From: Paracoccus sp. S1E-3
GTDB lineage: Bacteria; Pseudomonadota; Alphaproteobacteria; Rhodobacterales; Rhodobacteraceae
DNA: 64,000 bases
Reading direction: 5' to 3'
Assembly: GCF_013868135.1 (NCBI RefSeq)
Contig: NZ_JACEMU010000009.1
Span: 2,501-66,500 of the forward strand
The notes under the pieces were generated by a model. The model had not been told where the DNA came from. It did not search any database and was given only the letters and a program-made list of their open reading frames with translations. Each line of letters begins with the position of its first letter. Within the stretch, counting starts at the first letter, position 1. A program made the translations under genes and the position numbers. Below, in pieces: positions 1 to 64,000 of this stretch.

Positions 1-135
1 CAAGTGTTTCTTCATGTAAGGAACACAGCTTCTTCCGGATGGAAGGAGCGGGAAAGTACATGCTTTTGATCGGAAGCGACGCCGCGTTTTACAAAGGGGC
101 GCGGTGACGGACTGCGGTCTGTCTTCTTCCGGATC
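1..135 (+). other. 3' end of the 16S-23S spacer (pre-23S leader)
   Basis: This stretch precedes the conserved 23S start and holds no plausible gene. Bases 126-143 are perfectly complementary (18 bp) to 2964-2981, just beyond the 23S 3' end. The two arms would form the long stem that RNase III cuts to release pre-23S. The spacer tRNA genes usual in this position (Ile, Ala) are not in the window, so they would lie further upstream. Confidence 0.8.
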
Positions 136-2972
<2,837 letters not shown>

Positions 2973-3072
2973 ATCCGGAAGTGGCCAGATCTGACACAGA
3001 TCCCCGCTTCCAAAAGCATCCTTGGACAACTTACGGACCGCAAGGTCCGCAACGCTGAGCGTTTCTTATCTG

Positions 3073-3188
3073 ATCTGGTGGACATAGCACGAGCGAAACA
3101 CCCGATCCCATCCCGAACTCGGCCGTTAAGCGCCGTTGCGCCAATGGTACTGCGTCTCAAGACGTGGGAGAGTAGGTCACCGCCAGAT
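3073..3188 (+). rRNA. rrf: 5S ribosomal RNA
   Basis: The terminal stem TCTGG/CCAGA, the CCCGATCCCATCCCGAACTCGG core and the GGGAGAGTAGGTCACCGCC tail are diagnostic of 5S rRNA. It follows 23S by about 100 bases. The flanks 3059-3078 and 3183-3202 form a near-perfect 20-bp stem with one mismatch, the usual 5S processing stalk. Ends are accurate to two or three bases. Confidence 0.96.
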
Positions 3189-3275
3189 CTGATAAGAAAC
3201 GCAGCTCTCGAACGATCCAGATCATCGCGCCAACCCAACAATCGGCGCAGCCGCGCAACAGATCGCGCAGAATGG

Positions 3276-3352
<77 letters not shown>

Positions 3353-3381
3353 AAAAATACAACACTATCAAAGACTTCAAT

Positions 3382-3404
3382 GCCGAGCATAACGCTCGGC
3401 TTTT
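3382..3404 (+). terminator. Rho-independent terminator of the rRNA operon
   Basis: GCCGAGC (3382-3388) and GCTCGGC (3394-3400) form a 7-bp perfect stem around a 5-base loop, followed directly by TTTT. It lies 30 bases after tRNA-fMet on the same strand and is the natural end of the rRNA operon. Confidence 0.85.
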
Positions 3405-3485
3405 GTCGTTCCAAATTCTTGTCAACACCTGGTCAACGTTTACCGAGCCCCCCATCGACGGGCAACTTGATCGTGGCCATGACCT

Positions 3486-4619
3486 TCACACCTTCAACAG
3501 ATCAAGCAGCGGATCAAAGGCGTACATCGCCGCGCGTCGCCCCGAAGCCGGTTCAATGGTCCGCAGCATGCCAGCCTCGACCAACCGCCGGGACAGCGCG
3601 CGCGCGGAGGACGGTGGGATCCCCGAGCGTTCCACGAAGCGGTCGTTGCGGAAGATCGGGCTCGCGAAGACGAAATCCAGCGCCTGATCGTGGAACTGTG
3701 AGTTAAGCACTTCGCGGAACCGTTCCCGCATCTCGCCGTGAAGGCGGAAGATGGCGTCCGCCGTCTGGATGTTGACCGTCGCCTGGGCGTGCATCGCCTT
3801 GAGGAAGAATACGACCCAGCCGGTCCAATCGCCGATGGCCGAGACCGCGCGCATTCGTTCGATGTATTCGTCCTTGTTGGCTTCGAAGTAGCCCGAGACG
3901 AAGAAGTTCGGCTGATGCAGGACACCGAGTTTCCACAGCATCAGCGTGATCAGCATGCGGCCGATCCGGCCGTTGCCGTCTTCGAACGGATGCAGAGCCT
4001 CGAATTCGACATGCGCGATGGCGGTGCGGATCAATGGCCGCATCGTGCTTTCGTTGATGTAGCGGACGAGTTCGGCCATCGCCGGGCCCAGTTGCTCGGG
4101 AGCGATCGGGACGTAGTAGATCTTTCCTCGCCGTTCGTCCCCGATGTAATTCTGCTCGACCTTGTAGCTGCCGGGGCGCTTGCGGGCTCCCCGTCCAAAG
4201 GACAGCAGCTGTTGGTGGGCGGTCCGGATCAGGTGTTCGCCAAGCGGGGCGCCCTCGGCGAGGGCCTGCTGGGCATTCCGCAGTGCGCGGGAGTAAAGGT
4301 AGGTCTCGACGTCGTCGTTGCGCGCTTCCCGGTAAGGGTCGGTGCTACCCGCATCTTCTTCGGCCTCCAGCCGGTACAGTTCCTCGATGGTCGAGATCGT
4401 CCCCTCCATCCGGGAAGACGTTACCGCGTCCTGGCGACGCAGGGGGGCGAGGAACAACTCGCTATTCACCATGCCTGACATCTTGGTGTCGTACCGCGCG
4501 AGGGAGGCGGCTGCCTCCTCGAGCGGTCCGAGCAGCACCTCGTAGTCGAGGGCGGACGGGGGAAAGGTGCCGATGTGATAGGTGACGGCATCCGAAAGAT
4601 CGTAAGGCTTGATGATCAT
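3486..4619 (-). CDS. Fic-family protein with C-terminal winged helix
   Basis: This 377-residue class II Fic protein probably transfers AMP from ATP to a hydroxyl of a target protein. The active-site motif HPFEDGNGRIGR starts at residue 210. An N-terminal inhibitory helix with the (S/T)xxxE(G/N) pattern is at residues 67-73 (TSSRMEG), so the enzyme should be self-inhibited. The last ~60 residues look like a winged helix-turn-helix, which suggests DNA binding. I chose the ATG at 4619. The reading frame stays open to 4742, but the extra 41 residues do not resemble the family and would overlap the operator-like repeats. No partner antitoxin gene is adjacent. The four repeats upstream may be bound by the protein itself; this is inference. 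Confidence 0.9.
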   Translation of the reverse strand: MIIKPYDLSDAVTYHIGTFPPSALDYEVLLGPLEEAAASLARYDTKMSGMVNSELFLAPLRRQDAVTSSRMEGTISTIEELYRLEAEEDAGSTDPYREARNDDVETYLYSRALRNAQQALAEGAPLGEHLIRTAHQQLLSFGRGARKRPGSYKVEQNYIGDERRGKIYYVPIAPEQLGPAMAELVRYINESTMRPLIRTAIAHVEFEALHPFEDGNGRIGRMLITLMLWKLGVLHQPNFFVSGYFEANKDEYIERMRAVSAIGDWTGWVVFFLKAMHAQATVNIQTADAIFRLHGEMRERFREVLNSQFHDQALDFVFASPIFRNDRFVERSGIPPSSARALSRRLVEAGMLRTIEPASGRRAAMYAFDPLLDLLKV

Positions 4620-4629
4620 AGTTGTGCCG

Positions 4630-4761
4630 ATTCTGTCATCAACGGGGTTTGACGCCAACCTAGTCACGACAAGTGCGCTTGGCAACAGAATATGGCTCCA
4701 TTCTGACACCAAGGGGCGTTGTCGCCAGCAGTCTGCCGTCAAGCCAGATTGGTGACAGAGA
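4630..4761. promoter_or_regulatory. four regularly spaced operator-like repeats upstream of fic
   Basis: Four 25-bp copies share the pattern CTG-N3-YCAA-N6-TTG-WCG. They lie at 4630-4654 (+), 4667-4691 (-), 4700-4724 (+) and 4737-4761 (-). Start-to-start spacing is 37, 33 and 37 bases with alternating orientation. CAA-N6-TTG is a dyad, as expected for dimer binding. The array begins 11 bases upstream of the fic start and covers the likely promoter, so autoregulation is the simplest reading. Confidence 0.7.
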
Positions 4762-4810
4762 TTGGCAGGAAAATGGTATCAAAGCATGACCCCCTGCCAT
4801 TCGCCGCAAC

Positions 4811-4845
4811 TCATGCGGAGAATGTGGGTTCTAATCTCCGCATGA
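4811..4845. repeat. 11-bp perfect inverted repeat between fic and the HTH gene
   Basis: TCATGCGGAGA (4811-4821) and TCTCCGCATGA (4835-4845) are exact reverse complements separated by 13 bases. The element lies downstream of the leftward gene ending at 4909 and upstream of fic. No T-run follows, so it is either an operator or a Rho-independent terminator lacking the usual tail. Confidence 0.5.
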
Positions 4846-4908
4846 ACATTGTGGCGACTTGTTTCCTGAACGACCGGGCGGGGTGGCGTCCGGCCGCTCC
4901 CTTGCGTG

Positions 4909-5289
4909 TCAGGAACCCTCGGACAATTTCCATTCCTGTCCGAGGTTTTGAAACACCAGGTCGCGCGCGGGGCAACCGGCACATCTGTGCTGCCGCGGCT
5001 TCTCCGACAGTCGCTCGGCCATGGTCAGGATGGTGATCAACACCGCATCGGAATGCTGCGCGAGCCGGATCAGATGCTCCCCGCTCGGCCCGCGTTCGCC
5101 AGACAGCCAGTACTTGGCCGTCCGCTCACTCGCTCCGGTCCAGCGCATCACTGTCTTGATGGCCTGATGTGTGGGCCCCAGTTCGCGCCGCAGGGTGTCG
5201 GAAATGGCCTTGCGATAGGCGGCCTGATCCGCGCCCAGGTGCACAGTTGTGCCCATTTTCGGCACAGATGTGCCCATCTTGATCCGCAT
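4909..5289 (-). CDS. small DNA-binding (HTH-like) protein, divergent from the recombinase
   Basis: This 126-residue protein has a central helix-turn-helix-like stretch at about residues 48-65, around TGASERTAKYWLSGERG, of the kind seen in Cro/transposase-type domains. A CxxC pair (CAGC) is near its C-terminus. The start at 5289 is supported by a GGAGGAGG ribosome-binding site 7 bases upstream. A longer frame to 5361 lacks such support. It is divergent from the serine recombinase operon with 126 bases between starts, so it may regulate that operon. I do not recognise a named family. Confidence 0.65.
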   Translation of the reverse strand: MRIKMGTSVPKMGTTVHLGADQAAYRKAISDTLRRELGPTHQAIKTVMRWTGASERTAKYWLSGERGPSGEHLIRLAQHSDAVLITILTMAERLSEKPRQHRCAGCPARDLVFQNLGQEWKLSEGS

Positions 5290-5415
5290 CGCGGCGTCCT
5301 CCTCCGGTAAACCTGTGGAGAAGACAACACAGCGGCAGATTCCATTTTGCGCCCCAGCCAATACCCCGGGTCCGACCAGACGGAGACGCCTGCATGAACT
5401 GATCTGGAGACGGGA

Positions 5416-6993
5416 ATGGCAGGCAGAGAGCTGCCCTCAAGAAAAGAACCGGCGAACTCCCCGCCAAAGCGCCGTGCGGCCGAATATGTCCGCATGTCCA
5501 CGGACCATCAGAAATACTCGACGGAAAACCAGTCGGATGCGATCCGCAAGTACGCGGAGGAACGCGGCTTTGAATTGGTCCGTTCCTATGCAGATGCCGG
5601 AAAGAGTGGTTTGAGGATCGAGGGGCGCGAAGCCCTGCAGCAGCTGATCCAGGATGTGCAGGACGGTACTGCGGATTTCGAAGTGATCCTCGTCTATGAC
5701 GTCAGCCGATGGGGGCGGTTTCAGGATGCCGATGAATCCGCCTATTACGAATACATCTGCCGTCGCGCCAACAAGCAGGTCGAATATTGCGCCGAGCAAT
5801 TCGAAAATGACGGCGGCCCGGTTGCCACGATCGTCAAGAGCGTCAAGCGCGCGATGGCCGGGGAATACAGCCGGGAACTTTCCAACAAGGTCTTCATCGG
5901 ACAGTGCCGCCTGATCGAACGCGGCTTCCGTCAGGGCGGTGCAGCGGGTTTTGGCCTTCGCCGGGTTCTGCTTGACGAACGGGGTGACGTGAAGGCCGAG
6001 CTGAAGCGTGGTGAGCACAAGAGCTTGCAGACAGACCGGGTGATCCTGGTGCCCGGGCCTGAGACCGAGGTAAGAACCGTTCGCTGGATATACAGCCGTT
6101 TCCTGAAACACGGCCGTTCGGAAAGCGAAATCGCGGCCGAACTGAACGAGCGCGGAATCCTGACCGATCTCGGCCGGGCCTGGACCCGCGCCACCGTCCA
6201 TCAGATACTGACCAACGAGAAATACATCGGCAACAACGTCTACAACCGGCGCTCCTTCAAGCTGAAGCAGAAGCGGGTCGCGAATGGCCCGGAGATGTGG
6301 ATCCGGTCGCAAGGGGCGTTCGATGCCATCGTCGAGCCGAAACAGTTTCAGAAGGTGCAGGTGATCATCGCCGCCCGCAACCGCCGATTTTCGGACGACG
6401 AGATGCTGGAACGGTTGACGCGGCTGTTCCAGCGCCACGGCTACATATCCGGTCTGGTGATCGACGAGGCCGATGGAATGCCGTCCAGCGGCGCCTATGC
6501 CCACCGTTTCGGCAGCCTGATTCGGGCTTACTCCCTTGTCGGCTTCACCCCGGATCGGGACTACCACTACATCGAAGTGAACCGCTTGCTGCGGCTTTTC
6601 CATGGGGACGAGGTGGAGCGTGTGATCCGCGAGATCAACCGACTCGGCGGAACCGTGGCACGCAATCCGGCGACCGACCTACTGACCATCAACGGCGAAT
6701 TCACCATCTCCGTCGTCGTCGCCCGCTGTCGCGAAACCTCCACCGGCGCCTTGCGCTGGAAAATCCGTTTCGACACCGGCCTCGCGCCCGACATCACCAT
6801 CGCCATCCGGATGGAGCGAACGAATACCGCCGCGCTCGACTATTACCTGCTGCCCCAATTCGAGTTGCGAACAAAACCCCTGGGGCTTGCCGAGGAGAAT
6901 GGCCTGATGCTGGACGCTTTCCGATTTGAAACGCTGGATTTCTTTTTCGACATGGCCCGCCGCGTTCCGGTTGCCGAGGTGACACCATGGTGA
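5416..6993 (+). CDS. large serine recombinase (resolvase/recombinase family)
   Basis: A 525-residue site-specific recombinase. The N-terminal catalytic domain (~residues 20-165) carries the nucleophile Ser28 in YVRMSTDHQ and the conserved YDVSRWGRFQD segment. The recombinase domain follows, with GFRQGGAAGFGLRRVL and the typical ILTNEKYIGNNVYNRR stretch near residues 256-271. The C-terminal ~200 residues lack the Cys-rich zinc ribbon of phage integrases and I do not recognise them. The ATG at 5416 is preceded by CTGGAGA. The 3' end overlaps the next gene by 7 bases, which points to co-translation with the two ParB-like proteins. It could be an element-specific integrase, or an invertase-like enzyme acting with the ParB proteins. 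Confidence 0.9.
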   Translation: MAGRELPSRKEPANSPPKRRAAEYVRMSTDHQKYSTENQSDAIRKYAEERGFELVRSYADAGKSGLRIEGREALQQLIQDVQDGTADFEVILVYDVSRWGRFQDADESAYYEYICRRANKQVEYCAEQFENDGGPVATIVKSVKRAMAGEYSRELSNKVFIGQCRLIERGFRQGGAAGFGLRRVLLDERGDVKAELKRGEHKSLQTDRVILVPGPETEVRTVRWIYSRFLKHGRSESEIAAELNERGILTDLGRAWTRATVHQILTNEKYIGNNVYNRRSFKLKQKRVANGPEMWIRSQGAFDAIVEPKQFQKVQVIIAARNRRFSDDEMLERLTRLFQRHGYISGLVIDEADGMPSSGAYAHRFGSLIRAYSLVGFTPDRDYHYIEVNRLLRLFHGDEVERVIREINRLGGTVARNPATDLLTINGEFTISVVVARCRETSTGALRWKIRFDTGLAPDITIAIRMERTNTAALDYYLLPQFELRTKPLGLAEENGLMLDAFRFETLDFFFDMARRVPVAEVTPW

Positions 6994-7880
6994 GCGAAGT
7001 CGAGATGCGGGACGAAGTGCAGATCATCCCGATTTCCGCCATAACGGTGGAGAACCCGCGCGAACGCTCGGAAAAGACCTTCCGCGCGCTTGTCGACAGT
7101 ATCGCTAGGGTCGGGCTGAAAAAGCCGATCACAGTCGCCCGGGTCGATGAAGAGGCGGGAGTGTCCTATCGCCTGGTCTGCGGTCAGGGTCGGATGGAGG
7201 CTTATGTCGCCCTTGGGGAAACCCACATCCCGGCCATCGTCGTAGATGCGAGCGAGGCCGAGCGCCTTCTGCGCAGCGTGATCGAGAACATCGCCCGCCG
7301 CCAGCAGCGTCCGCTGGAGCTGTTGCAGGACATCGCCGTCCTGCGCGACCGGGGATATTCGGACCATCAGATCGCCGACAAGACGGGGCTTTCCCTCGCC
7401 TATGTCCATGAAATCGGTGAGTTGATCGCCAACGGTGAAGAACGCCTGCTGATCGCGGTCGAAACCGGGCAGATGCCGCTCAGCGTCGCGCTCTACATCA
7501 CGCGGGCCGAGGAGAAAGACGTGCAGAAGGCGCTGGAGGCTGCTTATGCCTCGGGTGAACTGCGCGGAAAGAAATTGCTGGAGGCGCGGCGGCTGGTTGA
7601 GTTGCGCCAGCGCCACGGCAAGCAGCGAGGTGGCGCGCGGAACAAACAGCCACGCGCGCGAATGACATCTGCCGCGCTGGTCAAAGCCTATCGCGCCGAG
7701 GCCGAGCGTCAGCAGGACATGGTCCGCAGGGCGCAGTCGACGCGCAGCAGCCTGCTGTTTCTCGATGCTGCATTTCAGTCGCTCTTGAAGGATGAGAACT
7801 TCTTGACGCTGCTTCGTGCCGAGGGGCTCGATTCCGTGCCGCGCATGATCGTCGATGGCCTTCAGGAGCCAAGATCATGA
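6987..7880 (+). CDS. ParB-like protein 1 of the recombinase operon
   Basis: A 297-residue ParB/Spo0J-related protein. ParB boxes are recognisable: a first box around residues 10-45 (SIARVGLKKPI), a second with CGQGRMEAYVALGE (~residues 63-76), and ENIARRQQRPLELL (~residues 92-105). A helix-turn-helix follows near 118-140 (YSDHQIADKTGLSLAYVHE). The canonical GERRxRA nucleotide motif is altered to GQGRMEA, so CTP binding may differ. It overlaps the recombinase stop by 7 bases and the next gene's start by 4. No parA gene is present, so a role in chromosome or plasmid partition is not indicated. Confidence 0.8.
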   Translation: MVSEVEMRDEVQIIPISAITVENPRERSEKTFRALVDSIARVGLKKPITVARVDEEAGVSYRLVCGQGRMEAYVALGETHIPAIVVDASEAERLLRSVIENIARRQQRPLELLQDIAVLRDRGYSDHQIADKTGLSLAYVHEIGELIANGEERLLIAVETGQMPLSVALYITRAEEKDVQKALEAAYASGELRGKKLLEARRLVELRQRHGKQRGGARNKQPRARMTSAALVKAYRAEAERQQDMVRRAQSTRSSLLFLDAAFQSLLKDENFLTLLRAEGLDSVPRMIVDGLQEPRS

Positions 7881-8812
7881 CACACATGGAGAAAATGCCT
7901 CCGCCGAAGAGCCCGGGATTCGAGGCGAACCTGCGCACGATCCAGATCGACGCGATCCTGCCGGTCAAGCAACTGCCGGCCACAGTGCCCAAGAGCCAGA
8001 AGTATGGACAGATCGCCGCGTCGATCCGCGAGGTCGGGCTGATCGAACCGCCGGTGGTCGCCCGTGCGGCAGGACAGGAAGGGTCCTTCATCCTTCTCGA
8101 TGGCCATGTTCGGCTGCATGTTCTGAAGGAAATGGGCGAGACGACCGTCACCTGCCTGGTGGCGACCGACGACGAATCCTTCACTTACAACAAGCGCATC
8201 AGCCGCCTCGCCACGATCCAGGAGCATAAGATGATCCTGCGCGCGGTCGAGCGTGGCGTATCGGAGGCCCGCATTGCGGCAGCGCTGAATGTGAACATCG
8301 CTCTGATCCGACAGAAGCGCACCTTGCTGAACGGCATCTGTCCGGAGGCGGCCGAACTGCTGAAGGCCCGGCATTGCCCGATCAACAGCTTCCGGGCCCT
8401 GCGCAAGATGAAGCCCCTGCGGCAAATTCAGGCGGCGGAACTGATGATCGCCGCAAACAATTACACCGTGCCTTATGTCGAGGCGATCCTCGCAGCATCT
8501 GACGCCACAGACCTGGTTGACCCGGCTGCAAAGAAGACACCTGCAGGTGTGACACGCGAACAAGCCGAGCGGATGAAGGCCGAGATGGCCAACCTGCAAA
8601 AGAACATCAAGCTGATCGAAGGCACCCTTGGTCCCGATCACCTCCGGCTGGTAGTGGCCGGTCGCTATGTCGAGCGGCTCCTGCAGAATGACCGTCTCGC
8701 CCGCTACCTCGACAAGAACCATGGCGAAATCCTTAGCGAGTTTCGGCAGATCGTCGCGGGCCTGGCGCAGCCAGCGCCCACGACGGAAGTGCGGAGCAGT
8801 GAGGCCGATTAG
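7877..8812 (+). CDS. ParB/RepB-like protein 2 of the recombinase operon
   Basis: A 311-residue protein with a ParB N-terminal domain (ASIREVGLIEPPVVAR; LLDGHVRLHVLKEMGE) and a helix-turn-helix region around residues 125-145 (GVSEARIAAALNVNIALIRQ). A C-terminal half resembling the RepB partition-protein C-terminal domain follows. The start ATG overlaps the stop of the previous ParB-like gene (ATGA-type coupling). Two different ParB-type proteins behind one serine recombinase, without a ParA partner, suggest that they help the recombinase or regulate it. That role is inference. Confidence 0.8.
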   Translation: MTHMEKMPPPKSPGFEANLRTIQIDAILPVKQLPATVPKSQKYGQIAASIREVGLIEPPVVARAAGQEGSFILLDGHVRLHVLKEMGETTVTCLVATDDESFTYNKRISRLATIQEHKMILRAVERGVSEARIAAALNVNIALIRQKRTLLNGICPEAAELLKARHCPINSFRALRKMKPLRQIQAAELMIAANNYTVPYVEAILAASDATDLVDPAAKKTPAGVTREQAERMKAEMANLQKNIKLIEGTLGPDHLRLVVAGRYVERLLQNDRLARYLDKNHGEILSEFRQIVAGLAQPAPTTEVRSSEAD

Positions 8813-8941
8813 TTCGCCGACTGCTTTCTATCGACGATGGGGACCCGGACCCGAAAGCGCGGGGACCGCAGGAGACGCTGGACAGAGGGCCGGATCAAGC
8901 GCGGCGGCGGGGATGGCGGCGAACCCGCTCGGAGCCCGCCA

Positions 8942-9032
8942 GGCTGGCTCGAGTTTTCGCCAGCCCAATGGTCGGCTTCCGGCCATTGAAAGGGGCGGGC
9001 GCATCCGCTGGGGGGGGACGAATGCGCCCGCC
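8942..9032. terminator. cluster of three hairpins between convergent operons
   Basis: Three stem-loops lie between the end of the ParB operon (8812) and the end of the phage late operon (9036). They are GGCTGGC/GCCAGCC (8942-8965), AATGGTCGG/CCGGCCATT (8967-8987) and an 11-bp stem GGCGGGCGCAT/ATGCGCCCGCC (8994-9032). On the minus strand the last is followed by CCTTTCAA. Together they plausibly stop transcription from both sides. Confidence 0.65.
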
Positions 9033-9035
9033 GCC

Positions 9036-10958
9036 CTAGAAGTCCGTCTCGAGGTAGACCCCCGCACAGTCGTAGGCGACGGCGGCGGCCGTGGTGCCGG
9101 TGTTCAGGAACAGCCGCGGCGACAGGAATTGCGTCGCGGCGGGCAGGTCGGCGGTGATTTCCTGTTCGAAGACCGCGCCGGTGACCTCGTTTACGACTCG
9201 GGCCCACACCGACGAACCGTTCGGCGGCGCGGCTATGAACAGGGTCAGCACCCCGCCGGTGGCAATGGCAAAGCTCGCGCCCATGTCGGTGAGCGTCGGT
9301 GCCCCGGTCCCGTCATTGGCGACCAGCTGCCAGTTGGCATGGGTGCCCCGCTGAAAACCGATGCCGATGCAGTTGATGGCGGTGGCGAGCGTCAGCGTTG
9401 TGGCAAGCGCTGCGGTCGACCCGTAGAGGCCGAAGAACCCCATCCCGGTCGCCTGCAGCGTCGTCAGCGAAATCCGCGTCACGAAGGTCCAGCCGCCCAA
9501 GCCCGCCGCATTGCCGCGCCAGCAGGCCCAGCCTGCGGATCGCTGGTCGGCCACCGAGTCCACGACGGCCGCAGAGGTCAGACGCCAGCGCCGCATGGAG
9601 GTCGCAAGGTTCGTCGCGGCCAGAGTGGGCGTCGAAACGGTGCCGACCGAAGTGATTGGCAGGCCTTCGGTGGTCACCGTCGTGCCGGTCGAGGGTGACC
9701 AGTTGGCGATCCGGTTCACCCCGAAATGCGGCTGGAGCGGGAAGTCCCGCCCGGAGGGGCGCATGACGTCGATCCACGGCGCACCGGCGCGGCTGCGGGC
9801 ATAGACGGCGGCTTTCCCTGCGGGCGGCGGGGTCGGCGCGGCGCTGAGACCGGGCAGGACCGTGGGTTGGGGCAGTTCCAGCTGGCCGCTCGCGCGGTCG
9901 ATCCTGATCGCCTCGAAGAAGGCAGAGCCATCCGGGCTGACCTTGAAGCTGAAGTCATCGTTGCCGAGCAACCCGATCAGCGCGCGGGCGGAGAAGCCGG
10001 TCTTGAAGGCAAAAGCGGCGTCGTTCCCCGCTGAGGCCTTGTTCACCGTGGCTTCGATGCCCGCGCCTGCGTTGTTCAACAGCACGGCCGGGGTGTTGAC
10101 CGACAGCCGGTTGTAGCTGTCGGCCGTCGCCCCGCCGAGGCCCAAGAGCTGCGCTGTCAGGCTCGCCTGGGGTATGCCAACTTGTGTGACGGCATTGGCG
10201 AAGGTTACCGTCGGCGTGTTGATGACGGTCGTGCCGCCCGCGCCTGCGGTCGCAGAGCCGATGTTCACGACCGTCGTCGATCCGGAGGCACCGCCGGTGC
10301 CGATGTTTACGGTTTTGGTCACGCCATTCGTCGTGGCACCGGTGCCCATCCCGTAGGTGGCGGTCGTCGTCGCCGTGCCGATGCTGGCCGACGCGGCCGA
10401 AACGGTGACCATGCCTGAAGCGGTCAGCGTCCCTGAAAACGTCTTGTTCCCGGTGAAGGTCTGGGTGCCTGCGAGGATCGCCAGTTCCGACGAGGTGTTG
10501 GGCAGCGTGAAACTGCGCGTCGTCCCGGCGCTGATGCCTGCCAGCGCGAAAGTGGCCTTCTTCGTCGGATCGGTGTCGTTCACCAGGCTGAAGACCGCGT
10601 CCGACACGTCGCGTGGCTCGCCCACGACCTCCCAGGCACTGCCGGTCCAGACGAGAAACAGCCCCTCGGCTGCGACCCACACCAGCCAGCCGGTGCGTGG
10701 GACGAGCCGGATCCACGCGCCGTCGACCCAGAAGGCAATGTTCAGGTCCCACCCGGCCCAGAGGCCAGTGGCGCCGGAGGCCACCAAGTGTCGGTCGCCG
10801 TCTGCCGGGCTGGCGGGTGGCGTGGTGCGCATCCGATCAAGGACGGAAAGCTGCACCATGGCGTCGAGCAGGCGCAGCGCCTCGTTGTGCGTGACGTGCT
10901 TCTGGGCTTGTGCCGCCAGGAGGTACGGCAGGCTCAGATGGGTCGTGGTGTCAGACAT
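9036..10958 (-). CDS. DUF2793-containing phage tail fibre/host-specificity protein
   Basis: This 640-residue protein opens with the DUF2793 signature (LPYLLAAQAQKHVTHNEAL) found at the tail tip of Rhodobacteraceae phages and GTA-like particles. It continues with a long Thr/Ala/Gly-rich middle (GIGTGG-type repeats) typical of beta-helical fibres and a distinct C-terminal lectin-like region. It is the last gene of the late operon, just after the hub protein. I took the ATG at 10958, 11 bases after the upstream gene's stop. The open frame extends further, but that part is a shadow of the upstream gene. Likely role: receptor recognition. Confidence 0.85.
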   Translation of the reverse strand: MSDTTTHLSLPYLLAAQAQKHVTHNEALRLLDAMVQLSVLDRMRTTPPASPADGDRHLVASGATGLWAGWDLNIAFWVDGAWIRLVPRTGWLVWVAAEGLFLVWTGSAWEVVGEPRDVSDAVFSLVNDTDPTKKATFALAGISAGTTRSFTLPNTSSELAILAGTQTFTGNKTFSGTLTASGMVTVSAASASIGTATTTATYGMGTGATTNGVTKTVNIGTGGASGSTTVVNIGSATAGAGGTTVINTPTVTFANAVTQVGIPQASLTAQLLGLGGATADSYNRLSVNTPAVLLNNAGAGIEATVNKASAGNDAAFAFKTGFSARALIGLLGNDDFSFKVSPDGSAFFEAIRIDRASGQLELPQPTVLPGLSAAPTPPPAGKAAVYARSRAGAPWIDVMRPSGRDFPLQPHFGVNRIANWSPSTGTTVTTEGLPITSVGTVSTPTLAATNLATSMRRWRLTSAAVVDSVADQRSAGWACWRGNAAGLGGWTFVTRISLTTLQATGMGFFGLYGSTAALATTLTLATAINCIGIGFQRGTHANWQLVANDGTGAPTLTDMGASFAIATGGVLTLFIAAPPNGSSVWARVVNEVTGAVFEQEITADLPAATQFLSPRLFLNTGTTAAAVAYDCAGVYLETDF

Positions 10959-10969
10959 TGGAAATCCCG

Positions 10970-13900
10970 TCAGAACTGGAGGGACACGGTCGCGGGCGTA
11001 CCGCGCCCGAGGCGGTTCGAGAGCTGGAAGATGCGGATCGCCAGTGTCTGGCCGTGCCCGAGCGGCGCACCCCAATCGGCGGTCTGCTGAGCAGCGGTGT
11101 AGAGGACGGAGGTCGTGCTGCTGGTCAGAATGCGCTTGATTGCAGCGCCGTCGAGGATCTGGACGTCGTAGGATTCCTGGTCCTCGGCGAGCGGCACCTC
11201 GACCTGTTCCCAGGCATCCGCGACCAGCGCGCGGGATCGGCGCGTCCAGCGGATGGTCAGATCGCCCGGGCTGCGCGCGATCCGCCACGGCTGTTCGACA
11301 TGGACCGGGGCGAAGGGGACAAGGCCGCGTCCTGTCGGGGTGAAGCCAAGCGCGGCGTAACTGTCGTCACTGACCGCCCGCGCAGCCGGGCCTACGCGCC
11401 AGTTCCACGGAAGGCCAAGGTCTGCCTCGGCGATGGGAAGCGAGGCCAGCGTGGTATCCAGAACCACAACTCGCGCGCCAGCCGGTGCCGGGTTGCCGAT
11501 GGCATGTTCCGTCCCGCGCTGGCCGCGCAGGAGGCGGGTCAGGCGATAGCGGCCGGGGGCGATCAGTTCGGCTTGGCCAGCCTGGATGATCTCCCACACC
11601 CCTGCTGCGGACTCGACCGCCAGCGCATTGGCGCCGCCGAAAAGCGCGACGTCGGTCACGCTTTCCAGCGTTCCGGACAGCAGATCGACCACCAGCGCGT
11701 TGCCGAGATCGAAGCGCGAGGTCGGGCCCGGAAAGACGTCGAAGGCCAGCGCCCCGATCCGCGCCCGACTGCCGAAGGTGGTGAGCAGATTGAACCCATC
11801 CGTCGAGGCGCTGCGGAACACCGCGATCTCGCCGGGCCAGGGGCTGGCATGTGCGGCGATCAGGGGTCGATGGGCGGGCTGGTTCTCGGAAATCTGCGGC
11901 AGGTCCAGCATCACCACCTCCGGCGTCCCGAAGACGACGGGGCTGGCCAGCGAGGCCGGGCGCGGATCGCCGGGCGGCAGATCGTAGGCGGCGCGGTCCT
12001 GCCGGACAGCCTCGATCCCGCGCGCCTCAGAGTCGGCGACAGACACCAGGCGGAACTCGACCTCGCGACCGTCATGCGCCAGCCGGATCACGTCGGCCGG
12101 ATCGAGGGCCTGCCGCGAGGGAGGCAGGCGGAAGGTGGCGCTTTCCCTGCCGATCCAGGCCTCCATCAGCGCACGGCGGCAGCGGCGTTCGGCCTCTTCT
12201 GGCGGGATCGCCATCGGGAAGCTTTCCGAGGAGATGCGGGTGGTGTCGACGGTGATGCGCCGTGCCTCGACCAGCGCCGCGTCATAGTCCTCGTCGGCGC
12301 GTGCGACCTGCCACTTCAGGGCCTGCGGCAATTCCGTCTCCTGGCCGCGCGTCAGCTCGAAAGCCTCGCCCTCGCGGCTGGCGACGAGATCGTCGATGTC
12401 CAGCGTGGCGACCGAGGCGCTGCCGCGCATGACAAAGCGGATCACGCCCTCGGTCTCGATGGCATCGAAGCCGAAATGCCGGGCCAGCGTGGAAATCGAT
12501 GCGCGAGGGCTTTCGAGGGCCCCGATCACATATCCCTCGACCGCGCCCCAGAGGCCGGAGACGTCGATGAGGTCTTCCGCCAGCCCAGCGCGCAGGCAGA
12601 GATGGCGCACGAGCGCGGCCAATGACACCGCACCCAGCCGTCCGGTCAGCCAGTGCCCCAGCCGCCAGTTCGGCCCGTCCGTCCAGACACCAGTCAGCTC
12701 GGGGAAGAACGGATAGGGCCGTGCGTCCCAGGTCCAGGCGGCGCATTCGGGGACATGGACCATCCGGCCGCCGTAGATCGCGGACACCGGATTGTTCGCC
12801 GCCTCGCCCCACCAGAGGTAGCTGGCCTCGAGATAGGCGCGTTGGATGGCATCGTCGCGCCAGCCCCGCGAGAACCAGGGCGTGAAGCTTTCGGACGACT
12901 TCGGGTCGAAGAAGACATTCGGCTGGTTCGTGCCCCGGTCGATGGCGGGGCACCCCAGTTCGGTGAACCAGACGGGCTTTGACTGCGGCACCCATGCGGT
13001 CGGCGTGCCACTCTCGACCCCGCCCGGGCGGTTGAAATGCGGGTTCGACCACCAGGCACGCAGATCCTTGTAGCGGAAGACCCAAGGTTTGCCTGCGCTG
13101 CCATCCGTGATCGGGGTGCGTAATTGGCCCGACCGGTCAGCGGCCGAGGCATAGAACCAGTCGAAGCCCTCGCCACCGGCGATATTGGCCTGCAGGTAAC
13201 CGCGGTCATGGATCGCGGGCCAGCCTTGCAGGGCGTCGGCGTGGTCGAAGCCATCGCGCCAGTCCGACAGCGGCATGTAGTTGTCGATGCCGATGAAGTC
13301 GATGTTGACGTCGGACCAGAGCGGGTCGAGGTGGAAATAGACATCGCCGCTGCCATCGCCCGGCTGGTGACCGAAATACTCCGACCAATCGGAGGCGTAG
13401 CCGACCTTGGTGCCAGCACCGAGGATCGCCTTCGCGTCTGCCGCCAGCGCCTTGAACGCCGTCACGGCCGGATAGGCGCTGGCGCTCGACCGGATCGTCG
13501 TCAGCCCGCGCATCTCGGTCCCGATCAGAAAAGCATCGACCCCGCCCGCGACCGCGCAGAGATGGGCGTAATGCAGGATCATTCGGCGCAGGCCCCAGTC
13601 GCCCGCAGGGCCGGTCCAGCTGACCGTGTCTTCGGTAACGGCAAACTGCGCCGGTGTGGCCGCGCCGAAGAAGCTAGAAACCTGCGTGGCAGCAGCGGCG
13701 GTCTTGTCGGCCGTCCCGGCATAGCCTGCCGCCGGGGAGCAGGTGATCCGGCCCCGCCACGGGAAACTCGGCTGGCCCGGCGTGGCGGCATTCGCGCTGT
13801 AGGGGTTCGGATGCGTGTTGCCGGGCGGGACGTCCATTAGGAGGAAGGGATAGAACGTCACCCGCAGCCCGCGCGCCCTCAGCTCGCGGATGGCCTGCAC

Positions 13901-14968
13901 CACCGCGAAGTCGGCGGGCGTGCCGCCATAGACCGGACGGTCCTCGGCGTCACGGCTGACGAGATGAGCGGCGGCCCGCGCCACGCCATTGACCGTCCAG
14001 GTCTTGGGGCTGGTGACCTTGGTCGCCACTTCGACGCCGGGCTTGATGGTGCAATTGCCCGCACGCAGATCATCGCCGAACCAGGCGACGACCAGGCTGA
14101 CGCTCTCGACGGCCGGGGCCATGGCCTGCAGCCGATCGAGGGCCACGACGATATCGGCCTCGTCGGGCAGCGCGTTCAGGTTCTCGGCCGAGGTGGTGCC
14201 GCCCGTGGTCTGGCCGAAGATCGTCGTCGTGGCCCCGACTGTCTTGCGGACCGCTTCGGTCGCATAGGTGAACTCGCCCGAGGCCGGGATCATGGTCACG
14301 GCCTTGACCAGCCCTTCGGCCGTGTCGGGATCCGCAAGCGGCCGGAACACCTCGAAGCTGAGCTGCGGCAGGCGGTTGCCATAGGTGGAAAGCGGCAGTT
14401 CATCGAAGACAACGTAGGCCGTGCCGCGATAGGCGGGTGTGTTGGCCGACCCCATCTTCGCCGAAATGAACGGATCAGCCCCCTGGGTCTCGTTCCCCGG
14501 ATACCAGCGCCAGGTGATCCCCGTCATATCGAGCGGCTTGCCGTCGGCCCAGATGCGGCCGATGCCGGTGATCGGACCCTCACACAGGGCGACTGCGAAG
14601 GACGCGTAATAGAGGTACTCCGTCGTCCGGACCTTGCCGCCCCCGCCGCCCTTGCCACCGCCTTGCGTGGTGGTCTTTGTCTCCTCGCGGAAATCCGTGG
14701 CCCAGATGATGTTGCCGCCGATGCGCATGCGGCCGTAGAGGCGGGGAATGATGGCCCCTTCGGTGGCGGAGGTGATGCGCAGGGAATCCAGCCGCTGGCC
14801 CTCGATCTTCTGGGCAGGCGTCAGCGAGGACACGATCCAGCTGTCGACCACCGAACCGATGGTCGATCCGATGAAGCCGCCGATTGCAGCGCCAGAAAAT
14901 CCGAGGATCGCGCCGCCAAACGCCCCGCCGATGGCGGAACCGACAGCGCCGAGGACAAGCGTGGCCAT
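10970..14968 (-). CDS. GTA TIM-barrel-like tail hub protein (gp15-like)
   Basis: A 1332-residue baseplate/hub megaprotein like gp15 of the Rhodobacter capsulatus GTA. The N-terminus is glycine/alanine-rich and hydrophobic (repeated GxAIGG-type motifs). A GTA TIM-barrel-like domain covers the middle and contains GYASDWSEYFG, FIGIDNYMPLSDW and WFTELGCPAIDRGTNQPNVF. Phage-tail domains fill the C-terminal third. The length matches the family (~1300). It follows the NlpC/P60 gene with a 9-base gap, the standard GTA order gp12-gp13-gp14-gp15. The family forms the tail tip that crosses the host envelope. Confidence 0.95.
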   Translation of the reverse strand: MATLVLGAVGSAIGGAFGGAILGFSGAAIGGFIGSTIGSVVDSWIVSSLTPAQKIEGQRLDSLRITSATEGAIIPRLYGRMRIGGNIIWATDFREETKTTTQGGGKGGGGGKVRTTEYLYYASFAVALCEGPITGIGRIWADGKPLDMTGITWRWYPGNETQGADPFISAKMGSANTPAYRGTAYVVFDELPLSTYGNRLPQLSFEVFRPLADPDTAEGLVKAVTMIPASGEFTYATEAVRKTVGATTTIFGQTTGGTTSAENLNALPDEADIVVALDRLQAMAPAVESVSLVVAWFGDDLRAGNCTIKPGVEVATKVTSPKTWTVNGVARAAAHLVSRDAEDRPVYGGTPADFAVVQAIRELRARGLRVTFYPFLLMDVPPGNTHPNPYSANAATPGQPSFPWRGRITCSPAAGYAGTADKTAAAATQVSSFFGAATPAQFAVTEDTVSWTGPAGDWGLRRMILHYAHLCAVAGGVDAFLIGTEMRGLTTIRSSASAYPAVTAFKALAADAKAILGAGTKVGYASDWSEYFGHQPGDGSGDVYFHLDPLWSDVNIDFIGIDNYMPLSDWRDGFDHADALQGWPAIHDRGYLQANIAGGEGFDWFYASAADRSGQLRTPITDGSAGKPWVFRYKDLRAWWSNPHFNRPGGVESGTPTAWVPQSKPVWFTELGCPAIDRGTNQPNVFFDPKSSESFTPWFSRGWRDDAIQRAYLEASYLWWGEAANNPVSAIYGGRMVHVPECAAWTWDARPYPFFPELTGVWTDGPNWRLGHWLTGRLGAVSLAALVRHLCLRAGLAEDLIDVSGLWGAVEGYVIGALESPRASISTLARHFGFDAIETEGVIRFVMRGSASVATLDIDDLVASREGEAFELTRGQETELPQALKWQVARADEDYDAALVEARRITVDTTRISSESFPMAIPPEEAERRCRRALMEAWIGRESATFRLPPSRQALDPADVIRLAHDGREVEFRLVSVADSEARGIEAVRQDRAAYDLPPGDPRPASLASPVVFGTPEVVMLDLPQISENQPAHRPLIAAHASPWPGEIAVFRSASTDGFNLLTTFGSRARIGALAFDVFPGPTSRFDLGNALVVDLLSGTLESVTDVALFGGANALAVESAAGVWEIIQAGQAELIAPGRYRLTRLLRGQRGTEHAIGNPAPAGARVVVLDTTLASLPIAEADLGLPWNWRVGPAARAVSDDSYAALGFTPTGRGLVPFAPVHVEQPWRIARSPGDLTIRWTRRSRALVADAWEQVEVPLAEDQESYDVQILDGAAIKRILTSSTTSVLYTAAQQTADWGAPLGHGQTLAIRIFQLSNRLGRGTPATVSLQF

Positions 14969-14977
14969 GGGGAAATC

Positions 14978-15424
14978 TCAGTGTGCAGGAAACAGGAAGG
15001 CGAAGGCGATGCGGCGTCGCCATGCGGGCGTCAGCGGTTCCTCGATCACGCCGAGGCGTTCGTAGGCGTGAAGGAATGTGTCGGGACCGGTCAGGATCCC
15101 GACATGCTTGGCGATGGCGCGGGGCATCATGCGGAAGAGGATCAGCGCACCGGGCCCGGCCTCGGATCGATCAAGTTCCGGCATCATCCGTCTTGCCCCG
15201 TCGGCCAGCACCTCGCGCGGCCCGGTCTCGCCCCAGTCGCGGCTATAGGGCGGGATCGGGAATGGTTCGGGCCCGACGACCTCACGCCAGACACCGCGCG
15301 CGAGGCCGAGGCAGTCGCAGCCGACCCCGCGCAAACTGGCCTGGTCGTGATAAGGTGTGCCGAGCCAGGATCGCGCTACAGCGATGACGCGCGCGGGATC
15401 GCCCGTTGGGACTGTCGCGGTCAC
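14978..15424 (-). CDS. NlpC/P60 tail peptidase (GTA gp14-like)
   Basis: A 148-residue cell-wall hydrolase of the tail tip. The catalytic Cys is in GCDCLGLARG and the His in AKHVGILTG, the NlpC/P60 arrangement. In the GTA and related phages this enzyme is attached to the hub and cuts peptidoglycan during entry. The start overlaps the stop of the DUF2163 gene (ATGA), indicating coupled translation. Confidence 0.93.
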   Translation of the reverse strand: MTATVPTGDPARVIAVARSWLGTPYHDQASLRGVGCDCLGLARGVWREVVGPEPFPIPPYSRDWGETGPREVLADGARRMMPELDRSEAGPGALILFRMMPRAIAKHVGILTGPDTFLHAYERLGVIEEPLTPAWRRRIAFAFLFPAH

Positions 15425-16305
15425 AGAACCGCCCCCTCGTGCCCGCCATCCTTGGTGGCATAGCGCAGGACCGCGTCCTGCCCCGGGATGTGGGGGAACC
15501 CCCGGAAGTTGGCCACATTGGCGAACTTCGTCCCGCAGGTCGCGATCCGCTTGTCGCAGCCCGCCCGGACCACGAAGGTATCCGTCGCCGTGATCGGGCG
15601 CACTGGGGCTTCCAGCAGAGTCAGGATCGCCACGCCATCGACGAGGTCATGCGACAGCACCTCGACCATCCGCCCGGCGTTCGCCCCGGTCGACCATTCC
15701 ACCAGTCCGAAGGCAAACCAGCCTGCCGAGAAACTGGCGATGCCCGAGGCCGTGAAGGCCCGGTCCCGCAGCACATCGATGACCGCGCCACTCCCCTTGA
15801 AGGTAGGTGCTTCGAGGTTCACGCCGCAGCGCGCATCGCCCAGCGCGGCATCGCAACTTGCCTGGAACGTCCGCCCCACCGTCTGGCCGAGGACATGGGC
15901 CAGCGACCTCACCTCCGCCACGAAAGCCAGCCGCCCACGCCGGATCTGGCCGATGGCCCCGCGCCGCAGAAGGACGCGCTGCGCCGGTGCAGACCAGTTC
16001 ACCCGCCAGACCTCGACCGCCGCGTTGTCCCATCGGCCATCGAGGATGTCGGTCTCGGTGATCCGGTCAGACGACAGCACGCCTTGCGCGTCCTGCGCGT
16101 CCACCGACAGATCGGATCCCGACCGGACCTCGGAGGCGGTCAGCCCACTTTCCGGCTCGAACTCGGTCCCGTCGAATGACAGTGTCCGGTCGTGGTCCGT
16201 GAAGCCGAAGGTCACGCCATCGGCGCGGGTGATACGCCAGCACCAGGCAAGCGTGGTCGTGCCCTCGTCGAGGTGGGCCTGAAGCGCGGGCGAAAGCGAC
16301 TTCAC
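15421..16305 (-). CDS. DUF2163 tail protein (GTA gp13-like)
   Basis: A 294-residue protein of the DUF2163/BR0599 family, which forms a hub-associated tail ring. The signature C-terminus GCDKRIATCGTKFANVANFR with FPHIPGQD is present, and the paired cysteines there resemble the iron-sulfur binding site described for the GTA homologue. Its start overlaps the stop of the upstream small membrane-protein gene by 4 bases. In most relatives DUF2460 directly precedes DUF2163; here a lysis cassette separates them. Confidence 0.93.
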   Translation of the reverse strand: MKSLSPALQAHLDEGTTTLAWCWRITRADGVTFGFTDHDRTLSFDGTEFEPESGLTASEVRSGSDLSVDAQDAQGVLSSDRITETDILDGRWDNAAVEVWRVNWSAPAQRVLLRRGAIGQIRRGRLAFVAEVRSLAHVLGQTVGRTFQASCDAALGDARCGVNLEAPTFKGSGAVIDVLRDRAFTASGIASFSAGWFAFGLVEWSTGANAGRMVEVLSHDLVDGVAILTLLEAPVRPITATDTFVVRAGCDKRIATCGTKFANVANFRGFPHIPGQDAVLRYATKDGGHEGAVL

Positions 16306-16511
16306 TTCCGCCCCCAGCCGCGCAGGAGAGCTACGGACGCGAGGAGCGAAGACACGACGCCTCCGGTCGCGCCGGTCAGGGCATAGAGATTGAAGGGGCG
16401 AATATCGAGCGTGCCGGTTGCGAGGTCGAAATCCGCGAGCCCCGCCACGGCGAGGCCGGAGGCGGCAAGGCAGGCCAGATAGACGAGGCCGCGTGCGAGG
16501 GTCCAGTTCAT
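16302..16511 (-). CDS. small two-helix membrane protein, holin-like
   Basis: A 69-residue protein with two predicted membrane segments (around residues 8-25 and 42-62) and a positively charged tail (RGWGRK). The ATG at 16511 overlaps the lysozyme stop (ATGA). Its place directly after an endolysin gene suggests a holin or antiholin, but the sequence alone does not settle this. Confidence 0.7.
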   Translation of the reverse strand: MNWTLARGLVYLACLAASGLAVAGLADFDLATGTLDIRPFNLYALTGATGGVVSSLLASVALLRGWGRK

Positions 16512-17158
16512 GTCGTTTCCTTTCGCGTGAAGAGGTTGGCGAGGCGCTGCCACCAGCTGGGCGCGGTGGTGGATTGGGCGGGAGGCGGCATCGTCGTGCC
16601 GGTCGGGCGCAGCAATGCCAGCGCCTCGACCTCGGTCAGCCGACGGATCGGCCGCGAGAAATCCACCTGGCCGTTGCGGTCGACCGACCAGACCGGGATG
16701 GTGCCGGTAGGGTAGATGCCCCTCGCGAAGAGATCGCGCTCCGCCTCGCGCCGGGACCGGATGGCCGCGGGCTTGAGCCAGCCCATGAAGGCCGCTGCCG
16801 CCGCCGCACGGTTGCCCACGTTCAGAGCCTTAGTCAGCGCGGCCTTGGCGATGCCGCCGGTGTTGTAGTGGAAACTGACCAGCGCATCGAACTCGTGGGG
16901 GTCCAGCGGCACCTTCACTGCGCGCAGAACCTCTGCCTCGTAGGCGGCGAGATCGGTGCGGAAGATGCGAAAGGCCTCGCGGATCCCGGCATCGAGATGC
17001 GCGGGCATGCCGCGCGGCATCCGCGCCGGATCGGGCAGACCAGCGGCGGCCGTATGGCCGATGCCGACGGTCCAGATGTCCTTAACATCTAGGTAGGGTC
17101 CGGGCACGACGCCTTCGTGCCGGATCAGGGCCAGAAGCCCCCGATCAGAGGTTTGCAT
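16508..17158 (-). CDS. phage lysozyme (endolysin, GH24 type)
   Basis: A 216-residue muramidase. The catalytic triad region matches T4/P22-type lysozymes: Glu in IRHEGVVPGPY (~residue 15) and TVGIGHT (~30-36), with FDALVSFHYNTGG further on. The C-terminal ~50 residues are a Pro/Thr-rich extension ending in basic residues. No signal peptide is seen, so release should depend on a holin. Small membrane-protein genes lie on both sides. Confidence 0.93.
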   Translation of the reverse strand: MQTSDRGLLALIRHEGVVPGPYLDVKDIWTVGIGHTAAAGLPDPARMPRGMPAHLDAGIREAFRIFRTDLAAYEAEVLRAVKVPLDPHEFDALVSFHYNTGGIAKAALTKALNVGNRAAAAAAFMGWLKPAAIRSRREAERDLFARGIYPTGTIPVWSVDRNGQVDFSRPIRRLTEVEALALLRPTGTTMPPPAQSTTAPSWWQRLANLFTRKETT

Positions 17159-17162
17159 GGGA

Positions 17163-17294
17163 TTACCCGAGGGTTGAGATAAAAAGGATCAGGACGGCGA
17201 CTGCGAGGCCGATACGGAGCCGGTGGGCAAAGGCCTGTCCGGGGTCCGCGGGATCGCAGCGCAGCGAGCGGGCAAGGCGAAGGATCTCATGCAT
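17163..17294 (-). CDS. 43-residue membrane protein of the lysis cassette
   Basis: The protein begins MHEILRLARSL and has one C-terminal membrane segment (GLAVAVLILFISTLG). The ATG at 17294 overlaps the end of the upstream holin-like gene by 8 bases, and the stop is 4 bases before the lysozyme gene. An ATG 9 bases earlier (17303) is also possible. It could be an antiholin or an Rz-like helper, but no family was recognised. Confidence 0.6.
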   Translation of the reverse strand: MHEILRLARSLRCDPADPGQAFAHRLRIGLAVAVLILFISTLG

Positions 17295-17634
17295 CGGCGT
17301 CATCCTTCCCGGCGCGGCGGAGCCTGGCGAGGATGAGCTCGATGAAGGCGGCCCCGAAGACGCCGACCAGGTAGGCGGCCGAGCCGACCGCCCCGCCTGC
17401 GGCGACGGCGCCATCGGGCAGACCGAGCCAGTCCGCCACGATCACGATGGAAAAACTGCCCATCCCCGCGGCGATCAACCCGCCAAGCAGGACATGCCGC
17501 AAGGCTTCACGCAGCGCCATCCGGGTGGTCAGGGCATTGGTGGCACCGCCCAGCGCGCCCCAGAAGGCCAGCATCAGCGCCGTCGAGGCGGCGATCTCGC
17601 GCCAAAGGTGGGACCAGAAGGATTCGTCGTTCAT
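17287..17634 (-). CDS. putative phage holin
   Basis: A 115-residue protein with two or three hydrophobic segments (about residues 13-32, 48-66 and 78-102) separated by short charged stretches. Its C-terminus is charged (RLRRAGKDDADA). Size, topology and position in front of the endolysin gene support a holin, which makes holes in the inner membrane to release lysozyme. Start overlaps the DUF2460 stop (ATGA). Confidence 0.75.
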   Translation of the reverse strand: MNDESFWSHLWREIAASTALMLAFWGALGGATNALTTRMALREALRHVLLGGLIAAGMGSFSIVIVADWLGLPDGAVAAGGAVGSAAYLVGVFGAAFIELILARLRRAGKDDADA

Positions 17635-18257
17635 GTGCGGAGTTCCACAAGGGGGATCGAGGTGATCGACCCGAGGCGTTCAAGGTCGAGGGTGACGTCG
17701 AGGGCGTCGGTGTCGAAGCGGACCGGGACGTCGAACTCGAAGCCCGCGGTGATCGCCACGCCCGCAGCCGGGGCGGTGGTGAAGGTGATGAGGCCCGTGG
17801 TCGTGGAAACCGACCAGCCGGAGGCCTGGGGCGTGCCGTTCAGGGCGATGGTCACGGTTCCCGCGACGGGCTTGGTGATCGCCCGCATCCATGACTGGGC
17901 GCCCGAGGTGTAGCGATTGGTGAGCTGAAACTGAGTCGTGCTGCCGTTGCCGGTGCCGATGGGTTGATCGTTTGGCCCCGGCGTCTGTGACGGCAGGCAG
18001 GACTTGAAATCGGCCCAGTCCTTGAAGCGGAAGCCGTGGAGGCGACCGTTGCGGGCCTCGAAGAAGGCGACGACCGCCGCCAGATCGTCGGCGCGGCGGA
18101 TGCCATAGGCGACGTCGTAGCGGCGGCGGCTGTTGGCCCAGCTGGCGTTGCGTTCCTCGGCCCCGCTCGCCAGCTCGACGATCTGCGTGCGCCGCTCCGG
18201 GCCGCCGCGCGCCCCGCGGCTGATGTTGTCCGGAAACCGGACCTCGTGAAATGCCAT
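17631..18257 (-). CDS. DUF2460 distal tail protein (GTA gp12-like)
   Basis: A 208-residue protein starting MAFHEVRFPDNISRGARGGP, the unmistakable DUF2460 opening. Further family features are the YGIRRADDLAAVVAFFEARN block and LHGFRFKDWADFKS. In GTAs this protein forms the distal tail ring between the tube and the hub. It follows the tape-measure gene by 9 bases and is coupled to the holin gene. Confidence 0.95.
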   Translation of the reverse strand: MAFHEVRFPDNISRGARGGPERRTQIVELASGAEERNASWANSRRRYDVAYGIRRADDLAAVVAFFEARNGRLHGFRFKDWADFKSCLPSQTPGPNDQPIGTGNGSTTQFQLTNRYTSGAQSWMRAITKPVAGTVTIALNGTPQASGWSVSTTTGLITFTTAPAAGVAITAGFEFDVPVRFDTDALDVTLDLERLGSITSIPLVELRT

Positions 18258-18266
18258 GGCTGATCC

Positions 18267-20729
18267 TCACATGCCCCGCCGCCCGAGCGACACGGCGCGG
18301 GCGATGTCGCTCGCAACCTGCGTCCGGGATTGCCGGAAGCTCTCGGCGTCGCGGGCGTTGATCGTGACGTTGACGGTCGAGGGGCTGGCCTGGCCGTACC
18401 CCGCCGCCTCCCGTCGCGAGAGCACCCGTTCGCCCCGTTGCAGGATCGCGGGCACCTCGTCCGGCCGCAGCCCGGCCCAGCCCCCATTGTGCATGCGCGG
18501 GGCGCCCGCGAAGGCCAAGGCGGGGACCATCCGGCCGGGTGCCGGGGCACCGACCATGCCGCCCGCGTGCAGGATATTGGCAAAGATGCCACCCGCCCCA
18601 CCCAGCGCGCCGGAGAGGGCGTTCGCGATAGGGCCAAGGATGAAACGACGGGCAGCGAGCTTGGCGAGATCGGCGATCATCGATGTCACCAGATCGCGGA
18701 AATCGAGCTTGCCGGTCTTCACGAAGTCGCCGATGGCGTTCTCGGCCGAGGTGAAGCCCCCGACCAGCGCACTGCCGATATCCCCGCCGATGTCGCGCGC
18801 CTTGGCGGCGTAGTCGGCGAGTGCGGCGGTGACGGCCTGCCAGCCGGTGAGGGCCGTGTCGGCACCCTCGGCCGCAGCCGCTCCGGCCTCGCGCGCGGCA
18901 CCGCCCGCACCATCAGCGGCCGTGGCGGTGTCGTTCAACCCAGACGTCAGGGCATCGGCCCCGCCGGCCGCATCCGCCAGCGCGGTTTCGGCCTCCGTCC
19001 CTGTGCCAGTCACCGCATCCTTCAGCGCCTGCCAACTGGCCAGCGGCCGACCCGCGGCGTCGGCCAGCATCCCCGCCGCCTCGCGATAGCCATCGGCCCG
19101 GGCGCGGGCGTCGTCGGCCATGGCACCGAGGCCGAGGTCAGGCGGCTCGAGGTAAGTCCGCGACAGCGCGGCGGAGAAGGCATCTGCGGCGGCGGCACCG
19201 GCTGCGGTCGCGGCCCCTTCAAAGGGATTGCCGATACGCCCCAGTTCAACCGGATCGAGGATGCCGATCCGCACGCCACCTTCGCCCGTAGCCCATTCGG
19301 GCAGCAGCGCGAGGGCCGCGTTCAGGGTCTCTATGAAGCTGTTGATGCGGGTGACGACGCCGTTCAGCATCACCTCGACGCCTGAGATTAGCCCGTTCGC
19401 AGCCTGGAAGGCGAAGTCGCCGATGGCGCCGGGCAGGCTGCCCCAGATGGCGACGGCCGCATCATAGGCCCCTTGGAAGATCGCCGCCGTCCGGTCGCCG
19501 AAGCTGACGACGCCTGCGATGGTCCCTTCCAGCGCCGAAAGACCGGCCGCCTTCAGCCCCTCCCATCCGGCCGCCATCCGCGCGAAGGCCGCGTCCAGCG
19601 ACAGCCCGATGCGCGACCAGACCTCGCGGGCCAGATCGCCGAGCAGGCGAAACGCCTCGCCCACTCCGCCGACCCGGGCGACCAGCTGCGAAAACTGGTA
19701 GACCAGCTCTCCCGCGCCGACGATCAGCGCCCCGATGCCGGTGCGGATCAGCGCGCCGCGCAGAAACACGAGCGCCGTCGCGAGCCCGCGAACCGACAGG
19801 GCGGCGGCCGCCATGCCTGCCACCCAGCGCCCGGCCATGACGGCGGCGAACGTTGCCGCATAGGACGCCATGCGCCCGAGGTTGCCGATCAGACCGTCGA
19901 TGGCCGAGCGCAGGATGCCGCCATCCGAGGCGAGCGCCACGAAGGCATTGGCCAGCGCCTCGATGGTCGGGGCGACGGCGACGGCGATGCGGTTGCGCAG
20001 GCCATCGAAGACCAGCGACACCGTGCCGAGTGCGAGTTGCGTACGGCGCAGAGCTTCCAGCGCATCACCGTCCAGAACCGCACCCAAATCGGAGGCCTGG
20101 TCGCCAAGCCGCGCCATTTCGGCCCCACCATTGCGTAGGAGCGGCAGGAGGCGGGTCGCGTCCGAGGCCATGGCCTCGAGATAGAAGGTCATCTCCTGCT
20201 GGCTAAGACCCGCCCGCTCCAGCGTGTCGACGTAAAGTTGCAGTGCCTCCGGTCCCGACAGCCGTGCGAACTGGTCAGCGGTGACACCGACCCTCGGGGC
20301 CACGTTCTCGAAGAAATCCGCCATCGGCCCGCCGCCGGTCTGCAGGAAATCCCCGACCCGGTCGTTCACGTCCTTCAGGATGTCGGCCAGCTTCTCCTGT
20401 TCAATGCCGACTGTCCGCGCCCCGGCCGACCAGCGCTGCAGCGCATCGGGTGTTGCATTGGCGACCTGCGCGAACTGCCGGATCTGCGTGGCACTCTCGG
20501 CGGTGGATCGGACGATCAGGCCGAGCGAGGCTGTAGCGGCCGCCGCGGCGGCCCCGAGGGCAAGGCCCGCCCTGCGCGCAAAGGCGGCCAGACGGGTGTT
20601 CGCCAGTTCCATCTCGCGCGACAGGCGGCCGAAGCCGCGGGCTCCGGCTTCGCCCACGCCTTCCAGTTCGGCTCGCACGCGACGTCCGCCTTCCGCCACG
20701 AGGCGGACGGAGACCTTCTTCTCAGCCAT
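18267..20729 (-). CDS. tail tape-measure protein
   Basis: An 820-residue protein with an N-terminal coiled-coil/Ala-rich region (ELANTRLAAFARRAG), hydrophobic segments (GLALGAAAAAATASLGLI) and long alanine-rich helices. Its C-terminal block has LDFRDLVTSMIADLAKLAARR and ends SLGRRGM, as in lambda-type tape measures. Such proteins set tail length and are ejected with DNA. It lies in the canonical position between the tail chaperone and the distal tail gene, and its start overlaps the small upstream gene by 8 bases. Confidence 0.92.
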   Translation of the reverse strand: MAEKKVSVRLVAEGGRRVRAELEGVGEAGARGFGRLSREMELANTRLAAFARRAGLALGAAAAAATASLGLIVRSTAESATQIRQFAQVANATPDALQRWSAGARTVGIEQEKLADILKDVNDRVGDFLQTGGGPMADFFENVAPRVGVTADQFARLSGPEALQLYVDTLERAGLSQQEMTFYLEAMASDATRLLPLLRNGGAEMARLGDQASDLGAVLDGDALEALRRTQLALGTVSLVFDGLRNRIAVAVAPTIEALANAFVALASDGGILRSAIDGLIGNLGRMASYAATFAAVMAGRWVAGMAAAALSVRGLATALVFLRGALIRTGIGALIVGAGELVYQFSQLVARVGGVGEAFRLLGDLAREVWSRIGLSLDAAFARMAAGWEGLKAAGLSALEGTIAGVVSFGDRTAAIFQGAYDAAVAIWGSLPGAIGDFAFQAANGLISGVEVMLNGVVTRINSFIETLNAALALLPEWATGEGGVRIGILDPVELGRIGNPFEGAATAAGAAAADAFSAALSRTYLEPPDLGLGAMADDARARADGYREAAGMLADAAGRPLASWQALKDAVTGTGTEAETALADAAGGADALTSGLNDTATAADGAGGAAREAGAAAAEGADTALTGWQAVTAALADYAAKARDIGGDIGSALVGGFTSAENAIGDFVKTGKLDFRDLVTSMIADLAKLAARRFILGPIANALSGALGGAGGIFANILHAGGMVGAPAPGRMVPALAFAGAPRMHNGGWAGLRPDEVPAILQRGERVLSRREAAGYGQASPSTVNVTINARDAESFRQSRTQVASDIARAVSLGRRGM

Positions 20730-20943
20730 TCCGGCGTCCTTCCATCTGCTCGTTCAGTTTGCGAACCATCACCGCCTCGATCTCGGGCAGCAGTTCGGCG
20801 GTGATCAGGCGGTTGATGCCCAGCGCTTGCGCCAGTGAAAGCGCGGCACCCATGTCCCATCCGATGACAGCCCCCGGCGCGATCCGCAGCTGCCCGCCGA
20901 GGCGCTGGGTCAGATCCCAGACCTGCCAGCCCTCGACCGTCAT
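20722..20943 (-). CDS. small protein between tail chaperone and tape measure
   Basis: A 73-residue protein (MTVEGWQVWDLTQRLGGQLR...) in the place where lambda-type phages keep the T part of the G/GT chaperone. Here it is a separate gene starting 8 bases after the chaperone stop, and I see no slippery sequence for programmed frameshifting. It is probably a tail-assembly chaperone component, judged by position only. Confidence 0.7.
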   Translation of the reverse strand: MTVEGWQVWDLTQRLGGQLRIAPGAVIGWDMGAALSLAQALGINRLITAELLPEIEAVMVRKLNEQMEGRRNG

Positions 20944-20951
20944 CGGCCGGT

Positions 20952-21389
20952 TCAGTCTTGCGGGGCAGTCGGGGCAGGGGCCTGCGCAGGCCGCGCAGTA
21001 GCCATCGCCCCCGCCGAAAGACCAGTCGGCGAGGGCGCGGAGACGTTTTTTTCTGCGTCCAGCATTAGGCCGCGGGCGACGTATTGCGCCTGGAAGGCTT
21101 CGAAGACCGGCCAGATTTCGAGAAGGGCGTCGATCCCAGCCGGGCTGACCGGCACGAGGTTGCCTTCATCGTCGCCGACCCCCTCCCATTCCAGTACCGC
21201 GCGGCGGGCGACAGCCTTGGCCATCGCGAGGGCCATGTCCTCCTGGCTGGAGGTTTCCGACAGGCCGCCGATCATGGGGTCCGCGCGGGCTGAGACCATC
21301 AGCGCGGTGGTCAGAGGGGCCACCAGGACGCGCAGGCCGGGCAGCAGGTCCAGCCATTCGGGCCGGTTCGAAAGGTTCAGACGGATCAT
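20952..21389 (-). CDS. tail assembly chaperone-like protein
   Basis: A 145-residue protein starting MIRLNLSNRPEWLDLLPGLR at the ATG 21389, whose codon nearly touches the tail-tube stop. An upstream extension to 21431 is unsupported. The C-terminal ~35 residues are Ala/Pro/Ser-rich. Length, composition and position between tail tube and tape measure match gpG-type chaperones that hold the tape measure during tail assembly. Confidence 0.75.
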   Translation of the reverse strand: MIRLNLSNRPEWLDLLPGLRVLVAPLTTALMVSARADPMIGGLSETSSQEDMALAMAKAVARRAVLEWEGVGDDEGNLVPVSPAGIDALLEIWPVFEAFQAQYVARGLMLDAEKNVSAPSPTGLSAGAMATARPAQAPAPTAPQD

Positions 21390-21391
21390 GG

Positions 21392-22330
21392 TCAGTATCC
21401 CGTGACGGTGTTGACGAGGACGGCGGTGCACATGCGGGCGGGGCTGGTGGCCTTGGCGGCCTGCCAGTCGAAGGTGGCCTGGATGCCTTGCGGCCCAGGG
21501 ATCTCGATCCGCGGGACCGGCAGGTAGACGGCATGGGCGGTGAAAGTGAAACTGGCGTTCGCCCCGAGGCTGTAGGCAAACTCGAGCTCGCAGGGCGTGC
21601 CGTCGATGGCTTGGGTGACCAGTGCGCTATCGGCGAACCGCACCTCAATGCGGCCGGTCAGGGCCGCCATGCCGGGATCGGCGCCCTCGATTTTGCCGTC
21701 GTTCCGGATGGTCTCGATCCGGTCGAGGCCGTTGGCATAGGTTATCTCGGCCGAGACGACGTTGCCCAGCGCCGTGCCGTTGCGCTTCACCACTCCGTTG
21801 AAATGGCCGAAGCGCTGCAGGCCGAGCGCGGTCGGGGTGCCTGCGGCCGTGGTGGCAGCGATGGCCTCACCTTGCGCGATCAGCCGGGCGGTGGCGGTCA
21901 GCAGGCCGGAGCGGTTCATCTGCCAGGACAACTGGTCCATCACGCAGCCCGCATACATCGCGAACCGTGGCACCTCTGGCATGGCCACCTCGATGGCCAT
22001 GGAGGGCAGGGTCCAGTTCCCCGACTGGAAGGTGTGGGTCTTGGGCGTGGTGCCCGTCGTGGTCGGTGCACCGAAGGCCGCCTTCAGCCAGTAGCCGAAG
22101 GCCTCCACATCGATCGGCACCACCACCTCGCCATCGGCGGTGACGGCGTCCTTGATCGGGGCCAGGGGATCGCGGCCGTAGCCGAGCAGTTCGCTGTTCA
22201 ACAGAGGCTGCTCCGCGCCCAGCGTGGTGCGGGCGAAGGGCATCAGCTGATAGCCGCTGGCGGGCGGGGTGCCGTAAACCGTCTCGAACGCAAGCGCCAT
22301 CTGCGCCCGCGCGCCGTGTGCGCGTGCCAT
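21392..22330 (-). CDS. major tail tube protein
   Basis: A 312-residue tail tube protein. The N-terminus (HGARAQMALAFETVYGTPP) and the central LLNSELLGYGRDPLAPIKD region are typical of alphaproteobacterial siphophage tube proteins. It follows the tail terminator-like gene by 26 bases. It polymerises around the tape measure to form the tail tube. Confidence 0.88.
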   Translation of the reverse strand: MARAHGARAQMALAFETVYGTPPASGYQLMPFARTTLGAEQPLLNSELLGYGRDPLAPIKDAVTADGEVVVPIDVEAFGYWLKAAFGAPTTTGTTPKTHTFQSGNWTLPSMAIEVAMPEVPRFAMYAGCVMDQLSWQMNRSGLLTATARLIAQGEAIAATTAAGTPTALGLQRFGHFNGVVKRNGTALGNVVSAEITYANGLDRIETIRNDGKIEGADPGMAALTGRIEVRFADSALVTQAIDGTPCELEFAYSLGANASFTFTAHAVYLPVPRIEIPGPQGIQATFDWQAAKATSPARMCTAVLVNTVTGY

Positions 22331-22356
22331 GGGGTTCTCCTTGGATGTAGGGGAAT

Positions 22357-22779
22357 TCAGGCCAGAGGGCCGGTGGTGGTATAATGCAGGACGACGATGA
22401 TCACTGCCGCCTTCAGGGCCGCGGCACCCTCAATGGGCAGATCGACCGAGGCTGGGGCATCAGGTTCGACCCAGTCGCAGAGGCCGCCCAGCGTCCGGTC
22501 AGCTTCCAGCGCCGCGCCGATGGCGGCGATCAGGTCATCGAAGGCGCTGGCCCTGGCGGTGCCCGCCTGGACGACGACCTCCAACTCGGCCCGGTGCTGG
22601 TAGTGATAGCGCAGCGGTGACAGTGTCACCTCTGGCTCGCCCGGCTGGCCGTCGCGAAGGATGATCAGACCGGCTGTGGGAATCCGCTCGGGCAGCACCT
22701 CGTCACGCAGGGTGAGGGCGGCAAGCGGCTGAAGCCGCGCGTACAGCGCAGCGAGGACGAGTTCGCGGGTGGTGGGCAT
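22357..22779 (-). CDS. tail terminator-like (gpU-type) protein
   Basis: A 140-residue protein (MPTTRELVLAALYARLQPL...) with a beta-rich middle (ILRDGQPGEPEVTLSPLRY, HRAELEVVVQA). Homologues are often labelled 'acyl-CoA transferase' by mistake. Its position before the tube gene matches tail terminators that cap the tail at the head-proximal end. An opposite-strand insertion now separates it from the DUF6441 gene. Confidence 0.75.
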   Translation of the reverse strand: MPTTRELVLAALYARLQPLAALTLRDEVLPERIPTAGLIILRDGQPGEPEVTLSPLRYHYQHRAELEVVVQAGTARASAFDDLIAAIGAALEADRTLGGLCDWVEPDAPASVDLPIEGAAALKAAVIIVVLHYTTTGPLA

Positions 22780-22964
22780 GCAATATTCAGTATTCAGTGG
22801 CTAGATCGAGCGGTTAGTAGACCTCCAGCCACGAGAGCCACAGACGGGACAGAGGACGGGTTTGGCGCTCGATCATGCTGCTGGTCAACCACAGAGCCAG
22901 AATTTTCTTGACCCAACCACCTGAAAAGCCTGTGTTTAACTTTGATTCCATAGTCGGAGATAAG

Positions 22965-23699
22965 ATGTCTGGTTACCGTTTCCGTTGCCTCGGCCCATTT
23001 GAGTTTCCTGTCTATAGAAGCACGCGCCATTGGAAAAACCACTACCGTCTGTTCGATCCTAAAGCTGCCACGGAGGCAGTTTTTGAGCTGGCGGCTCAGC
23101 AAGAGCGCAGAATTGGGGTCGAGGGTATAGACCAAGCAATCGGCCTTTATATTATCGGCATGAAACCGAGGGGGAAGCTCATCCCCTTCTATGTTGGCAA
23201 GGCGGCGCGTCAGACGATTAAGGAACGGCTGTTTCAAAAGCAGGATAAGCTCGCCAAGGTGACTGAGATCCTGAATGTTTACAAACATGCTAAGCCGTTT
23301 GTGTTCTTGTTCCCGCTCCTTACGCCCACGGGACGACTTGCTCGGCTTCCGACAGCGGCGCCGGGCGAATCTAGCGCCGAGAAAGTAATCAATAGCGCCG
23401 AATACATGATGATCGGTCACGCAATGAATTCGAACCCGTGGCTCCACAACATTTCTACTGTTGTGGAGCGCGAACGGTTTTCAATCGATGGTAGCCCAGG
23501 AGCCTCCGGCAAACAAACGAAGGACGCTCAATCCTACAGTGAGATGATGGGCTTCAGAAAAGCGTCCTCAGCGAGCGACAAGCTCCGCGAGGCCGGTGAG
23601 GCGCTCGAAGAGGTCAAACCCGATGAAACGCGTCTTATTGAGGACGCACTCGCGCATCCGGAGAGCTTGGAACAAGAAACCGTGGGCCCGGAAGAGTGA
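22965..23699 (+). CDS. GIY-YIG-fold nuclease-like moron gene, antisense within the tail operon
   Basis: A 244-residue protein on the plus strand inside an otherwise leftward operon. GIY-YIG landmarks are in order: GLY (residues 60-62), YVG (76-78), Arg88 in TIKERLF, Glu146 in SAEYMM and Asn162 in NPWLHNIS. The ATG at 22965 has GGAG five bases upstream; the frame also opens earlier at 22875. Base composition is visibly less GC-rich than its neighbours, pointing to recent acquisition. It stops 15 bases before the convergent DUF6441 gene ends, so phage late transcription would run antisense to it. A defence or exclusion function is inferred only from its moron-like placement. Confidence 0.85.
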   Translation: MSGYRFRCLGPFEFPVYRSTRHWKNHYRLFDPKAATEAVFELAAQQERRIGVEGIDQAIGLYIIGMKPRGKLIPFYVGKAARQTIKERLFQKQDKLAKVTEILNVYKHAKPFVFLFPLLTPTGRLARLPTAAPGESSAEKVINSAEYMMIGHAMNSNPWLHNISTVVERERFSIDGSPGASGKQTKDAQSYSEMMGFRKASSASDKLREAGEALEEVKPDETRLIEDALAHPESLEQETVGPEE

Positions 23700-23714
23700 T
23701 CGACATTTCTTTTC

Positions 23715-24338
23715 CTATGTTTCCACCCACCCTGCCACGATCCGCCCCGGCACGCGGTCGATGGCCCGTTCGGCATCCCGCGCCAGTTCGAGCCGCTTGT
23801 GCAGCTTGACCTGCGGCACGAGGAGGAAGATCGGCACGGTTGTCAGCCCGCGGCCGCTCTTCGATCGTGACGCTACCGCCCGTCCCTTGCTGTTCAGCCG
23901 CCCCTCGGCCACCAACAGGCTCGGGCCCCGGCGGCGATAGATGAACTGCAGCCGCAGCCCCGTGCGACGTTCCCATGCGCCGGGGGTGATCCGCCCGCCG
24001 CGGGTGGATTTGCCTGCGGCGGCGGTAGGGATCGCCAGCCAGAAGCCGTTGCGCGACCGGATTAGCGGCCCTGTGTCGTGGGCCCTGACGATCACCGGGG
24101 CGTTCGACCAGACCAGCGCCGCGGCGTTCAGGCTTTCGCCGCCCTTGGGATAGGTGGCGAGCCGGATCGAGTTGCCAAGCCGGGTGCCGAGCCCCGCGCC
24201 GGTGATCTGGCCGCGCCAGGCGGATTTCAGGCCCGCGCCCGCCTCGCGCATGGCGGTGGTCACGGCCTTCTCGCCCGCGGCGATTTCCGCCTGCATCAGG
24301 GCGGCGAGGTCGGGGCTGATATCAAGCTTCAATTTCAT
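23715..24338 (-). CDS. DUF6441-type phage neck/tail protein
   Basis: A 207-residue protein (MKLKLDISPDLAALMQ...) with the GKSTRGGRITPGAWERRTG and FLLVPQVKLHKRL stretches typical of a family kept between head-tail joining and tail terminator genes in Rhodobacteraceae prophages. By position it corresponds to gpZ-like neck/tail-completion proteins. Start overlaps the previous gene by 4 bases. Confidence 0.75.
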   Translation of the reverse strand: MKLKLDISPDLAALMQAEIAAGEKAVTTAMREAGAGLKSAWRGQITGAGLGTRLGNSIRLATYPKGGESLNAAALVWSNAPVIVRAHDTGPLIRSRNGFWLAIPTAAAGKSTRGGRITPGAWERRTGLRLQFIYRRRGPSLLVAEGRLNSKGRAVASRSKSGRGLTTVPIFLLVPQVKLHKRLELARDAERAIDRVPGRIVAGWVET

Positions 24339-24649
24339 GCTGGCCTCAGGTCCAGCGTCCAGATCAGCCGTTCCCGGTCGCGCAGGGGTTCTCCCTGGAT
24401 CACATGGCTGTCGGCGCCAATGACGATTACGTCGCCCGGGCGCGGGGCGGGGAGGTCGGACACGCGCACATCCACCACCGTCGTGTCGCTGACGAACCGC
24501 CCCGCGCCGAAGTCGGTGACGCGATCCGGCGCGCGGCGGATGATGCGGATCGGGCGTTCCTCCGACGTGGTGGCCGAGATCCAGAGAGCCGGGGCCGCCA
24601 TGGAGGCATGGGTGAAGATGCGGTCCATGGCGGCGGCGAAGACGGACAT
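24335..24649 (-). CDS. phage head-tail joining protein
   Basis: A 104-residue, beta-rich protein (MSVFAAAMDRIFTHASM..., FVSDTTVVDVRVSDLPAPRP) resembling lambda gpFII-type connectors. It follows the capsid gene by 11 bases and is coupled to the DUF6441 gene. Such proteins link the filled head to the tail. Confidence 0.8.
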   Translation of the reverse strand: MSVFAAAMDRIFTHASMAAPALWISATTSEERPIRIIRRAPDRVTDFGAGRFVSDTTVVDVRVSDLPAPRPGDVIVIGADSHVIQGEPLRDRERLIWTLDLRPA

Positions 24650-24660
24650 GGGTGGGTCCG

Positions 24661-25683
24661 TCAGTTCGACGTGTGCAGACGGATCGCCAGCCGCGGCCGC
24701 TTGTTCACCGGCAGGATCGAGGCCTCGGTCATTACATCGATCCAGCGGCCCTTCTCGTCCAGATGCTGGCGCGCGTAGAGCGGCAGGCCGATGGTGTTGG
24801 CGGTTTCCAAGAGGTTCGCCGGACCGCCATAGGTGGTGAAGGTGTCCATCGTGCCGAGCGGGAAGGCGATGCCCTCGTTCGCCGGGACCATCCGTTCGGT
24901 GGCCTTGGTGGAGAGGGTGACGGTGCCGGAATATTCCTCGAACAGAATCCCGCCAAAGGGGAAGTTGCGGCGCACATCCTCGCGCAGCGGCTGGGCGCCG
25001 GTCGAGGCGTAGAACTTGTAGGCTTCCTCGGTTTTGGGGTGCGCGATCAGCTTGTCGAAGAATTCCCGGCTAACCAGCGCATGGACGCTGGTCATGGCCT
25101 CGCCCAAGAGGTTGTCCTCAATGGCGCGAAGCACCTCGCGAACCTTGCCCTGAACGTTCGTGCCCGCGGTGCCGAGGACGAAGTCGACCGAGATCTGCGC
25201 CAGGCCGAATTCGGTGAAGTAGTTGTAGAGGGTGGTGCCCGCCCCGTCCTTCACGATGCCGCGCAGCGCGTTCATCTCCATGTATTCCCGCGTCTGGGCA
25301 TGCTTTCGGCGCATCAGCAGAAGCTTGCGGTTCATCACCTCGACGAGGGGATCGGCTGCGTCGAAGGCGCCCAGCGCGGGGGCGCCTTGGATGTCGGCGG
25401 GCAGGACCACGTCGTCATGCGGGATCCACGGCAGGGCGAAGGACCGCATCGAGCGGCCCTCCCGCGTACCGACCGTGGCGGGGCCACCGAGGGGGACGGA
25501 GGGCAGAAGGCTCAGGACGCCCTCGTATTGCTCGATGATGACCGAGCGCTGGCTGACCCCTTCGAAGCGGAAGAGGCCGATCTGGGCAAGGCGGGTGTAG
25601 AGGTTGGGCAGGATGTTGATGGCCTGCGTCATCTCGGCCAGCGAGTAGCCGCCAGCGTCGAAGGGATTGCGGACGAGGGTCAT
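24661..25683 (-). CDS. major capsid protein (lambda gpE family)
   Basis: A 340-residue capsid protein starting MTLVRNPFDAGGYSLAEMTQ, with IGLFRFEGVSQRSVIIEQYEG and the C-terminal PVNKRPRLAIRLHTS, all characteristic of the gpE-like HK97-fold family. CCGGAGCATCCCC before the ATG gives a Shine-Dalgarno. The reading frame continues further upstream only as a shadow of the decoration gene. It pairs with the adjacent decoration protein, as in lambda. Confidence 0.94.
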   Translation of the reverse strand: MTLVRNPFDAGGYSLAEMTQAINILPNLYTRLAQIGLFRFEGVSQRSVIIEQYEGVLSLLPSVPLGGPATVGTREGRSMRSFALPWIPHDDVVLPADIQGAPALGAFDAADPLVEVMNRKLLLMRRKHAQTREYMEMNALRGIVKDGAGTTLYNYFTEFGLAQISVDFVLGTAGTNVQGKVREVLRAIEDNLLGEAMTSVHALVSREFFDKLIAHPKTEEAYKFYASTGAQPLREDVRRNFPFGGILFEEYSGTVTLSTKATERMVPANEGIAFPLGTMDTFTTYGGPANLLETANTIGLPLYARQHLDEKGRWIDVMTEASILPVNKRPRLAIRLHTSN

Positions 25684-25723
25684 GGGGATGCTCCGGGGGA
25701 ATGGGGAAGCGTGATGTTGAGCG

Positions 25724-26104
25724 TCAGGCGCCGTCGCGGGCGATGATGCCGACGGTGGACAACTGGGTGAGTTTCGCGGCGATCTTGGTGCCGTCATCGA
25801 CGGTGGCGCCGTAGGCGAGGGCCGCGCGCGACACGATCGAGGGGCCGCGGACCAGCACGATGCCGGTCGCGTCAGCCAGCGTCGCATCGACGGCATAGAG
25901 CAGGACGGCAGTGGCGACCTGCGATCCGTCGGCCCCGGTCGCGGGCGACAGGGTGTATTTGCCGCTCGCCGTGATCTTCCCGAGCACCGAGCCCACGGGA
26001 TAGGGCATGCCCGCAAGAAGCGTCACCACCTCGCGGGTGTAGTTCGGGTTGACCTCATATTTGAGGACATCGCCCATGCTGGGCGGTTCCGTCAGGACGG
26101 GCAT
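25724..26104 (-). CDS. head decoration protein (lambda gpD-like)
   Basis: A 126-residue protein with the gpD-like pattern: a short N-terminal arm (MPVLTEPPSMGDVLKYEVNP), then YTREVVTLLAGMPYPVGSVLG and SQVATAVLLYAVDA. It trims and stabilises the expanded capsid. It lies between the protease and the capsid gene, as in lambda (C-D-E order). Confidence 0.9.
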   Translation of the reverse strand: MPVLTEPPSMGDVLKYEVNPNYTREVVTLLAGMPYPVGSVLGKITASGKYTLSPATGADGSQVATAVLLYAVDATLADATGIVLVRGPSIVSRAALAYGATVDDGTKIAAKLTQLSTVGIIARDGA

Positions 26105-26157
26105 GGTTCAGTCTCCAGGATGTTGGGGGATGGGGGCGCCCAGCGCGGGCAAAATTG

Positions 26158-27483
26158 TCAGCGCGAGGCGGCGGCCGATTTCTTCGCGGCCGCGACGATG
26201 GGGCTTTCCTTCGCGCCAGTGGCCGGGGCGGTGGCGATGATGCCCGCGGCATCGCTGCGGGCCGCAAGATCGGCGAGGATCTTGGCGCGCAGAGCTTCCG
26301 GCTTCACGCCCTTGGCGACGGCATCGGCGGCATCGATCTGGACGCCGAGGCGCGCGGCCTGCGCGCAAACCTGCGCGACCTCGGCCGCCTCGGCGCGGAT
26401 CGCCTCGGGCGACATGGCGGCCGCCGCGGTTTGCGGCGGCGCGCTTGCCGCGGGCGGGGCCGGTTCCGGCGCAGGACTGATGGCAGGCGCGGCCGGGGGC
26501 TGCGCATGGTCTTCGGGGGCAGTGGTCATCATCGGGCCCTTTCCCTTGGGGTTGGATGTGAGGGTGGTTGTGCCGCGGGGTGAGGCGGCGAAAGCGCGGA
26601 AGGCGGTGACGGGATCGGCCACCTCATCGGCGAGACCGGCGAAGATCGCCGCCTCGCCGCGGAACACGGCAGCTTCGGTGCCCAGCGCCTGCAATGTGTC
26701 GAGGCGGCGTCCACGACCTTCAGCGACGGTTTCGGCGAAGAGTTGACGGAGGTCTTCCAACTCGCCCGCCATCCGGGCGCGTACGACCTCGGGCAGCGGC
26801 TGGTATGGATTGGCATCGACCTTGTGCGCGCCTGAGTGGATCAGCGTGACGGCGATGCCCTTCTGATCGAGCGCCCCGCTCATGTCGCTGTGCATCGCAA
26901 CGACACCGATGCTGCCGACAGCGCCGGTGCGGGTCAGGATGATGCGGTCGGCCTGGGAGGCCAGCGCATAGGCGGCCGAGAGGGCGTGATCGGCGACGAA
27001 TGCTTGGACCGGCTTCTGCGTCCGGGCGGCTCGGATGCGGTCCGCAAGGTCAAAGGCCCCGGCTACCTCGCCACCGAAGCTGTCAATGTCGAGGGCGATG
27101 CCACGAATGGCGGGGTCGGCCAGCGCTGCCTGCAACTGCGCCGCGATCCCTTCGTAGGATGTCAGCCCCGAGGACTGCCCGATCCACGCCCCGCGATGCA
27201 CCAGCGTGCCCGCGATCTCGATCACCGCGATCCCCTCGACGACGGCGAAGGGCTGGCCGCCGTTTCGCGTCTGTCGCGCGGTCAGGTCGTCGCCAAAGAG
27301 CGAGGCGCGGGCGGGAACGGTGGCGCTGGCTTGGTCCTCGGCCGTGACCTCCAGACCATCGACACTGATCTCCCGCCCCGCGATCCGGGGCCCCAGCCCG
27401 GTCAGAAAGGCCAGTGCCTTGGCGGGATCGACCATTAGGGGCGTGTTGAAGACGCGCTGGGCGATCTGGGTGTGGTGCATCAT
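26158..27483 (-). CDS. S49-family head maturation protease (gpC-like)
   Basis: A 441-residue SppA/ClpP-type serine protease. The oxyanion region IALDIDSFGGEVAG, the nucleophile Ser in ADHALSAAYALAS and the general-base Lys in HSGAHKVDANPY are all present. The C-terminal third is Ala/Pro-rich with a charged helical end and probably serves as an internal scaffold (Nu3-like). The start region overlaps the portal gene stop by 4 bases (27480-27483), and a second ATG follows immediately. Confidence 0.92.
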   Translation of the reverse strand: MMHHTQIAQRVFNTPLMVDPAKALAFLTGLGPRIAGREISVDGLEVTAEDQASATVPARASLFGDDLTARQTRNGGQPFAVVEGIAVIEIAGTLVHRGAWIGQSSGLTSYEGIAAQLQAALADPAIRGIALDIDSFGGEVAGAFDLADRIRAARTQKPVQAFVADHALSAAYALASQADRIILTRTGAVGSIGVVAMHSDMSGALDQKGIAVTLIHSGAHKVDANPYQPLPEVVRARMAGELEDLRQLFAETVAEGRGRRLDTLQALGTEAAVFRGEAAIFAGLADEVADPVTAFRAFAASPRGTTTLTSNPKGKGPMMTTAPEDHAQPPAAPAISPAPEPAPPAASAPPQTAAAAMSPEAIRAEAAEVAQVCAQAARLGVQIDAADAVAKGVKPEALRAKILADLAARSDAAGIIATAPATGAKESPIVAAAKKSAAASR

Positions 27484-28991
27484 GCGTCCTCCGCGGGCCG
27501 GGATTCCCGGTCCTCGCCCTCGTCTTCCTGATCGTCGCTGTCCTGCTGTTCCTGCCGCTGACCTTCGGCATCACCCGGACCAGCGCTACCGCCCGCCGCC
27601 TGCGCCGGTGACCCCGGACGCCGGAAGTCGAGCCCCAGCTCCGCCTCGCGTTTGCGTTCCGCAGCTATCTCGCGGTCGACCTGCTCGGCGTCGTAGCCGC
27701 GCTCCGCGATGGCCTGCGTCCGGGATTTCAGACCCGCCTCGATCTGCAGGATCTCGGCCGCGGCATCCTTGGCCGGGTCGATCCAGTCCCATTTCGTGGG
27801 CAGCCAGTCGCAGGCGAGATGAGCACGCCGGTCGGTGGCATAGCCCGGCAGATCGATGGCGCCCGCCAGCACCGCCATCTCCATCCAGCGCGTCCAGACG
27901 GCGCGGCAGAGCTGATAGACCATCACCGAATGCTGGAAGGCCGAGATGCGGCGGCGGAAGTCGACGAGGGCGATCCGGGTATTGGAGAAGTTCCCCTTCG
28001 CCGTATCGCCGGTCAGATAGCCATAGGGCACGCCCAGCGCCGCGCCGATCTGCAACAGCGTGCGGTACTGGAAGGGCTCGTAGGTGGATCCGGAGTCCGG
28101 GGTGGATGGCGTCGTGACATCTTCGCCGGGGTCCAGCCGCACCACCTGGCCGGGTTCGACCTCCAGATCGTCCTCCGCCGGATCGAGGGCGGTTTCGGGG
28201 GCGGGGGAGGTGATGAACATCGCGAACATCGCCGCGGTTTTCTTCCGCTCCAGCTCCGCGTCATCGTAGAGGTCGAGGGTGAAGAGCTTCACCACGGCCG
28301 CCGCGAAGCGCGACACGCCGCGCAGCTGGCCTGCCTCGACCGGGTCGAGGATGTGGATCACCTCCGAGGCTGGAACTCGGACGGTTTCCCCGGCGAGCCC
28401 CGGATCGGTCATGTCGCCCGGATGGCGGCGGAGGAAGTGATAGGCCACACGCCGCCCGATCCCGTCGAATTCGATCCCCTGCCGGATCGACCCCGCGCCG
28501 GGCAGGACGCGGGTCATGTCCTGGGGCAGCATCTCCGAGGGCAGCATCTGCAGCTGCATCGGCACCGTCAGACCGTCTTCCGGCCGCCGCGTCCGGATAC
28601 GCAGGAAGACCTCGCCTGCCAGAAACACCTCCCGCGCCGCCCGCCGCTGCAACCCGAAGAAGTCGGTCAGCCCCTCGGCGTCGGCCTCGTCGGTCCAGGC
28701 GAGCCAGAGCTTCTGCAGCTCCTCCTTCTTCACTGCGTCCGCGATCTTCGAGGACGGCTTGATCCCATCGCCGACGACATGGTTGGCAAAGGCGTCGACC
28801 GCATTCGAGGCATAGCCGTTGTTCCGAACCAGCCAGCGCGCCCGGGCGGTGATGGTTTCGCCCGAGGCGGCGATCAGCGTGTTTACATGCGCCCGCGTGG
28901 CCCGGAACCCGCGCATGCGACGGTGGGACTGTGCGGCGTCGAAGCCACCGATGATGGACCCGAGGCGCGCGCGGAAGGCATCCAGCACCAT
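27480..28991 (-). CDS. lambda-family portal protein
   Basis: A 503-residue portal. Family features include ETITARARWLVRNNGYASNAVDAF, cited here by its ends at ~residues 45 and 68, AAREVFLAGEVFLR, HILDPVEAGQLRGVSRFAAA and GDTAKGNFSNTRIALVDF. The acidic C-terminal ~50 residues (QEQQDSDDQEDEGEDRE) are poorly conserved. Portals form the dodecameric DNA gate at one capsid vertex. Gap to the gpW-like gene is 3 bases. Confidence 0.95.
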   Translation of the reverse strand: MVLDAFRARLGSIIGGFDAAQSHRRMRGFRATRAHVNTLIAASGETITARARWLVRNNGYASNAVDAFANHVVGDGIKPSSKIADAVKKEELQKLWLAWTDEADAEGLTDFFGLQRRAAREVFLAGEVFLRIRTRRPEDGLTVPMQLQMLPSEMLPQDMTRVLPGAGSIRQGIEFDGIGRRVAYHFLRRHPGDMTDPGLAGETVRVPASEVIHILDPVEAGQLRGVSRFAAAVVKLFTLDLYDDAELERKKTAAMFAMFITSPAPETALDPAEDDLEVEPGQVVRLDPGEDVTTPSTPDSGSTYEPFQYRTLLQIGAALGVPYGYLTGDTAKGNFSNTRIALVDFRRRISAFQHSVMVYQLCRAVWTRWMEMAVLAGAIDLPGYATDRRAHLACDWLPTKWDWIDPAKDAAAEILQIEAGLKSRTQAIAERGYDAEQVDREIAAERKREAELGLDFRRPGSPAQAAGGSAGPGDAEGQRQEQQDSDDQEDEGEDRESRPAEDA

Positions 28992-28994
28992 GGG

Positions 28995-29207
28995 TCAAAG
29001 GCCCTTCGTCGCGACGGTGCCCCATCGACGGCGGCGGGGCGTCGCAGAGGCGGTAGCGATTCGGCTCTCCAGATCCCGGATCGCCGCCGCCAGTTCGGCG
29101 TCCGAGCCATAGGTCACGGTCTTGCCGTCGTAGCTGACGCTGCGCAGCCCGGCGAAGCGGGCTTCCTGCAGCGCCGTGAGCAGGGCCTTCATGCGTTCCA
29201 GGTCCAT
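28995..29207 (-). CDS. gpW-like head-tail connector
   Basis: A 70-residue protein: a helical N-terminus, the short beta hairpin VSYDGKTVTYGSDAELAA and a basic tail PRRRRWGTVATKGL. This matches the layout of lambda gpW, including the Arg-rich C-terminus. Its ATG overlaps the TGA of the large terminase gene (TGATG), so translation is probably coupled. A longer frame extends to 29810 but only as a shadow of the terminase gene. Confidence 0.85.
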   Translation of the reverse strand: MDLERMKALLTALQEARFAGLRSVSYDGKTVTYGSDAELAAAIRDLESRIATASATPRRRRWGTVATKGL

Positions 29208-31258
29208 CAGTCCCTCATGAAGTTCGGAGTGTAAGCCCGCCGTTTCCGGCGCGGCGTGGTCAGAGTCCCGGCTTTGGGCTGGGCCGGGTCGGGTGGTGTG
29301 GGAGCCGCGGGCACGGCTGCGGGCAGGCGCGTTTCCACGCCCGCCTGCGCTTCGAGCCGCCGCCAGGTCGCCTCGTCCCACCGGTCGGCGCCGAGGATCC
29401 ACGCCGCGGCGCGGGCATAGACCCGGCAGTCCAGCGCCTCGTTCCGCTCGCGCATCTTCTGCCATTCCTGATGGGCATAGCCGCGCTTGTTGCGGATGGT
29501 GACCAGCTGCTCGGCCACCAGCTGCTTCAGCCATTCGGTGTCGGCCCAGCCGGGCAGGTGGATCGTGCCGGGGGCATCGAGCACCCCCGTAGCGCGGTCC
29601 TCGTCTGAGGGCCGTTCGATCCGCATGAACCGGTAGGTCTCCGCCTTGAACGTCGCCGTGGCCACCGACCAGAGCCGCGCGCCCCGGCGCAGGCGTTTGC
29701 CACCGATGGTGGCATCGACGAAGGTCGGGCCAGAGACCGGCGCCGACCGGTTGAACCCCTCGAGGCCTTTCAGCGGCGCCACCTGTTCGAACCCGAGCTT
29801 GCGCGACCATGCGTAGACCGCCGCAGCCTCATAACCGGTGTCGATGCCCAGCCGCGCCACGGTCATGAACGCGCCGTTGGCGTGCTGCCAGGACTGGCCG
29901 AGCAGCGCTGTCAGCTTGTCCCAGGCGGCCGGATCATCAGGCCCGCCCGGGATCACGATGTGATCGACGAGCCAGGACTCGAGGCCGCGGCTCCAGGCCC
30001 AGATGTCGACCTCGATCCGGTCCCTCTGGACGTCGGCACCGGCCGTCAGGAACAGCCCGGCCATCGGCACGGTGCCGGGCTTCCACGCCTCGCGCCGATC
30101 CGCCAGCCGCTGCCATTCCGGTGCGTCGCCAGACTCGACCCATGTCTCGCCCAGAAGCGTGTTGCGCGCCGCGCGCAGCGTCTCGTCCGACCCTTGGGCC
30201 GCCAGCCATTCCCGCGCGACGTCGGACCAGCTTTTCCACCCGAGCGGCGAATAGAGCGCCGAGAGGTGGAACCCGATAGCCTTCGGATCCTTGGAAACCG
30301 CCGTCGCCCGCCATTCGCCGCGGGCGAGCATCTCGGTCTTGTGGTGCTCGGCGATGGGCATCTCGCAGCCCTCGCAGTGATAGGCCGCCGTTTCCGGTCG
30401 GCCCTTCACCCAGCGCAGGCGGTCGAACTGCAGCCATTGCATCGCCCCGCAATGCGGGCAGGGAACGAAGTAGCGCCTCTGGTCGGAGGCTTCGAATTCC
30501 CGCTCGATCCGGGACAGCCCCCGGATCGTCGGGGTCGAGACCATGAAGACCTTGCGCCGGTGCGAGAAGGTGGTGGTCCGCGCTTCGGCCAGCGTGACAG
30601 GATCACCTTCCTCGTCGGCCGAGGCCGGATAGGCATCGACTTCGTCCAGAAACACATAGCGCGCAGGCATCGACCGCAGGCCGGTGGCGGAATTGGCCCC
30701 GGTCAGCACCAAGATGCCGCCGGGAAACTCCTTCGACAGCATCGAATTCCCGGCATCCCGCGACCGTGCCGGGTTCACCCGTTCGCGGAGCGCCGGGCTG
30801 TCCGCGATCAGAGGGTCCAAACGCCCCCGTGAGGTGCGCTTGGTCAGTTCCAGGCTCGGCAGCACCGCCAGCATTGGCCCCGGCGCGTGATGGATGACGA
30901 AGCCGATCCAGTTGTTCCCGGCCTCGGTCGCCCCAACCTGCGCGGCCTTCATGAAGGTGATGCGCTGGGCCGGATGGCTGGGCGACAGCGCATCCATGAT
31001 CTCGCGCAGGTAGGGCGCGCGGGCGGTGCGATAGCGCCCCGGCTCCGCCGCGCCCCGCGACGACAGCCAGCGATGCTGATCCGCCCATTCCGACACCGTC
31101 AGGTTCGGATCGGGCCGCATCCCCTGCCGCCACACCCGCAGCAGGTCTTCAGCACCGTCGAATCCGAGGTCGAGACCTGCGGTCAGATCGTTGTCATCGT
31201 ACTCATCATGCAAGCGAGACCCTGAGGTCGGCGAGGGCGTCGAGCTGTTCGCGGACAT
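29207..31258 (-). CDS. terminase large subunit (GpA family)
   Basis: A 683-residue packaging motor. The ATPase part has the deviant Walker A KAAQVGATEAGNNW and Walker B YVFLDEVDAY, followed by the motif VFMVSTPTIRGLSRIE. A zinc knuckle follows (CPHC...CEGC), then the nuclease part begins with GADVQRDRIEVDIWAW. Length and order match lambda gpA relatives. The frame overlaps the small-subunit gene by 53 bases. A TTG at 31213, five codon positions after the small-subunit stop, is an alternative start that removes the overlap. Confidence 0.95.
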   Translation of the reverse strand: MSANSSTPSPTSGSRLHDEYDDNDLTAGLDLGFDGAEDLLRVWRQGMRPDPNLTVSEWADQHRWLSSRGAAEPGRYRTARAPYLREIMDALSPSHPAQRITFMKAAQVGATEAGNNWIGFVIHHAPGPMLAVLPSLELTKRTSRGRLDPLIADSPALRERVNPARSRDAGNSMLSKEFPGGILVLTGANSATGLRSMPARYVFLDEVDAYPASADEEGDPVTLAEARTTTFSHRRKVFMVSTPTIRGLSRIEREFEASDQRRYFVPCPHCGAMQWLQFDRLRWVKGRPETAAYHCEGCEMPIAEHHKTEMLARGEWRATAVSKDPKAIGFHLSALYSPLGWKSWSDVAREWLAAQGSDETLRAARNTLLGETWVESGDAPEWQRLADRREAWKPGTVPMAGLFLTAGADVQRDRIEVDIWAWSRGLESWLVDHIVIPGGPDDPAAWDKLTALLGQSWQHANGAFMTVARLGIDTGYEAAAVYAWSRKLGFEQVAPLKGLEGFNRSAPVSGPTFVDATIGGKRLRRGARLWSVATATFKAETYRFMRIERPSDEDRATGVLDAPGTIHLPGWADTEWLKQLVAEQLVTIRNKRGYAHQEWQKMRERNEALDCRVYARAAAWILGADRWDEATWRRLEAQAGVETRLPAAVPAAPTPPDPAQPKAGTLTTPRRKRRAYTPNFMRD

Positions 31259-31742
31259 GGGCTTCCAGCACCCTCTGCATGATCGCGGTCTCGATCGTCA
31301 CCGATGCCCCGGATTGCCGTTCCACCTCCGCCATGATTTGTGCCGCCATCAGCGCGGCCACCCGTCCGGGCCAGGTCACCCAGACATCCCGTTCCTGCCG
31401 TGCCAGGCGAAACACCAGCGTTTCCGCCCGCGCGCGGTCGACCAGCGTGCCCTTCTTCTTCTGGACCGCCAGTTGGCGTTCCTGCGCAGCGTAGACCGTC
31501 AGCGCCGTGCGGGCCTTGATATACGAAGTCGTATCGCCGGGGCCGCTCGACAGCCCATCGCCACCGAGAGACCGGCGCTGCTGGTCGGGGTCCGTCATCT
31601 CCGCCCGCCGCACATCCGAGGCTGCGGCGTTGATCGACCCGTCGTCATGGACCACCAGCCGCCCGTTCTTGCGCGCCTTCTGCACCCCGCCGCGCGACAG
31701 ACCGGAATGGGCCGCGTACTCACGTTCGCTCATGCCTTTCAT
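31206..31742 (-). CDS. terminase small subunit-like DNA-binding protein
   Basis: A 178-residue protein with an N-terminal winged-helix-like segment (MSEREYAAHSGLSRGGVQKA) as in lambda Nu1, which recognises the packaging site. The rest is helical. It precedes the large subunit, as expected. I chose the ATG at 31742; an ATG at 31733 is equally plausible, while the TTG at 31790 is less likely. Upstream lies a perfect 7-bp inverted repeat. Confidence 0.85.
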   Translation of the reverse strand: MKGMSEREYAAHSGLSRGGVQKARKNGRLVVHDDGSINAAASDVRRAEMTDPDQQRRSLGGDGLSSGPGDTTSYIKARTALTVYAAQERQLAVQKKKGTLVDRARAETLVFRLARQERDVWVTWPGRVAALMAAQIMAEVERQSGASVTIETAIMQRVLEAHVREQLDALADLRVSLA

Positions 31743-31787
31743 GGCGCGGTGATGCCTATCAAGATATTGAAAATAAACAGGAAAAGG

Positions 31788-31806
31788 CAATCAATCCCGT
31801 TGATTG
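31788..31806. promoter_or_regulatory. palindromic operator candidate between divergent phage genes
   Basis: CAATCAA (31788-31794) and TTGATTG (31800-31806) are exact reverse complements around 5 bases. They lie in the AT-rich intergenic region between the leftward terminase operon and the rightward small-gene cluster, where a control site for late transcription is expected. It could also be part of the packaging (cos) region. Confidence 0.5.
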
Positions 31807-31876
31807 TCTCCCCCTCCGGAGCGATTCTGTCGTCCATCAACAGGCCGCATCGCGCCGATCCCAGGAGGGCTTCACC

Positions 31877-32092
31877 GTGTCCACGACCACCATCCGCATC
31901 GACTACTCCACCCTTCCCGAGGGGTTCGACCTGAGCCGCCCGGACGCCATCGCCGAGGTCATCGAGCAGGCACTGCGCGAGAGCGGGATCCCAGCCGAGG
32001 CCTCCGACGTCCTGTCGCACCTCAAGATCGAGCTGCCCACCGCCCAGCTTGGTGCCGCCAGCCGCGCGCTGGCCGAGATGCGGCTGATCTGA
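31877..32092 (+). CDS. 71-residue hypothetical phage protein
   Basis: A GTG start at 31877 is preceded by GGAGGG with a 7-base spacing. The protein begins VSTTTIRIDYSTLPEGFDLS and continues as two amphipathic helices; no family was recognised. It opens a short rightward cluster, with the next two genes on the same strand. An 11-base sequence, CCGGAGCGATT, occurs before it (31816-31826) and again at its stop (32093-32103). Confidence 0.7.
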   Translation: MSTTTIRIDYSTLPEGFDLSRPDAIAEVIEQALRESGIPAEASDVLSHLKIELPTAQLGAASRALAEMRLI

Positions 32093-32203
32093 CCGGAGCG
32101 ATTAGAAAGCACTGATATTGCTCCGATTCGCCTACGATCATTCGCCCGACAGAGCGATTGTGTTCGCACCAGAACGATGCAACTCACCGAAGGATGCCCC
32201 GCC

Positions 32204-32428
32204 ATGACCACCCGCCGCGCCGTCGACAACTCCAAGGCTCTCGACGCCTTCATCGCAGCCAAGGCAGAGATCGACGTGATGCTGGAGCGCCTGAAGGCCC
32301 TCAGCGACGACCATTTCGAGACCCACCCCGATGAGATCCATTGGGGCCATGTCGGCACTCTGAAGCACTACGCGGGCCTGCTGCGCCAGATCACCGACAG
32401 CGCCTTCAAGGAAGGCGAACACGCCTGA
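32204..32428 (+). CDS. 74-residue hypothetical phage protein
   Basis: Starts MTTRRAVDNSKALDAFIAAK at 32204 after GAAGGA. The upstream ATG-like extension to 32177 is less likely. The protein is acidic and helical, with HWGHVGTLKHYAGLLRQI near the C-terminus. No function recognised. It sits between the 71-residue protein and the DUF3489 gene. Confidence 0.7.
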   Translation: MTTRRAVDNSKALDAFIAAKAEIDVMLERLKALSDDHFETHPDEIHWGHVGTLKHYAGLLRQITDSAFKEGEHA

Positions 32429-32565
32429 CGCGCCCACACGGCGCGACGGCCGCCCCGTGCGATGACGGGGGTGAGCCCGGACCGTGGCCCCAGTGGGGCC
32501 GCGTAAGCCGGGCGAACGTCCGTAGAAGGCCCGCAGATCGCGCGCCCAAAGCCACGGAGGCCCCG

Positions 32566-33144
32566 ATGACCACCCCGTCCGACACCCAGTCCCTGATCCT
32601 GTCCCGCGCCGCGACCCGGCCCGGCAACCTCGCCCTGCCGCTGCCCGAGGGGCTGGTCGGCGCCGCCGCCAAGATGGTCGTCGGCAAGATGATCGCCCGC
32701 GGCTGGCTTGAAGAGGTCGAGGCCAACCTGCGTCGCGGCGAGACGATGTGGCGCGAGACCGGCGACGGTCACGGCACCACGCTGATCGCTACCGCGGCTG
32801 GGCTGGAGGCCATCGGGATCGAGCCGCTGGCGGCCAGCGCTTTCGCCAGCGCGCGGAAGGCCAAGCCGAAGCCGGACCCGGCACAGATACCCGACGACAC
32901 CGACACCGCGAAACCCGTGGCCATCCGCGCTGGCACCAAGCAGGCCCAGATCATCGCCATGCTCCAGCGCCCCGAGGGGGCGACGGTCGCCGAGATGGTC
33001 GAGGCGACAGGATGGTTGGCGCACACGGTCAGGGGCTCGATCTCGGGGGCGCTGAAGAAGAAGCTGGGTCTGCCCATCGCCGCCGAGAAAGTCGAGGGCA
33101 GGGGGACGGTCTATCGGATTGGGTACGGCATCTACGGCACATAG
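32566..33144 (+). CDS. DUF3489-family protein
   Basis: A 192-residue protein. The C-terminal part holds the DUF3489 pattern (GTKQAQIIAMLQRPEGATVAE, then WLAHTVRGSISGALKKKLGL), a winged-helix-like fold. The N-terminal half contains a second helical region (GAAAKMVVGKMIARGWLEEV). The ATG at 32566 is preceded by CGGAGG. DUF3489 genes are common in alphaproteobacterial prophages; a DNA-binding role is likely but unproven. Confidence 0.85.
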   Translation: MTTPSDTQSLILSRAATRPGNLALPLPEGLVGAAAKMVVGKMIARGWLEEVEANLRRGETMWRETGDGHGTTLIATAAGLEAIGIEPLAASAFASARKAKPKPDPAQIPDDTDTAKPVAIRAGTKQAQIIAMLQRPEGATVAEMVEATGWLAHTVRGSISGALKKKLGLPIAAEKVEGRGTVYRIGYGIYGT

Positions 33145-33240
33145 CCACCTGTCGGCTGCTCTCCATCCTGTGTCCGCACGTTACGTTATCCTCGTTCTCC
33201 AGTGCGACTGAAGACTCCCTGAAGGCCACTGTTGGTACAT

Positions 33241-33837
33241 CTAGTTCTCGGTGTGGACGGCTCCCAAAGCAGCCGAGGGTATCAACGCCAACACGGCGGC
33301 CAACTCGGCCTCTTGGACGAGGAAAGGCATGCGTGCCGTTCCATAATGCCTTGCAAGATGGAAGCGGTGCATTCCTCCCTCAATATGAATTTGACCTTGG
33401 ACCTCCCTGAGCAAGGGCGGTGTCACAGCAGTCCCCTGCAGCCACCGATATGCGATACCGCAGCTCTTCCTTTTGTATTGCGTATGCCATGGACCCTTAT
33501 CCCTGCTTGCAGCGGTCGTGAGCCTGCGATTCACCTCGTCGATATCGGCTTCGATTATGACGAAAGCGGCTGACGCGTGATCGCCAGGATACGCTCCGTC
33601 GAGCGCGAGATAGAATTTTTCTGGGGTCAGGTCCCACACTGCTTTTAGGGCAGTAGGGATGTTCTTTTTTCCACGGCACCAGGTGCGGAGTGTGCGCTCT
33701 TCGTCCGCACGGGCTACTTCGAAAGCTTCGTCTCTTTTCCCCACCGCTACTTCTTTGGCGGTGTTCATGATTAGGCCACGTGCCAAAAGCCGCTTGATCT
33801 CGTCAAAGTTCCGCTCGTTTTCTGTGTCAGCAGGCAT
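33241..33837 (-). CDS. hypothetical protein with a degenerate ParB-like box
   Basis: A 198-residue protein of lower GC than its neighbours, between DUF3489 and the methyltransferase genes. The N-terminus is highly charged and helical. Near residues 152-178 the stretch HIEGGMHRFHLARHYGTARM resembles the G-x-HR-x3-A box of ParB/sulfiredoxin-like domains, as also found in the adjacent methyltransferases. No catalytic function can be assigned. Composition and isolation suggest a moron. Confidence 0.7.
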   Translation of the reverse strand: MPADTENERNFDEIKRLLARGLIMNTAKEVAVGKRDEAFEVARADEERTLRTWCRGKKNIPTALKAVWDLTPEKFYLALDGAYPGDHASAAFVIIEADIDEVNRRLTTAASRDKGPWHTQYKRKSCGIAYRWLQGTAVTPPLLREVQGQIHIEGGMHRFHLARHYGTARMPFLVQEAELAAVLALIPSAALGAVHTEN

Positions 33838-33895
33838 TTCGTTTCGGACCCTTTAGGCCAACATCGCTCTGTCTAAATCAAAATGTATGGGTCCA

Positions 33896-35236
33896 TTATC
33901 CGATCTGGTCAATCGATGGTCGCTCTGCCGTCCGCCCCGTCGCCATCTCCCACCTCCGCACCGCGATATCGCAATAGACCGGGTCCAACTCCACCGCGCA
34001 GCAGCGCCTCCCGGTGCGTTCAGCGGCGATCAGCTGGGTGCCGGAGCCACAGAACGGCTCGAACACCAGGTCGCCGTGGGAAGTGAAGGCCACCAGCACG
34101 GCCTCGACCAGCGCGACGGGAAACACGGCCGGGTGCGATCCGGCCGCACCCAGCCCGCCCTTGTGCCGCATGATCCGGAATACGCTGTCGGGGATGCGGT
34201 GGCTCTGGATCGCGTTTCCGTAGCCGGTCTTGCGATGGACCGTGCCGTCGGCCCCGCGCAGACCGCCGCCGCCGAGGGTCTCGCCCGCGTGCTTGCTCTC
34301 GACCGTCTTGTTCGGCTTCCGCGGCTTGCGGTTGAAGTGGAAGATGAACTCGTGCGAGGGCGCCAGGCGGCCGTTCCAGTCGCCCGGCAGGCCGGGCCCC
34401 TGGTCCCAGACATACCAGCCGAAGCGCCGCCAGCCCTGCGCGCGCATCCAGTCGACCCAGCCCTCCCAATACGGGATCCATTCGCCATCGCGATGGACGA
34501 GGCCGAGGTTGACCAGCAGTTGGGCATCGGCGGTGACCGGCGCTGCGGCAAATACGCCCTGCATCAGCGCATCCCAATCGCCGACCTTTTCCTTCGCCGC
34601 GCCATAGTCGCGCTGCTGGGCATAGGGCGGCGAGGTAAACATCAGCGCCGCCTGCGCCCGATCCATCAGTCGCGCCACCACGGCGGGGTTGGTCGCATCG
34701 CCGCAGATCAGGCGGTGATCGCCCAGCGCCCAGATGTCGCCGGGGCGGGTGATCGGATCGGCCGGGGCCTCGGGGATGGTGTCGGCGGTGTCATCGTCGA
34801 TTGGCGCGGGGTCGTCGGCATCGTGCAGCAGCGCGTCCAGTTCATCCTCCGGGATGCCGATCAGCCCCAGGTCGAAGTCCTCGGCCATCAGGCCCCGCAG
34901 TTCCTCGAGCAGCAGCGCCTCGTCCCACCCGCCCAGTTCGGTCAGCTTGTTGTCGGCGATGCGATAGGCCCGGCGTTGCGCCTCGGTCAGATGGCCCAGC
35001 ACGATGACCGGAGCCTCGACCAGCCCGAGCTGGACTGCGGCCAGGACGCGACCATGGCCCGCGATCAACTCGCCATCCGCACCGACGAGGCAGGGGACGG
35101 TCCAGCCGAATTCCGCCATGCTGGCGGCAATCTTCGCCACCTGATCGGCATCGTGGGTTTTCGCATTGCGGGCATAGGGGCGAAGGCGCGCAAGCGGCCA
35201 GTGCTCGATCCGGCCGGGCAGGAGGGGCGCGTTCAT
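33896..35236 (-). CDS. ParB-domain DNA methyltransferase, SPPY type
   Basis: A 446-residue protein joining an N-terminal ParB-like domain (residues ~10-100, with LIAGHGRVLAAVQLG) to a beta-class amino-methyltransferase. The catalytic motif is TSPPYA, a form common for N4-cytosine enzymes. The S-adenosylmethionine motif is FEPFCGSGTQ near the C-terminus. The start overlaps the preceding methyltransferase stop (ATGA). Phages use such enzymes to modify their DNA against restriction; no cognate endonuclease gene is adjacent. Confidence 0.92.
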   Translation of the reverse strand: MNAPLLPGRIEHWPLARLRPYARNAKTHDADQVAKIAASMAEFGWTVPCLVGADGELIAGHGRVLAAVQLGLVEAPVIVLGHLTEAQRRAYRIADNKLTELGGWDEALLLEELRGLMAEDFDLGLIGIPEDELDALLHDADDPAPIDDDTADTIPEAPADPITRPGDIWALGDHRLICGDATNPAVVARLMDRAQAALMFTSPPYAQQRDYGAAKEKVGDWDALMQGVFAAAPVTADAQLLVNLGLVHRDGEWIPYWEGWVDWMRAQGWRRFGWYVWDQGPGLPGDWNGRLAPSHEFIFHFNRKPRKPNKTVESKHAGETLGGGGLRGADGTVHRKTGYGNAIQSHRIPDSVFRIMRHKGGLGAAGSHPAVFPVALVEAVLVAFTSHGDLVFEPFCGSGTQLIAAERTGRRCCAVELDPVYCDIAVRRWEMATGRTAERPSIDQIG

Positions 35237-36495
35237 GCCGCGAGCCGCTTGGCCTTGAGGGCGGCGAAGGTATCGCCGGTTCCCGCCAGAAGGGCCTCCT
35301 GACCGGTGAAGGACTGCCAGCGCTCGATGGCCACGTCGACATACGCCGGGTTCAACTCGACCCCGAAGCAGATGCGCCCCGTCGTCTCCGCCGCGATCAG
35401 CGTCGTGCCGGATCCCATGAAGGGTTCATAGACGGCCTGGCCGGGGCTGGAATTGTTCAGGATCGGGCGGCGCATGCATTCGACCGGCTTCTGCGTGCCA
35501 TGCACCGTGTCAGCGTCCTGATCACGGTTGGCGATCTGCCACAGCGTCGTCTGCTTGCGGTCGCCCGCCCAGTGACCCTTGCCCTTGGCACGCACGGCAT
35601 ACCAGCAGGGTTCGTGCTGCCAGTGGTAATCGCCGCGGCTGAGAACCAGCCGGTCCTTGGCCCAGATGATCTGCGACCGGATGGCGAAGCCCGCGGCCGC
35701 CAGGCTTTCGGCCACGGTCGCGGCATGCAGCGCCCCGTGCCAGATATAGGCCACGTCGCCGGGGAACAGCTCCCATGCTTCGCGCCAGTCGGCGCGATCG
35801 TCGTTCAGCACCTTGCCGGTGCGTTTGGTCTTCGCCGCGCCAGCCTGGTTTCGCCAGGAGGGATCGTACTCCACGCCATACGGCGGGTCGGTAACCATAA
35901 GCACGGGGCGCACGTCACCCAGCAGCCGCCCGACCACATCGGCCAAGGTGCTGTCACCGCAGATCAGCCGGTGCGCGCCCAGCTGCCAGAGATCGCCCGG
36001 CACCGAAACTGGCGTGACCGGAAGCTCGGGCACATCGTCCTCGCCCTCGACCGGGCCATCGCCGCCCAGCGCCTCCGGATCTCGCAGCAGCGCGTCAAGC
36101 TCATCATCGCTGATGCCGAGCAGGGTCAGGTCGAAATCCTCGGCCAGCAGCCCCGCGATCTCGTCGCGCAAGATCGCCTCATCCCATTCGCCCAGTTCCG
36201 TCAGCTTGTTGTCGGCGATCCGGTAGGCCCGGCGTTCCGCCTCGTCGAGATGGCTGAGCCGGATCACCGGCACCTCGGTCAGGCCGAGCATCGTGGCGGC
36301 CAGCACCCGGCCATGGCCCGCGATCAGCTCGCCGTCGTCGGCCACCATGCAGGGGACGGTCCAGCCGAACTTGGCCATGCTGGCGGCGATCTTAGCCACC
36401 TGGTCGTCGCCATGCATCTTGGCATTGCGGGCATAGGGGCGCAGCCGGGCAATCGGCCAGGATTCTACCTGGCTCGGCGCGAAGACGAGGTCCAT
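35233..36495 (-). CDS. ParB-domain DNA methyltransferase, DPPY type
   Basis: A 420-residue paralogue of the downstream gene: ParB-like domain with LIAGHGRVLAATMLG, linker, then a beta-class methyltransferase with TDPPYG and YEPFMGSGTTL. The DPPY form favours N6-adenine methylation, so the tandem pair probably modifies two different sites. The N-terminal halves are close to each other, indicating duplication followed by divergence of the catalytic half. A hairpin with T-run lies 38 bases upstream of the start. Confidence 0.92.
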   Translation of the reverse strand: MDLVFAPSQVESWPIARLRPYARNAKMHGDDQVAKIAASMAKFGWTVPCMVADDGELIAGHGRVLAATMLGLTEVPVIRLSHLDEAERRAYRIADNKLTELGEWDEAILRDEIAGLLAEDFDLTLLGISDDELDALLRDPEALGGDGPVEGEDDVPELPVTPVSVPGDLWQLGAHRLICGDSTLADVVGRLLGDVRPVLMVTDPPYGVEYDPSWRNQAGAAKTKRTGKVLNDDRADWREAWELFPGDVAYIWHGALHAATVAESLAAAGFAIRSQIIWAKDRLVLSRGDYHWQHEPCWYAVRAKGKGHWAGDRKQTTLWQIANRDQDADTVHGTQKPVECMRRPILNNSSPGQAVYEPFMGSGTTLIAAETTGRICFGVELNPAYVDVAIERWQSFTGQEALLAGTGDTFAALKAKRLAA

Positions 36496-36532
36496 GGGAT
36501 GGGGCTCGGGATGTGGAGGAGGGAAATGAAAA

Positions 36533-36560
36533 GCGCCCGCGAGGGGGTTCCTCCGGGCGC
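36533..36560 (-). terminator. Rho-independent terminator or attenuator before the methyltransferase pair
   Basis: On the minus strand GCGCCCG and CGGGCGC close a stem of about 11 bp with one bulge, followed by TTTTC. It ends 38 bases before the methyltransferase start at 36495. It would stop transcripts arriving from the exonuclease-BRCT gene, or act as a leader attenuator for the methyltransferases. Confidence 0.65.
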
Positions 36561-36657
36561 AATTCTTCGATGATCAAGGGGTAGGTCAATGGGGGCAGGT
36601 CTGTCAACCCGAAAAGTGAAGCGGATTCAACAGCTTCTAATGAATTGGCTTTTCGGC

Positions 36658-36805
36658 GTGGCTTCTGCCCACCTAGCTTCCCCGAAGGTGGCTTCCCTGG
36701 CTTCCCGCCGGGAATCCACCCCCGCCAGATCGTGATTCCGCAAGCCGCTGATCTGACTCAGGAATTCCGGCATCAGCGCGCAAGGTGGCTTCCGCCTGGC
36801 TTCCC
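36658..36805. repeat. degenerate GTGGCTTC/CTGGCTTCCC repeats in a non-coding stretch
   Basis: The 36561-36891 gap has no convincing gene. Within it GTGGCTTC occurs at 36658, 36688 and 36785. Each is followed by CTxGCTTCCC after a short spacer, and the copies 36685-36706 and 36782-36805 share AAGGTGGCTTCC. Function unknown; they may be protein-binding repeats or the remains of duplicated sequence. Confidence 0.45.
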
Positions 36806-36891
36806 CGGTGAAAATGCCTGACGCTATCGAACCGCCGCGCTGCGCCCCCCCGCATACGTTCGGGGCCGGGGAGGAACCAGAGGAGGGGGGA

Positions 36892-37899
36892 TCAGCTTGC
36901 TTTCGATTTAGCCACGAGGGATTTGAAGGCGCTCTCGCCAATAATGCGAATGGGATGCCCCGCCCTCTGCATGTCTTCGGCCTTCCGGTGCTTGCTGCTC
37001 TTAGTGTGCCCTGCAAGCACGCTCAAATCTTGGTCACCTACAACCAAATGGGTCGTCTCCTTGGTCACGCCAGCCTTCACGGACATACCTGCGCGGGCAG
37101 CAAGCTCGGCTGCTTCGCTTCTGGACATTCCCAATGCGCCGGTGAAGACCACCACAGACCCGGCCAGTACGCCTGTCGGGTCGCCGTCCATGGTGATCGC
37201 GGCTGAGTAGCTCTTTCTGGCGGCCGGTTTGATCAGTTCTTCAAACGGAAGGCGAAGATGGAGCTCGGCGTGCAGCACGACCAATGCGGCTGCGCGGGCA
37301 TCTTCGCCTGCATCATGGTGGTGGAACTGAAGGTTCAGCGTTCGCTTGAGGTTCGCCAATCCGTGCCCGCCGTTACCCTTCAACTCGGGCCACGCCCGTC
37401 TCGCGATCTGGACGCTGTCGGCCCAGCGCAGGTCAGGGGCGTCGATGCCGCAGAAACTGCAGGCGGCATTCATTGCCTGCTTGTCGAAGTTGCTATGCTG
37501 GATGAGATGGTGGCGCGACAGCAAAGGGAGCAAAGCATCCAAGGCGTCAGGGAACCGCGGTGCATCCGCCACATGGTCCGGGCCAATGCCATGGAGCTGG
37601 ATGTTGAAGGCGTCGAACCTGGTGCCGGGATTGACCAGCATGGAGAAGGTCTGGATCTGGTTGTCGGGTTGAACGCAGGCCAGGCCGATCTGGCAGATGC
37701 TGGCGGCATCACTGCAAGCGGTTTCGACATCCAGCGCGACGAAGCGGAAGCTGCCCTCCGGCACCCTGACCGCGCGCGATAATGCTGGTCTGGCGGGAGC
37801 ACGGATGATCGGAGATGGCCGAAATTCCTCCAAGGGTGCGGGCTGGTTCTGTTGGGTCGGTTTTGGGGTGCGGCCGAACAGCCAGTTAAAAGGCGCCAT
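36892..37899 (-). CDS. DEDD exonuclease with C-terminal BRCT domain
   Basis: A 335-residue protein. The exonuclease domain of the DnaQ type has FVALDVETA (Asp, Glu), SNFDKQAM (Asp) and HHDAGEDARAAA (His, Asp), the DEDDh set. A BRCT domain occupies the last ~85 residues (GSVVVFTGALGMSRSEAAEL, THLVVGDQDLSV). ATG 37899 is chosen over a TTG at 37935. Exonuclease-BRCT fusions of this kind are seen in bacterial genomes and are thought to act in repair or end processing. Here it lies between phage methyltransferases and the type I RM locus. Confidence 0.88.
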   Translation of the reverse strand: MAPFNWLFGRTPKPTQQNQPAPLEEFRPSPIIRAPARPALSRAVRVPEGSFRFVALDVETACSDAASICQIGLACVQPDNQIQTFSMLVNPGTRFDAFNIQLHGIGPDHVADAPRFPDALDALLPLLSRHHLIQHSNFDKQAMNAACSFCGIDAPDLRWADSVQIARRAWPELKGNGGHGLANLKRTLNLQFHHHDAGEDARAAALVVLHAELHLRLPFEELIKPAARKSYSAAITMDGDPTGVLAGSVVVFTGALGMSRSEAAELAARAGMSVKAGVTKETTHLVVGDQDLSVLAGHTKSSKHRKAEDMQRAGHPIRIIGESAFKSLVAKSKAS

Positions 37900-37991
37900 G
37901 CAGAAACTGCTCCCCAAAATACCGCAACCGACCAATTGTTTCTGCTAGGGGCACGGCTTTCATCGTATGATCATGATCTTCAGCTTCGGGT

Positions 37992-38384
37992 TCATGGCGC
38001 ACATCGCTTCGCAGCCTCGAGGGTACTAGCATAGATCAGGCAGCTTTCGATGTCGTCCAAGCGCGCTGCCATTCTCTTGGCAATCTCAAGGTTCTCATTG
38101 AAATCGTCGACCAGCTCATTGTGTTTTCGCAGCAGGGAGTCATGTGCTTCGACGCATTCGGTGACGTTTGATTTGCAGGTGAAACCCTCGTAGTTGCACT
38201 GATACTGATCGAAGCAGGCTGCGTTACGGTCGACGCACATGCCGCTGCTCGAGCAGACCTTGTCACCGTAGTCCAGGCATGCGGGCTGCGTGCCAATTCG
38301 ACAGGAGAAGCTCTGTCCAAGCGCAGGGGAAGCAGCCGCAAGGGCCAGAAGTGATAGAAGAACTCGGATCAGCTTGGTATCCAC
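37992..38384 (-). CDS. secreted cysteine-rich hypothetical protein
   Basis: A 130-residue protein with a clear signal peptide (MDTKLIRVLLSLLALAAASP, cut after ALGQ). About ten cysteines follow in the mature part (FSC, PAC, VC, MC, AC, QC, TC, EC, SC, RC), so a disulfide-bonded periplasmic or outer-surface product is likely. The start lies 4 bases after the hsdR stop, so it belongs to the same transcript. No family recognised, and a secreted protein is unexpected in an RM operon. Confidence 0.75.
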   Translation of the reverse strand: MDTKLIRVLLSLLALAAASPALGQSFSCRIGTQPACLDYGDKVCSSSGMCVDRNAACFDQYQCNYEGFTCKSNVTECVEAHDSLLRKHNELVDDFNENLEIAKRMAARLDDIESCLIYASTLEAAKRCAP

Positions 38385-38387
38385 GAT

Positions 38388-41522
<3,135 letters not shown>

Positions 41523-41531
41523 TCCGATTCC

Positions 41532-42158
41532 CTACCAACGCCCCGGTTTGTGAAACTGGCCCGTGGCGTCTTGCATCACGGCCGGAAACTGCGCGTTCGC
41601 CAAGGCGCCTGGCCGGATCGGCTTGATGAAATGCGCCAACGGTTGCAGGGCGCGGCTGACCTTGGCTTGGGGGTTGAGAATCCCGATAGTCTTGCCGAAC
41701 CGGTTGCGAACCACCGAGATAGGTTCCTTCAGGTCACTGTCGTTGCTGACGATCACTGCCACGTCGAACGCATCATCGAAGGCGTCGATCAACAGATGCG
41801 TGGCGATGTTGACGTCCGAGCCCTTCTCCTCGGTCTTCATCACCCGCCGCGGGGTGTATCTTCCGCGCTGCCAGTCGGCGGCGTCGGGCATGCTGACCTC
41901 GTGGGTCAGGAAATGGCCGAGGTGGATGCTGACCTGCGGCAGGGTACGCAGGGCCCGGAAATAGGTCTGCTGGCGGGTCGGCTGGTCGGGATCATGCGGG
42001 GTGCCGCTGACCTGCGCGGTGAAATAGCGGATGGCACGGATGTCGTTCTGCGGCATCAGCGCGCTACAAAGCGCGTGCAGATTCAACCACTTGTGCGGAG
42101 TCTTCTTGAGGCAACCAAAGTAGAGGTTGTAACCGTCGACATAGACATGGGTTCTCAT
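41532..42158 (-). CDS. NYN-domain (LabA/DUF88-like) putative ribonuclease
   Basis: A 208-residue PIN-like protein. The N-terminal aspartate is in YVDGYNLYFG. The second acidic cluster is KGSDVNIATHLLIDAFDD and the third is VIVSNDSDL, which together form the metal site of NYN nucleases. The ATG 42158 fits the domain start; the longer frame to 42212 adds a non-conserved tail. It lies 9 bases before hsdR and is probably co-expressed with it. A role in RNA cleavage during restriction or phage attack is inference. Confidence 0.9.
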   Translation of the reverse strand: MRTHVYVDGYNLYFGCLKKTPHKWLNLHALCSALMPQNDIRAIRYFTAQVSGTPHDPDQPTRQQTYFRALRTLPQVSIHLGHFLTHEVSMPDAADWQRGRYTPRRVMKTEEKGSDVNIATHLLIDAFDDAFDVAVIVSNDSDLKEPISVVRNRFGKTIGILNPQAKVSRALQPLAHFIKPIRPGALANAQFPAVMQDATGQFHKPGRW

Positions 42159-42315
42159 GCGAACCCCCAAAAAAGCAGCAGCGGCCACTGGGGCCGCCGC
42201 GCGCCCCGGCACCGAAGCGCCGAGGGAGATATGAAGGCATAAGTGGACATTTTCTCCACCAGGTCAAGAGTCCAGTTGCGAAAAACGCAACGCAGCGGCG
42301 TGATGCACGGGCAGG

Positions 42316-42465
42316 TCATCGTACCGCCTCCGCCATCTGTTCCGACCCGACATCCCGCTCAGGTTTGAAATCACTCAGGCCCGAAACGGCACCAGTCAGG
42401 CAGACATCCCCCTGCCATTCAGCGTCATCGAGCGGGGCGGCTTCGACTTCGGTCAAGGTTATCAT
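42316..42465 (-). pseudogene. 49-codon ORF resembling the 5' end of hsdR
   Basis: The ORF reads MITLTEVEAAPLDDAEWQGD... and parallels the hsdR start [20 protein letters not shown]. At DNA level about 45 bases of the two starts align with one 6-base gap and few mismatches. Its ATG overlaps the stop of the upstream gene (ATGA), the coupling expected of the original hsdR start. It is most simply a leftover of an hsdR 5' end split off when the NYN gene arrived. Confidence 0.6.
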
Positions 42466-42893
42466 GCGCGCACCGGTCTCGTAACCCGCGCCAGCACAGC
42501 CAGAATCCGGTCCAGGTCCGCCATGCTCCGCAGGGCGAAACAGACCAGGTCCGCCCTCCCAAGCTGCATCATGTCCTCTAGCGCCGAGTGACGTCCGTAC
42601 TGCTTCTCGCCGGTCTTGCCGACGGTTTGGTACAGCTTCGATGCGGGGGAAATCGTGAACGGGATGCTGCCATCCAGAAGGTCCCGCACGAAATCCTCTT
42701 TGACCCACAGATTGGCAGGGGACTTCTCGCCCTTCTCGAACATCAACTCTATCAGGGCGCCGTCGGAGGGTCGCATCGAATAGCGGTTTGCGTAACTCTT
42801 CTGGTGGCCCCTGGAATGCTCTTTCGCCTCGCGGTCGAGCCGCATGACGATGGCGCGTTTCAGGTTGGTCAGATCGATCTCGGCTGCGCTCAT
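42462..42893 (-). CDS. hypothetical protein in the hsd operon
   Basis: A 143-residue protein (MSAAEIDLTNLKRAIVMRLD...) with a charged helical N-terminus (REAKEHSRGHQKSYANRYSM) and a region reading ASKLYQTVGKTGEKQYGRH. No family recognised. The ATG at 42893 is preferred over a TTG at 42908. It is coupled to the hsdR-like fragment downstream and follows the membrane protein gene, so it is an RM-operon passenger. Confidence 0.7.
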   Translation of the reverse strand: MSAAEIDLTNLKRAIVMRLDREAKEHSRGHQKSYANRYSMRPSDGALIELMFEKGEKSPANLWVKEDFVRDLLDGSIPFTISPASKLYQTVGKTGEKQYGRHSALEDMMQLGRADLVCFALRSMADLDRILAVLARVTRPVRA

Positions 42894-42950
42894 TCTGTTT
42901 GATCTCAAAGGTGGGCGAATTTGTTAGTGTATGGCTTGGCACGCGGCTTT

Positions 42951-43529
42951 TCAAAGTAGCTCGGACGAAAGCGCTTTGTCCTTTTCCCGTTCCGCTTCGA
43001 TCTCTTTGCGTGTCTCCTCCAGTTTGCTTTCGGGGTTCCATTCGCCGAAGGTTCTTCTGGGAAGATCATGCGTATCCCGAAGGATGCGGGCGAGTCTTGC
43101 GGCTTCCAACCCGAGAAGGGCATACCTGTAGCGCCTCGTTTCGTAATATGCGTCGTAGTCCGGGGGCGACGCGTAGTCGGCCGCCGCATTGATCGCCTGC
43201 TGGGCGTCGTGTAGTTTGTTGTCGAGCGAGAGAAGATCATAGGCCAGTTGGTGATCGATACTGCGCCAGTCCACATCATCGGGAAAGCTGATGGGCGAGG
43301 GCGCTTCGGTGGTCGCCGTTGCTTCGTCGCGGTTCCCTTCAAGATACCCGTCGTCGAGCGAAACGACCGCGCACTGGTCAACGAACCTGTCCAGCGTGAT
43401 CACGACGCGCACGGCGAGGTATTTCGCACGCTTGCGACTGTCGGCCGAACTGGCCAGCCATTCGCGAACAACGACGATCCCCGAACCCACAATGGCACCC
43501 ACCAAGGCGGCAACTGCCTCGCTCATCAT
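42951..43529 (-). CDS. membrane-anchored hypothetical protein in the hsd operon
   Basis: A 192-residue protein. Its N-terminal membrane helix (AVAALVGAIVGSGIVVVREW) is followed by a charged, helical cytoplasmic part that ends in Lys/Glu-rich coiled coil (EETRKEIEAEREKDK). The start overlaps the hsdS stop by 4 bases (43526-43529), so it is translated with the RM genes. Membrane-anchored partners are not part of the standard HsdRMS enzyme, so it is an accessory of unknown role. Confidence 0.75.
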   Translation of the reverse strand: MMSEAVAALVGAIVGSGIVVVREWLASSADSRKRAKYLAVRVVITLDRFVDQCAVVSLDDGYLEGNRDEATATTEAPSPISFPDDVDWRSIDHQLAYDLLSLDNKLHDAQQAINAAADYASPPDYDAYYETRRYRYALLGLEAARLARILRDTHDLPRRTFGEWNPESKLEETRKEIEAEREKDKALSSELL

Positions 43530-44766
43530 GCCACCTCGCCAACGAGGCGCTCGTTCTCGGCCACCCGCAACTCCCCCGACATCAGGCGCGGCAGCAGGAG
43601 GTCGCGGGTCTGGGCGAGGGTGCGGGATTCCTCATTCAGTTGCCTTACCAGATCATAAAGTGGAGCGATGGTGGCATCGAAGGCCGAATGAATTGCATCG
43701 CTGGCGCGAAGATATGGCACTCGCCGGAGGTTCGCTTGATTCAACTTTGGCTGCACAGCGCCGGTCACGAAGGGTCGGATGTCTATCTGGTCAAAGAACA
43801 ACTTGAGTTGCTCGACGCTCATGTTGCGCCCTTTGATCACGTGTGCATGGTTGTTTACCCATAGCTTGCCCCAGACATACTGTGTGAAAGGCCGACCGTC
43901 TTCCTTTGCCACTGATCCGTCCTCACCAAGCAGCAGGAGCCGTTCATCGAAGAGGTAACTGTCGATGTGATCCATCACAGACGTTGCCCCATGATAGGGA
44001 TACGGCCCCTGCCGCTTAGCGCGCTCCTGAGAAGACAAAGGCACGCGCTTGTGGTCCAGCAGTTCGATAAAGTCGCCGATGGTTGAAACCTCCCACCCCT
44101 CCGGCTTGCCCTCGGCGTCCAGGCGGTCGGGGAAGAGGGACCAGAGGTCGGGGGAGAGGTAGGGTTCGCGGCCTTCCATCTTGGCGCGGGTGGGGCCGAA
44201 ATCGACGAACCAGTCGCGGAACAGCGCCCGCGCCATGGATTCCAGCGTGGCGTTCATCTTCCGGTTCAGCTCGATCTTGTCATCCAGCGCCCCGAGGGTG
44301 GCAGCAATCGCGCGTTGTTCGGGGAGGGGTGGCACGAGCAGCTCAATGTCGGAGAATCTGCTTTTCGACACATTGGTGTAGACCGATCCACCACCTCCGG
44401 ATCGTTCCAGCACATGACCGATCTCCCGAAAAGCGTAGTAAAGAAATTGGGCATCGACATCTTCGTTTGGGATTACGCTGTTGATCTGTTGATTGGTAAA
44501 GCTTGTGCGAGCCGTAATCCCGCACTTCCCAACTGTCGCGATGCACGACATCATCACGGATCCAGCGGGCAGCAATGACGACTTGATTGCGCCTGCGCCT
44601 GTTTGGGACAGTGTTCGAGCCGACGAATCAATTACTACACGACCATCGAGATCAGGAATTGTGATAAATGGATAAGGACCGCCGAAGTAATCGTCGTTTG
44701 CAGTGCTCGGAGTCTTTCCGGTCACAACACGCCCAAGGGTGCCAATCTTGCGAGTCGTGAACGAGT

Positions 44767-44770
<4 letters not shown>
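43526..44770 (-). CDS. hsdS: type I restriction enzyme specificity subunit
   Basis: A 414-residue HsdS with two target-recognition domains. The first begins near [19 protein letters not shown] and the second near [16 protein letters not shown]. Each is followed by a helical spacer with the conserved [20 protein letters not shown]-type motif after the first and [20 protein letters not shown] after the second. The bipartite target sequence cannot be read from the protein. Start overlaps hsdM by 4 bases. Confidence 0.95.
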
Positions 44771-46308
<1,538 letters not shown>

Positions 46309-46374
46309 TGTGAAATCTGCCCCCCGGTAAGCCTTTTCCAGACGGTATTTCAGCCGGAGGGCGAAATCCAGCCG

Positions 46375-47055
46375 CTAACAGCGGCTTGGCGGGGTTCTTT
46401 CCCACGGCTTTGCCTTCGGCATCGCCCCTGTCACCTCGACCTCGCGCAGCATCCCGCCTGCGATTAGCCCCTGCCGGACCCAGCCCAGCGCCTGCCACCA
46501 GTCGTCATAGCCGCGACGGGCAGCGTCGATCTGCTGCGGGTGGGGCGAGAAGGTGACCGGGCAGGCCAGGATGTCGATGGTCTTCCATGTCGCTCGGGCA
46601 CCCGCGCCACGCACGCGGATGCGCTCGGTGCCGACGACGATGGCGCCCGCATGCGTCCCATGCTGGTTCTGCTTGACGATGGTCGGCACGCAGCGCGGGA
46701 TGGCGCCCGGCATCCAGTCGGGGGTCAGACCTGCGCGGGCCAGTTCGGCGACGCGGATCGCCATGCGTTTGCCGCCGAGGATGTCGGGGATCCCGGCGAC
46801 GGTGGCGGCGATCACCTCGGCGTCCTCGTGGGTGTAGCCGCCGATCTTGTGCTGGCCGCCGTCGATCTTGCAGCCGAGCACGGCGCGCTGCAGCAGGACG
46901 TATTCCAGGCCGAAGCCGAACCCTTCCTCGGTGACGTCCGGGGGCAGGGGCAGTTCCAGCTGCGCCTGTTCGATCCGGAACGCCCATTCCAGCGCCGCCT
47001 GCACGCCCAGCGCGCGCTTGATCCTGGTGCCTCTGACGCGGCCGTGGAAACTCAT
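46375..47055 (-). CDS. hypothetical phage protein
   Basis: A 226-residue protein (MSFHGRVRGTRIKRALGVQA...) with conserved-looking segments such as GFGLEYVLLQRAVLGCKID, HKIGGYTHEDAEVIAATVAG and HAGAIVVGTERIRVRG. No domain was recognised. Its ATG overlaps the stop codon of the alternative frame at 47052 (TGA within CATGA), so it is probably translated after that frame. Context: early region of the prophage. Confidence 0.75.
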   Translation of the reverse strand: MSFHGRVRGTRIKRALGVQAALEWAFRIEQAQLELPLPPDVTEEGFGFGLEYVLLQRAVLGCKIDGGQHKIGGYTHEDAEVIAATVAGIPDILGGKRMAIRVAELARAGLTPDWMPGAIPRCVPTIVKQNQHGTHAGAIVVGTERIRVRGAGARATWKTIDILACPVTFSPHPQQIDAARRGYDDWWQALGWVRQGLIAGGMLREVEVTGAMPKAKPWERTPPSRC

Positions 47056-47645
47056 CGCTGCAATCCTTCAAGGAAATCCATCTGCGCCGGGCGCTGGGCT
47101 GCATCCGTCGGCCGCCAGATCCACGGGCCCGAGGCCATGGGCAGCTGCGAGAGAGCGCCACGCATGTGCTGCTGCCAGAGGGTGAACTCCGTTGCCGAGC
47201 AGGCGCACAGCGCGTGCCCGATGGGCCAGCCCATCAGCCATCCGACGAAGAGCGGGTTCAGCCGCCGCCGCGACCGGCCCTTCAGGATCCGCCGCGAGAC
47301 GGCGCGCCCATGCGAGGCAATCATCGAAGCCCAGAGCGGGCGCGAGATCGGGGCGTGCGGCAAGGACCGCGGCCCATCGGGCGAGGTCGCCGGGGCCGGG
47401 GGGGTGAAGCCCTGCTCCGCCCGGTAGTGCAGCAGATCCATCCGGGATTTGCCGTCGCTGCGGGTGACGCTGGCCTCCGAACTGCCCTTCCAGTTCTGTG
47501 CTGCCGGGGTCGGCCAATGGTTCGGCAGGGCCTTCGCGATGCACAGTGCCAGCGCCTCCGCCTTCCGCGTGAACCGAAGGTCCGCGACAGCGAATTCGCT
47601 GTTCCCGGCCGGGTTGTAGCGGCCGGTGCCGGGATGCAGGCTCAT
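47052..47645 (-). CDS. overlapping ORF within the cytosine methyltransferase gene
   Basis: A second reading frame over the 3' half of the methyltransferase gene encodes ~197 residues from an ATG at 47645. It has protein-like segments: NHWPTPAAQNWKGSSEASV and RLNPLFVGWLMGWPIGHALC, then FTLWQQHMRGALSQL. Such WPTP...LNPxFVxWLMGWP strings recur in phage methyltransferase proteins I know of. Its stop overlaps the next gene's start (ATGA), the coupling seen throughout this cluster, whereas the methyltransferase frame ends 15 bases short of it. Alternatives: a frameshifted gene or a fortuitous frame. Confidence 0.55.
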   Translation of the reverse strand: MSLHPGTGRYNPAGNSEFAVADLRFTRKAEALALCIAKALPNHWPTPAAQNWKGSSEASVTRSDGKSRMDLLHYRAEQGFTPPAPATSPDGPRSLPHAPISRPLWASMIASHGRAVSRRILKGRSRRRLNPLFVGWLMGWPIGHALCACSATEFTLWQQHMRGALSQLPMASGPWIWRPTDAAQRPAQMDFLEGLQR

Positions 47646-48156
47646 TGGTGTGGGCCAGGATGAAGATGCGCAGCCGCTCATGCGGCGCGCCGACCTCTGC
47701 CGCCGAGAACAGGCCCGCCGCAGGCGAATAGCCCAATCCCCAAAGCTCTCGCAGGACGGTTTCAAGGCCGAGAGTGACGTGACCGGCGACGTTTTCGAGG
47801 AAGACCCATTCGGGGCGGAGCTCAAAGATGACGCGGGCGACATCAGGCCAGAGATGGCGGGGATCGTCGGCGCCGCCGCGCTTTCCGGCCGCGCTGAAGG
47901 GCTGGCAGGGATATCCAGCCAGCACCGTGTCGAAGGCGCCGCGGAAAGGGCGGGCGTCGAAGCTGCGCAGGTCGGTCCAGATCGGGGCCGGGGCGAAGTA
48001 GCCTGCGCGCTGGGCGGCAATGAGGACGGCGCGGGGCCAGTCCTCCCATTCGACGAAGGCGCGGGTGTGATAGCCGGGTTCGGCGAGCATGAGGCCCAGA
48101 TCAAGGCCTCCGCCGCCAGCGCAGAGGGACAATCCGTGCCGGGGACGAAGCACCAT
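47068..48156 (-). CDS. phage DNA cytosine-5 methyltransferase
   Basis: A 362-residue C5-methyltransferase. Motif I reads LSLCAGGGGLDLGL, motif IV GYPCQPFSAAGKR with the catalytic Cys, motif VI FLENVAGHV, and motif VIII HERLRIFILA. Motif X is RLLGNGVHPLAAAHAWRSL near the C-terminus. The section between motifs VIII and X (~residues 175-260) is low-complexity in this frame and overlaps a second frame that looks more protein-like there. The start may be the ATG 48156 or a GTG at 48165 that overlaps the upstream stop. Confidence 0.8.
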   Translation of the reverse strand: MVLRPRHGLSLCAGGGGLDLGLMLAEPGYHTRAFVEWEDWPRAVLIAAQRAGYFAPAPIWTDLRSFDARPFRGAFDTVLAGYPCQPFSAAGKRGGADDPRHLWPDVARVIFELRPEWVFLENVAGHVTLGLETVLRELWGLGYSPAAGLFSAAEVGAPHERLRIFILAHTNEPASRHRPLQPGREQRIRCRGPSVHAEGGGAGTVHREGPAEPLADPGSTELEGQFGGQRHPQRRQIPDGSAALPGGAGLHPPGPGDLARWAAVLAARPDLAPALGFDDCLAWARRLAADPEGPVAAAAEPALRRMADGLAHRARAVRLLGNGVHPLAAAHAWRSLAAAHGLGPVDLAADGCSPAPGADGFP

Positions 48157-48161
48157 GCCAT

Positions 48162-49169
48162 TCACCGCACCCCGCGCTCGCGCAGGCGTTCGGCTGTCAC
48201 CAGCCCCCGGGCCAGCATGGCATCGCGCATCGTGTTGCTGATCGCGCTGACCGGCAGGTAGCGGTCGGAGTTGACCAGATCGGCGTAGAAGGCGGGCAGG
48301 TCGGTGATCGGCTTGGTGGCCGGAGCAGGGGCCACCTTGGGCTTGCGCCGTTTCCGGGCCGTATCCTCGACCTTGCGCTGGGCAGCACGCTGCATCGCCC
48401 GGTCCAGCGCCTTCGGCCCATCGGGCGGTTCGGGATGCTCATCGCGGGAGGCCTCGGCCGCGGCGATGATCTCCGCCTCGGTCAGCCCCAGCTCGTCACG
48501 CCAGCGCTGGACGTGCAGCCGGGGCGGCCAGCCTTGCCACCAGCCGGGCAGGGCGTCGGGGTCGAGGCCCAGCGCGCCGAGCAGGTCCCCGAAAACCTCA
48601 TCGGGTACGCCTTCGCGCGCCTGCGCGCCCTCCTCCTCCTTTACTGGTTTACTTAGAGGTTCCCTTACAAGGTTAGTGTCCGAAATCCGGACACGGCTTT
48701 CAGCATTTTCCGGACACGGGTCAGCCGGAAAATCGGACACGGCTTCCGCATCGATTCCGTGGCCGAAATCTGGACACGGCAAGGCATCGAACGCGCCGTC
48801 CAGGGGCGAACCCTCTGCCATGTCGGCGATTTTCGCATCGGGGCATTCCCCGTGTCCGATTTCCGGACACGGCACCACAGCTACAGGTGTGAAGCCCGGC
48901 TCGAACCCCAGGATGTAGCGTGTCGGCAGCTGGCGCTTGGTCACGGGATCGAGCCGCGGAACACGCCGCAGCAGGCCCACCGCCTCAAGCTGGCCAAGGT
49001 GGTCGTTCAGCGTGGACCGGCTGATTTCGCAGTCATGCGCCAGCCGATCCTGCGAGGGGAAGCAGCCGAAATCAGGGTTGAACCGGTCACAGAGGTGCCA
49101 GAGCACGATCTTGGTCGTGGGCTTCAACCCGCGCTGCTTTATGGCCCAGTTGGTGGCCTCGTGGCTCAT
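48162..49169 (-). CDS. winged-helix (HTH_36-type) phage replication/regulatory protein
   Basis: A 335-residue protein. The N-terminal ~90 residues form a winged helix (MSHEATNWAIKQRGLKPTTK, then CFPSQDRLAHDCEISRSTLN) like replication initiators and the Rhodobacter prophage helix-turn-helix proteins. A long linker and a helical C-terminus with KRRKPK follow. The ATG 49169 has GGAGG about 9 bases before it; the frame's extension to 49742 is a shadow. In the linker region, GHG/CPDFGHG-type patterns recur (CPEIGHG, CPDFGHG). It may start phage replication. Confidence 0.8.
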   Translation of the reverse strand: MSHEATNWAIKQRGLKPTTKIVLWHLCDRFNPDFGCFPSQDRLAHDCEISRSTLNDHLGQLEAVGLLRRVPRLDPVTKRQLPTRYILGFEPGFTPVAVVPCPEIGHGECPDAKIADMAEGSPLDGAFDALPCPDFGHGIDAEAVSDFPADPCPENAESRVRISDTNLVREPLSKPVKEEEGAQAREGVPDEVFGDLLGALGLDPDALPGWWQGWPPRLHVQRWRDELGLTEAEIIAAAEASRDEHPEPPDGPKALDRAMQRAAQRKVEDTARKRRKPKVAPAPATKPITDLPAFYADLVNSDRYLPVSAISNTMRDAMLARGLVTAERLRERGVR

Positions 49170-49561
49170 GGCGCGGGCCTCCGCGGGGCGGGCGCGATGC
49201 GCGTTGTGAAGCCGTGATCCGCCAGCGCGCCCAGCGCGTCGTCGAGACTGCGCACCAGCGCCCAGCCGAAGCCCTGAGCCAGAACAGCATCGCGGAATGA
49301 TTCCTGCTCCGGCCGCAGCCGCCCTTTCGGCGCTTTCAGCTCGAGGAACAGGACACGGCCGTCGCAGATGACCATCAGATCGGCGAACCCGGCATGGACG
49401 CCCATGCCGACAAGGATCGCCTGGCGCTTGGCTCCGCGGGGCCCGGCCTCGGTCACCTCGTTGGCGCAGTGGTGGATGATGGCCGAGCGGGGCAGGGCTA
49501 TGCGCAGCGCTTGAACGACCGCGCGCTGCAGATCGGCCTCGGGGGTGCCGCGGCGCTTCAT
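49166..49561 (-). CDS. VRR-NUC nuclease
   Basis: A 131-residue stand-alone VRR-NUC domain. The PD-(D/E)xK-like core is GFADLMVICDGRVLFLELKA, with a following GRLRPEQESFRDAV helix. Phage-encoded VRR-NUC proteins are believed to resolve branched DNA during replication or recombination. It overlaps the genes on both sides by 4 bases (ATGA), indicating tight coupling. Confidence 0.92.
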   Translation of the reverse strand: MKRRGTPEADLQRAVVQALRIALPRSAIIHHCANEVTEAGPRGAKRQAILVGMGVHAGFADLMVICDGRVLFLELKAPKGRLRPEQESFRDAVLAQGFGWALVRSLDDALGALADHGFTTRIAPAPRRPAP

Positions 49562-49797
49562 CGCGCGGCCCTCCCCTGATCCTCGCGCTGGGCGCGCCGT
49601 ACCGGCCGCCGCGCGTCAACCACCACCAGCAGGCGCTGCGCCTCTGTTCGCTCGGCCGACGTCTCGCCGTGCTGGACGAGCACATTGCATGCGAGCCGGA
49701 TGAGGAGATCGCTGTGATGCGCGACATCGGCGATGACGGCACGGGCCTCGGCCACGCGGTCGGCGGGCCAGGCGGAACTGCGGGGGTGGATCTTCAT
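49558..49797 (-). CDS. 79-residue hypothetical phage protein
   Basis: Starts MKIHPRSSAWPADRVAEARA at 49797, overlapping the excisionase-like gene's stop. Predicted helical with HHSDLLIRLACNVLVQHGE in the middle and an Arg-rich tail. No family recognised. Coupled to VRR-NUC downstream, so probably an early phage gene. Confidence 0.7.
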   Translation of the reverse strand: MKIHPRSSAWPADRVAEARAVIADVAHHSDLLIRLACNVLVQHGETSAERTEAQRLLVVVDARRPVRRAQREDQGRAAR

Positions 49798-50042
49798 GAC
49801 CGCCCCCGCGTCTTGCGCACCGGATGGGCCTGTTCCTGCGCCCTGATCCACTCCTGTATGGCGGCACGGCTATAGAAGGTCTTTCGACCTATGCGTGTGC
49901 ATGGCGGCCCCTGACGGCGGGCTTCCCACCGGGATAGCGTGTCGGTCGTCAGGCCCAGCGCGCGGGCCAACTGCTCCCGGCTGATCCAGTCGGCCAGCAG
50001 GTCGGGGATCTCTTCCACCGGGTCATCTTGCATGTCTTTCAT
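49794..50042 (-). CDS. excisionase/MerR-like helix-turn-helix protein
   Basis: An 82-residue protein. The helix-turn-helix reads ISREQLARALGLTTDTLSRW, followed by the typical wing GPPCTRIGRKTFYSRAAIQEW of HTH_17/excisionase proteins. ATG 50042 is chosen; a second in-frame ATG is at 50033. It is the first gene of the early cluster and lies next to the integrase remnant, so an excisionase or early regulator is likely. A 31-bp sequence about 60 bases upstream is repeated upstream of the integrase gene. Confidence 0.82.
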   Translation of the reverse strand: MKDMQDDPVEEIPDLLADWISREQLARALGLTTDTLSRWEARRQGPPCTRIGRKTFYSRAAIQEWIRAQEQAHPVRKTRGRS

Positions 50043-50102
50043 GGGCTGTTCCGTTCGCCTTGCGCCCCTCTGCTGGGGCGGTTTCAGCGAAGCAGAGCGC
50101 GA

Positions 50103-50133
50103 GGACCGGAAGACAGGCGGAAGGTGGAACTGG
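50103..50133. repeat. 31-bp direct repeat, copy 1 (upstream of excisionase-like gene)
   Basis: This 31-bp stretch matches 51199-51229 at 30 of 31 positions. It ends in GGTGGAACTGG, whose imperfect inverse CCAATTCCACC follows at 50144-50154. It lies about 61 bases upstream of the excisionase-like start. Candidate promoter, operator or integrase/excisionase arm site. Confidence 0.7.
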
Positions 50134-50442
50134 CCGCTGCCATCCAATTCCACCCCTTATTTTATTGGTGCTTCGGCGGCTGGCGCGCGACACGACACGC
50201 GTTACGGCAGTCTTCGTGGGGTATCCCTCGCGCCGGTTCCTGGCGACGATCCGCGCTTCGTCGACACCGCTCCGACAGCTTGGGGCTGATTGGGCGGCGC
50301 TGAGGCGGTTTCGCCGGTTTCGCAGGGACCGGAATTGCCGGAATGGACCATTCCGGTCGGGTTCCGACGGTTCTGGATGATATCCACAAGTTCTTTTTTT
50401 GTTCTGGTGCGCCAGTGCAGGATTCTGGTTGATCGTTCGCCT
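50134..50442. other. non-coding stretch between excisionase-like and integrase genes
   Basis: About 310 bases without a supportable gene. It contains the second arm of the inverted repeat (50144-50154), a GC-rich middle and an AT-rich tract with seven consecutive T residues near 50393-50400. No recognisable remains of the missing integrase catalytic domain were found in any frame. Confidence 0.6.
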
Positions 50443-51129
50443 TCAGGATGCGTAGATTCGTGGTTGAGCAGAACATAAGAATCGACAAGGCAACCCCTGC
50501 GCGGGGTTGTCCGTCCGCCATTCCCACTCCATCGCCAGCGTGAACATCTTGCGCAGCACCTCGCCCATGCGGTTGGCGCGGATCGGGGTGGGCTTGTGCC
50601 CCTGCAGCTTGCGGGCCCGGTTGTTGGGTTTTGCCTTGCAGGGACGGGGCCGCCCCTCGGCCACGAAATCGAGGAACTTCGCGACGTCGGACTTCGTGAT
50701 CTCCGTCACCAGCCGGTTGCCCCAGGTGGGTTCTACCATCTTCTTCAGCATCGACACCTGATCGCCCGCATTGGTCTTGGCCAGTTTCGGCAGATGCTCG
50801 GCGATGTAGCGGTCGATCATGTCCGTGACGCGCGGGGCCCCGCGCCAATCGTCGCGCGCCGCCAGAGGATCCTGCCCCTCGTCAATGGCGCGGCGCAGTT
50901 CCTTGGCGCGCTCGCGCGCGGCCGTGACGCTCCACTCAGGCCAGCGCCCGATGGTCATCCGCCGCTGTCGACCGGAATGCCGGTAGTCGATGGTGAAGGT
51001 CCGCGCGCCCGAGGCCTGTACACGGGCGGCGAAGCCAATCACCTCCGTGTCGAAGATCTGATAGCTAACGCCGGGCTTCGGCTCCGCCTCGCGCAGGGTT
51101 TTCTCATTCAGTTTCAGTCTCTTGACCAT
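50443..51129 (-). pseudogene. tyrosine integrase, truncated before the catalytic domain
   Basis: 228 residues of a P4/phage-type integrase. The N-terminal DUF4102-like domain (YQIFDTEVIGFAARVQASGA, then RRMTIGRWPEWSV) and the core-binding domain (MLKKMVEPTWGNRLVTEI) are normal. The protein ends just after EWEWRTDNPAQG with an unrelated tail (LPCRFLCSAQPRIYAS). The catalytic domain with R-H-R-Y residues, normally a further ~150-180 residues, is absent. It should be inactive for recombination. A 31-bp repeat lies 70 bases upstream of its start. Confidence 0.85.
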
Positions 51130-51523
51130 CCATCATGCCTCCTTGCCCGACGACACAGGCGTAGACCCGCGCCACTATCAAGTCGGACCACGAGCAGGGG
51201 ACCGGAATACAGGCGGAAGGTGGAACTGGGGCGGGGATGAGCGTTCCGGGCCAGAAGACCAAGGGGTTGGGCGAACTGGACCAGTGCGCTGGGATATTAG
51301 CTATGTGTTTGCCTTTTGGTTGCGAATGGATCGAGGCTCACTCCGGTAGTTGCAACTCAGATGGTTGCGGCCCATCCTCCGCGGCATGATCATTGGACCA
51401 GGAACACCCCTCAATATTCGAGATGTCGATATCCTTTCGGCGGTACTCCGCCCTAAACGAGATGACTGACCACCATGGCAATTGCGCTGACGCCGATCCG
51501 AGAGGGTGAGCTATGGACTGGGT
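51130..51523. other. non-coding junction between integrase remnant and serine recombinase
   Basis: About 390 bases with no gene I can support. It holds the second 31-bp repeat copy. Both flanking recombination genes appear shortened on the side facing lower coordinates, so the whole stretch 50440-51600 may be a rearranged junction. A short plus-strand frame from 51475 overlaps the recombinase end and is not convincing. Confidence 0.5.
51199..51229. repeat. 31-bp direct repeat, copy 2 (upstream of integrase)
   Basis: Near-identical (30 of 31) to 50103-50133 and in the same orientation. It lies 70 bases upstream of the integrase start, similar to the placement of copy 1 upstream of the excisionase-like gene. 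Confidence 0.7.
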
Positions 51524-52987
51524 CTACCTGGAGGATCGAAGACGAAAATGCTTTGGCTGGGCTGCTTTCTCGAGTGGCCATCGGCCAAGCCCGAGTTGCC
51601 GAGCGCATTCTGCACGAGGATGGTCTGGTTCCGGGGCAGGGGAGGTCGAGAGCTGGCGCTCCAGGTCCTTCCGGCGGGCATCCAGTTCTATCATTCGGTC
51701 CTTGACCTGTTCCGCGGGAACCCCGGCGATAATCGCGTCGACCAGCTTCTTGTGATCGGTCGAGACCTGCTTCAGTTCTCTCTTCAGTTCGGCCTGCCCT
51801 GCGGCGCGGGTCGCCTGCAGCCGGTTCCGCTCGGCGGCATATTCCTCGCAGAAGATGCGGACCGCTTCTTCGTCCATCAGATGATGTTCGAGGGCGCTCA
51901 GAACGCGGCCTTCCAGATCCTTCTGCTTGATGACGGCCATGTTAGTGCAGGCGGCGGCGCCCTTCTTCCGCGCGGTCGAGCAGCCGAAACCACCCTTGGA
52001 CACTTTCGAAAACCCGCCGCCGCAGCATCCGCAGGTCATCAGCCCTGAAAACAAGAACTTCGGCCGCCGCCGGTCCCAGATCGGGACATCGGAGTTCTTG
52101 GTCTTCATCGCCCGCTGCCGCGCCTTCACCTGATCCCAAAGCGCGTCGTCGATGATCCGCAGGTGCGGCACGGCGACCGAGGTCACCCGGTCCTCGGAGT
52201 TCTGCCGCGAGTTCCGTTTGCCGGTATCAGGATCCTTGCTGTAATGCAGCCGGTTCCAGACCAGGCGCCCGACATACAGTTCGTTGTTCAGGATGCCGGT
52301 TCCACGTTCGCGATTGCCGAGGATCGTCGAGGTGCCCCAGAAGCCGCCGCGCGGGCCAGGGATCTTCTCGAGATTCAGCGCTTCGGCGATCTTGCCGGCC
52401 GAAATGCCTTGCGCGTAATCCTCAAAGATCCGGCGCACCACCTCCGCCTCGATGCGGTTGACGGCGCGATCGCCGTGCTCAAGCTTGCCGTTCACCGAGA
52501 TCCCGGGCAGCACGTCGTAGCCATAGGCATTGCCGCCCGCCAGCTTGCCGGCCCTGACCCGGCCCTTCTGGCCGCGATGGGTCTTGATGCCGATGTCGCG
52601 AAGCAGGATCTGGTTCATCGTCCCCTTCATGCCGATCAGCATGGCATCGACCTTGCCTTCGGTCAGCGTGTGGATCTCGATGCCCTGATGGTCCATCCGC
52701 TCGTGGAACTTGGCAATATCAGCGAGCTTGCGCGATAGCCGGTCCATGGCTTCGGCCAGGACAATCTCGAACCGGCCCGCCTTGGCGTCACGTTGCAGCG
52801 CCTCGATCCCGGGGCGGAACATGCTGGCGCCCGAGGTGGCACGGTCGTGGTAGGTGGCGACAACCTCCCAGCCTTCCCGAGCCGCCAGCTCCCGGCAGGA
52901 GTCGACCTGATCCTCGATCGAGGCATCGCGCTGTTTGTCCGTCGAAAAGCGCGCGTAAATCGCAACGCGCAGCGGGGGTTGGGTCAC
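51524..52987 (-). CDS. large serine recombinase, probably 3'-shortened
   Basis: A 487-residue recombinase. The catalytic Ser is in VAIYARFSTDKQRDAS, with AEAMDRLSRKLADIA nearby. The recombinase domain has GGNAYGYDVLPGIS and NNELYVGRLVWNRLHY. The zinc ribbon is CGCCGGGFSKVSKGGFGC followed by AACTN. A coiled coil follows, then an unusual tail after SPAPEPDHPRAE in place of the final ~60-80 residues known from relatives. GTG 52987 with AGGAGAT upstream is chosen; an ATG at 53017 overlaps the stop of the preceding small ORF. It differs from the recombinase at 5416, which has no zinc ribbon. Confidence 0.85.
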   Translation of the reverse strand: MTQPPLRVAIYARFSTDKQRDASIEDQVDSCRELAAREGWEVVATYHDRATSGASMFRPGIEALQRDAKAGRFEIVLAEAMDRLSRKLADIAKFHERMDHQGIEIHTLTEGKVDAMLIGMKGTMNQILLRDIGIKTHRGQKGRVRAGKLAGGNAYGYDVLPGISVNGKLEHGDRAVNRIEAEVVRRIFEDYAQGISAGKIAEALNLEKIPGPRGGFWGTSTILGNRERGTGILNNELYVGRLVWNRLHYSKDPDTGKRNSRQNSEDRVTSVAVPHLRIIDDALWDQVKARQRAMKTKNSDVPIWDRRRPKFLFSGLMTCGCCGGGFSKVSKGGFGCSTARKKGAAACTNMAVIKQKDLEGRVLSALEHHLMDEEAVRIFCEEYAAERNRLQATRAAGQAELKRELKQVSTDHKKLVDAIIAGVPAEQVKDRMIELDARRKDLERQLSTSPAPEPDHPRAECARQLGLGRWPLEKAAQPKHFRLRSSR

Positions 52988-53013
52988 GGAAACATCTCCT
53001 GATGTGCAGGCGA

Positions 53014-53208
53014 TCATTCATCGGTCGCGCTGTGGTCACGGCGCGCCGCATCTCGCGCCAACTCCCGAATGAAGTGGTGCAGCAGCTCCTTCTGCTCGCG
53101 TCCGGAATCGGAAAGCGGTTGCGTCCTCGGCAATGCCCCATCAAGCTGGTCGTGCCGCGATATCCGCTTTTGCGGCGTATGATGTGCAGGGCGAGGCGGC
53201 TTTGGCAT
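53014..53208 (-). CDS. 64-residue ORF preceding the serine recombinase
   Basis: A basic, Pro/His-rich N-terminus followed by a helix KELLHHFIRELARDAARRDH. Its TGA overlaps an ATG in the recombinase frame (53015-53017), which suggests translational coupling. No family recognised; coding status rests on the overlap and the amphipathic helix. Confidence 0.45.
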   Translation of the reverse strand: MPKPPRPAHHTPQKRISRHDQLDGALPRTQPLSDSGREQKELLHHFIRELARDAARRDHSATDE

Positions 53209-53326
53209 GGCGACAGGGCTCGATGGTATTGGCTTGCCATCGACCTGCCCTGAAACCGACAGTCTTTTTGGGAAACAAATCCCTGTTTTGCAACTTGTTG
53301 TTTTTGATCGATTTTAAGGTATTGCG

Positions 53327-54607
53327 ATGGAGGATTGGTCCCGGCAGTTCGAAAGGCTCTGCCGTGAGAGGATAGCCGAAGAGCGCGCACCGGATTCCGC
53401 CTTTGCCGATCTGCAACCGGTGCTGCTGTTTCTGGACCCGGCGCGGTTCGGTGTGGAATGGACGTCTGTGCCAGCCCTGATCCGTCAACGATTCCAGGCG
53501 CGGCCGCTCCGTCAGGTGCTTTCGCTCTCGCCGGATGATCCCGAACTCGATCCCTTCATGGACCCCTGGCAGCGCAGGCAGTTCCGCGAATTGGGCTATG
53601 CGCTGACGGTGCTGGTTCACCTTCCTTTGCAGCACATCCCGCGCGGCAGGCGGGCGTTGGCCCCGGTTGAACTGGCCCTGCGGGAAGCGCTGCAGCTTTG
53701 GGCCTTTGCGCTGATCCCGGCAATCGAGGCGATCTTCGCGCAAAGCAAGGCACTTAAGAGCGGATACGCGTCGCCTTTTGATTGCCTCGCGCAAAATGCG
53801 CCGCATCTTTTGGCTTTGGCCGATCACTCCCGTGTCGGGCGGGCCGCCGACGAGATTGCAGTTGATCGTCCCGATGATGCCGAGGACCAGCCCGCGCTGC
53901 GCGAGTTCGTTCGTGCGCAGGCCGATGAGGGACGCAAGCATCGGCTCGTCATCGCCGGTGAGGGCAGCCGCATTGGCGGCAATTGCGGAGGCTTGCGGCA
54001 GCGCCAGACAGCCCGCGCTGTCGCGGCCTGCGGGACGCATGTGGATCGCGCGGTGATGGCCGGAGAAATTCTGCAGCGCATCGAATTGCTGGACCTGCTG
54101 GCCAAGGCGCGCCGAGCGGCGGCGGCGATCATGTCCGCGCGGCCCGGCGAGATGCGGGATTATACCGAAGGCATGGATCGGCTCGACGGGGCGGGCGCGC
54201 ATGGCCTGCGCCGTGATCCAACGGGGCTGGGCAAACGCAGGCTCGCCGCAGCAAATGCCATCAACGCGGCGCAAAAACCCGATGCGCTGATCCAGCCGCC
54301 CATCCCCGATGCCGCCATCCGGTTCAGCCCGCAGGAACTCGCAGCGCTGGCCTTTCTCTGCGACATCGACCCTTTCCATCTCTGCGCCCAGCATCATCTG
54401 CTTTGCCCCGAGATCCTTGCCGCCCGTGCGCTCGGTGCCATGCAGTTCCAGCGTAGGGACGAGACGCGCGAGGCGGTCGAGCCGCTGCTGCCCTGGCTGC
54501 GGACCAGCAACGCGCCACGGAATCCGGGGGCCGACCCGATTGAAACCGGTGCCCGCGACATTGCCGCCGCCATCATCAGCCTGCGCAATCTGTTGATTGA
54601 GGAGTGA
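53327..54607 (+). CDS. 426-residue protein of unknown function
   Basis: Starts MEDWSRQFERLCRERIAEER at 53327 after TAAGG in an AT-rich upstream stretch that looks like a promoter. Mostly helical. Recognisable features are few: LFLDPARFGVEWTSVPALI, LVHLPLQHIPRGRRALAPV and a late block FSPQELAALAFLCDIDPFHL. No membrane segments or signal peptide. It is convergent with the 110-residue gene. I do not recognise the family. Confidence 0.7.
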   Translation: MEDWSRQFERLCRERIAEERAPDSAFADLQPVLLFLDPARFGVEWTSVPALIRQRFQARPLRQVLSLSPDDPELDPFMDPWQRRQFRELGYALTVLVHLPLQHIPRGRRALAPVELALREALQLWAFALIPAIEAIFAQSKALKSGYASPFDCLAQNAPHLLALADHSRVGRAADEIAVDRPDDAEDQPALREFVRAQADEGRKHRLVIAGEGSRIGGNCGGLRQRQTARAVAACGTHVDRAVMAGEILQRIELLDLLAKARRAAAAIMSARPGEMRDYTEGMDRLDGAGAHGLRRDPTGLGKRRLAAANAINAAQKPDALIQPPIPDAAIRFSPQELAALAFLCDIDPFHLCAQHHLLCPEILAARALGAMQFQRRDETREAVEPLLPWLRTSNAPRNPGADPIETGARDIAAAIISLRNLLIEE

Positions 54608-54618
54608 GGTAAGCAGTA

Positions 54619-54951
54619 TCACGCTTTTGCCTCCGCGATCATCCGCATGGCGTCCTCCAGAATACTGCTCTGGAACTCAGGCCTGATCTGTCCATCTAGG
54701 GAGAGGAGGGTGATCTTGATGTGGAGTTCGGCGCGGTTGTTTGCCGTGGTCTGGGCGATCCTGCCCTCGATGTCGGCGATGCGTGTCGAGAGGTCGGCCA
54801 TAGCGGTGAAGTGGGCGCGGCCGGTTGCGGTGGCGAACCCGGCGCTGGCGGCACGGCGGTCGTGATGGGCGTGGGCGGTCCAGGCGCGCTGCCAGTCGGC
54901 GAGGGCGGTGGTGAAGATCTTGCGCGGGGTTTGGGGCCGGGGTTTGGGCAT
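54619..54951 (-). CDS. 110-residue hypothetical coiled-coil protein
   Basis: A basic N-terminus (MPKPRPQTPRKIFTTALADW) followed by long helices (TRIADIEGRIAQTTANNRAE) and an acidic C-terminus ILEDAMRMIAEAKA. No family recognised. It is downstream of the AAA protease gene with a 113-base gap on the same strand and converges with the 426-residue gene. Confidence 0.6.
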   Translation of the reverse strand: MPKPRPQTPRKIFTTALADWQRAWTAHAHHDRRAASAGFATATGRAHFTAMADLSTRIADIEGRIAQTTANNRAELHIKITLLSLDGQIRPEFQSSILEDAMRMIAEAKA

Positions 54952-55064
54952 GGGGCGCCTCGCGGTTGGGGGGCATGATGTGGAAGAAAGCCGAGCCTCC
55001 CAGGGGTTCTGGAGCCTTTATCGCTGCGGTGGTCGGGGCGTGGCCACTGCCTGGGCGGCATTCT

Positions 55065-57155
55065 TCAGCCTGTTCGGCAGGCCGGAAGCTGAGAAGCTTC
55101 GGATGGTGATTGCGCGCATTCCGGCTCGGGCGCTGCGGCAACGGTCTCAATCTGATCGAGCCATTTGGCGGCGTCGTTGCCCGAGAGTTCGCGGCGGGTG
55201 GCGAGGGTCTGGGCCATGTCCTCGAGCAGAACGCGATAGGGGGTGAGGATCTGCAGGGCCTGCGCCTCGGCGGCTTCGATGCGGGCACGCAGGCGTTGGC
55301 GGGTCTCGGGATCATGCAGCCAGTCGGCAGTCTCGCCGAGCCAGAGCGGGCCCTCGGCGCCGAGGCCGAAGCGGGTCTCGATGGCCAGCGCGACGCGAGT
55401 GGCCAGCGCCAGATCGGAGTCGTCGGGGCCGCCGGCGCCCGAGGTGACCGTGCCAAAGATCAGTCGTTCGGCGGCGCGGCCGGCCATGAGTTCGGCCAGC
55501 AGATCGCTGTGATCGGCAATCAGGCCGGCGCGCGGGGCGCGGCGGATGCGGGTCTGGCCGCCAGCGCGGTCCAGCGCGATGTGCTGGATCTGGCCATGGC
55601 CGAGCGCCGCCGTCACCAGCGCGTGGCCGCATTCGTGGATGGCGATGCGTCGCGTCATCATGGGGTCATCATCGGCGCCAAAGGCCGCGTGCAGATCCTC
55701 TGCCGTCACCCGACGTCCGGCCCGGCGGGCTTGACCGCGCAAGTCGCGCAGCGTTGCGTCCAAATCGGCCATGCTGTGCCCGACGGCCTGTTGCGCCAGC
55801 GCGCGGATCTCGGGCTCCGGCAGGGTCAGATGTCGGCGCAGCACGCCCGCCAGCGCTGCGGCATCGGGCAGCGGCACGGCCAGACGCAGGTCGAAGCGGC
55901 CCGGGCGCAGCACGGCCGGATCGATCAACTCGGGGTGATTGCAGGTCGCGACCACGACGACGCCCTCGTCGCGTGCGATCCCGTCCATCAGCGCCAGAAA
56001 CGCATTGACCACCATGACGCGGTAATTCTGATGCGGGCCGCGATCGGTGCGGGTGCCGACGGCGTCGAACTCGTCGAGGATCAGCATGGCGGGGGCGCGG
56101 CGGCGGGCCTCGGCGAAACTCTCGCGCATGGCCTTCAGCATATCGCCCAGATGGCCCGCGGCCTGCCATTCGCTGAAACTGGCCGGGACGGTGGCAAAAC
56201 CCGCAGATCGTGCCATGGCCTGCGCAAGCCAGCTTTTGCCGGTGCCGGGCGGGCCGTGAAACAGCGCGGTCCGGGTCAACTCGTTCCAACCGAGTTCGCC
56301 CGTGCGCCAGAGCTGCAGATCGGCGACCATGGCGCGGGCAGCGCTCAGCGCCGGGCTGTCGCCGCTGATGGCGTCGAGGTTGGGCTGGTCATATTGGTCC
56401 AGTTTTTGCGCCGCGCGCAGGGCGGCGAGATTGCGGGCGACATCGCCGACCGTGGCGCCGCGCAGCGCGATCAGCAGATCGGCCATGCCGGGGTGAAACC
56501 CGTTCATGGCGATATGCAGCGCGGCGATGTCGCGGGATTTGGCCGCCGGATGGGTGCGGGCCAGCAGTGCCTGCAGGACCTGCGCGTCGACGGGCGCGAA
56601 GTCGATGACCTGCATGCGGTCCTGCAGTTGGGGCTCGGGCAGGGCGCCGCCGGCCAGCACGATCAGCAAGGGGGCTGCGCTGTCCAGACCGATCATCAGC
56701 AGCCGCGTCAGATCGGCCGGGCGATCCCCGCTGCCGATGGGGATCAGCCGCAGGCAGCGCGGCGGCAGGCGACGGGTCGGAAAGCTGTCCAAAGACTTTT
56801 GCTCGCGGATCTGCCAGATCGCGGGCAGAAGGCAGGGAAGGATATAGTGCAGCGCGGGCCAGTCTTCTGCGGTGACGCCGCGCAGCAGCGTGATGGCGTT
56901 CGGCGTGATCGCGGCATTGACGGCGGTCTGGCTGCCGAAGCTGGCGGCAAGGCGCAGGCCCATCAGCAGCGTCCGGCTGGTCAGAGCCGGGGGCGTGGGA
57001 TTTGGCATGCGGGCCGGGTCATCGGTCGCATCCGCATCGGATTCCGGCAGATCCTCGTGATCCTGCAGCCGCTGCAGCAGTTTATGGGCGAGATAGCTCC
57101 AGCCGGGTTGCGTGGGACGGACGGCTTTCTTCGGGGCGGGCTGGTGCTGGGTCAT
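55065..57155 (-). CDS. soluble FtsH-like AAA+ metalloprotease
   Basis: A 696-residue protein. Walker A GPPGTGKS is at residues 301-308 and Walker B LILDEFD at about 358-364. The second region of homology reads CNHPELIDPAVLRPGRFD. An M41 peptidase domain follows with HECGH (507-511) as the HExxH zinc site and SGAGGPDDSDLALATRVALA supplying a further acidic ligand. Unlike FtsH there are no N-terminal membrane helices; the first ~280 residues are a cytosolic domain I do not recognise. The ATG 57155 precedes MTQHQPAPKKAV. It is probably an accessory ATP-dependent protease with a specialised substrate. Confidence 0.88.
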   Translation of the reverse strand: MTQHQPAPKKAVRPTQPGWSYLAHKLLQRLQDHEDLPESDADATDDPARMPNPTPPALTSRTLLMGLRLAASFGSQTAVNAAITPNAITLLRGVTAEDWPALHYILPCLLPAIWQIREQKSLDSFPTRRLPPRCLRLIPIGSGDRPADLTRLLMIGLDSAAPLLIVLAGGALPEPQLQDRMQVIDFAPVDAQVLQALLARTHPAAKSRDIAALHIAMNGFHPGMADLLIALRGATVGDVARNLAALRAAQKLDQYDQPNLDAISGDSPALSAARAMVADLQLWRTGELGWNELTRTALFHGPPGTGKSWLAQAMARSAGFATVPASFSEWQAAGHLGDMLKAMRESFAEARRRAPAMLILDEFDAVGTRTDRGPHQNYRVMVVNAFLALMDGIARDEGVVVVATCNHPELIDPAVLRPGRFDLRLAVPLPDAAALAGVLRRHLTLPEPEIRALAQQAVGHSMADLDATLRDLRGQARRAGRRVTAEDLHAAFGADDDPMMTRRIAIHECGHALVTAALGHGQIQHIALDRAGGQTRIRRAPRAGLIADHSDLLAELMAGRAAERLIFGTVTSGAGGPDDSDLALATRVALAIETRFGLGAEGPLWLGETADWLHDPETRQRLRARIEAAEAQALQILTPYRVLLEDMAQTLATRRELSGNDAAKWLDQIETVAAAPEPECAQSPSEASQLPACRTG

Positions 57156-57315
57156 GGGCGATTCCAGAGCATGAGAGGACGGGCCGCGCCGCAAGGGGCG
57201 GTGCGGATGATGTTTGAGGAGTGGAGACGGGCGGGCTGGTGCCGTGGAGGCCGTGGCCGCTGGCGCTGCCGTTCGGATCGTGATGCAGAGGCAGCAGCCT
57301 GGTCGTCGGCTCTTC

Positions 57316-58245
57316 TCAGCCTGACTTTGCGTCGGCCTCAGCCGCAATGCGGTCGAGTTCGGCCTCGAGCACCGGCAGCAGGGCCGGGCGATAGATCTCG
57401 CGCACCACATTCATCGTGCCTGCGAGTTCGGCGGCGGGCACCACCGCCTCGGGATGGGCGCGGGTCAGGCGGCGATGCGCGGCCTGTTCCGCCGCGCAGG
57501 CGAGATGGCCCGACGCCATCGCCAGCACCCGCAGCACCTCGACCTGCGCGTCGCGCGGCAGGCCCAGCTGATGGCGGTGGCGCTTGACCGGATGGGCGCT
57601 GTAACCGAGCTTCAGATAGTGCCGGGCCGGACGATTCGTCGTCGCCGGCAGAAAGATGCGGAAGAGATAAAGAAAGCTCGGCTTGGCGTTCCAGCCTCGT
57701 CCGCAGCCAGCGCAATCGCATTGGCCCCAGAGCATATTGGCCTGCGCGATCCGCTGCACATGGCCGCAAGAGTGGCGATAGAGCCGGTAGTTCGGCCGCC
57801 CCGAGGGGCAATACCCAAGCCGTTCCCAGCCAAAGCGCCGCGCCTCGCTGGCTTCGCGGTGCGCATGGCAGGTCTCGCAGCGCAGTCCGGTCGCACCCTT
57901 GGCGACCCGTTCGATCAGCTCGAACTGCCGCGCCAGAACATGGCTGCAGGGGGCGCGGAACCGGCCATAGCCGCGCCGATCCGGATCGGGGCCAAGGAAG
58001 GTGACGCCCGCCGTCGCGGCCACCGCGCTGCGCCGCGCGGCCAGACAATGCGGGCAGAGCGGCTGGTGGCGCATCAGCGTGAACAGCTTGGCCGTAAAGC
58101 CGCCGCCGCAGGTCCGGCAGCGCAGGTGCAGGTGATAGCGGTCGTTGATGCGGGCGATGAGGTCGAAGCCCTTCGCGGCAGCCATCTCGCGCCAATGCGC
58201 ATGGACCGGGCCGTGGAAGACGGGCGTTGGGTGTGTTGAAGGCAT
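57316..58245 (-). CDS. zinc-ribbon plus GIY-YIG nuclease-like protein
   Basis: A 309-residue protein. The N-terminal 185 residues carry several Cys pairs: C43/C46 with C64/C67, C123/C126, and CDCAGC at ~176-181. They resemble treble-clef zinc modules. The C-terminal domain has a GIY-YIG pattern: FLYLF (191-195), YLKLGYS (210-216), KRHRHQ (221-226), Glu253 and Asn279 in TMNVVREIY. GGGAGG lies 8 bases before the ATG. It is probably a DNA-cutting or DNA-recognising protein in the accessory block beside the AAA protease. Confidence 0.8.
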   Translation of the reverse strand: MPSTHPTPVFHGPVHAHWREMAAAKGFDLIARINDRYHLHLRCRTCGGGFTAKLFTLMRHQPLCPHCLAARRSAVAATAGVTFLGPDPDRRGYGRFRAPCSHVLARQFELIERVAKGATGLRCETCHAHREASEARRFGWERLGYCPSGRPNYRLYRHSCGHVQRIAQANMLWGQCDCAGCGRGWNAKPSFLYLFRIFLPATTNRPARHYLKLGYSAHPVKRHRHQLGLPRDAQVEVLRVLAMASGHLACAAEQAAHRRLTRAHPEAVVPAAELAGTMNVVREIYRPALLPVLEAELDRIAAEADAKSG

Positions 58246-58284
58246 GAGGGATCCTCCCGTGAGGCGGGATGCATGGGGGGCGCA

Positions 58285-58304
58285 GGGCTGCAGATGTGCA
58301 GCCC
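58285..58304. terminator. perfect 8-bp hairpin upstream of the zinc-ribbon gene
   Basis: GGGCTGCA (58285-58292) and TGCAGCCC (58297-58304) form a perfect stem with a 4-base loop in the 58246-58459 gap. No T-run follows on either strand. It may be a Rho-type stop, a leader structure or a dyad operator. Confidence 0.4.
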
Positions 58305-58459
58305 GAGGCGGGAAACCTGGGAAGGGTGGCAGTGTGGCGGCACGGCGCGCGCCAAGGCAGTGCGGGAAAAATCCGCCGAGTCAGTGCTGTGCTGACCAGA
58401 ACCCGGCGGGCCGAACTCTTGTCCGGGCCGCGCGGGTTCAGGATGCCGCAGGTCGGGCG

Positions 58460-59047
58460 CTACACGCCGGGCGCGGCCTGCATCGTTTGCGGATACGCGC
58501 CGGAAGCCACAGTGAAACCGGTCTCTGCGACCGCAACATCCTCGGGCATGATCTCGACGCAATTGCTGTCGATCACCAGCGCATGGTCGGGCAAGGCGGC
58601 CAGCTGCGCCAGCGCGCGCCGCGCCTCGGACAGCATCAGGTTCACCCGCAGTGCCAGCGGATGCCGCCCCGGACAGCGCAGCAGTGCCCCGGGCGCCGTC
58701 ACCCGCGCATAGAGCTGGGCGAATTCCGCGCCATCCTCGCTGAGCGCCAGCGCCCGGGTGATGCGCGCAATCCGCAACAGCGGCCGGTCCTCCAGCCGTT
58801 CGGCAGGGGTATCGCAGAGCGCATCCAGCGCCGCCCCGACTGCCGCCCGGGCGGCTTCGGCATCGCGCAGCCAGTGATCGCAGGCCGGATCCCAGCTGCC
58901 GGAATGCTCCAGATCCCGCTCAGCCTCGATCCACGCCCCAAGCGCCCGCTGCATCACGCCAAAGCGCCGCGTCACCGAGGTATGCGTGAAGCCCGGAGCA
59001 AAGGCTTCCAGAACGCCAGCAGAAGGAATAGATTGGTAAACAGTCAT
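58460..59047 (-). CDS. 195-residue hypothetical protein
   Basis: Starts MTVYQSIPSAGVLEAFAPGF and is largely helical. It contains LEDRPLLRIARITRALALSE, VNLMLSEARRALAQLAALPD and a final short beta-like segment HALVIDSNCVEIMPEDVAV. No family recognised. It is divergent from the ribbon-helix-helix gene with 112 bases between the starts and upstream of the zinc-ribbon and AAA genes on the same strand. Confidence 0.7.
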   Translation of the reverse strand: MTVYQSIPSAGVLEAFAPGFTHTSVTRRFGVMQRALGAWIEAERDLEHSGSWDPACDHWLRDAEAARAAVGAALDALCDTPAERLEDRPLLRIARITRALALSEDGAEFAQLYARVTAPGALLRCPGRHPLALRVNLMLSEARRALAQLAALPDHALVIDSNCVEIMPEDVAVAETGFTVASGAYPQTMQAAPGV

Positions 59048-59100
59048 GGTCGATCTCCGCTAAGGTTGACCTGATTAGGGCAGGTCGAGGGCGGCAACCC

Positions 59101-59128
59101 TTGACCATGCCCGATTATATGATACTAA
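59101..59128 (+). promoter_or_regulatory. sigma70-like promoter for the ribbon-helix-helix gene
   Basis: TTGACC (59101-59106), a 16-base spacer and TACTAA (59123-59128) resemble -35 and -10 boxes. They lie about 30 bases upstream of the TTG start at 59160 in an AT-rich tract unlike its surroundings. Confidence 0.5.
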
Positions 59129-59159
59129 AAAACCAAAAATCAAGACCGGATGTGGCGCG

Positions 59160-59348
59160 TTGGAAAAAAATAAGAGAGGGCGTCCGTCGGTAGATAGTGA
59201 GGCGATCAACCTTCGTCTCCCTCGCGAACTGATCGAAGCCATCGACGATCGCCGCCGCATTGAGCCCGATCTGCCCACCCGCCCCGAGATGATCCGTCGC
59301 GCCCTCGTGCAATGGCTGGACCTGACTGCGTCATCTACGGGCAAGTAG
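59160..59348 (+). CDS. ribbon-helix-helix (CopG-like) regulator
   Basis: A 62-residue protein with the ribbon SEAINLRLPRELIEAIDDRR and helix ETRPEMIRR-type segment (PTRPEMIRRALVQWLDL). This matches the RHH DNA-binding fold of CopG/ParD-type repressors. The only in-frame start consistent with the fold is TTG at 59160. No toxin gene overlaps it. It may repress the divergent gene at 58460-59047. Confidence 0.82.
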   Translation: MEKNKRGRPSVDSEAINLRLPRELIEAIDDRRRIEPDLPTRPEMIRRALVQWLDLTASSTGK

Positions 59349-59374
59349 CCCGCCCGCGCGCCACCGCAGCGGCA

Positions 59375-60022
59375 TCACTCCACCTCGATCAGCTCATCAT
59401 CCTCCAGCGGGCGCTGCAGATGGCGGGCTTCGGACCACTCCGCGCTTAGCCAGGTGTCGATCTCGGCCGCCGAGGTCAGGATCACCGGCATGGCCTTGGG
59501 ATGGATCCGCCCGACGACGCTGTTCGGTGCGCAGGTCAGGAAGGCGAAGAGCTGGTGATCGCCGGCCCGGGGCGTCCTCGCTGAGCCCCGCGTGCCCTGC
59601 CACCCCGTCCAGATCCCGGCAAAGAAGAACAGCGGCCGCGTCCGGTCCAGCGCGAACCAGTGCAGCGGCTTGCGCCCGGTCACAGGGTCGGGCCGCTGGC
59701 CGTATTCCGAGAAGGTCGTCGCCGGAACCACGCAGCGATGCGCGACGCCAAGCCAGCGCCGCCAATGCGGGCTGGCGGTGTTGCGGATGTTCGTCACGCC
59801 GTTGTCCGGCGCATCGGGCGCCTTCAGGAATTGCGGCGGCGTTGGCATCCCCCAAGTCAGCTGCGCCAACTCGCGACCGCTGGCAGTATTGCGCAGCACC
59901 GGCGCCGGGCGGTCGGGATAGACATCCAGCGAGGACTCAAGATTGCCGACACTGTCGGTCATGGCCCCGGCAATGTCGCGGATCGCCTGCTGGTTCGTGG
60001 TCAGATTATACAGGTTACACAT
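59375..60022 (-). CDS. SRAP/YedK-type SOS-associated protein
   Basis: A 215-residue HMCES/YedK homologue that forms a covalent thiazolidine cross-link with abasic sites in single-stranded DNA. Cys2 follows the start Met (MCNLYNLTTNQ). The active Glu is in VVPATTFSEYG and the conserved His in RIHPKAMPVIL. ATG 60022 is required to place Cys at position 2; the open frame upstream to 60082 is not used. It is divergent from imuA across a LexA box. Confidence 0.94.
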   Translation of the reverse strand: MCNLYNLTTNQQAIRDIAGAMTDSVGNLESSLDVYPDRPAPVLRNTASGRELAQLTWGMPTPPQFLKAPDAPDNGVTNIRNTASPHWRRWLGVAHRCVVPATTFSEYGQRPDPVTGRKPLHWFALDRTRPLFFFAGIWTGWQGTRGSARTPRAGDHQLFAFLTCAPNSVVGRIHPKAMPVILTSAAEIDTWLSAEWSEARHLQRPLEDDELIEVE

Positions 60023-60118
60023 CGGCTTGCCTCCTCCGGTCACGGCATTCCTGTCGATATGGCCCCCGATGGCGCGGATCACAAATCCCCGGCGGCGATT
60101 GACTCACGGCCTGAACGG

Positions 60119-60133
60119 GAACAAAAGTGGAAC
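60119..60133. promoter_or_regulatory. LexA (SOS) box, GAAC-N7-GAAC
   Basis: GAACAAAAGTGGAAC at 60119-60133 is an exact direct-repeat SOS box of the alphaproteobacterial LexA type (GTTC-N7-GTTC read on the other strand). It lies 43 bases before the imuA start and 97 bases before the SRAP gene start, so one operator may control both. Confidence 0.85.
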
Positions 60134-60175
60134 ATACTGCCTTGAGTCCCACCCCTACAGGAGCCCGACACTGCC

Positions 60176-60931
60176 ATGTCTGCGCCTCGTTCAGATCCGG
60201 CTCTCGTGGCGCTGCGGCAGCGGATCGCGGCGATCGAGGGCGATCACGGCCCGCCCTCGGCGGTGCTGCCCTTCGGTTTGGCCGAGCTTGATCGCCGCCT
60301 GCCCAAGGGCGGGCTCGCGCTTGGCTGCCTGCACGAGGTCGCGGGCGGCGGCAACGGCGCCACCGATGGGGCAGCAGCGGCCTGCTTTGCCGCCGGGATC
60401 ACCGCGCGCCTGCCGGGGCAGGTGCTCTGGTGTGTGACGCAGGCCGATCTGTTCGCGCCGGGGCTGGAACAGGCCGGGCTGCCGCCGGGCCGGGTGATTC
60501 ATGTCGAGGCGGGCGATGATACGGCGGTGCTGGCCTGCATGGAGGAGGGGCTGCGCCATGGCAGTCTGGCCGCCGTGGTCGCGGATGTGGCGCGGCTGTC
60601 GATGACCGCCTCGCGCCGGCTGCATCTGGCGGCCAAGACCGCTGGCACCACCGGCATCGCCCTGCGCCGCTGGCGCAGGCAGGCGGACGCCAGCGATTTT
60701 GGCCAGCCGACCGCGGCGATGACGCGCTGGCGGGTCTCAGTGCTGCCGTCCTCGCCCTTGCCTGTGCCGGGGCTGGGCCGGGCGCGCTGGCTGGTGGAAC
60801 TGCTGCGCGCGCGGGCCGGGGAGTCGTTCGATCTGGAGCTGGAGGCATGTGATGGCACGGGTCATCTCGGTCTTCCTGCCGATGTGGCCGGTGGACCGGC
60901 TGCGGCGGCAGGACGGCACGCCTTCGGATAG
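60176..60931 (+). CDS. imuA: ImuA mutasome protein
   Basis: A 251-residue RecA-related protein. The opening region ALVALRQRIAAIEG, then FGLAELDRRLPKGGLALGCL and HEVAGGGNGATDG, is typical of ImuA; the P-loop is degenerate. ImuA bridges RecA to ImuB and DnaE2 for damage-induced mutagenesis. The ATG has AGGAG upstream. The 3' end overlaps imuB by 80 bases, so the two should be translated in concert. Confidence 0.92.
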   Translation: MSAPRSDPALVALRQRIAAIEGDHGPPSAVLPFGLAELDRRLPKGGLALGCLHEVAGGGNGATDGAAAACFAAGITARLPGQVLWCVTQADLFAPGLEQAGLPPGRVIHVEAGDDTAVLACMEEGLRHGSLAAVVADVARLSMTASRRLHLAAKTAGTTGIALRRWRRQADASDFGQPTAAMTRWRVSVLPSSPLPVPGLGRARWLVELLRARAGESFDLELEACDGTGHLGLPADVAGGPAAAAGRHAFG

Positions 60932-62321
60932 GCCACTGGTTCTGGCAGGACGCATCGGTAGTCGCCGCGTGGTAACGGCGGTGGATGCGCTGGCCGCAGG
61001 GGTTGGCCTGCGGCCCGGCATGCCGGTCAGCAAGGCGCAGGCGCTGGTGCCGGATCTGCGGATCGCGCCTGCGAATGTGGCCGAGGATCTGGCGAGCCTC
61101 GAGCGGCTGGCCTTCTGGATCCTGCAGCGCATCGCGCCCATCGTCGCGGTCGATCCGCCGGACGGGATCGTCATCGACGCGACCGGTGCCGCGCATCTGC
61201 ATGGCGGCGAAGACCCGATGCTGGAGGCGCTGACCGGCCGGCTTGCGCTGTCGGGTGTGACCGCGCGCGCGGCGGTGGCCGGAACCTGGGGCGCGGCGCA
61301 TGCGCTGGCGCGGTTCGGTGGCGATCTGGAAAATATGCCGCCCGAGGCGCTGCGGCTGCCCGCCGCCACCGTGGCCGGTCTGCGCGACATGGGCTTTGGC
61401 CGCATCGGCGATCTCCTGGCGCAGCCACGCGCGCCGCTGACCCGCCGCTTTGGCCCCGAGCTGATCCGCCGCATCGACCAGATGTTTGGCGATGTGCCGG
61501 AACCGATCGATGCCCTACGGCCTGCAGACCTGATCGAGACCCGCCGCGCCTTTGCCGAACCCATTGCCGCGCCCGAGACCATCGCGCGCTATATCGCCAA
61601 GCTGGTAGCGGCACTTTGCGCGCAGCTGGAAGCGCAGGGCCTTGGCGCCCGCAGGTTGGATCTGATCTGCCACCGCACCGACCGCGAGATGCAGACCGTG
61701 CGCGTGGGCCTTGCCGTGGCGCAACGCGATCCGGCCCGCCTGACCCGGCTGCTTTGCGACAAGATCCCCACCATCGCGCCGGGCTTCGGCATCGAGATCA
61801 TGACGCTCGCCGCACCCATCACCGAGCCCTTGGCGGCGCGCCAGACCAGCACGCTTGCGCCCGAGGCACCGGATCTGTCCGGTCTGATCGACATTCTGGC
61901 CAATCGCGTCGGCGCGCAGGCGATCTACCGCTTCGCGCCCGTTGACAGCGATGTGCCCGAACGGTCCAGCCGCCGGATTTCCGCCCTGGCCGAGGATAGC
62001 GGTGCGGGTTGGCCGCATCACTGGCCGCGCCCGTCGCGCCTGCTGCCGCGCCCCGAACCCATCGACACTATGGCGCTGCTGCCCGACCAGCCGCCGGTCT
62101 GGATTGCCTGGCGCGGCGTGCGCCGCCGTATCGCCCGCGCTGATGGCCCGGAACGCATCTTCGGCGAATGGTGGACCCGCGAGGCTGAGCGCATCGCCGT
62201 GCGCGATTACTTCCGCGTCGAGGATGATGCGGGCGAACGGCTGTGGATCTTTCGCGCGGGCGACGGCGAGGACGCCGCCACCGGCTCGCATCGCTGGTTC
62301 CTGCACGGGATCTTTGGATGA
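60852..62321 (+). CDS. imuB: ImuB, inactive Y-family polymerase-like protein
   Basis: A 489-residue ImuB. It starts [20 protein letters not shown] and carries the Y-family palm remnant with [19 protein letters not shown]; catalytic acidic residues of active DinB are not preserved in the usual DxD form. A thumb/little-finger region and a C-terminal domain ([39 protein letters not shown]) follow. ImuB ties DnaE2 to the beta clamp. Its stop overlaps the dnaE2 start by 4 bases. Confidence 0.94.
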
Positions 62322-64000
62322 GATATGCCGAGCTTCAGGTCACCTCGGATTTTTCCTTCCTGCGCGGGGCATCGGATGCGGAGCATCTGTTCGCCACGGC
62401 GGCCGCCTTGGGGATCGAGGCGCTTGGCGTGGTGGACCGCAATTCCGTCGCGGGGATCGTCCGCGCATGGCAGGCGGCCAAGGCCACAGGGGTGCGGCTG
62501 GTCGCGGGCTGCCGGCTGGATCTGGCATGCGGCATCTCGGTGCTGGTCTATCCGACCGACAAAGCGGCCTGGTCACGCCTCTGTCGTTTGCTGACGCTTG
62601 GCAAATCGCGGGCGGGCAAGGCGGCCTGCCATCTGCACTGGCCGGATCTGGCCGAGCATGCCCAAGGGCTGATCGCCATCCTGATCCCCGACCAGGCCGA
62701 TGACGCTTGCGCCCTGCACCTGCGCCGGTTGCGCGACGTCTTCGGCGACCTCGCCTATCTCGCCTTGACGCTGCGCCGCCGCCCGAACGACCAGCTGCGC
62801 CTGCATGATCTGGCCACGCTGGCCGCCCGCGCCTGTGTGCCCACCGTTGTCACCAATGACGTCCTGTTCCACATCCCCGCGCGCCGCATCCTGCAGGATG
62901 TGGTGACCGCCATCCGCCACAATTGCACCGTCGAGGCGCTTGGCCATCGCCGCGAACGTCACGCCGACCGCTATCTGAAGCCGCCGCAGGAAATGGCCCG
63001 CCTGTTTGAGCGCTATCCCGAGGCGGTTTCCCGCAGCATCGAGATCATGCAGCGCTGCACCTTCGACCTTGGACAGCTTCAATATCAATATCCCGAAGAA
63101 CGCGACGATCCCGCGCTGACCGCGCAGGACACGTTGGCGCGCCTGACATGGGCGGGCGCGGCCGAGCGTTACCCCGAGGGCATCCCGCCCGAGGTGACAC
63201 AGGCGCTGCACCATGAGCTGACCCTGATCGGCCGGCTGCACTATGCGCGCTATTTCCTGACCGTGCACAGCATCGTCCGCTATGCCCGGTCGCAGAATAT
63301 CCTGTGCCAGGGGCGCGGCTCGGCGGCCAACTCGGCCGTCTGCTATGTTCTGGGCATCACCGCCATCGATCCGGGCCGCAATGACCTGCTGTTCGAACGC
63401 TTCGTCAGCGAGGAACGCCGCGAGCCGCCCGATATTGACGTCGATTTCGAACATGAGCGCCGCGAAGAGGTGATCCAGTGGATTTACCAGACCTATGGCC
63501 GCGATCATGCTGCGCTGACCGCCACCGTCATCCGCTATCGCGCCAAGGGGGCTCTGCGCGATGTCGGTAAGGCCATGGGCCTGCCCGAGGATCTGATCAC
63601 CGCGCTGTCTTCGCTGATCTGGGCCTGGTCCGACGAGGGCGTCACCGATGCGCAACTGGCCGAGCTGAACCTGAACCCCGCTGACCGCCGTCTGCGCCTG
63701 ACGCTTGATCTGGCCCGGCAGCTGATGGGCGCGCCGCGGCACCTGTCGCAACATCCGGGCGGCTTTGTGCTGACCCATGACCGGCTGGATGATCTGGTGC
63801 CGATCGAGCCCGCCGCAATGCAGGATCGCCAGATCATCGAATGGGACAAGGATGACATCGACGCGCTGAAGTTCATGAAGGTCGACATTCTGGCGCTTGG
63901 CATGCTGACCTGCATGGCCAAGGGGCTGGCGCTGGTGGCCGCGCACAAGGGCGCGCAATATGACCTCGCCAGCATCCCGGCCGAGGATCCGCGCACCTAT
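62318..64000 (+). CDS. dnaE2: error-prone DNA polymerase III alpha subunit DnaE2 (partial)
   Basis: The first 561 codons of dnaE2; the gene runs off the right edge. It begins [20 protein letters not shown], the start of the PHP domain. Further on come [17 protein letters not shown] and the catalytic aspartates in [16 protein letters not shown], then [20 protein letters not shown]. The reading frame is open throughout. DnaE2 performs translesion synthesis with ImuA and ImuB. ATG overlaps the imuB stop (ATGA). Confidence 0.96.

Follow-up and report, generated by a model that had tools for sequence, protein, structure and literature searches.

A phage cytosine methyltransferase gene open in two overlapping frames, probably encoding the two parts of one split enzyme

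Can a phage gene encode two proteins along nearly its whole length, or is a second open frame within it a by-product of base composition or the trace of a frameshift? This question is raised by a C5 cytosine methyltransferase gene in the window, the 64,000-nucleotide stretch of Paracoccus sp. S1E-3 DNA analyzed here. The initial annotation had noted two protein-like frames over the 3ʹ half of this gene and proposed either a dual-coding overlap of about 590 bases or a frameshift product that kept both halves. Both frames are open at the position given, on the minus strand (F1, 365 aa; F2, 369 aa), and the peptides quoted from each are present there. Dual coding is supported by reciprocal stop avoidance, alternating dN/dS, excess conservation of F2, and separate coding sequences in phages K1G and Tadhana. 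The proposed length was too short, as the two frames overlap by about 1.09 kb (about 1,094 nt), which is the whole gene. The parts of the locus are as follows.

47068..48165, minus strand: F1, the C5 cytosine methyltransferase frame (putative alpha), 365 aa from GTG 48165, with an alternative ATG at 48156; motifs I-VIII and X, without IX
47052..48161, minus strand: F2, the +1 frame (putative beta), 369 aa; N-terminal peptide, spacer, WPTP modules, motif IX-like block and tail
48159..48165, minus strand: tandem start GTGAATG; F1 GTG 48165-48163, upstream gene stop TGA 48164-48162, F2 ATG 48161-48159
48081..48161, minus strand: F2 N-terminal peptide MAWCFVPGTDCPS..., both frames constrained; z 13.6 at residues 2-11
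47755..48045, minus strand: F1-constrained, F2-unconstrained stretch; F1 residues 41-137 with PCQ and ENV; F2 a stop-free spacer
47401..47661, minus strand: F2-constrained, F1-unconstrained stretch; F1 residues 169-255 a stop-free spacer, predicted disordered; F2 with the WPTP modules
47517..47657, minus strand: F2 module 1, WPTPMSLHPGT...
47406..47516, minus strand: F2 module 2, WPTPAAQNWKG...HYRAEQGF
47217..47261, minus strand: F2 motif IX-like block LNPLFVGWLMGWPIG; F2 dN/dS 0.09
47146..47205, minus strand: F1 motif X RLLGNGVHPLAAAHAWRSLA; F1 residues 321-340, F1 dN/dS 0.13
47052..47055, minus strand: ATGA, shared by the F2 stop and the start codon of the next gene (46375-47055)

The stop of the upstream ORF is the TGA inside GTGAATG, so that the F1 start, the upstream stop, and the F2 start all fall within 7 nt. 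At the other end, the F2 stop is fused to the start of the next gene in ATGA (47055-47052), as first described. The position of the F2 stop was scored in 75 of the 76 F1 relatives: in 74 of these it falls inside NTGA (the start of the next gene was not confirmed each time), and in 61 it comes exactly 16 nt past the F1 stop.

F1 contains motifs I-VIII with the catalytic PCQ and ENV, has both sequence and fold matches in the PDB to C5 methyltransferases, and matches phrog_363 (E 5e-53). It had been credited with motifs I to X, a claim that does not hold. Pfam PF00145 (4.4e-31) covers residues 12-177 only, and a motif IX pattern was found in none of 44 F1 representatives versus 14 of 17 classical enzymes in frame. 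The pattern was composed with this classical set in view, and the set comprised 17 of the 19 genome loci without F2 (L285 and L293 excluded). A motif X pattern (GN[GAS]..P-type) is present in 40 of the 44. The AlphaFold model of F1 (mean pLDDT 62.5) is largely folded up to residue 178, after which residues 179-254 all fall below pLDDT 50 with no secondary structure; the motif X helix is modeled at residues 329-342 with pLDDT about 91. By Foldseek, the model matches M.HaeIII and M.HhaI across about 170 columns. The recognition domain and motif IX are not in the same chain as the F1 catalytic domain, given the absent pattern (0/44) and the region modeled as disordered.

If F2 is also a coding frame, stops should be missing from it beyond what F1 imposes. 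The window gene alone has no F2 stops against 2.8 expected under synonymous shuffling (P=0.016), a value that could arise by chance in one GC-rich gene, so the case for double reading rests on relatives. From 151 loci, 27 representatives less than 75% identical in the N-terminal half were drawn. Under the N-terminal half of F1, these contain 6 F2 stops versus 68.6 expected, and F2 is fully open there in 22 of the 27 versus 2.5 expected; stops in the third frame number 163 versus 151 expected. Over the C-terminal half, 22 F2 stops were counted versus 55.4 expected, including those in bases past the F2 stop. The avoidance is reciprocal. When F2-synonymous codons were shuffled in 40 loci (4 of the 44 representatives were skipped, their end points not having been located), F1 stops under the F2 modules came to 22 versus 152.4 expected and F1 was open in 38 of 40 loci versus 2.6 expected, with 266 third-frame stops versus 244 expected. 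All 22 F1 stops come from two loci, 14 in L192 (neutral 12.3) and 8 in L205 (neutral 8.2). Motif X of L205 now lies in the F2 frame, so openness of F1 under the modules is no longer needed there. In L192, F1 is broken mid-gene after motif VIII and motif X is left stranded in the F1 frame, an arrangement for which the split-enzyme model gives no explanation.

High GC content was considered as the source of the second open frame and rejected. In 87 flanking ORFs of at least 200 aa (not checked as genes), stops in the +1 frame were not depleted (453 versus 439.5 expected); the +2 frame had 488 versus 582 expected. Methyltransferase genes without an F2 match also speak against it: stops in the +1 frame number 6-30 in the 19 such genome loci and 0-4 in 20 of 22 loci with a match (the exceptions are Tadhana with 11 and L278 with 7). 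Lower GC accounts for part of this difference, yet eight loci without F2 at 56% GC or above carry 6-13 stops. In phage C75C1, both frames are open across 460 codons at 48% GC.

Selection along the gene was followed in close relatives from IMG/VR (79 loci for F2 and 76 for F1), with 55 of the 76 F1 loci retained, 53 of them distinct, after exclusion of cut, broken, and distant loci. Comparison of substitutions by codon position, the check put forward with the original proposal, revealed selection in both frames. In the 53 relatives, the most variable base is F1 position 3 in residues 41-140 (0.29-0.38 different) and F1 position 1, which is F2 position 3, in residues 181-240 (0.29-0.35 different). 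Synonymous variation in F1 drops at residues 168-178 to 0.07 of its level at residues 41-140 and is also low at residues 1-30 and 138-148. The dN/dS values along the gene are as follows.

Residues 1-30: F1 0.29, F2 0.47
Residues 41-137: F1 0.09, F2 2.69
Residues 138-168: F1 0.24, F2 0.98
Residues 169-255: F1 1.90, F2 0.19
Residues 256-300: F1 0.49, F2 0.70
Residues 301-320: F1 1.59, F2 0.09
Residues 321-340: F1 0.13, F2 0.73
Residues 341-365: F1 2.23, F2 0.36

These values were counted for each frame as if it stood alone, ignoring the overlap; values above 1 therefore mean that a frame is not constrained in that stretch and do not indicate positive selection. Constraint mostly takes turns between F1 and F2 along the gene. 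Computationally, then, selection acts on F1 as well as on F2, for the most part in alternating stretches, and stops are kept out of each.

Conservation of F2 residues beyond F1-preserving shuffles (42 sequences) is strong at residues 2-11 (z 13.6), 137-151 (z 13.6), 270-284 (z 17.9), and 310-319 (z 39.8), while other F2 windows exceed the shuffles less strongly (z 3.2-21). The third frame also rises above its shuffles (z 0.5-6 in most windows and 11-17 in three windows at residues 300-340). Shared ancestry therefore inflates z, and only the excess of F2 over the third frame counts. Synonymous constraint upstream of the modules (48076-48165; F1 residues 138-150) was attributed to the N-terminal peptide of F2 and to another F2 element.

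The genome that contains the window also has a second, 5ʹ-truncated copy of the gene (L002, contig C16 503809-504489), 93% identical over bases 434-1114. The 49 differences between the copies fall in 15 synonymous and 32 nonsynonymous codons of F1 and in 27 and 19, respectively, of F2. The truncated copy is without F1 residues 1-144, and the remainder of F1 is fused in frame to an ORF that is ATPase-like by eye, giving 702 aa in total; F2 from an inner ATG and the next gene are both open.

What F2 encodes is harder to read from databases. It matches phrog_27243 (E 4e-96, unknown function) and phrog_1008 (E 1e-14, 'DNA methyltransferase'). No Pfam model matched F2 at E up to 1 or distant F2 proteins at E up to 10, and Pfam matched only the catalytic part of single-frame and split relatives. 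The F2 profile had no match among PDB sequences at E up to 10, and an AlphaFold model of F2 alone was uninformative (pLDDT 47.5, pTM 0.14). A block of the LN...LMG[WFYL]P type is, however, present in 41 of 44 F2 sequences, with variants recognized by eye in the other three. In profile comparisons it aligns exactly on classical motif IX, but the match reaches significance only when two actinophage bridge sequences are included (E 1e-5) and not without them (E 0.094).

Relatives with other arrangements bear on this assignment. In Gordonia phages MelBins (L271) and Gudmit (L272), PTP modules, the block, and motif X are all found in the methyltransferase frame; the F2 profile matches MelBins in frame 0 (E 9e-5), and its search returned no match in Gudmit. 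Segments joined in a single frame were to count against the original proposal, and they do occur in these actinophages; dual coding at the Paracoccus locus is not refuted by them. Their joining instead suggests an identity for F2, as the part of the same enzyme that holds the recognition region and motif IX. Both genes are also mosaics: part of their PTP modules lies in the +1 frame, and those further along share frame 0 with the IX-like block and X, a pattern that looks like a switch of the modules' reading frame by recombination. Gordonia phage Upyo (L263) has motifs I-VIII in gene 54 and the modules, block, and X in gene 53, in the +1 frame; in both Upyo and L205, the order modules-block-X lies within the F2 frame, motif X having moved there. 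Taken together, the F1 frame without IX and with a disordered region, the F2 block, and the arrangements in MelBins, Gudmit, and Upyo make it most likely that F2 supplies the recognition region and motif IX. Close relatives differ by inserts in F2 of about 27 or 58 aa, made up of W[SQ]TP modules and placed ahead of module 2, with both frames remaining open. Such insertions suit exchangeable specificity units, although the reading of DNA by these units is inferred.

The two frames also begin together in many relatives. With the F1 start as chosen, 18 of 44 representatives begin the gene with NTGAATG, many of them behind a GGAGG-like site by eye, and 20 of the 44 have an ATG at +4. As background, an ATG at +4 follows 6 of 631 internal in-frame NTG codons and the first NTG of 29 of 834 ORFs of at least 150 aa, F1 genes included. 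Under a loose rule that admits weak pairs, an F2 start codon lies 4-13 nt after the F1 start in 33 of the 44; in the remaining 11, this relaxed rule found no start pair. F2 starts 88 nt downstream in K1G and 202 nt downstream in Paenibacillus phage Tadhana, the locus with 11 +1-frame stops. The ATG at +4 is well represented but K1G and Tadhana start later, and shared initiation of alpha and beta is thus inferred to be likely for the window's group and not universal.

The co-occurrence of F1 and F2 extends well beyond this locus. Among the matches listed, F1 was found in the same register in all 103 loci with an F2 match, and these 103 included no F2 without F1 and no standalone F2 gene. They comprise at least 80 IMG/VR loci (137 relatives among the first 600 stretches), genome matches, and 4 phage records, and they include repeated contigs and double places of one gene. 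Escherichia phages (L158, L160, and L161) and a Synechococcus phage (L159) are among them. In a set of 200 genomes of the phylum, 12 had F2 profile matches, among them the genome that contains the window. Of 13 further named phage records (L261-L273), 8 were chosen from the F2 match list and 5 (L269-L273) from the F1 match list; in 11 of the 13 (3 of the 5 chosen by F1) the F2 profile matched in the +1 frame, with MelBins matching in frame 0 and Gudmit not at all. The hosts of these 11 are Paenibacillus, Acidovorax, Gordonia, Acinetobacter, Mycobacterium, Klebsiella, Microcystis, Stenotrophomonas, and Pseudomonas; phage C75C1 names no host, and MW202733 is from spring water. As judged from sequence, the same double reading is one that recurs in phages of very different bacteria. 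A search with K1G F2 also matched 13 plasmid records, the frames of which were not examined.

In the records inspected, F2 is annotated variously as a methyltransferase, as 'Mte8-like' (K1G), as a hypothetical protein, or not at all. A gene read in two frames explains this uneven annotation of the second frame. Whether homologues encode the second frame as a separate protein, another check suggested at the outset, was borne out in K1G and Tadhana, where F2 is an annotated coding sequence of its own. In Acidovorax phage Alfacinha1 (L262 1504-2637), the coding sequence called a cytosine-specific methyltransferase is the F2 frame, and the catalytic F1 is unannotated.

Several neighbors of the gene were also noted. 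The upstream 526-aa ORF (window 48162-49742) is replication initiation O-like, and its 5ʹ part overlaps another frame, at 49166-49561, that resembles a VRR-NUC-type nuclease. By eye, an internal MSHEATNW is the probable start of the replication gene. Close downstream of the methyltransferase is a type I restriction-modification HsdM gene (window 44767-46308).

The explanation held with good confidence is that the gene encodes one split C5 cytosine methyltransferase, with alpha in F1 and beta in F2 pairing to form one enzyme. In alpha, the domain that binds SAM and carries out catalysis (motifs I-VIII) would be linked to a C-terminal motif X helix by a spacer unconstrained in sequence. Beta would begin with the N-terminal peptide, which is short and conserved, and continue through a spacer, only weakly constrained, under the catalytic domain to the W-P-T-P recognition modules and motif IX; the pair would rebuild a single enzyme. 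In the window's group, beta would most likely be translated from the ATG 4 nt after the alpha start, in the tandem NTGAATG that overlaps the upstream gene's stop, with one ribosome-binding site shared by both. The enzyme may then methylate phage DNA, probably protecting it. The two polypeptides, their pairing, shared initiation, and methylation are all inferred, as there are no expression or assay data. A frameshift that kept both halves, the second option raised at the outset, may describe how the gene originated, with dual coding as its present state; this too is inference.

Other readings of the gene fit some of these observations. In an unlikely variant of the split enzyme, beta starts not at 48161 but at an internal ATG at F1 residue 174. 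This ATG is present in 51 of 53 relatives, right where F2 constraint begins, and K1G and Tadhana have a later separate F2 start; yet no clear Shine-Dalgarno sequence lies upstream of it by eye, it is absent from distant relatives such as L149 and L150, and neither the F2 stop avoidance nor the N-terminal conservation upstream of residue 174 is expected from it. Ribosomal frameshifting would produce one mosaic enzyme, by a +1 shift after motif VIII that yields F1(1-168)-F2 and a second shift back that adds X. The course of selection, F1(I-VIII)-F2(modules, IX)-F1(X), and the sharp fall of F1 synonymous variation at F1 residues 168-178 are as this mechanism would have them. It is nonetheless improbable, since it needs neither F2 open under the catalytic domain nor F1 open under the modules, both of which are strongly depleted of stops. 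Moreover, F2 residues 2-11 are conserved, an F2 ATG 4 nt from the F1 start is common, and the shift back would lose the constrained F2 tail (dN/dS 0.36, residues 341-365).

It is very unlikely that F2 is an independent overprinted phage protein with a role of its own (e.g., anti-restriction) and no part in the methyltransferase, although selection acts on it as a protein, K1G has it as a coding sequence of its own ('Mte8-like'), and it belongs to no Pfam family. Relatives join F2-type modules and the block with motif X, or also with the catalytic domain, in one chain; F1 is without motif IX and without a folded recognition domain; and F2 never occurs without F1 in the 103 loci among the matches listed. 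That only F1 is coding and F2 arises from high GC is practically ruled out. The openness of F2 in the window alone reaches only P=0.016, which would leave room for such an artefact, but the codon-position shift, stop avoidance with its flanking control, F2 conservation, dN/dS, and C75C1 at 48% GC all oppose it.

The split enzyme, as preferred here, would be a natural two-subunit enzyme with subunits written over each other almost entirely and with a clear record of frame-by-frame selection. It offers a direct test case for the upkeep of long same-strand overlaps, through stop avoidance without sequence constraint, and for two protein starts 4 nt apart. It may also show how phages alter methylation specificity. 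A broader proposal, for and against which the case is evenly balanced, is that a class of co-initiated split methyltransferases, encoded in two fully overlapping frames, is widespread in phages of Pseudomonadota, Bacillota, Actinomycetota, and Cyanobacteriota, with tandem start codons served by one ribosome-binding site, spacers open only for ribosome passage, and beta as an exchangeable recognition cassette. Were beta such a cassette, target specificity could change without touching the catalytic subunit.

Among known C5 methyltransferases, M.HhaI and M.HaeIII are single-chain enzymes, in which one polypeptide carries the catalytic domain, the recognition domain, and motif IX. The F1 catalytic domain matches their large domain; unlike these single chains, F1 holds neither the recognition domain nor IX. 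PHROGs places the two frames of the window in different families (phrog_363 versus phrog_27243/phrog_1008). The beta gene of M.EcoHK31I is nested within its alpha gene in a different frame, and the second polypeptide frame of the window is likewise encoded within the first. M.EcoHK31I (YGGCCR) and M.AquI are both two-polypeptide C5 methyltransferases (PMC3404938). The large subunit of M.EcoHK31I is described there with motifs I-VIII and X and the smaller polypeptide with motif IX; F1 similarly has I-VIII and X without IX. However, the beta frame of the window is as long as alpha and apparently starts 4 nt after it, and its recognition region lies in beta as judged by selection, whereas that of M.EcoHK31I is predicted to lie in the larger subunit (PMC3404938). 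In M.AquI, the split falls in the variable region, and the small subunit is its distal half, with both IX and X (PMC3404938). Upyo and L205 resemble it in having IX and X together on the second chain; the window differs in that its alpha frame retains motif X and the two frames overlap almost completely.

No description of the phage arrangement turned up in the literature searched (among it PMC5582158, PMC3404938, PMC3439449, and PMC6456624), a search that did not cover most subscription journals. By analogy, the best reading is that the window system works like M.EcoHK31I; membership in the same group is not settled in the absence of a sequence comparison. What seems to be new relative to these enzymes is that the overlap is nearly total, that the start is shared, that the recognition region falls in the beta frame, that stop avoidance is mutual, and that the arrangement is widely spread.
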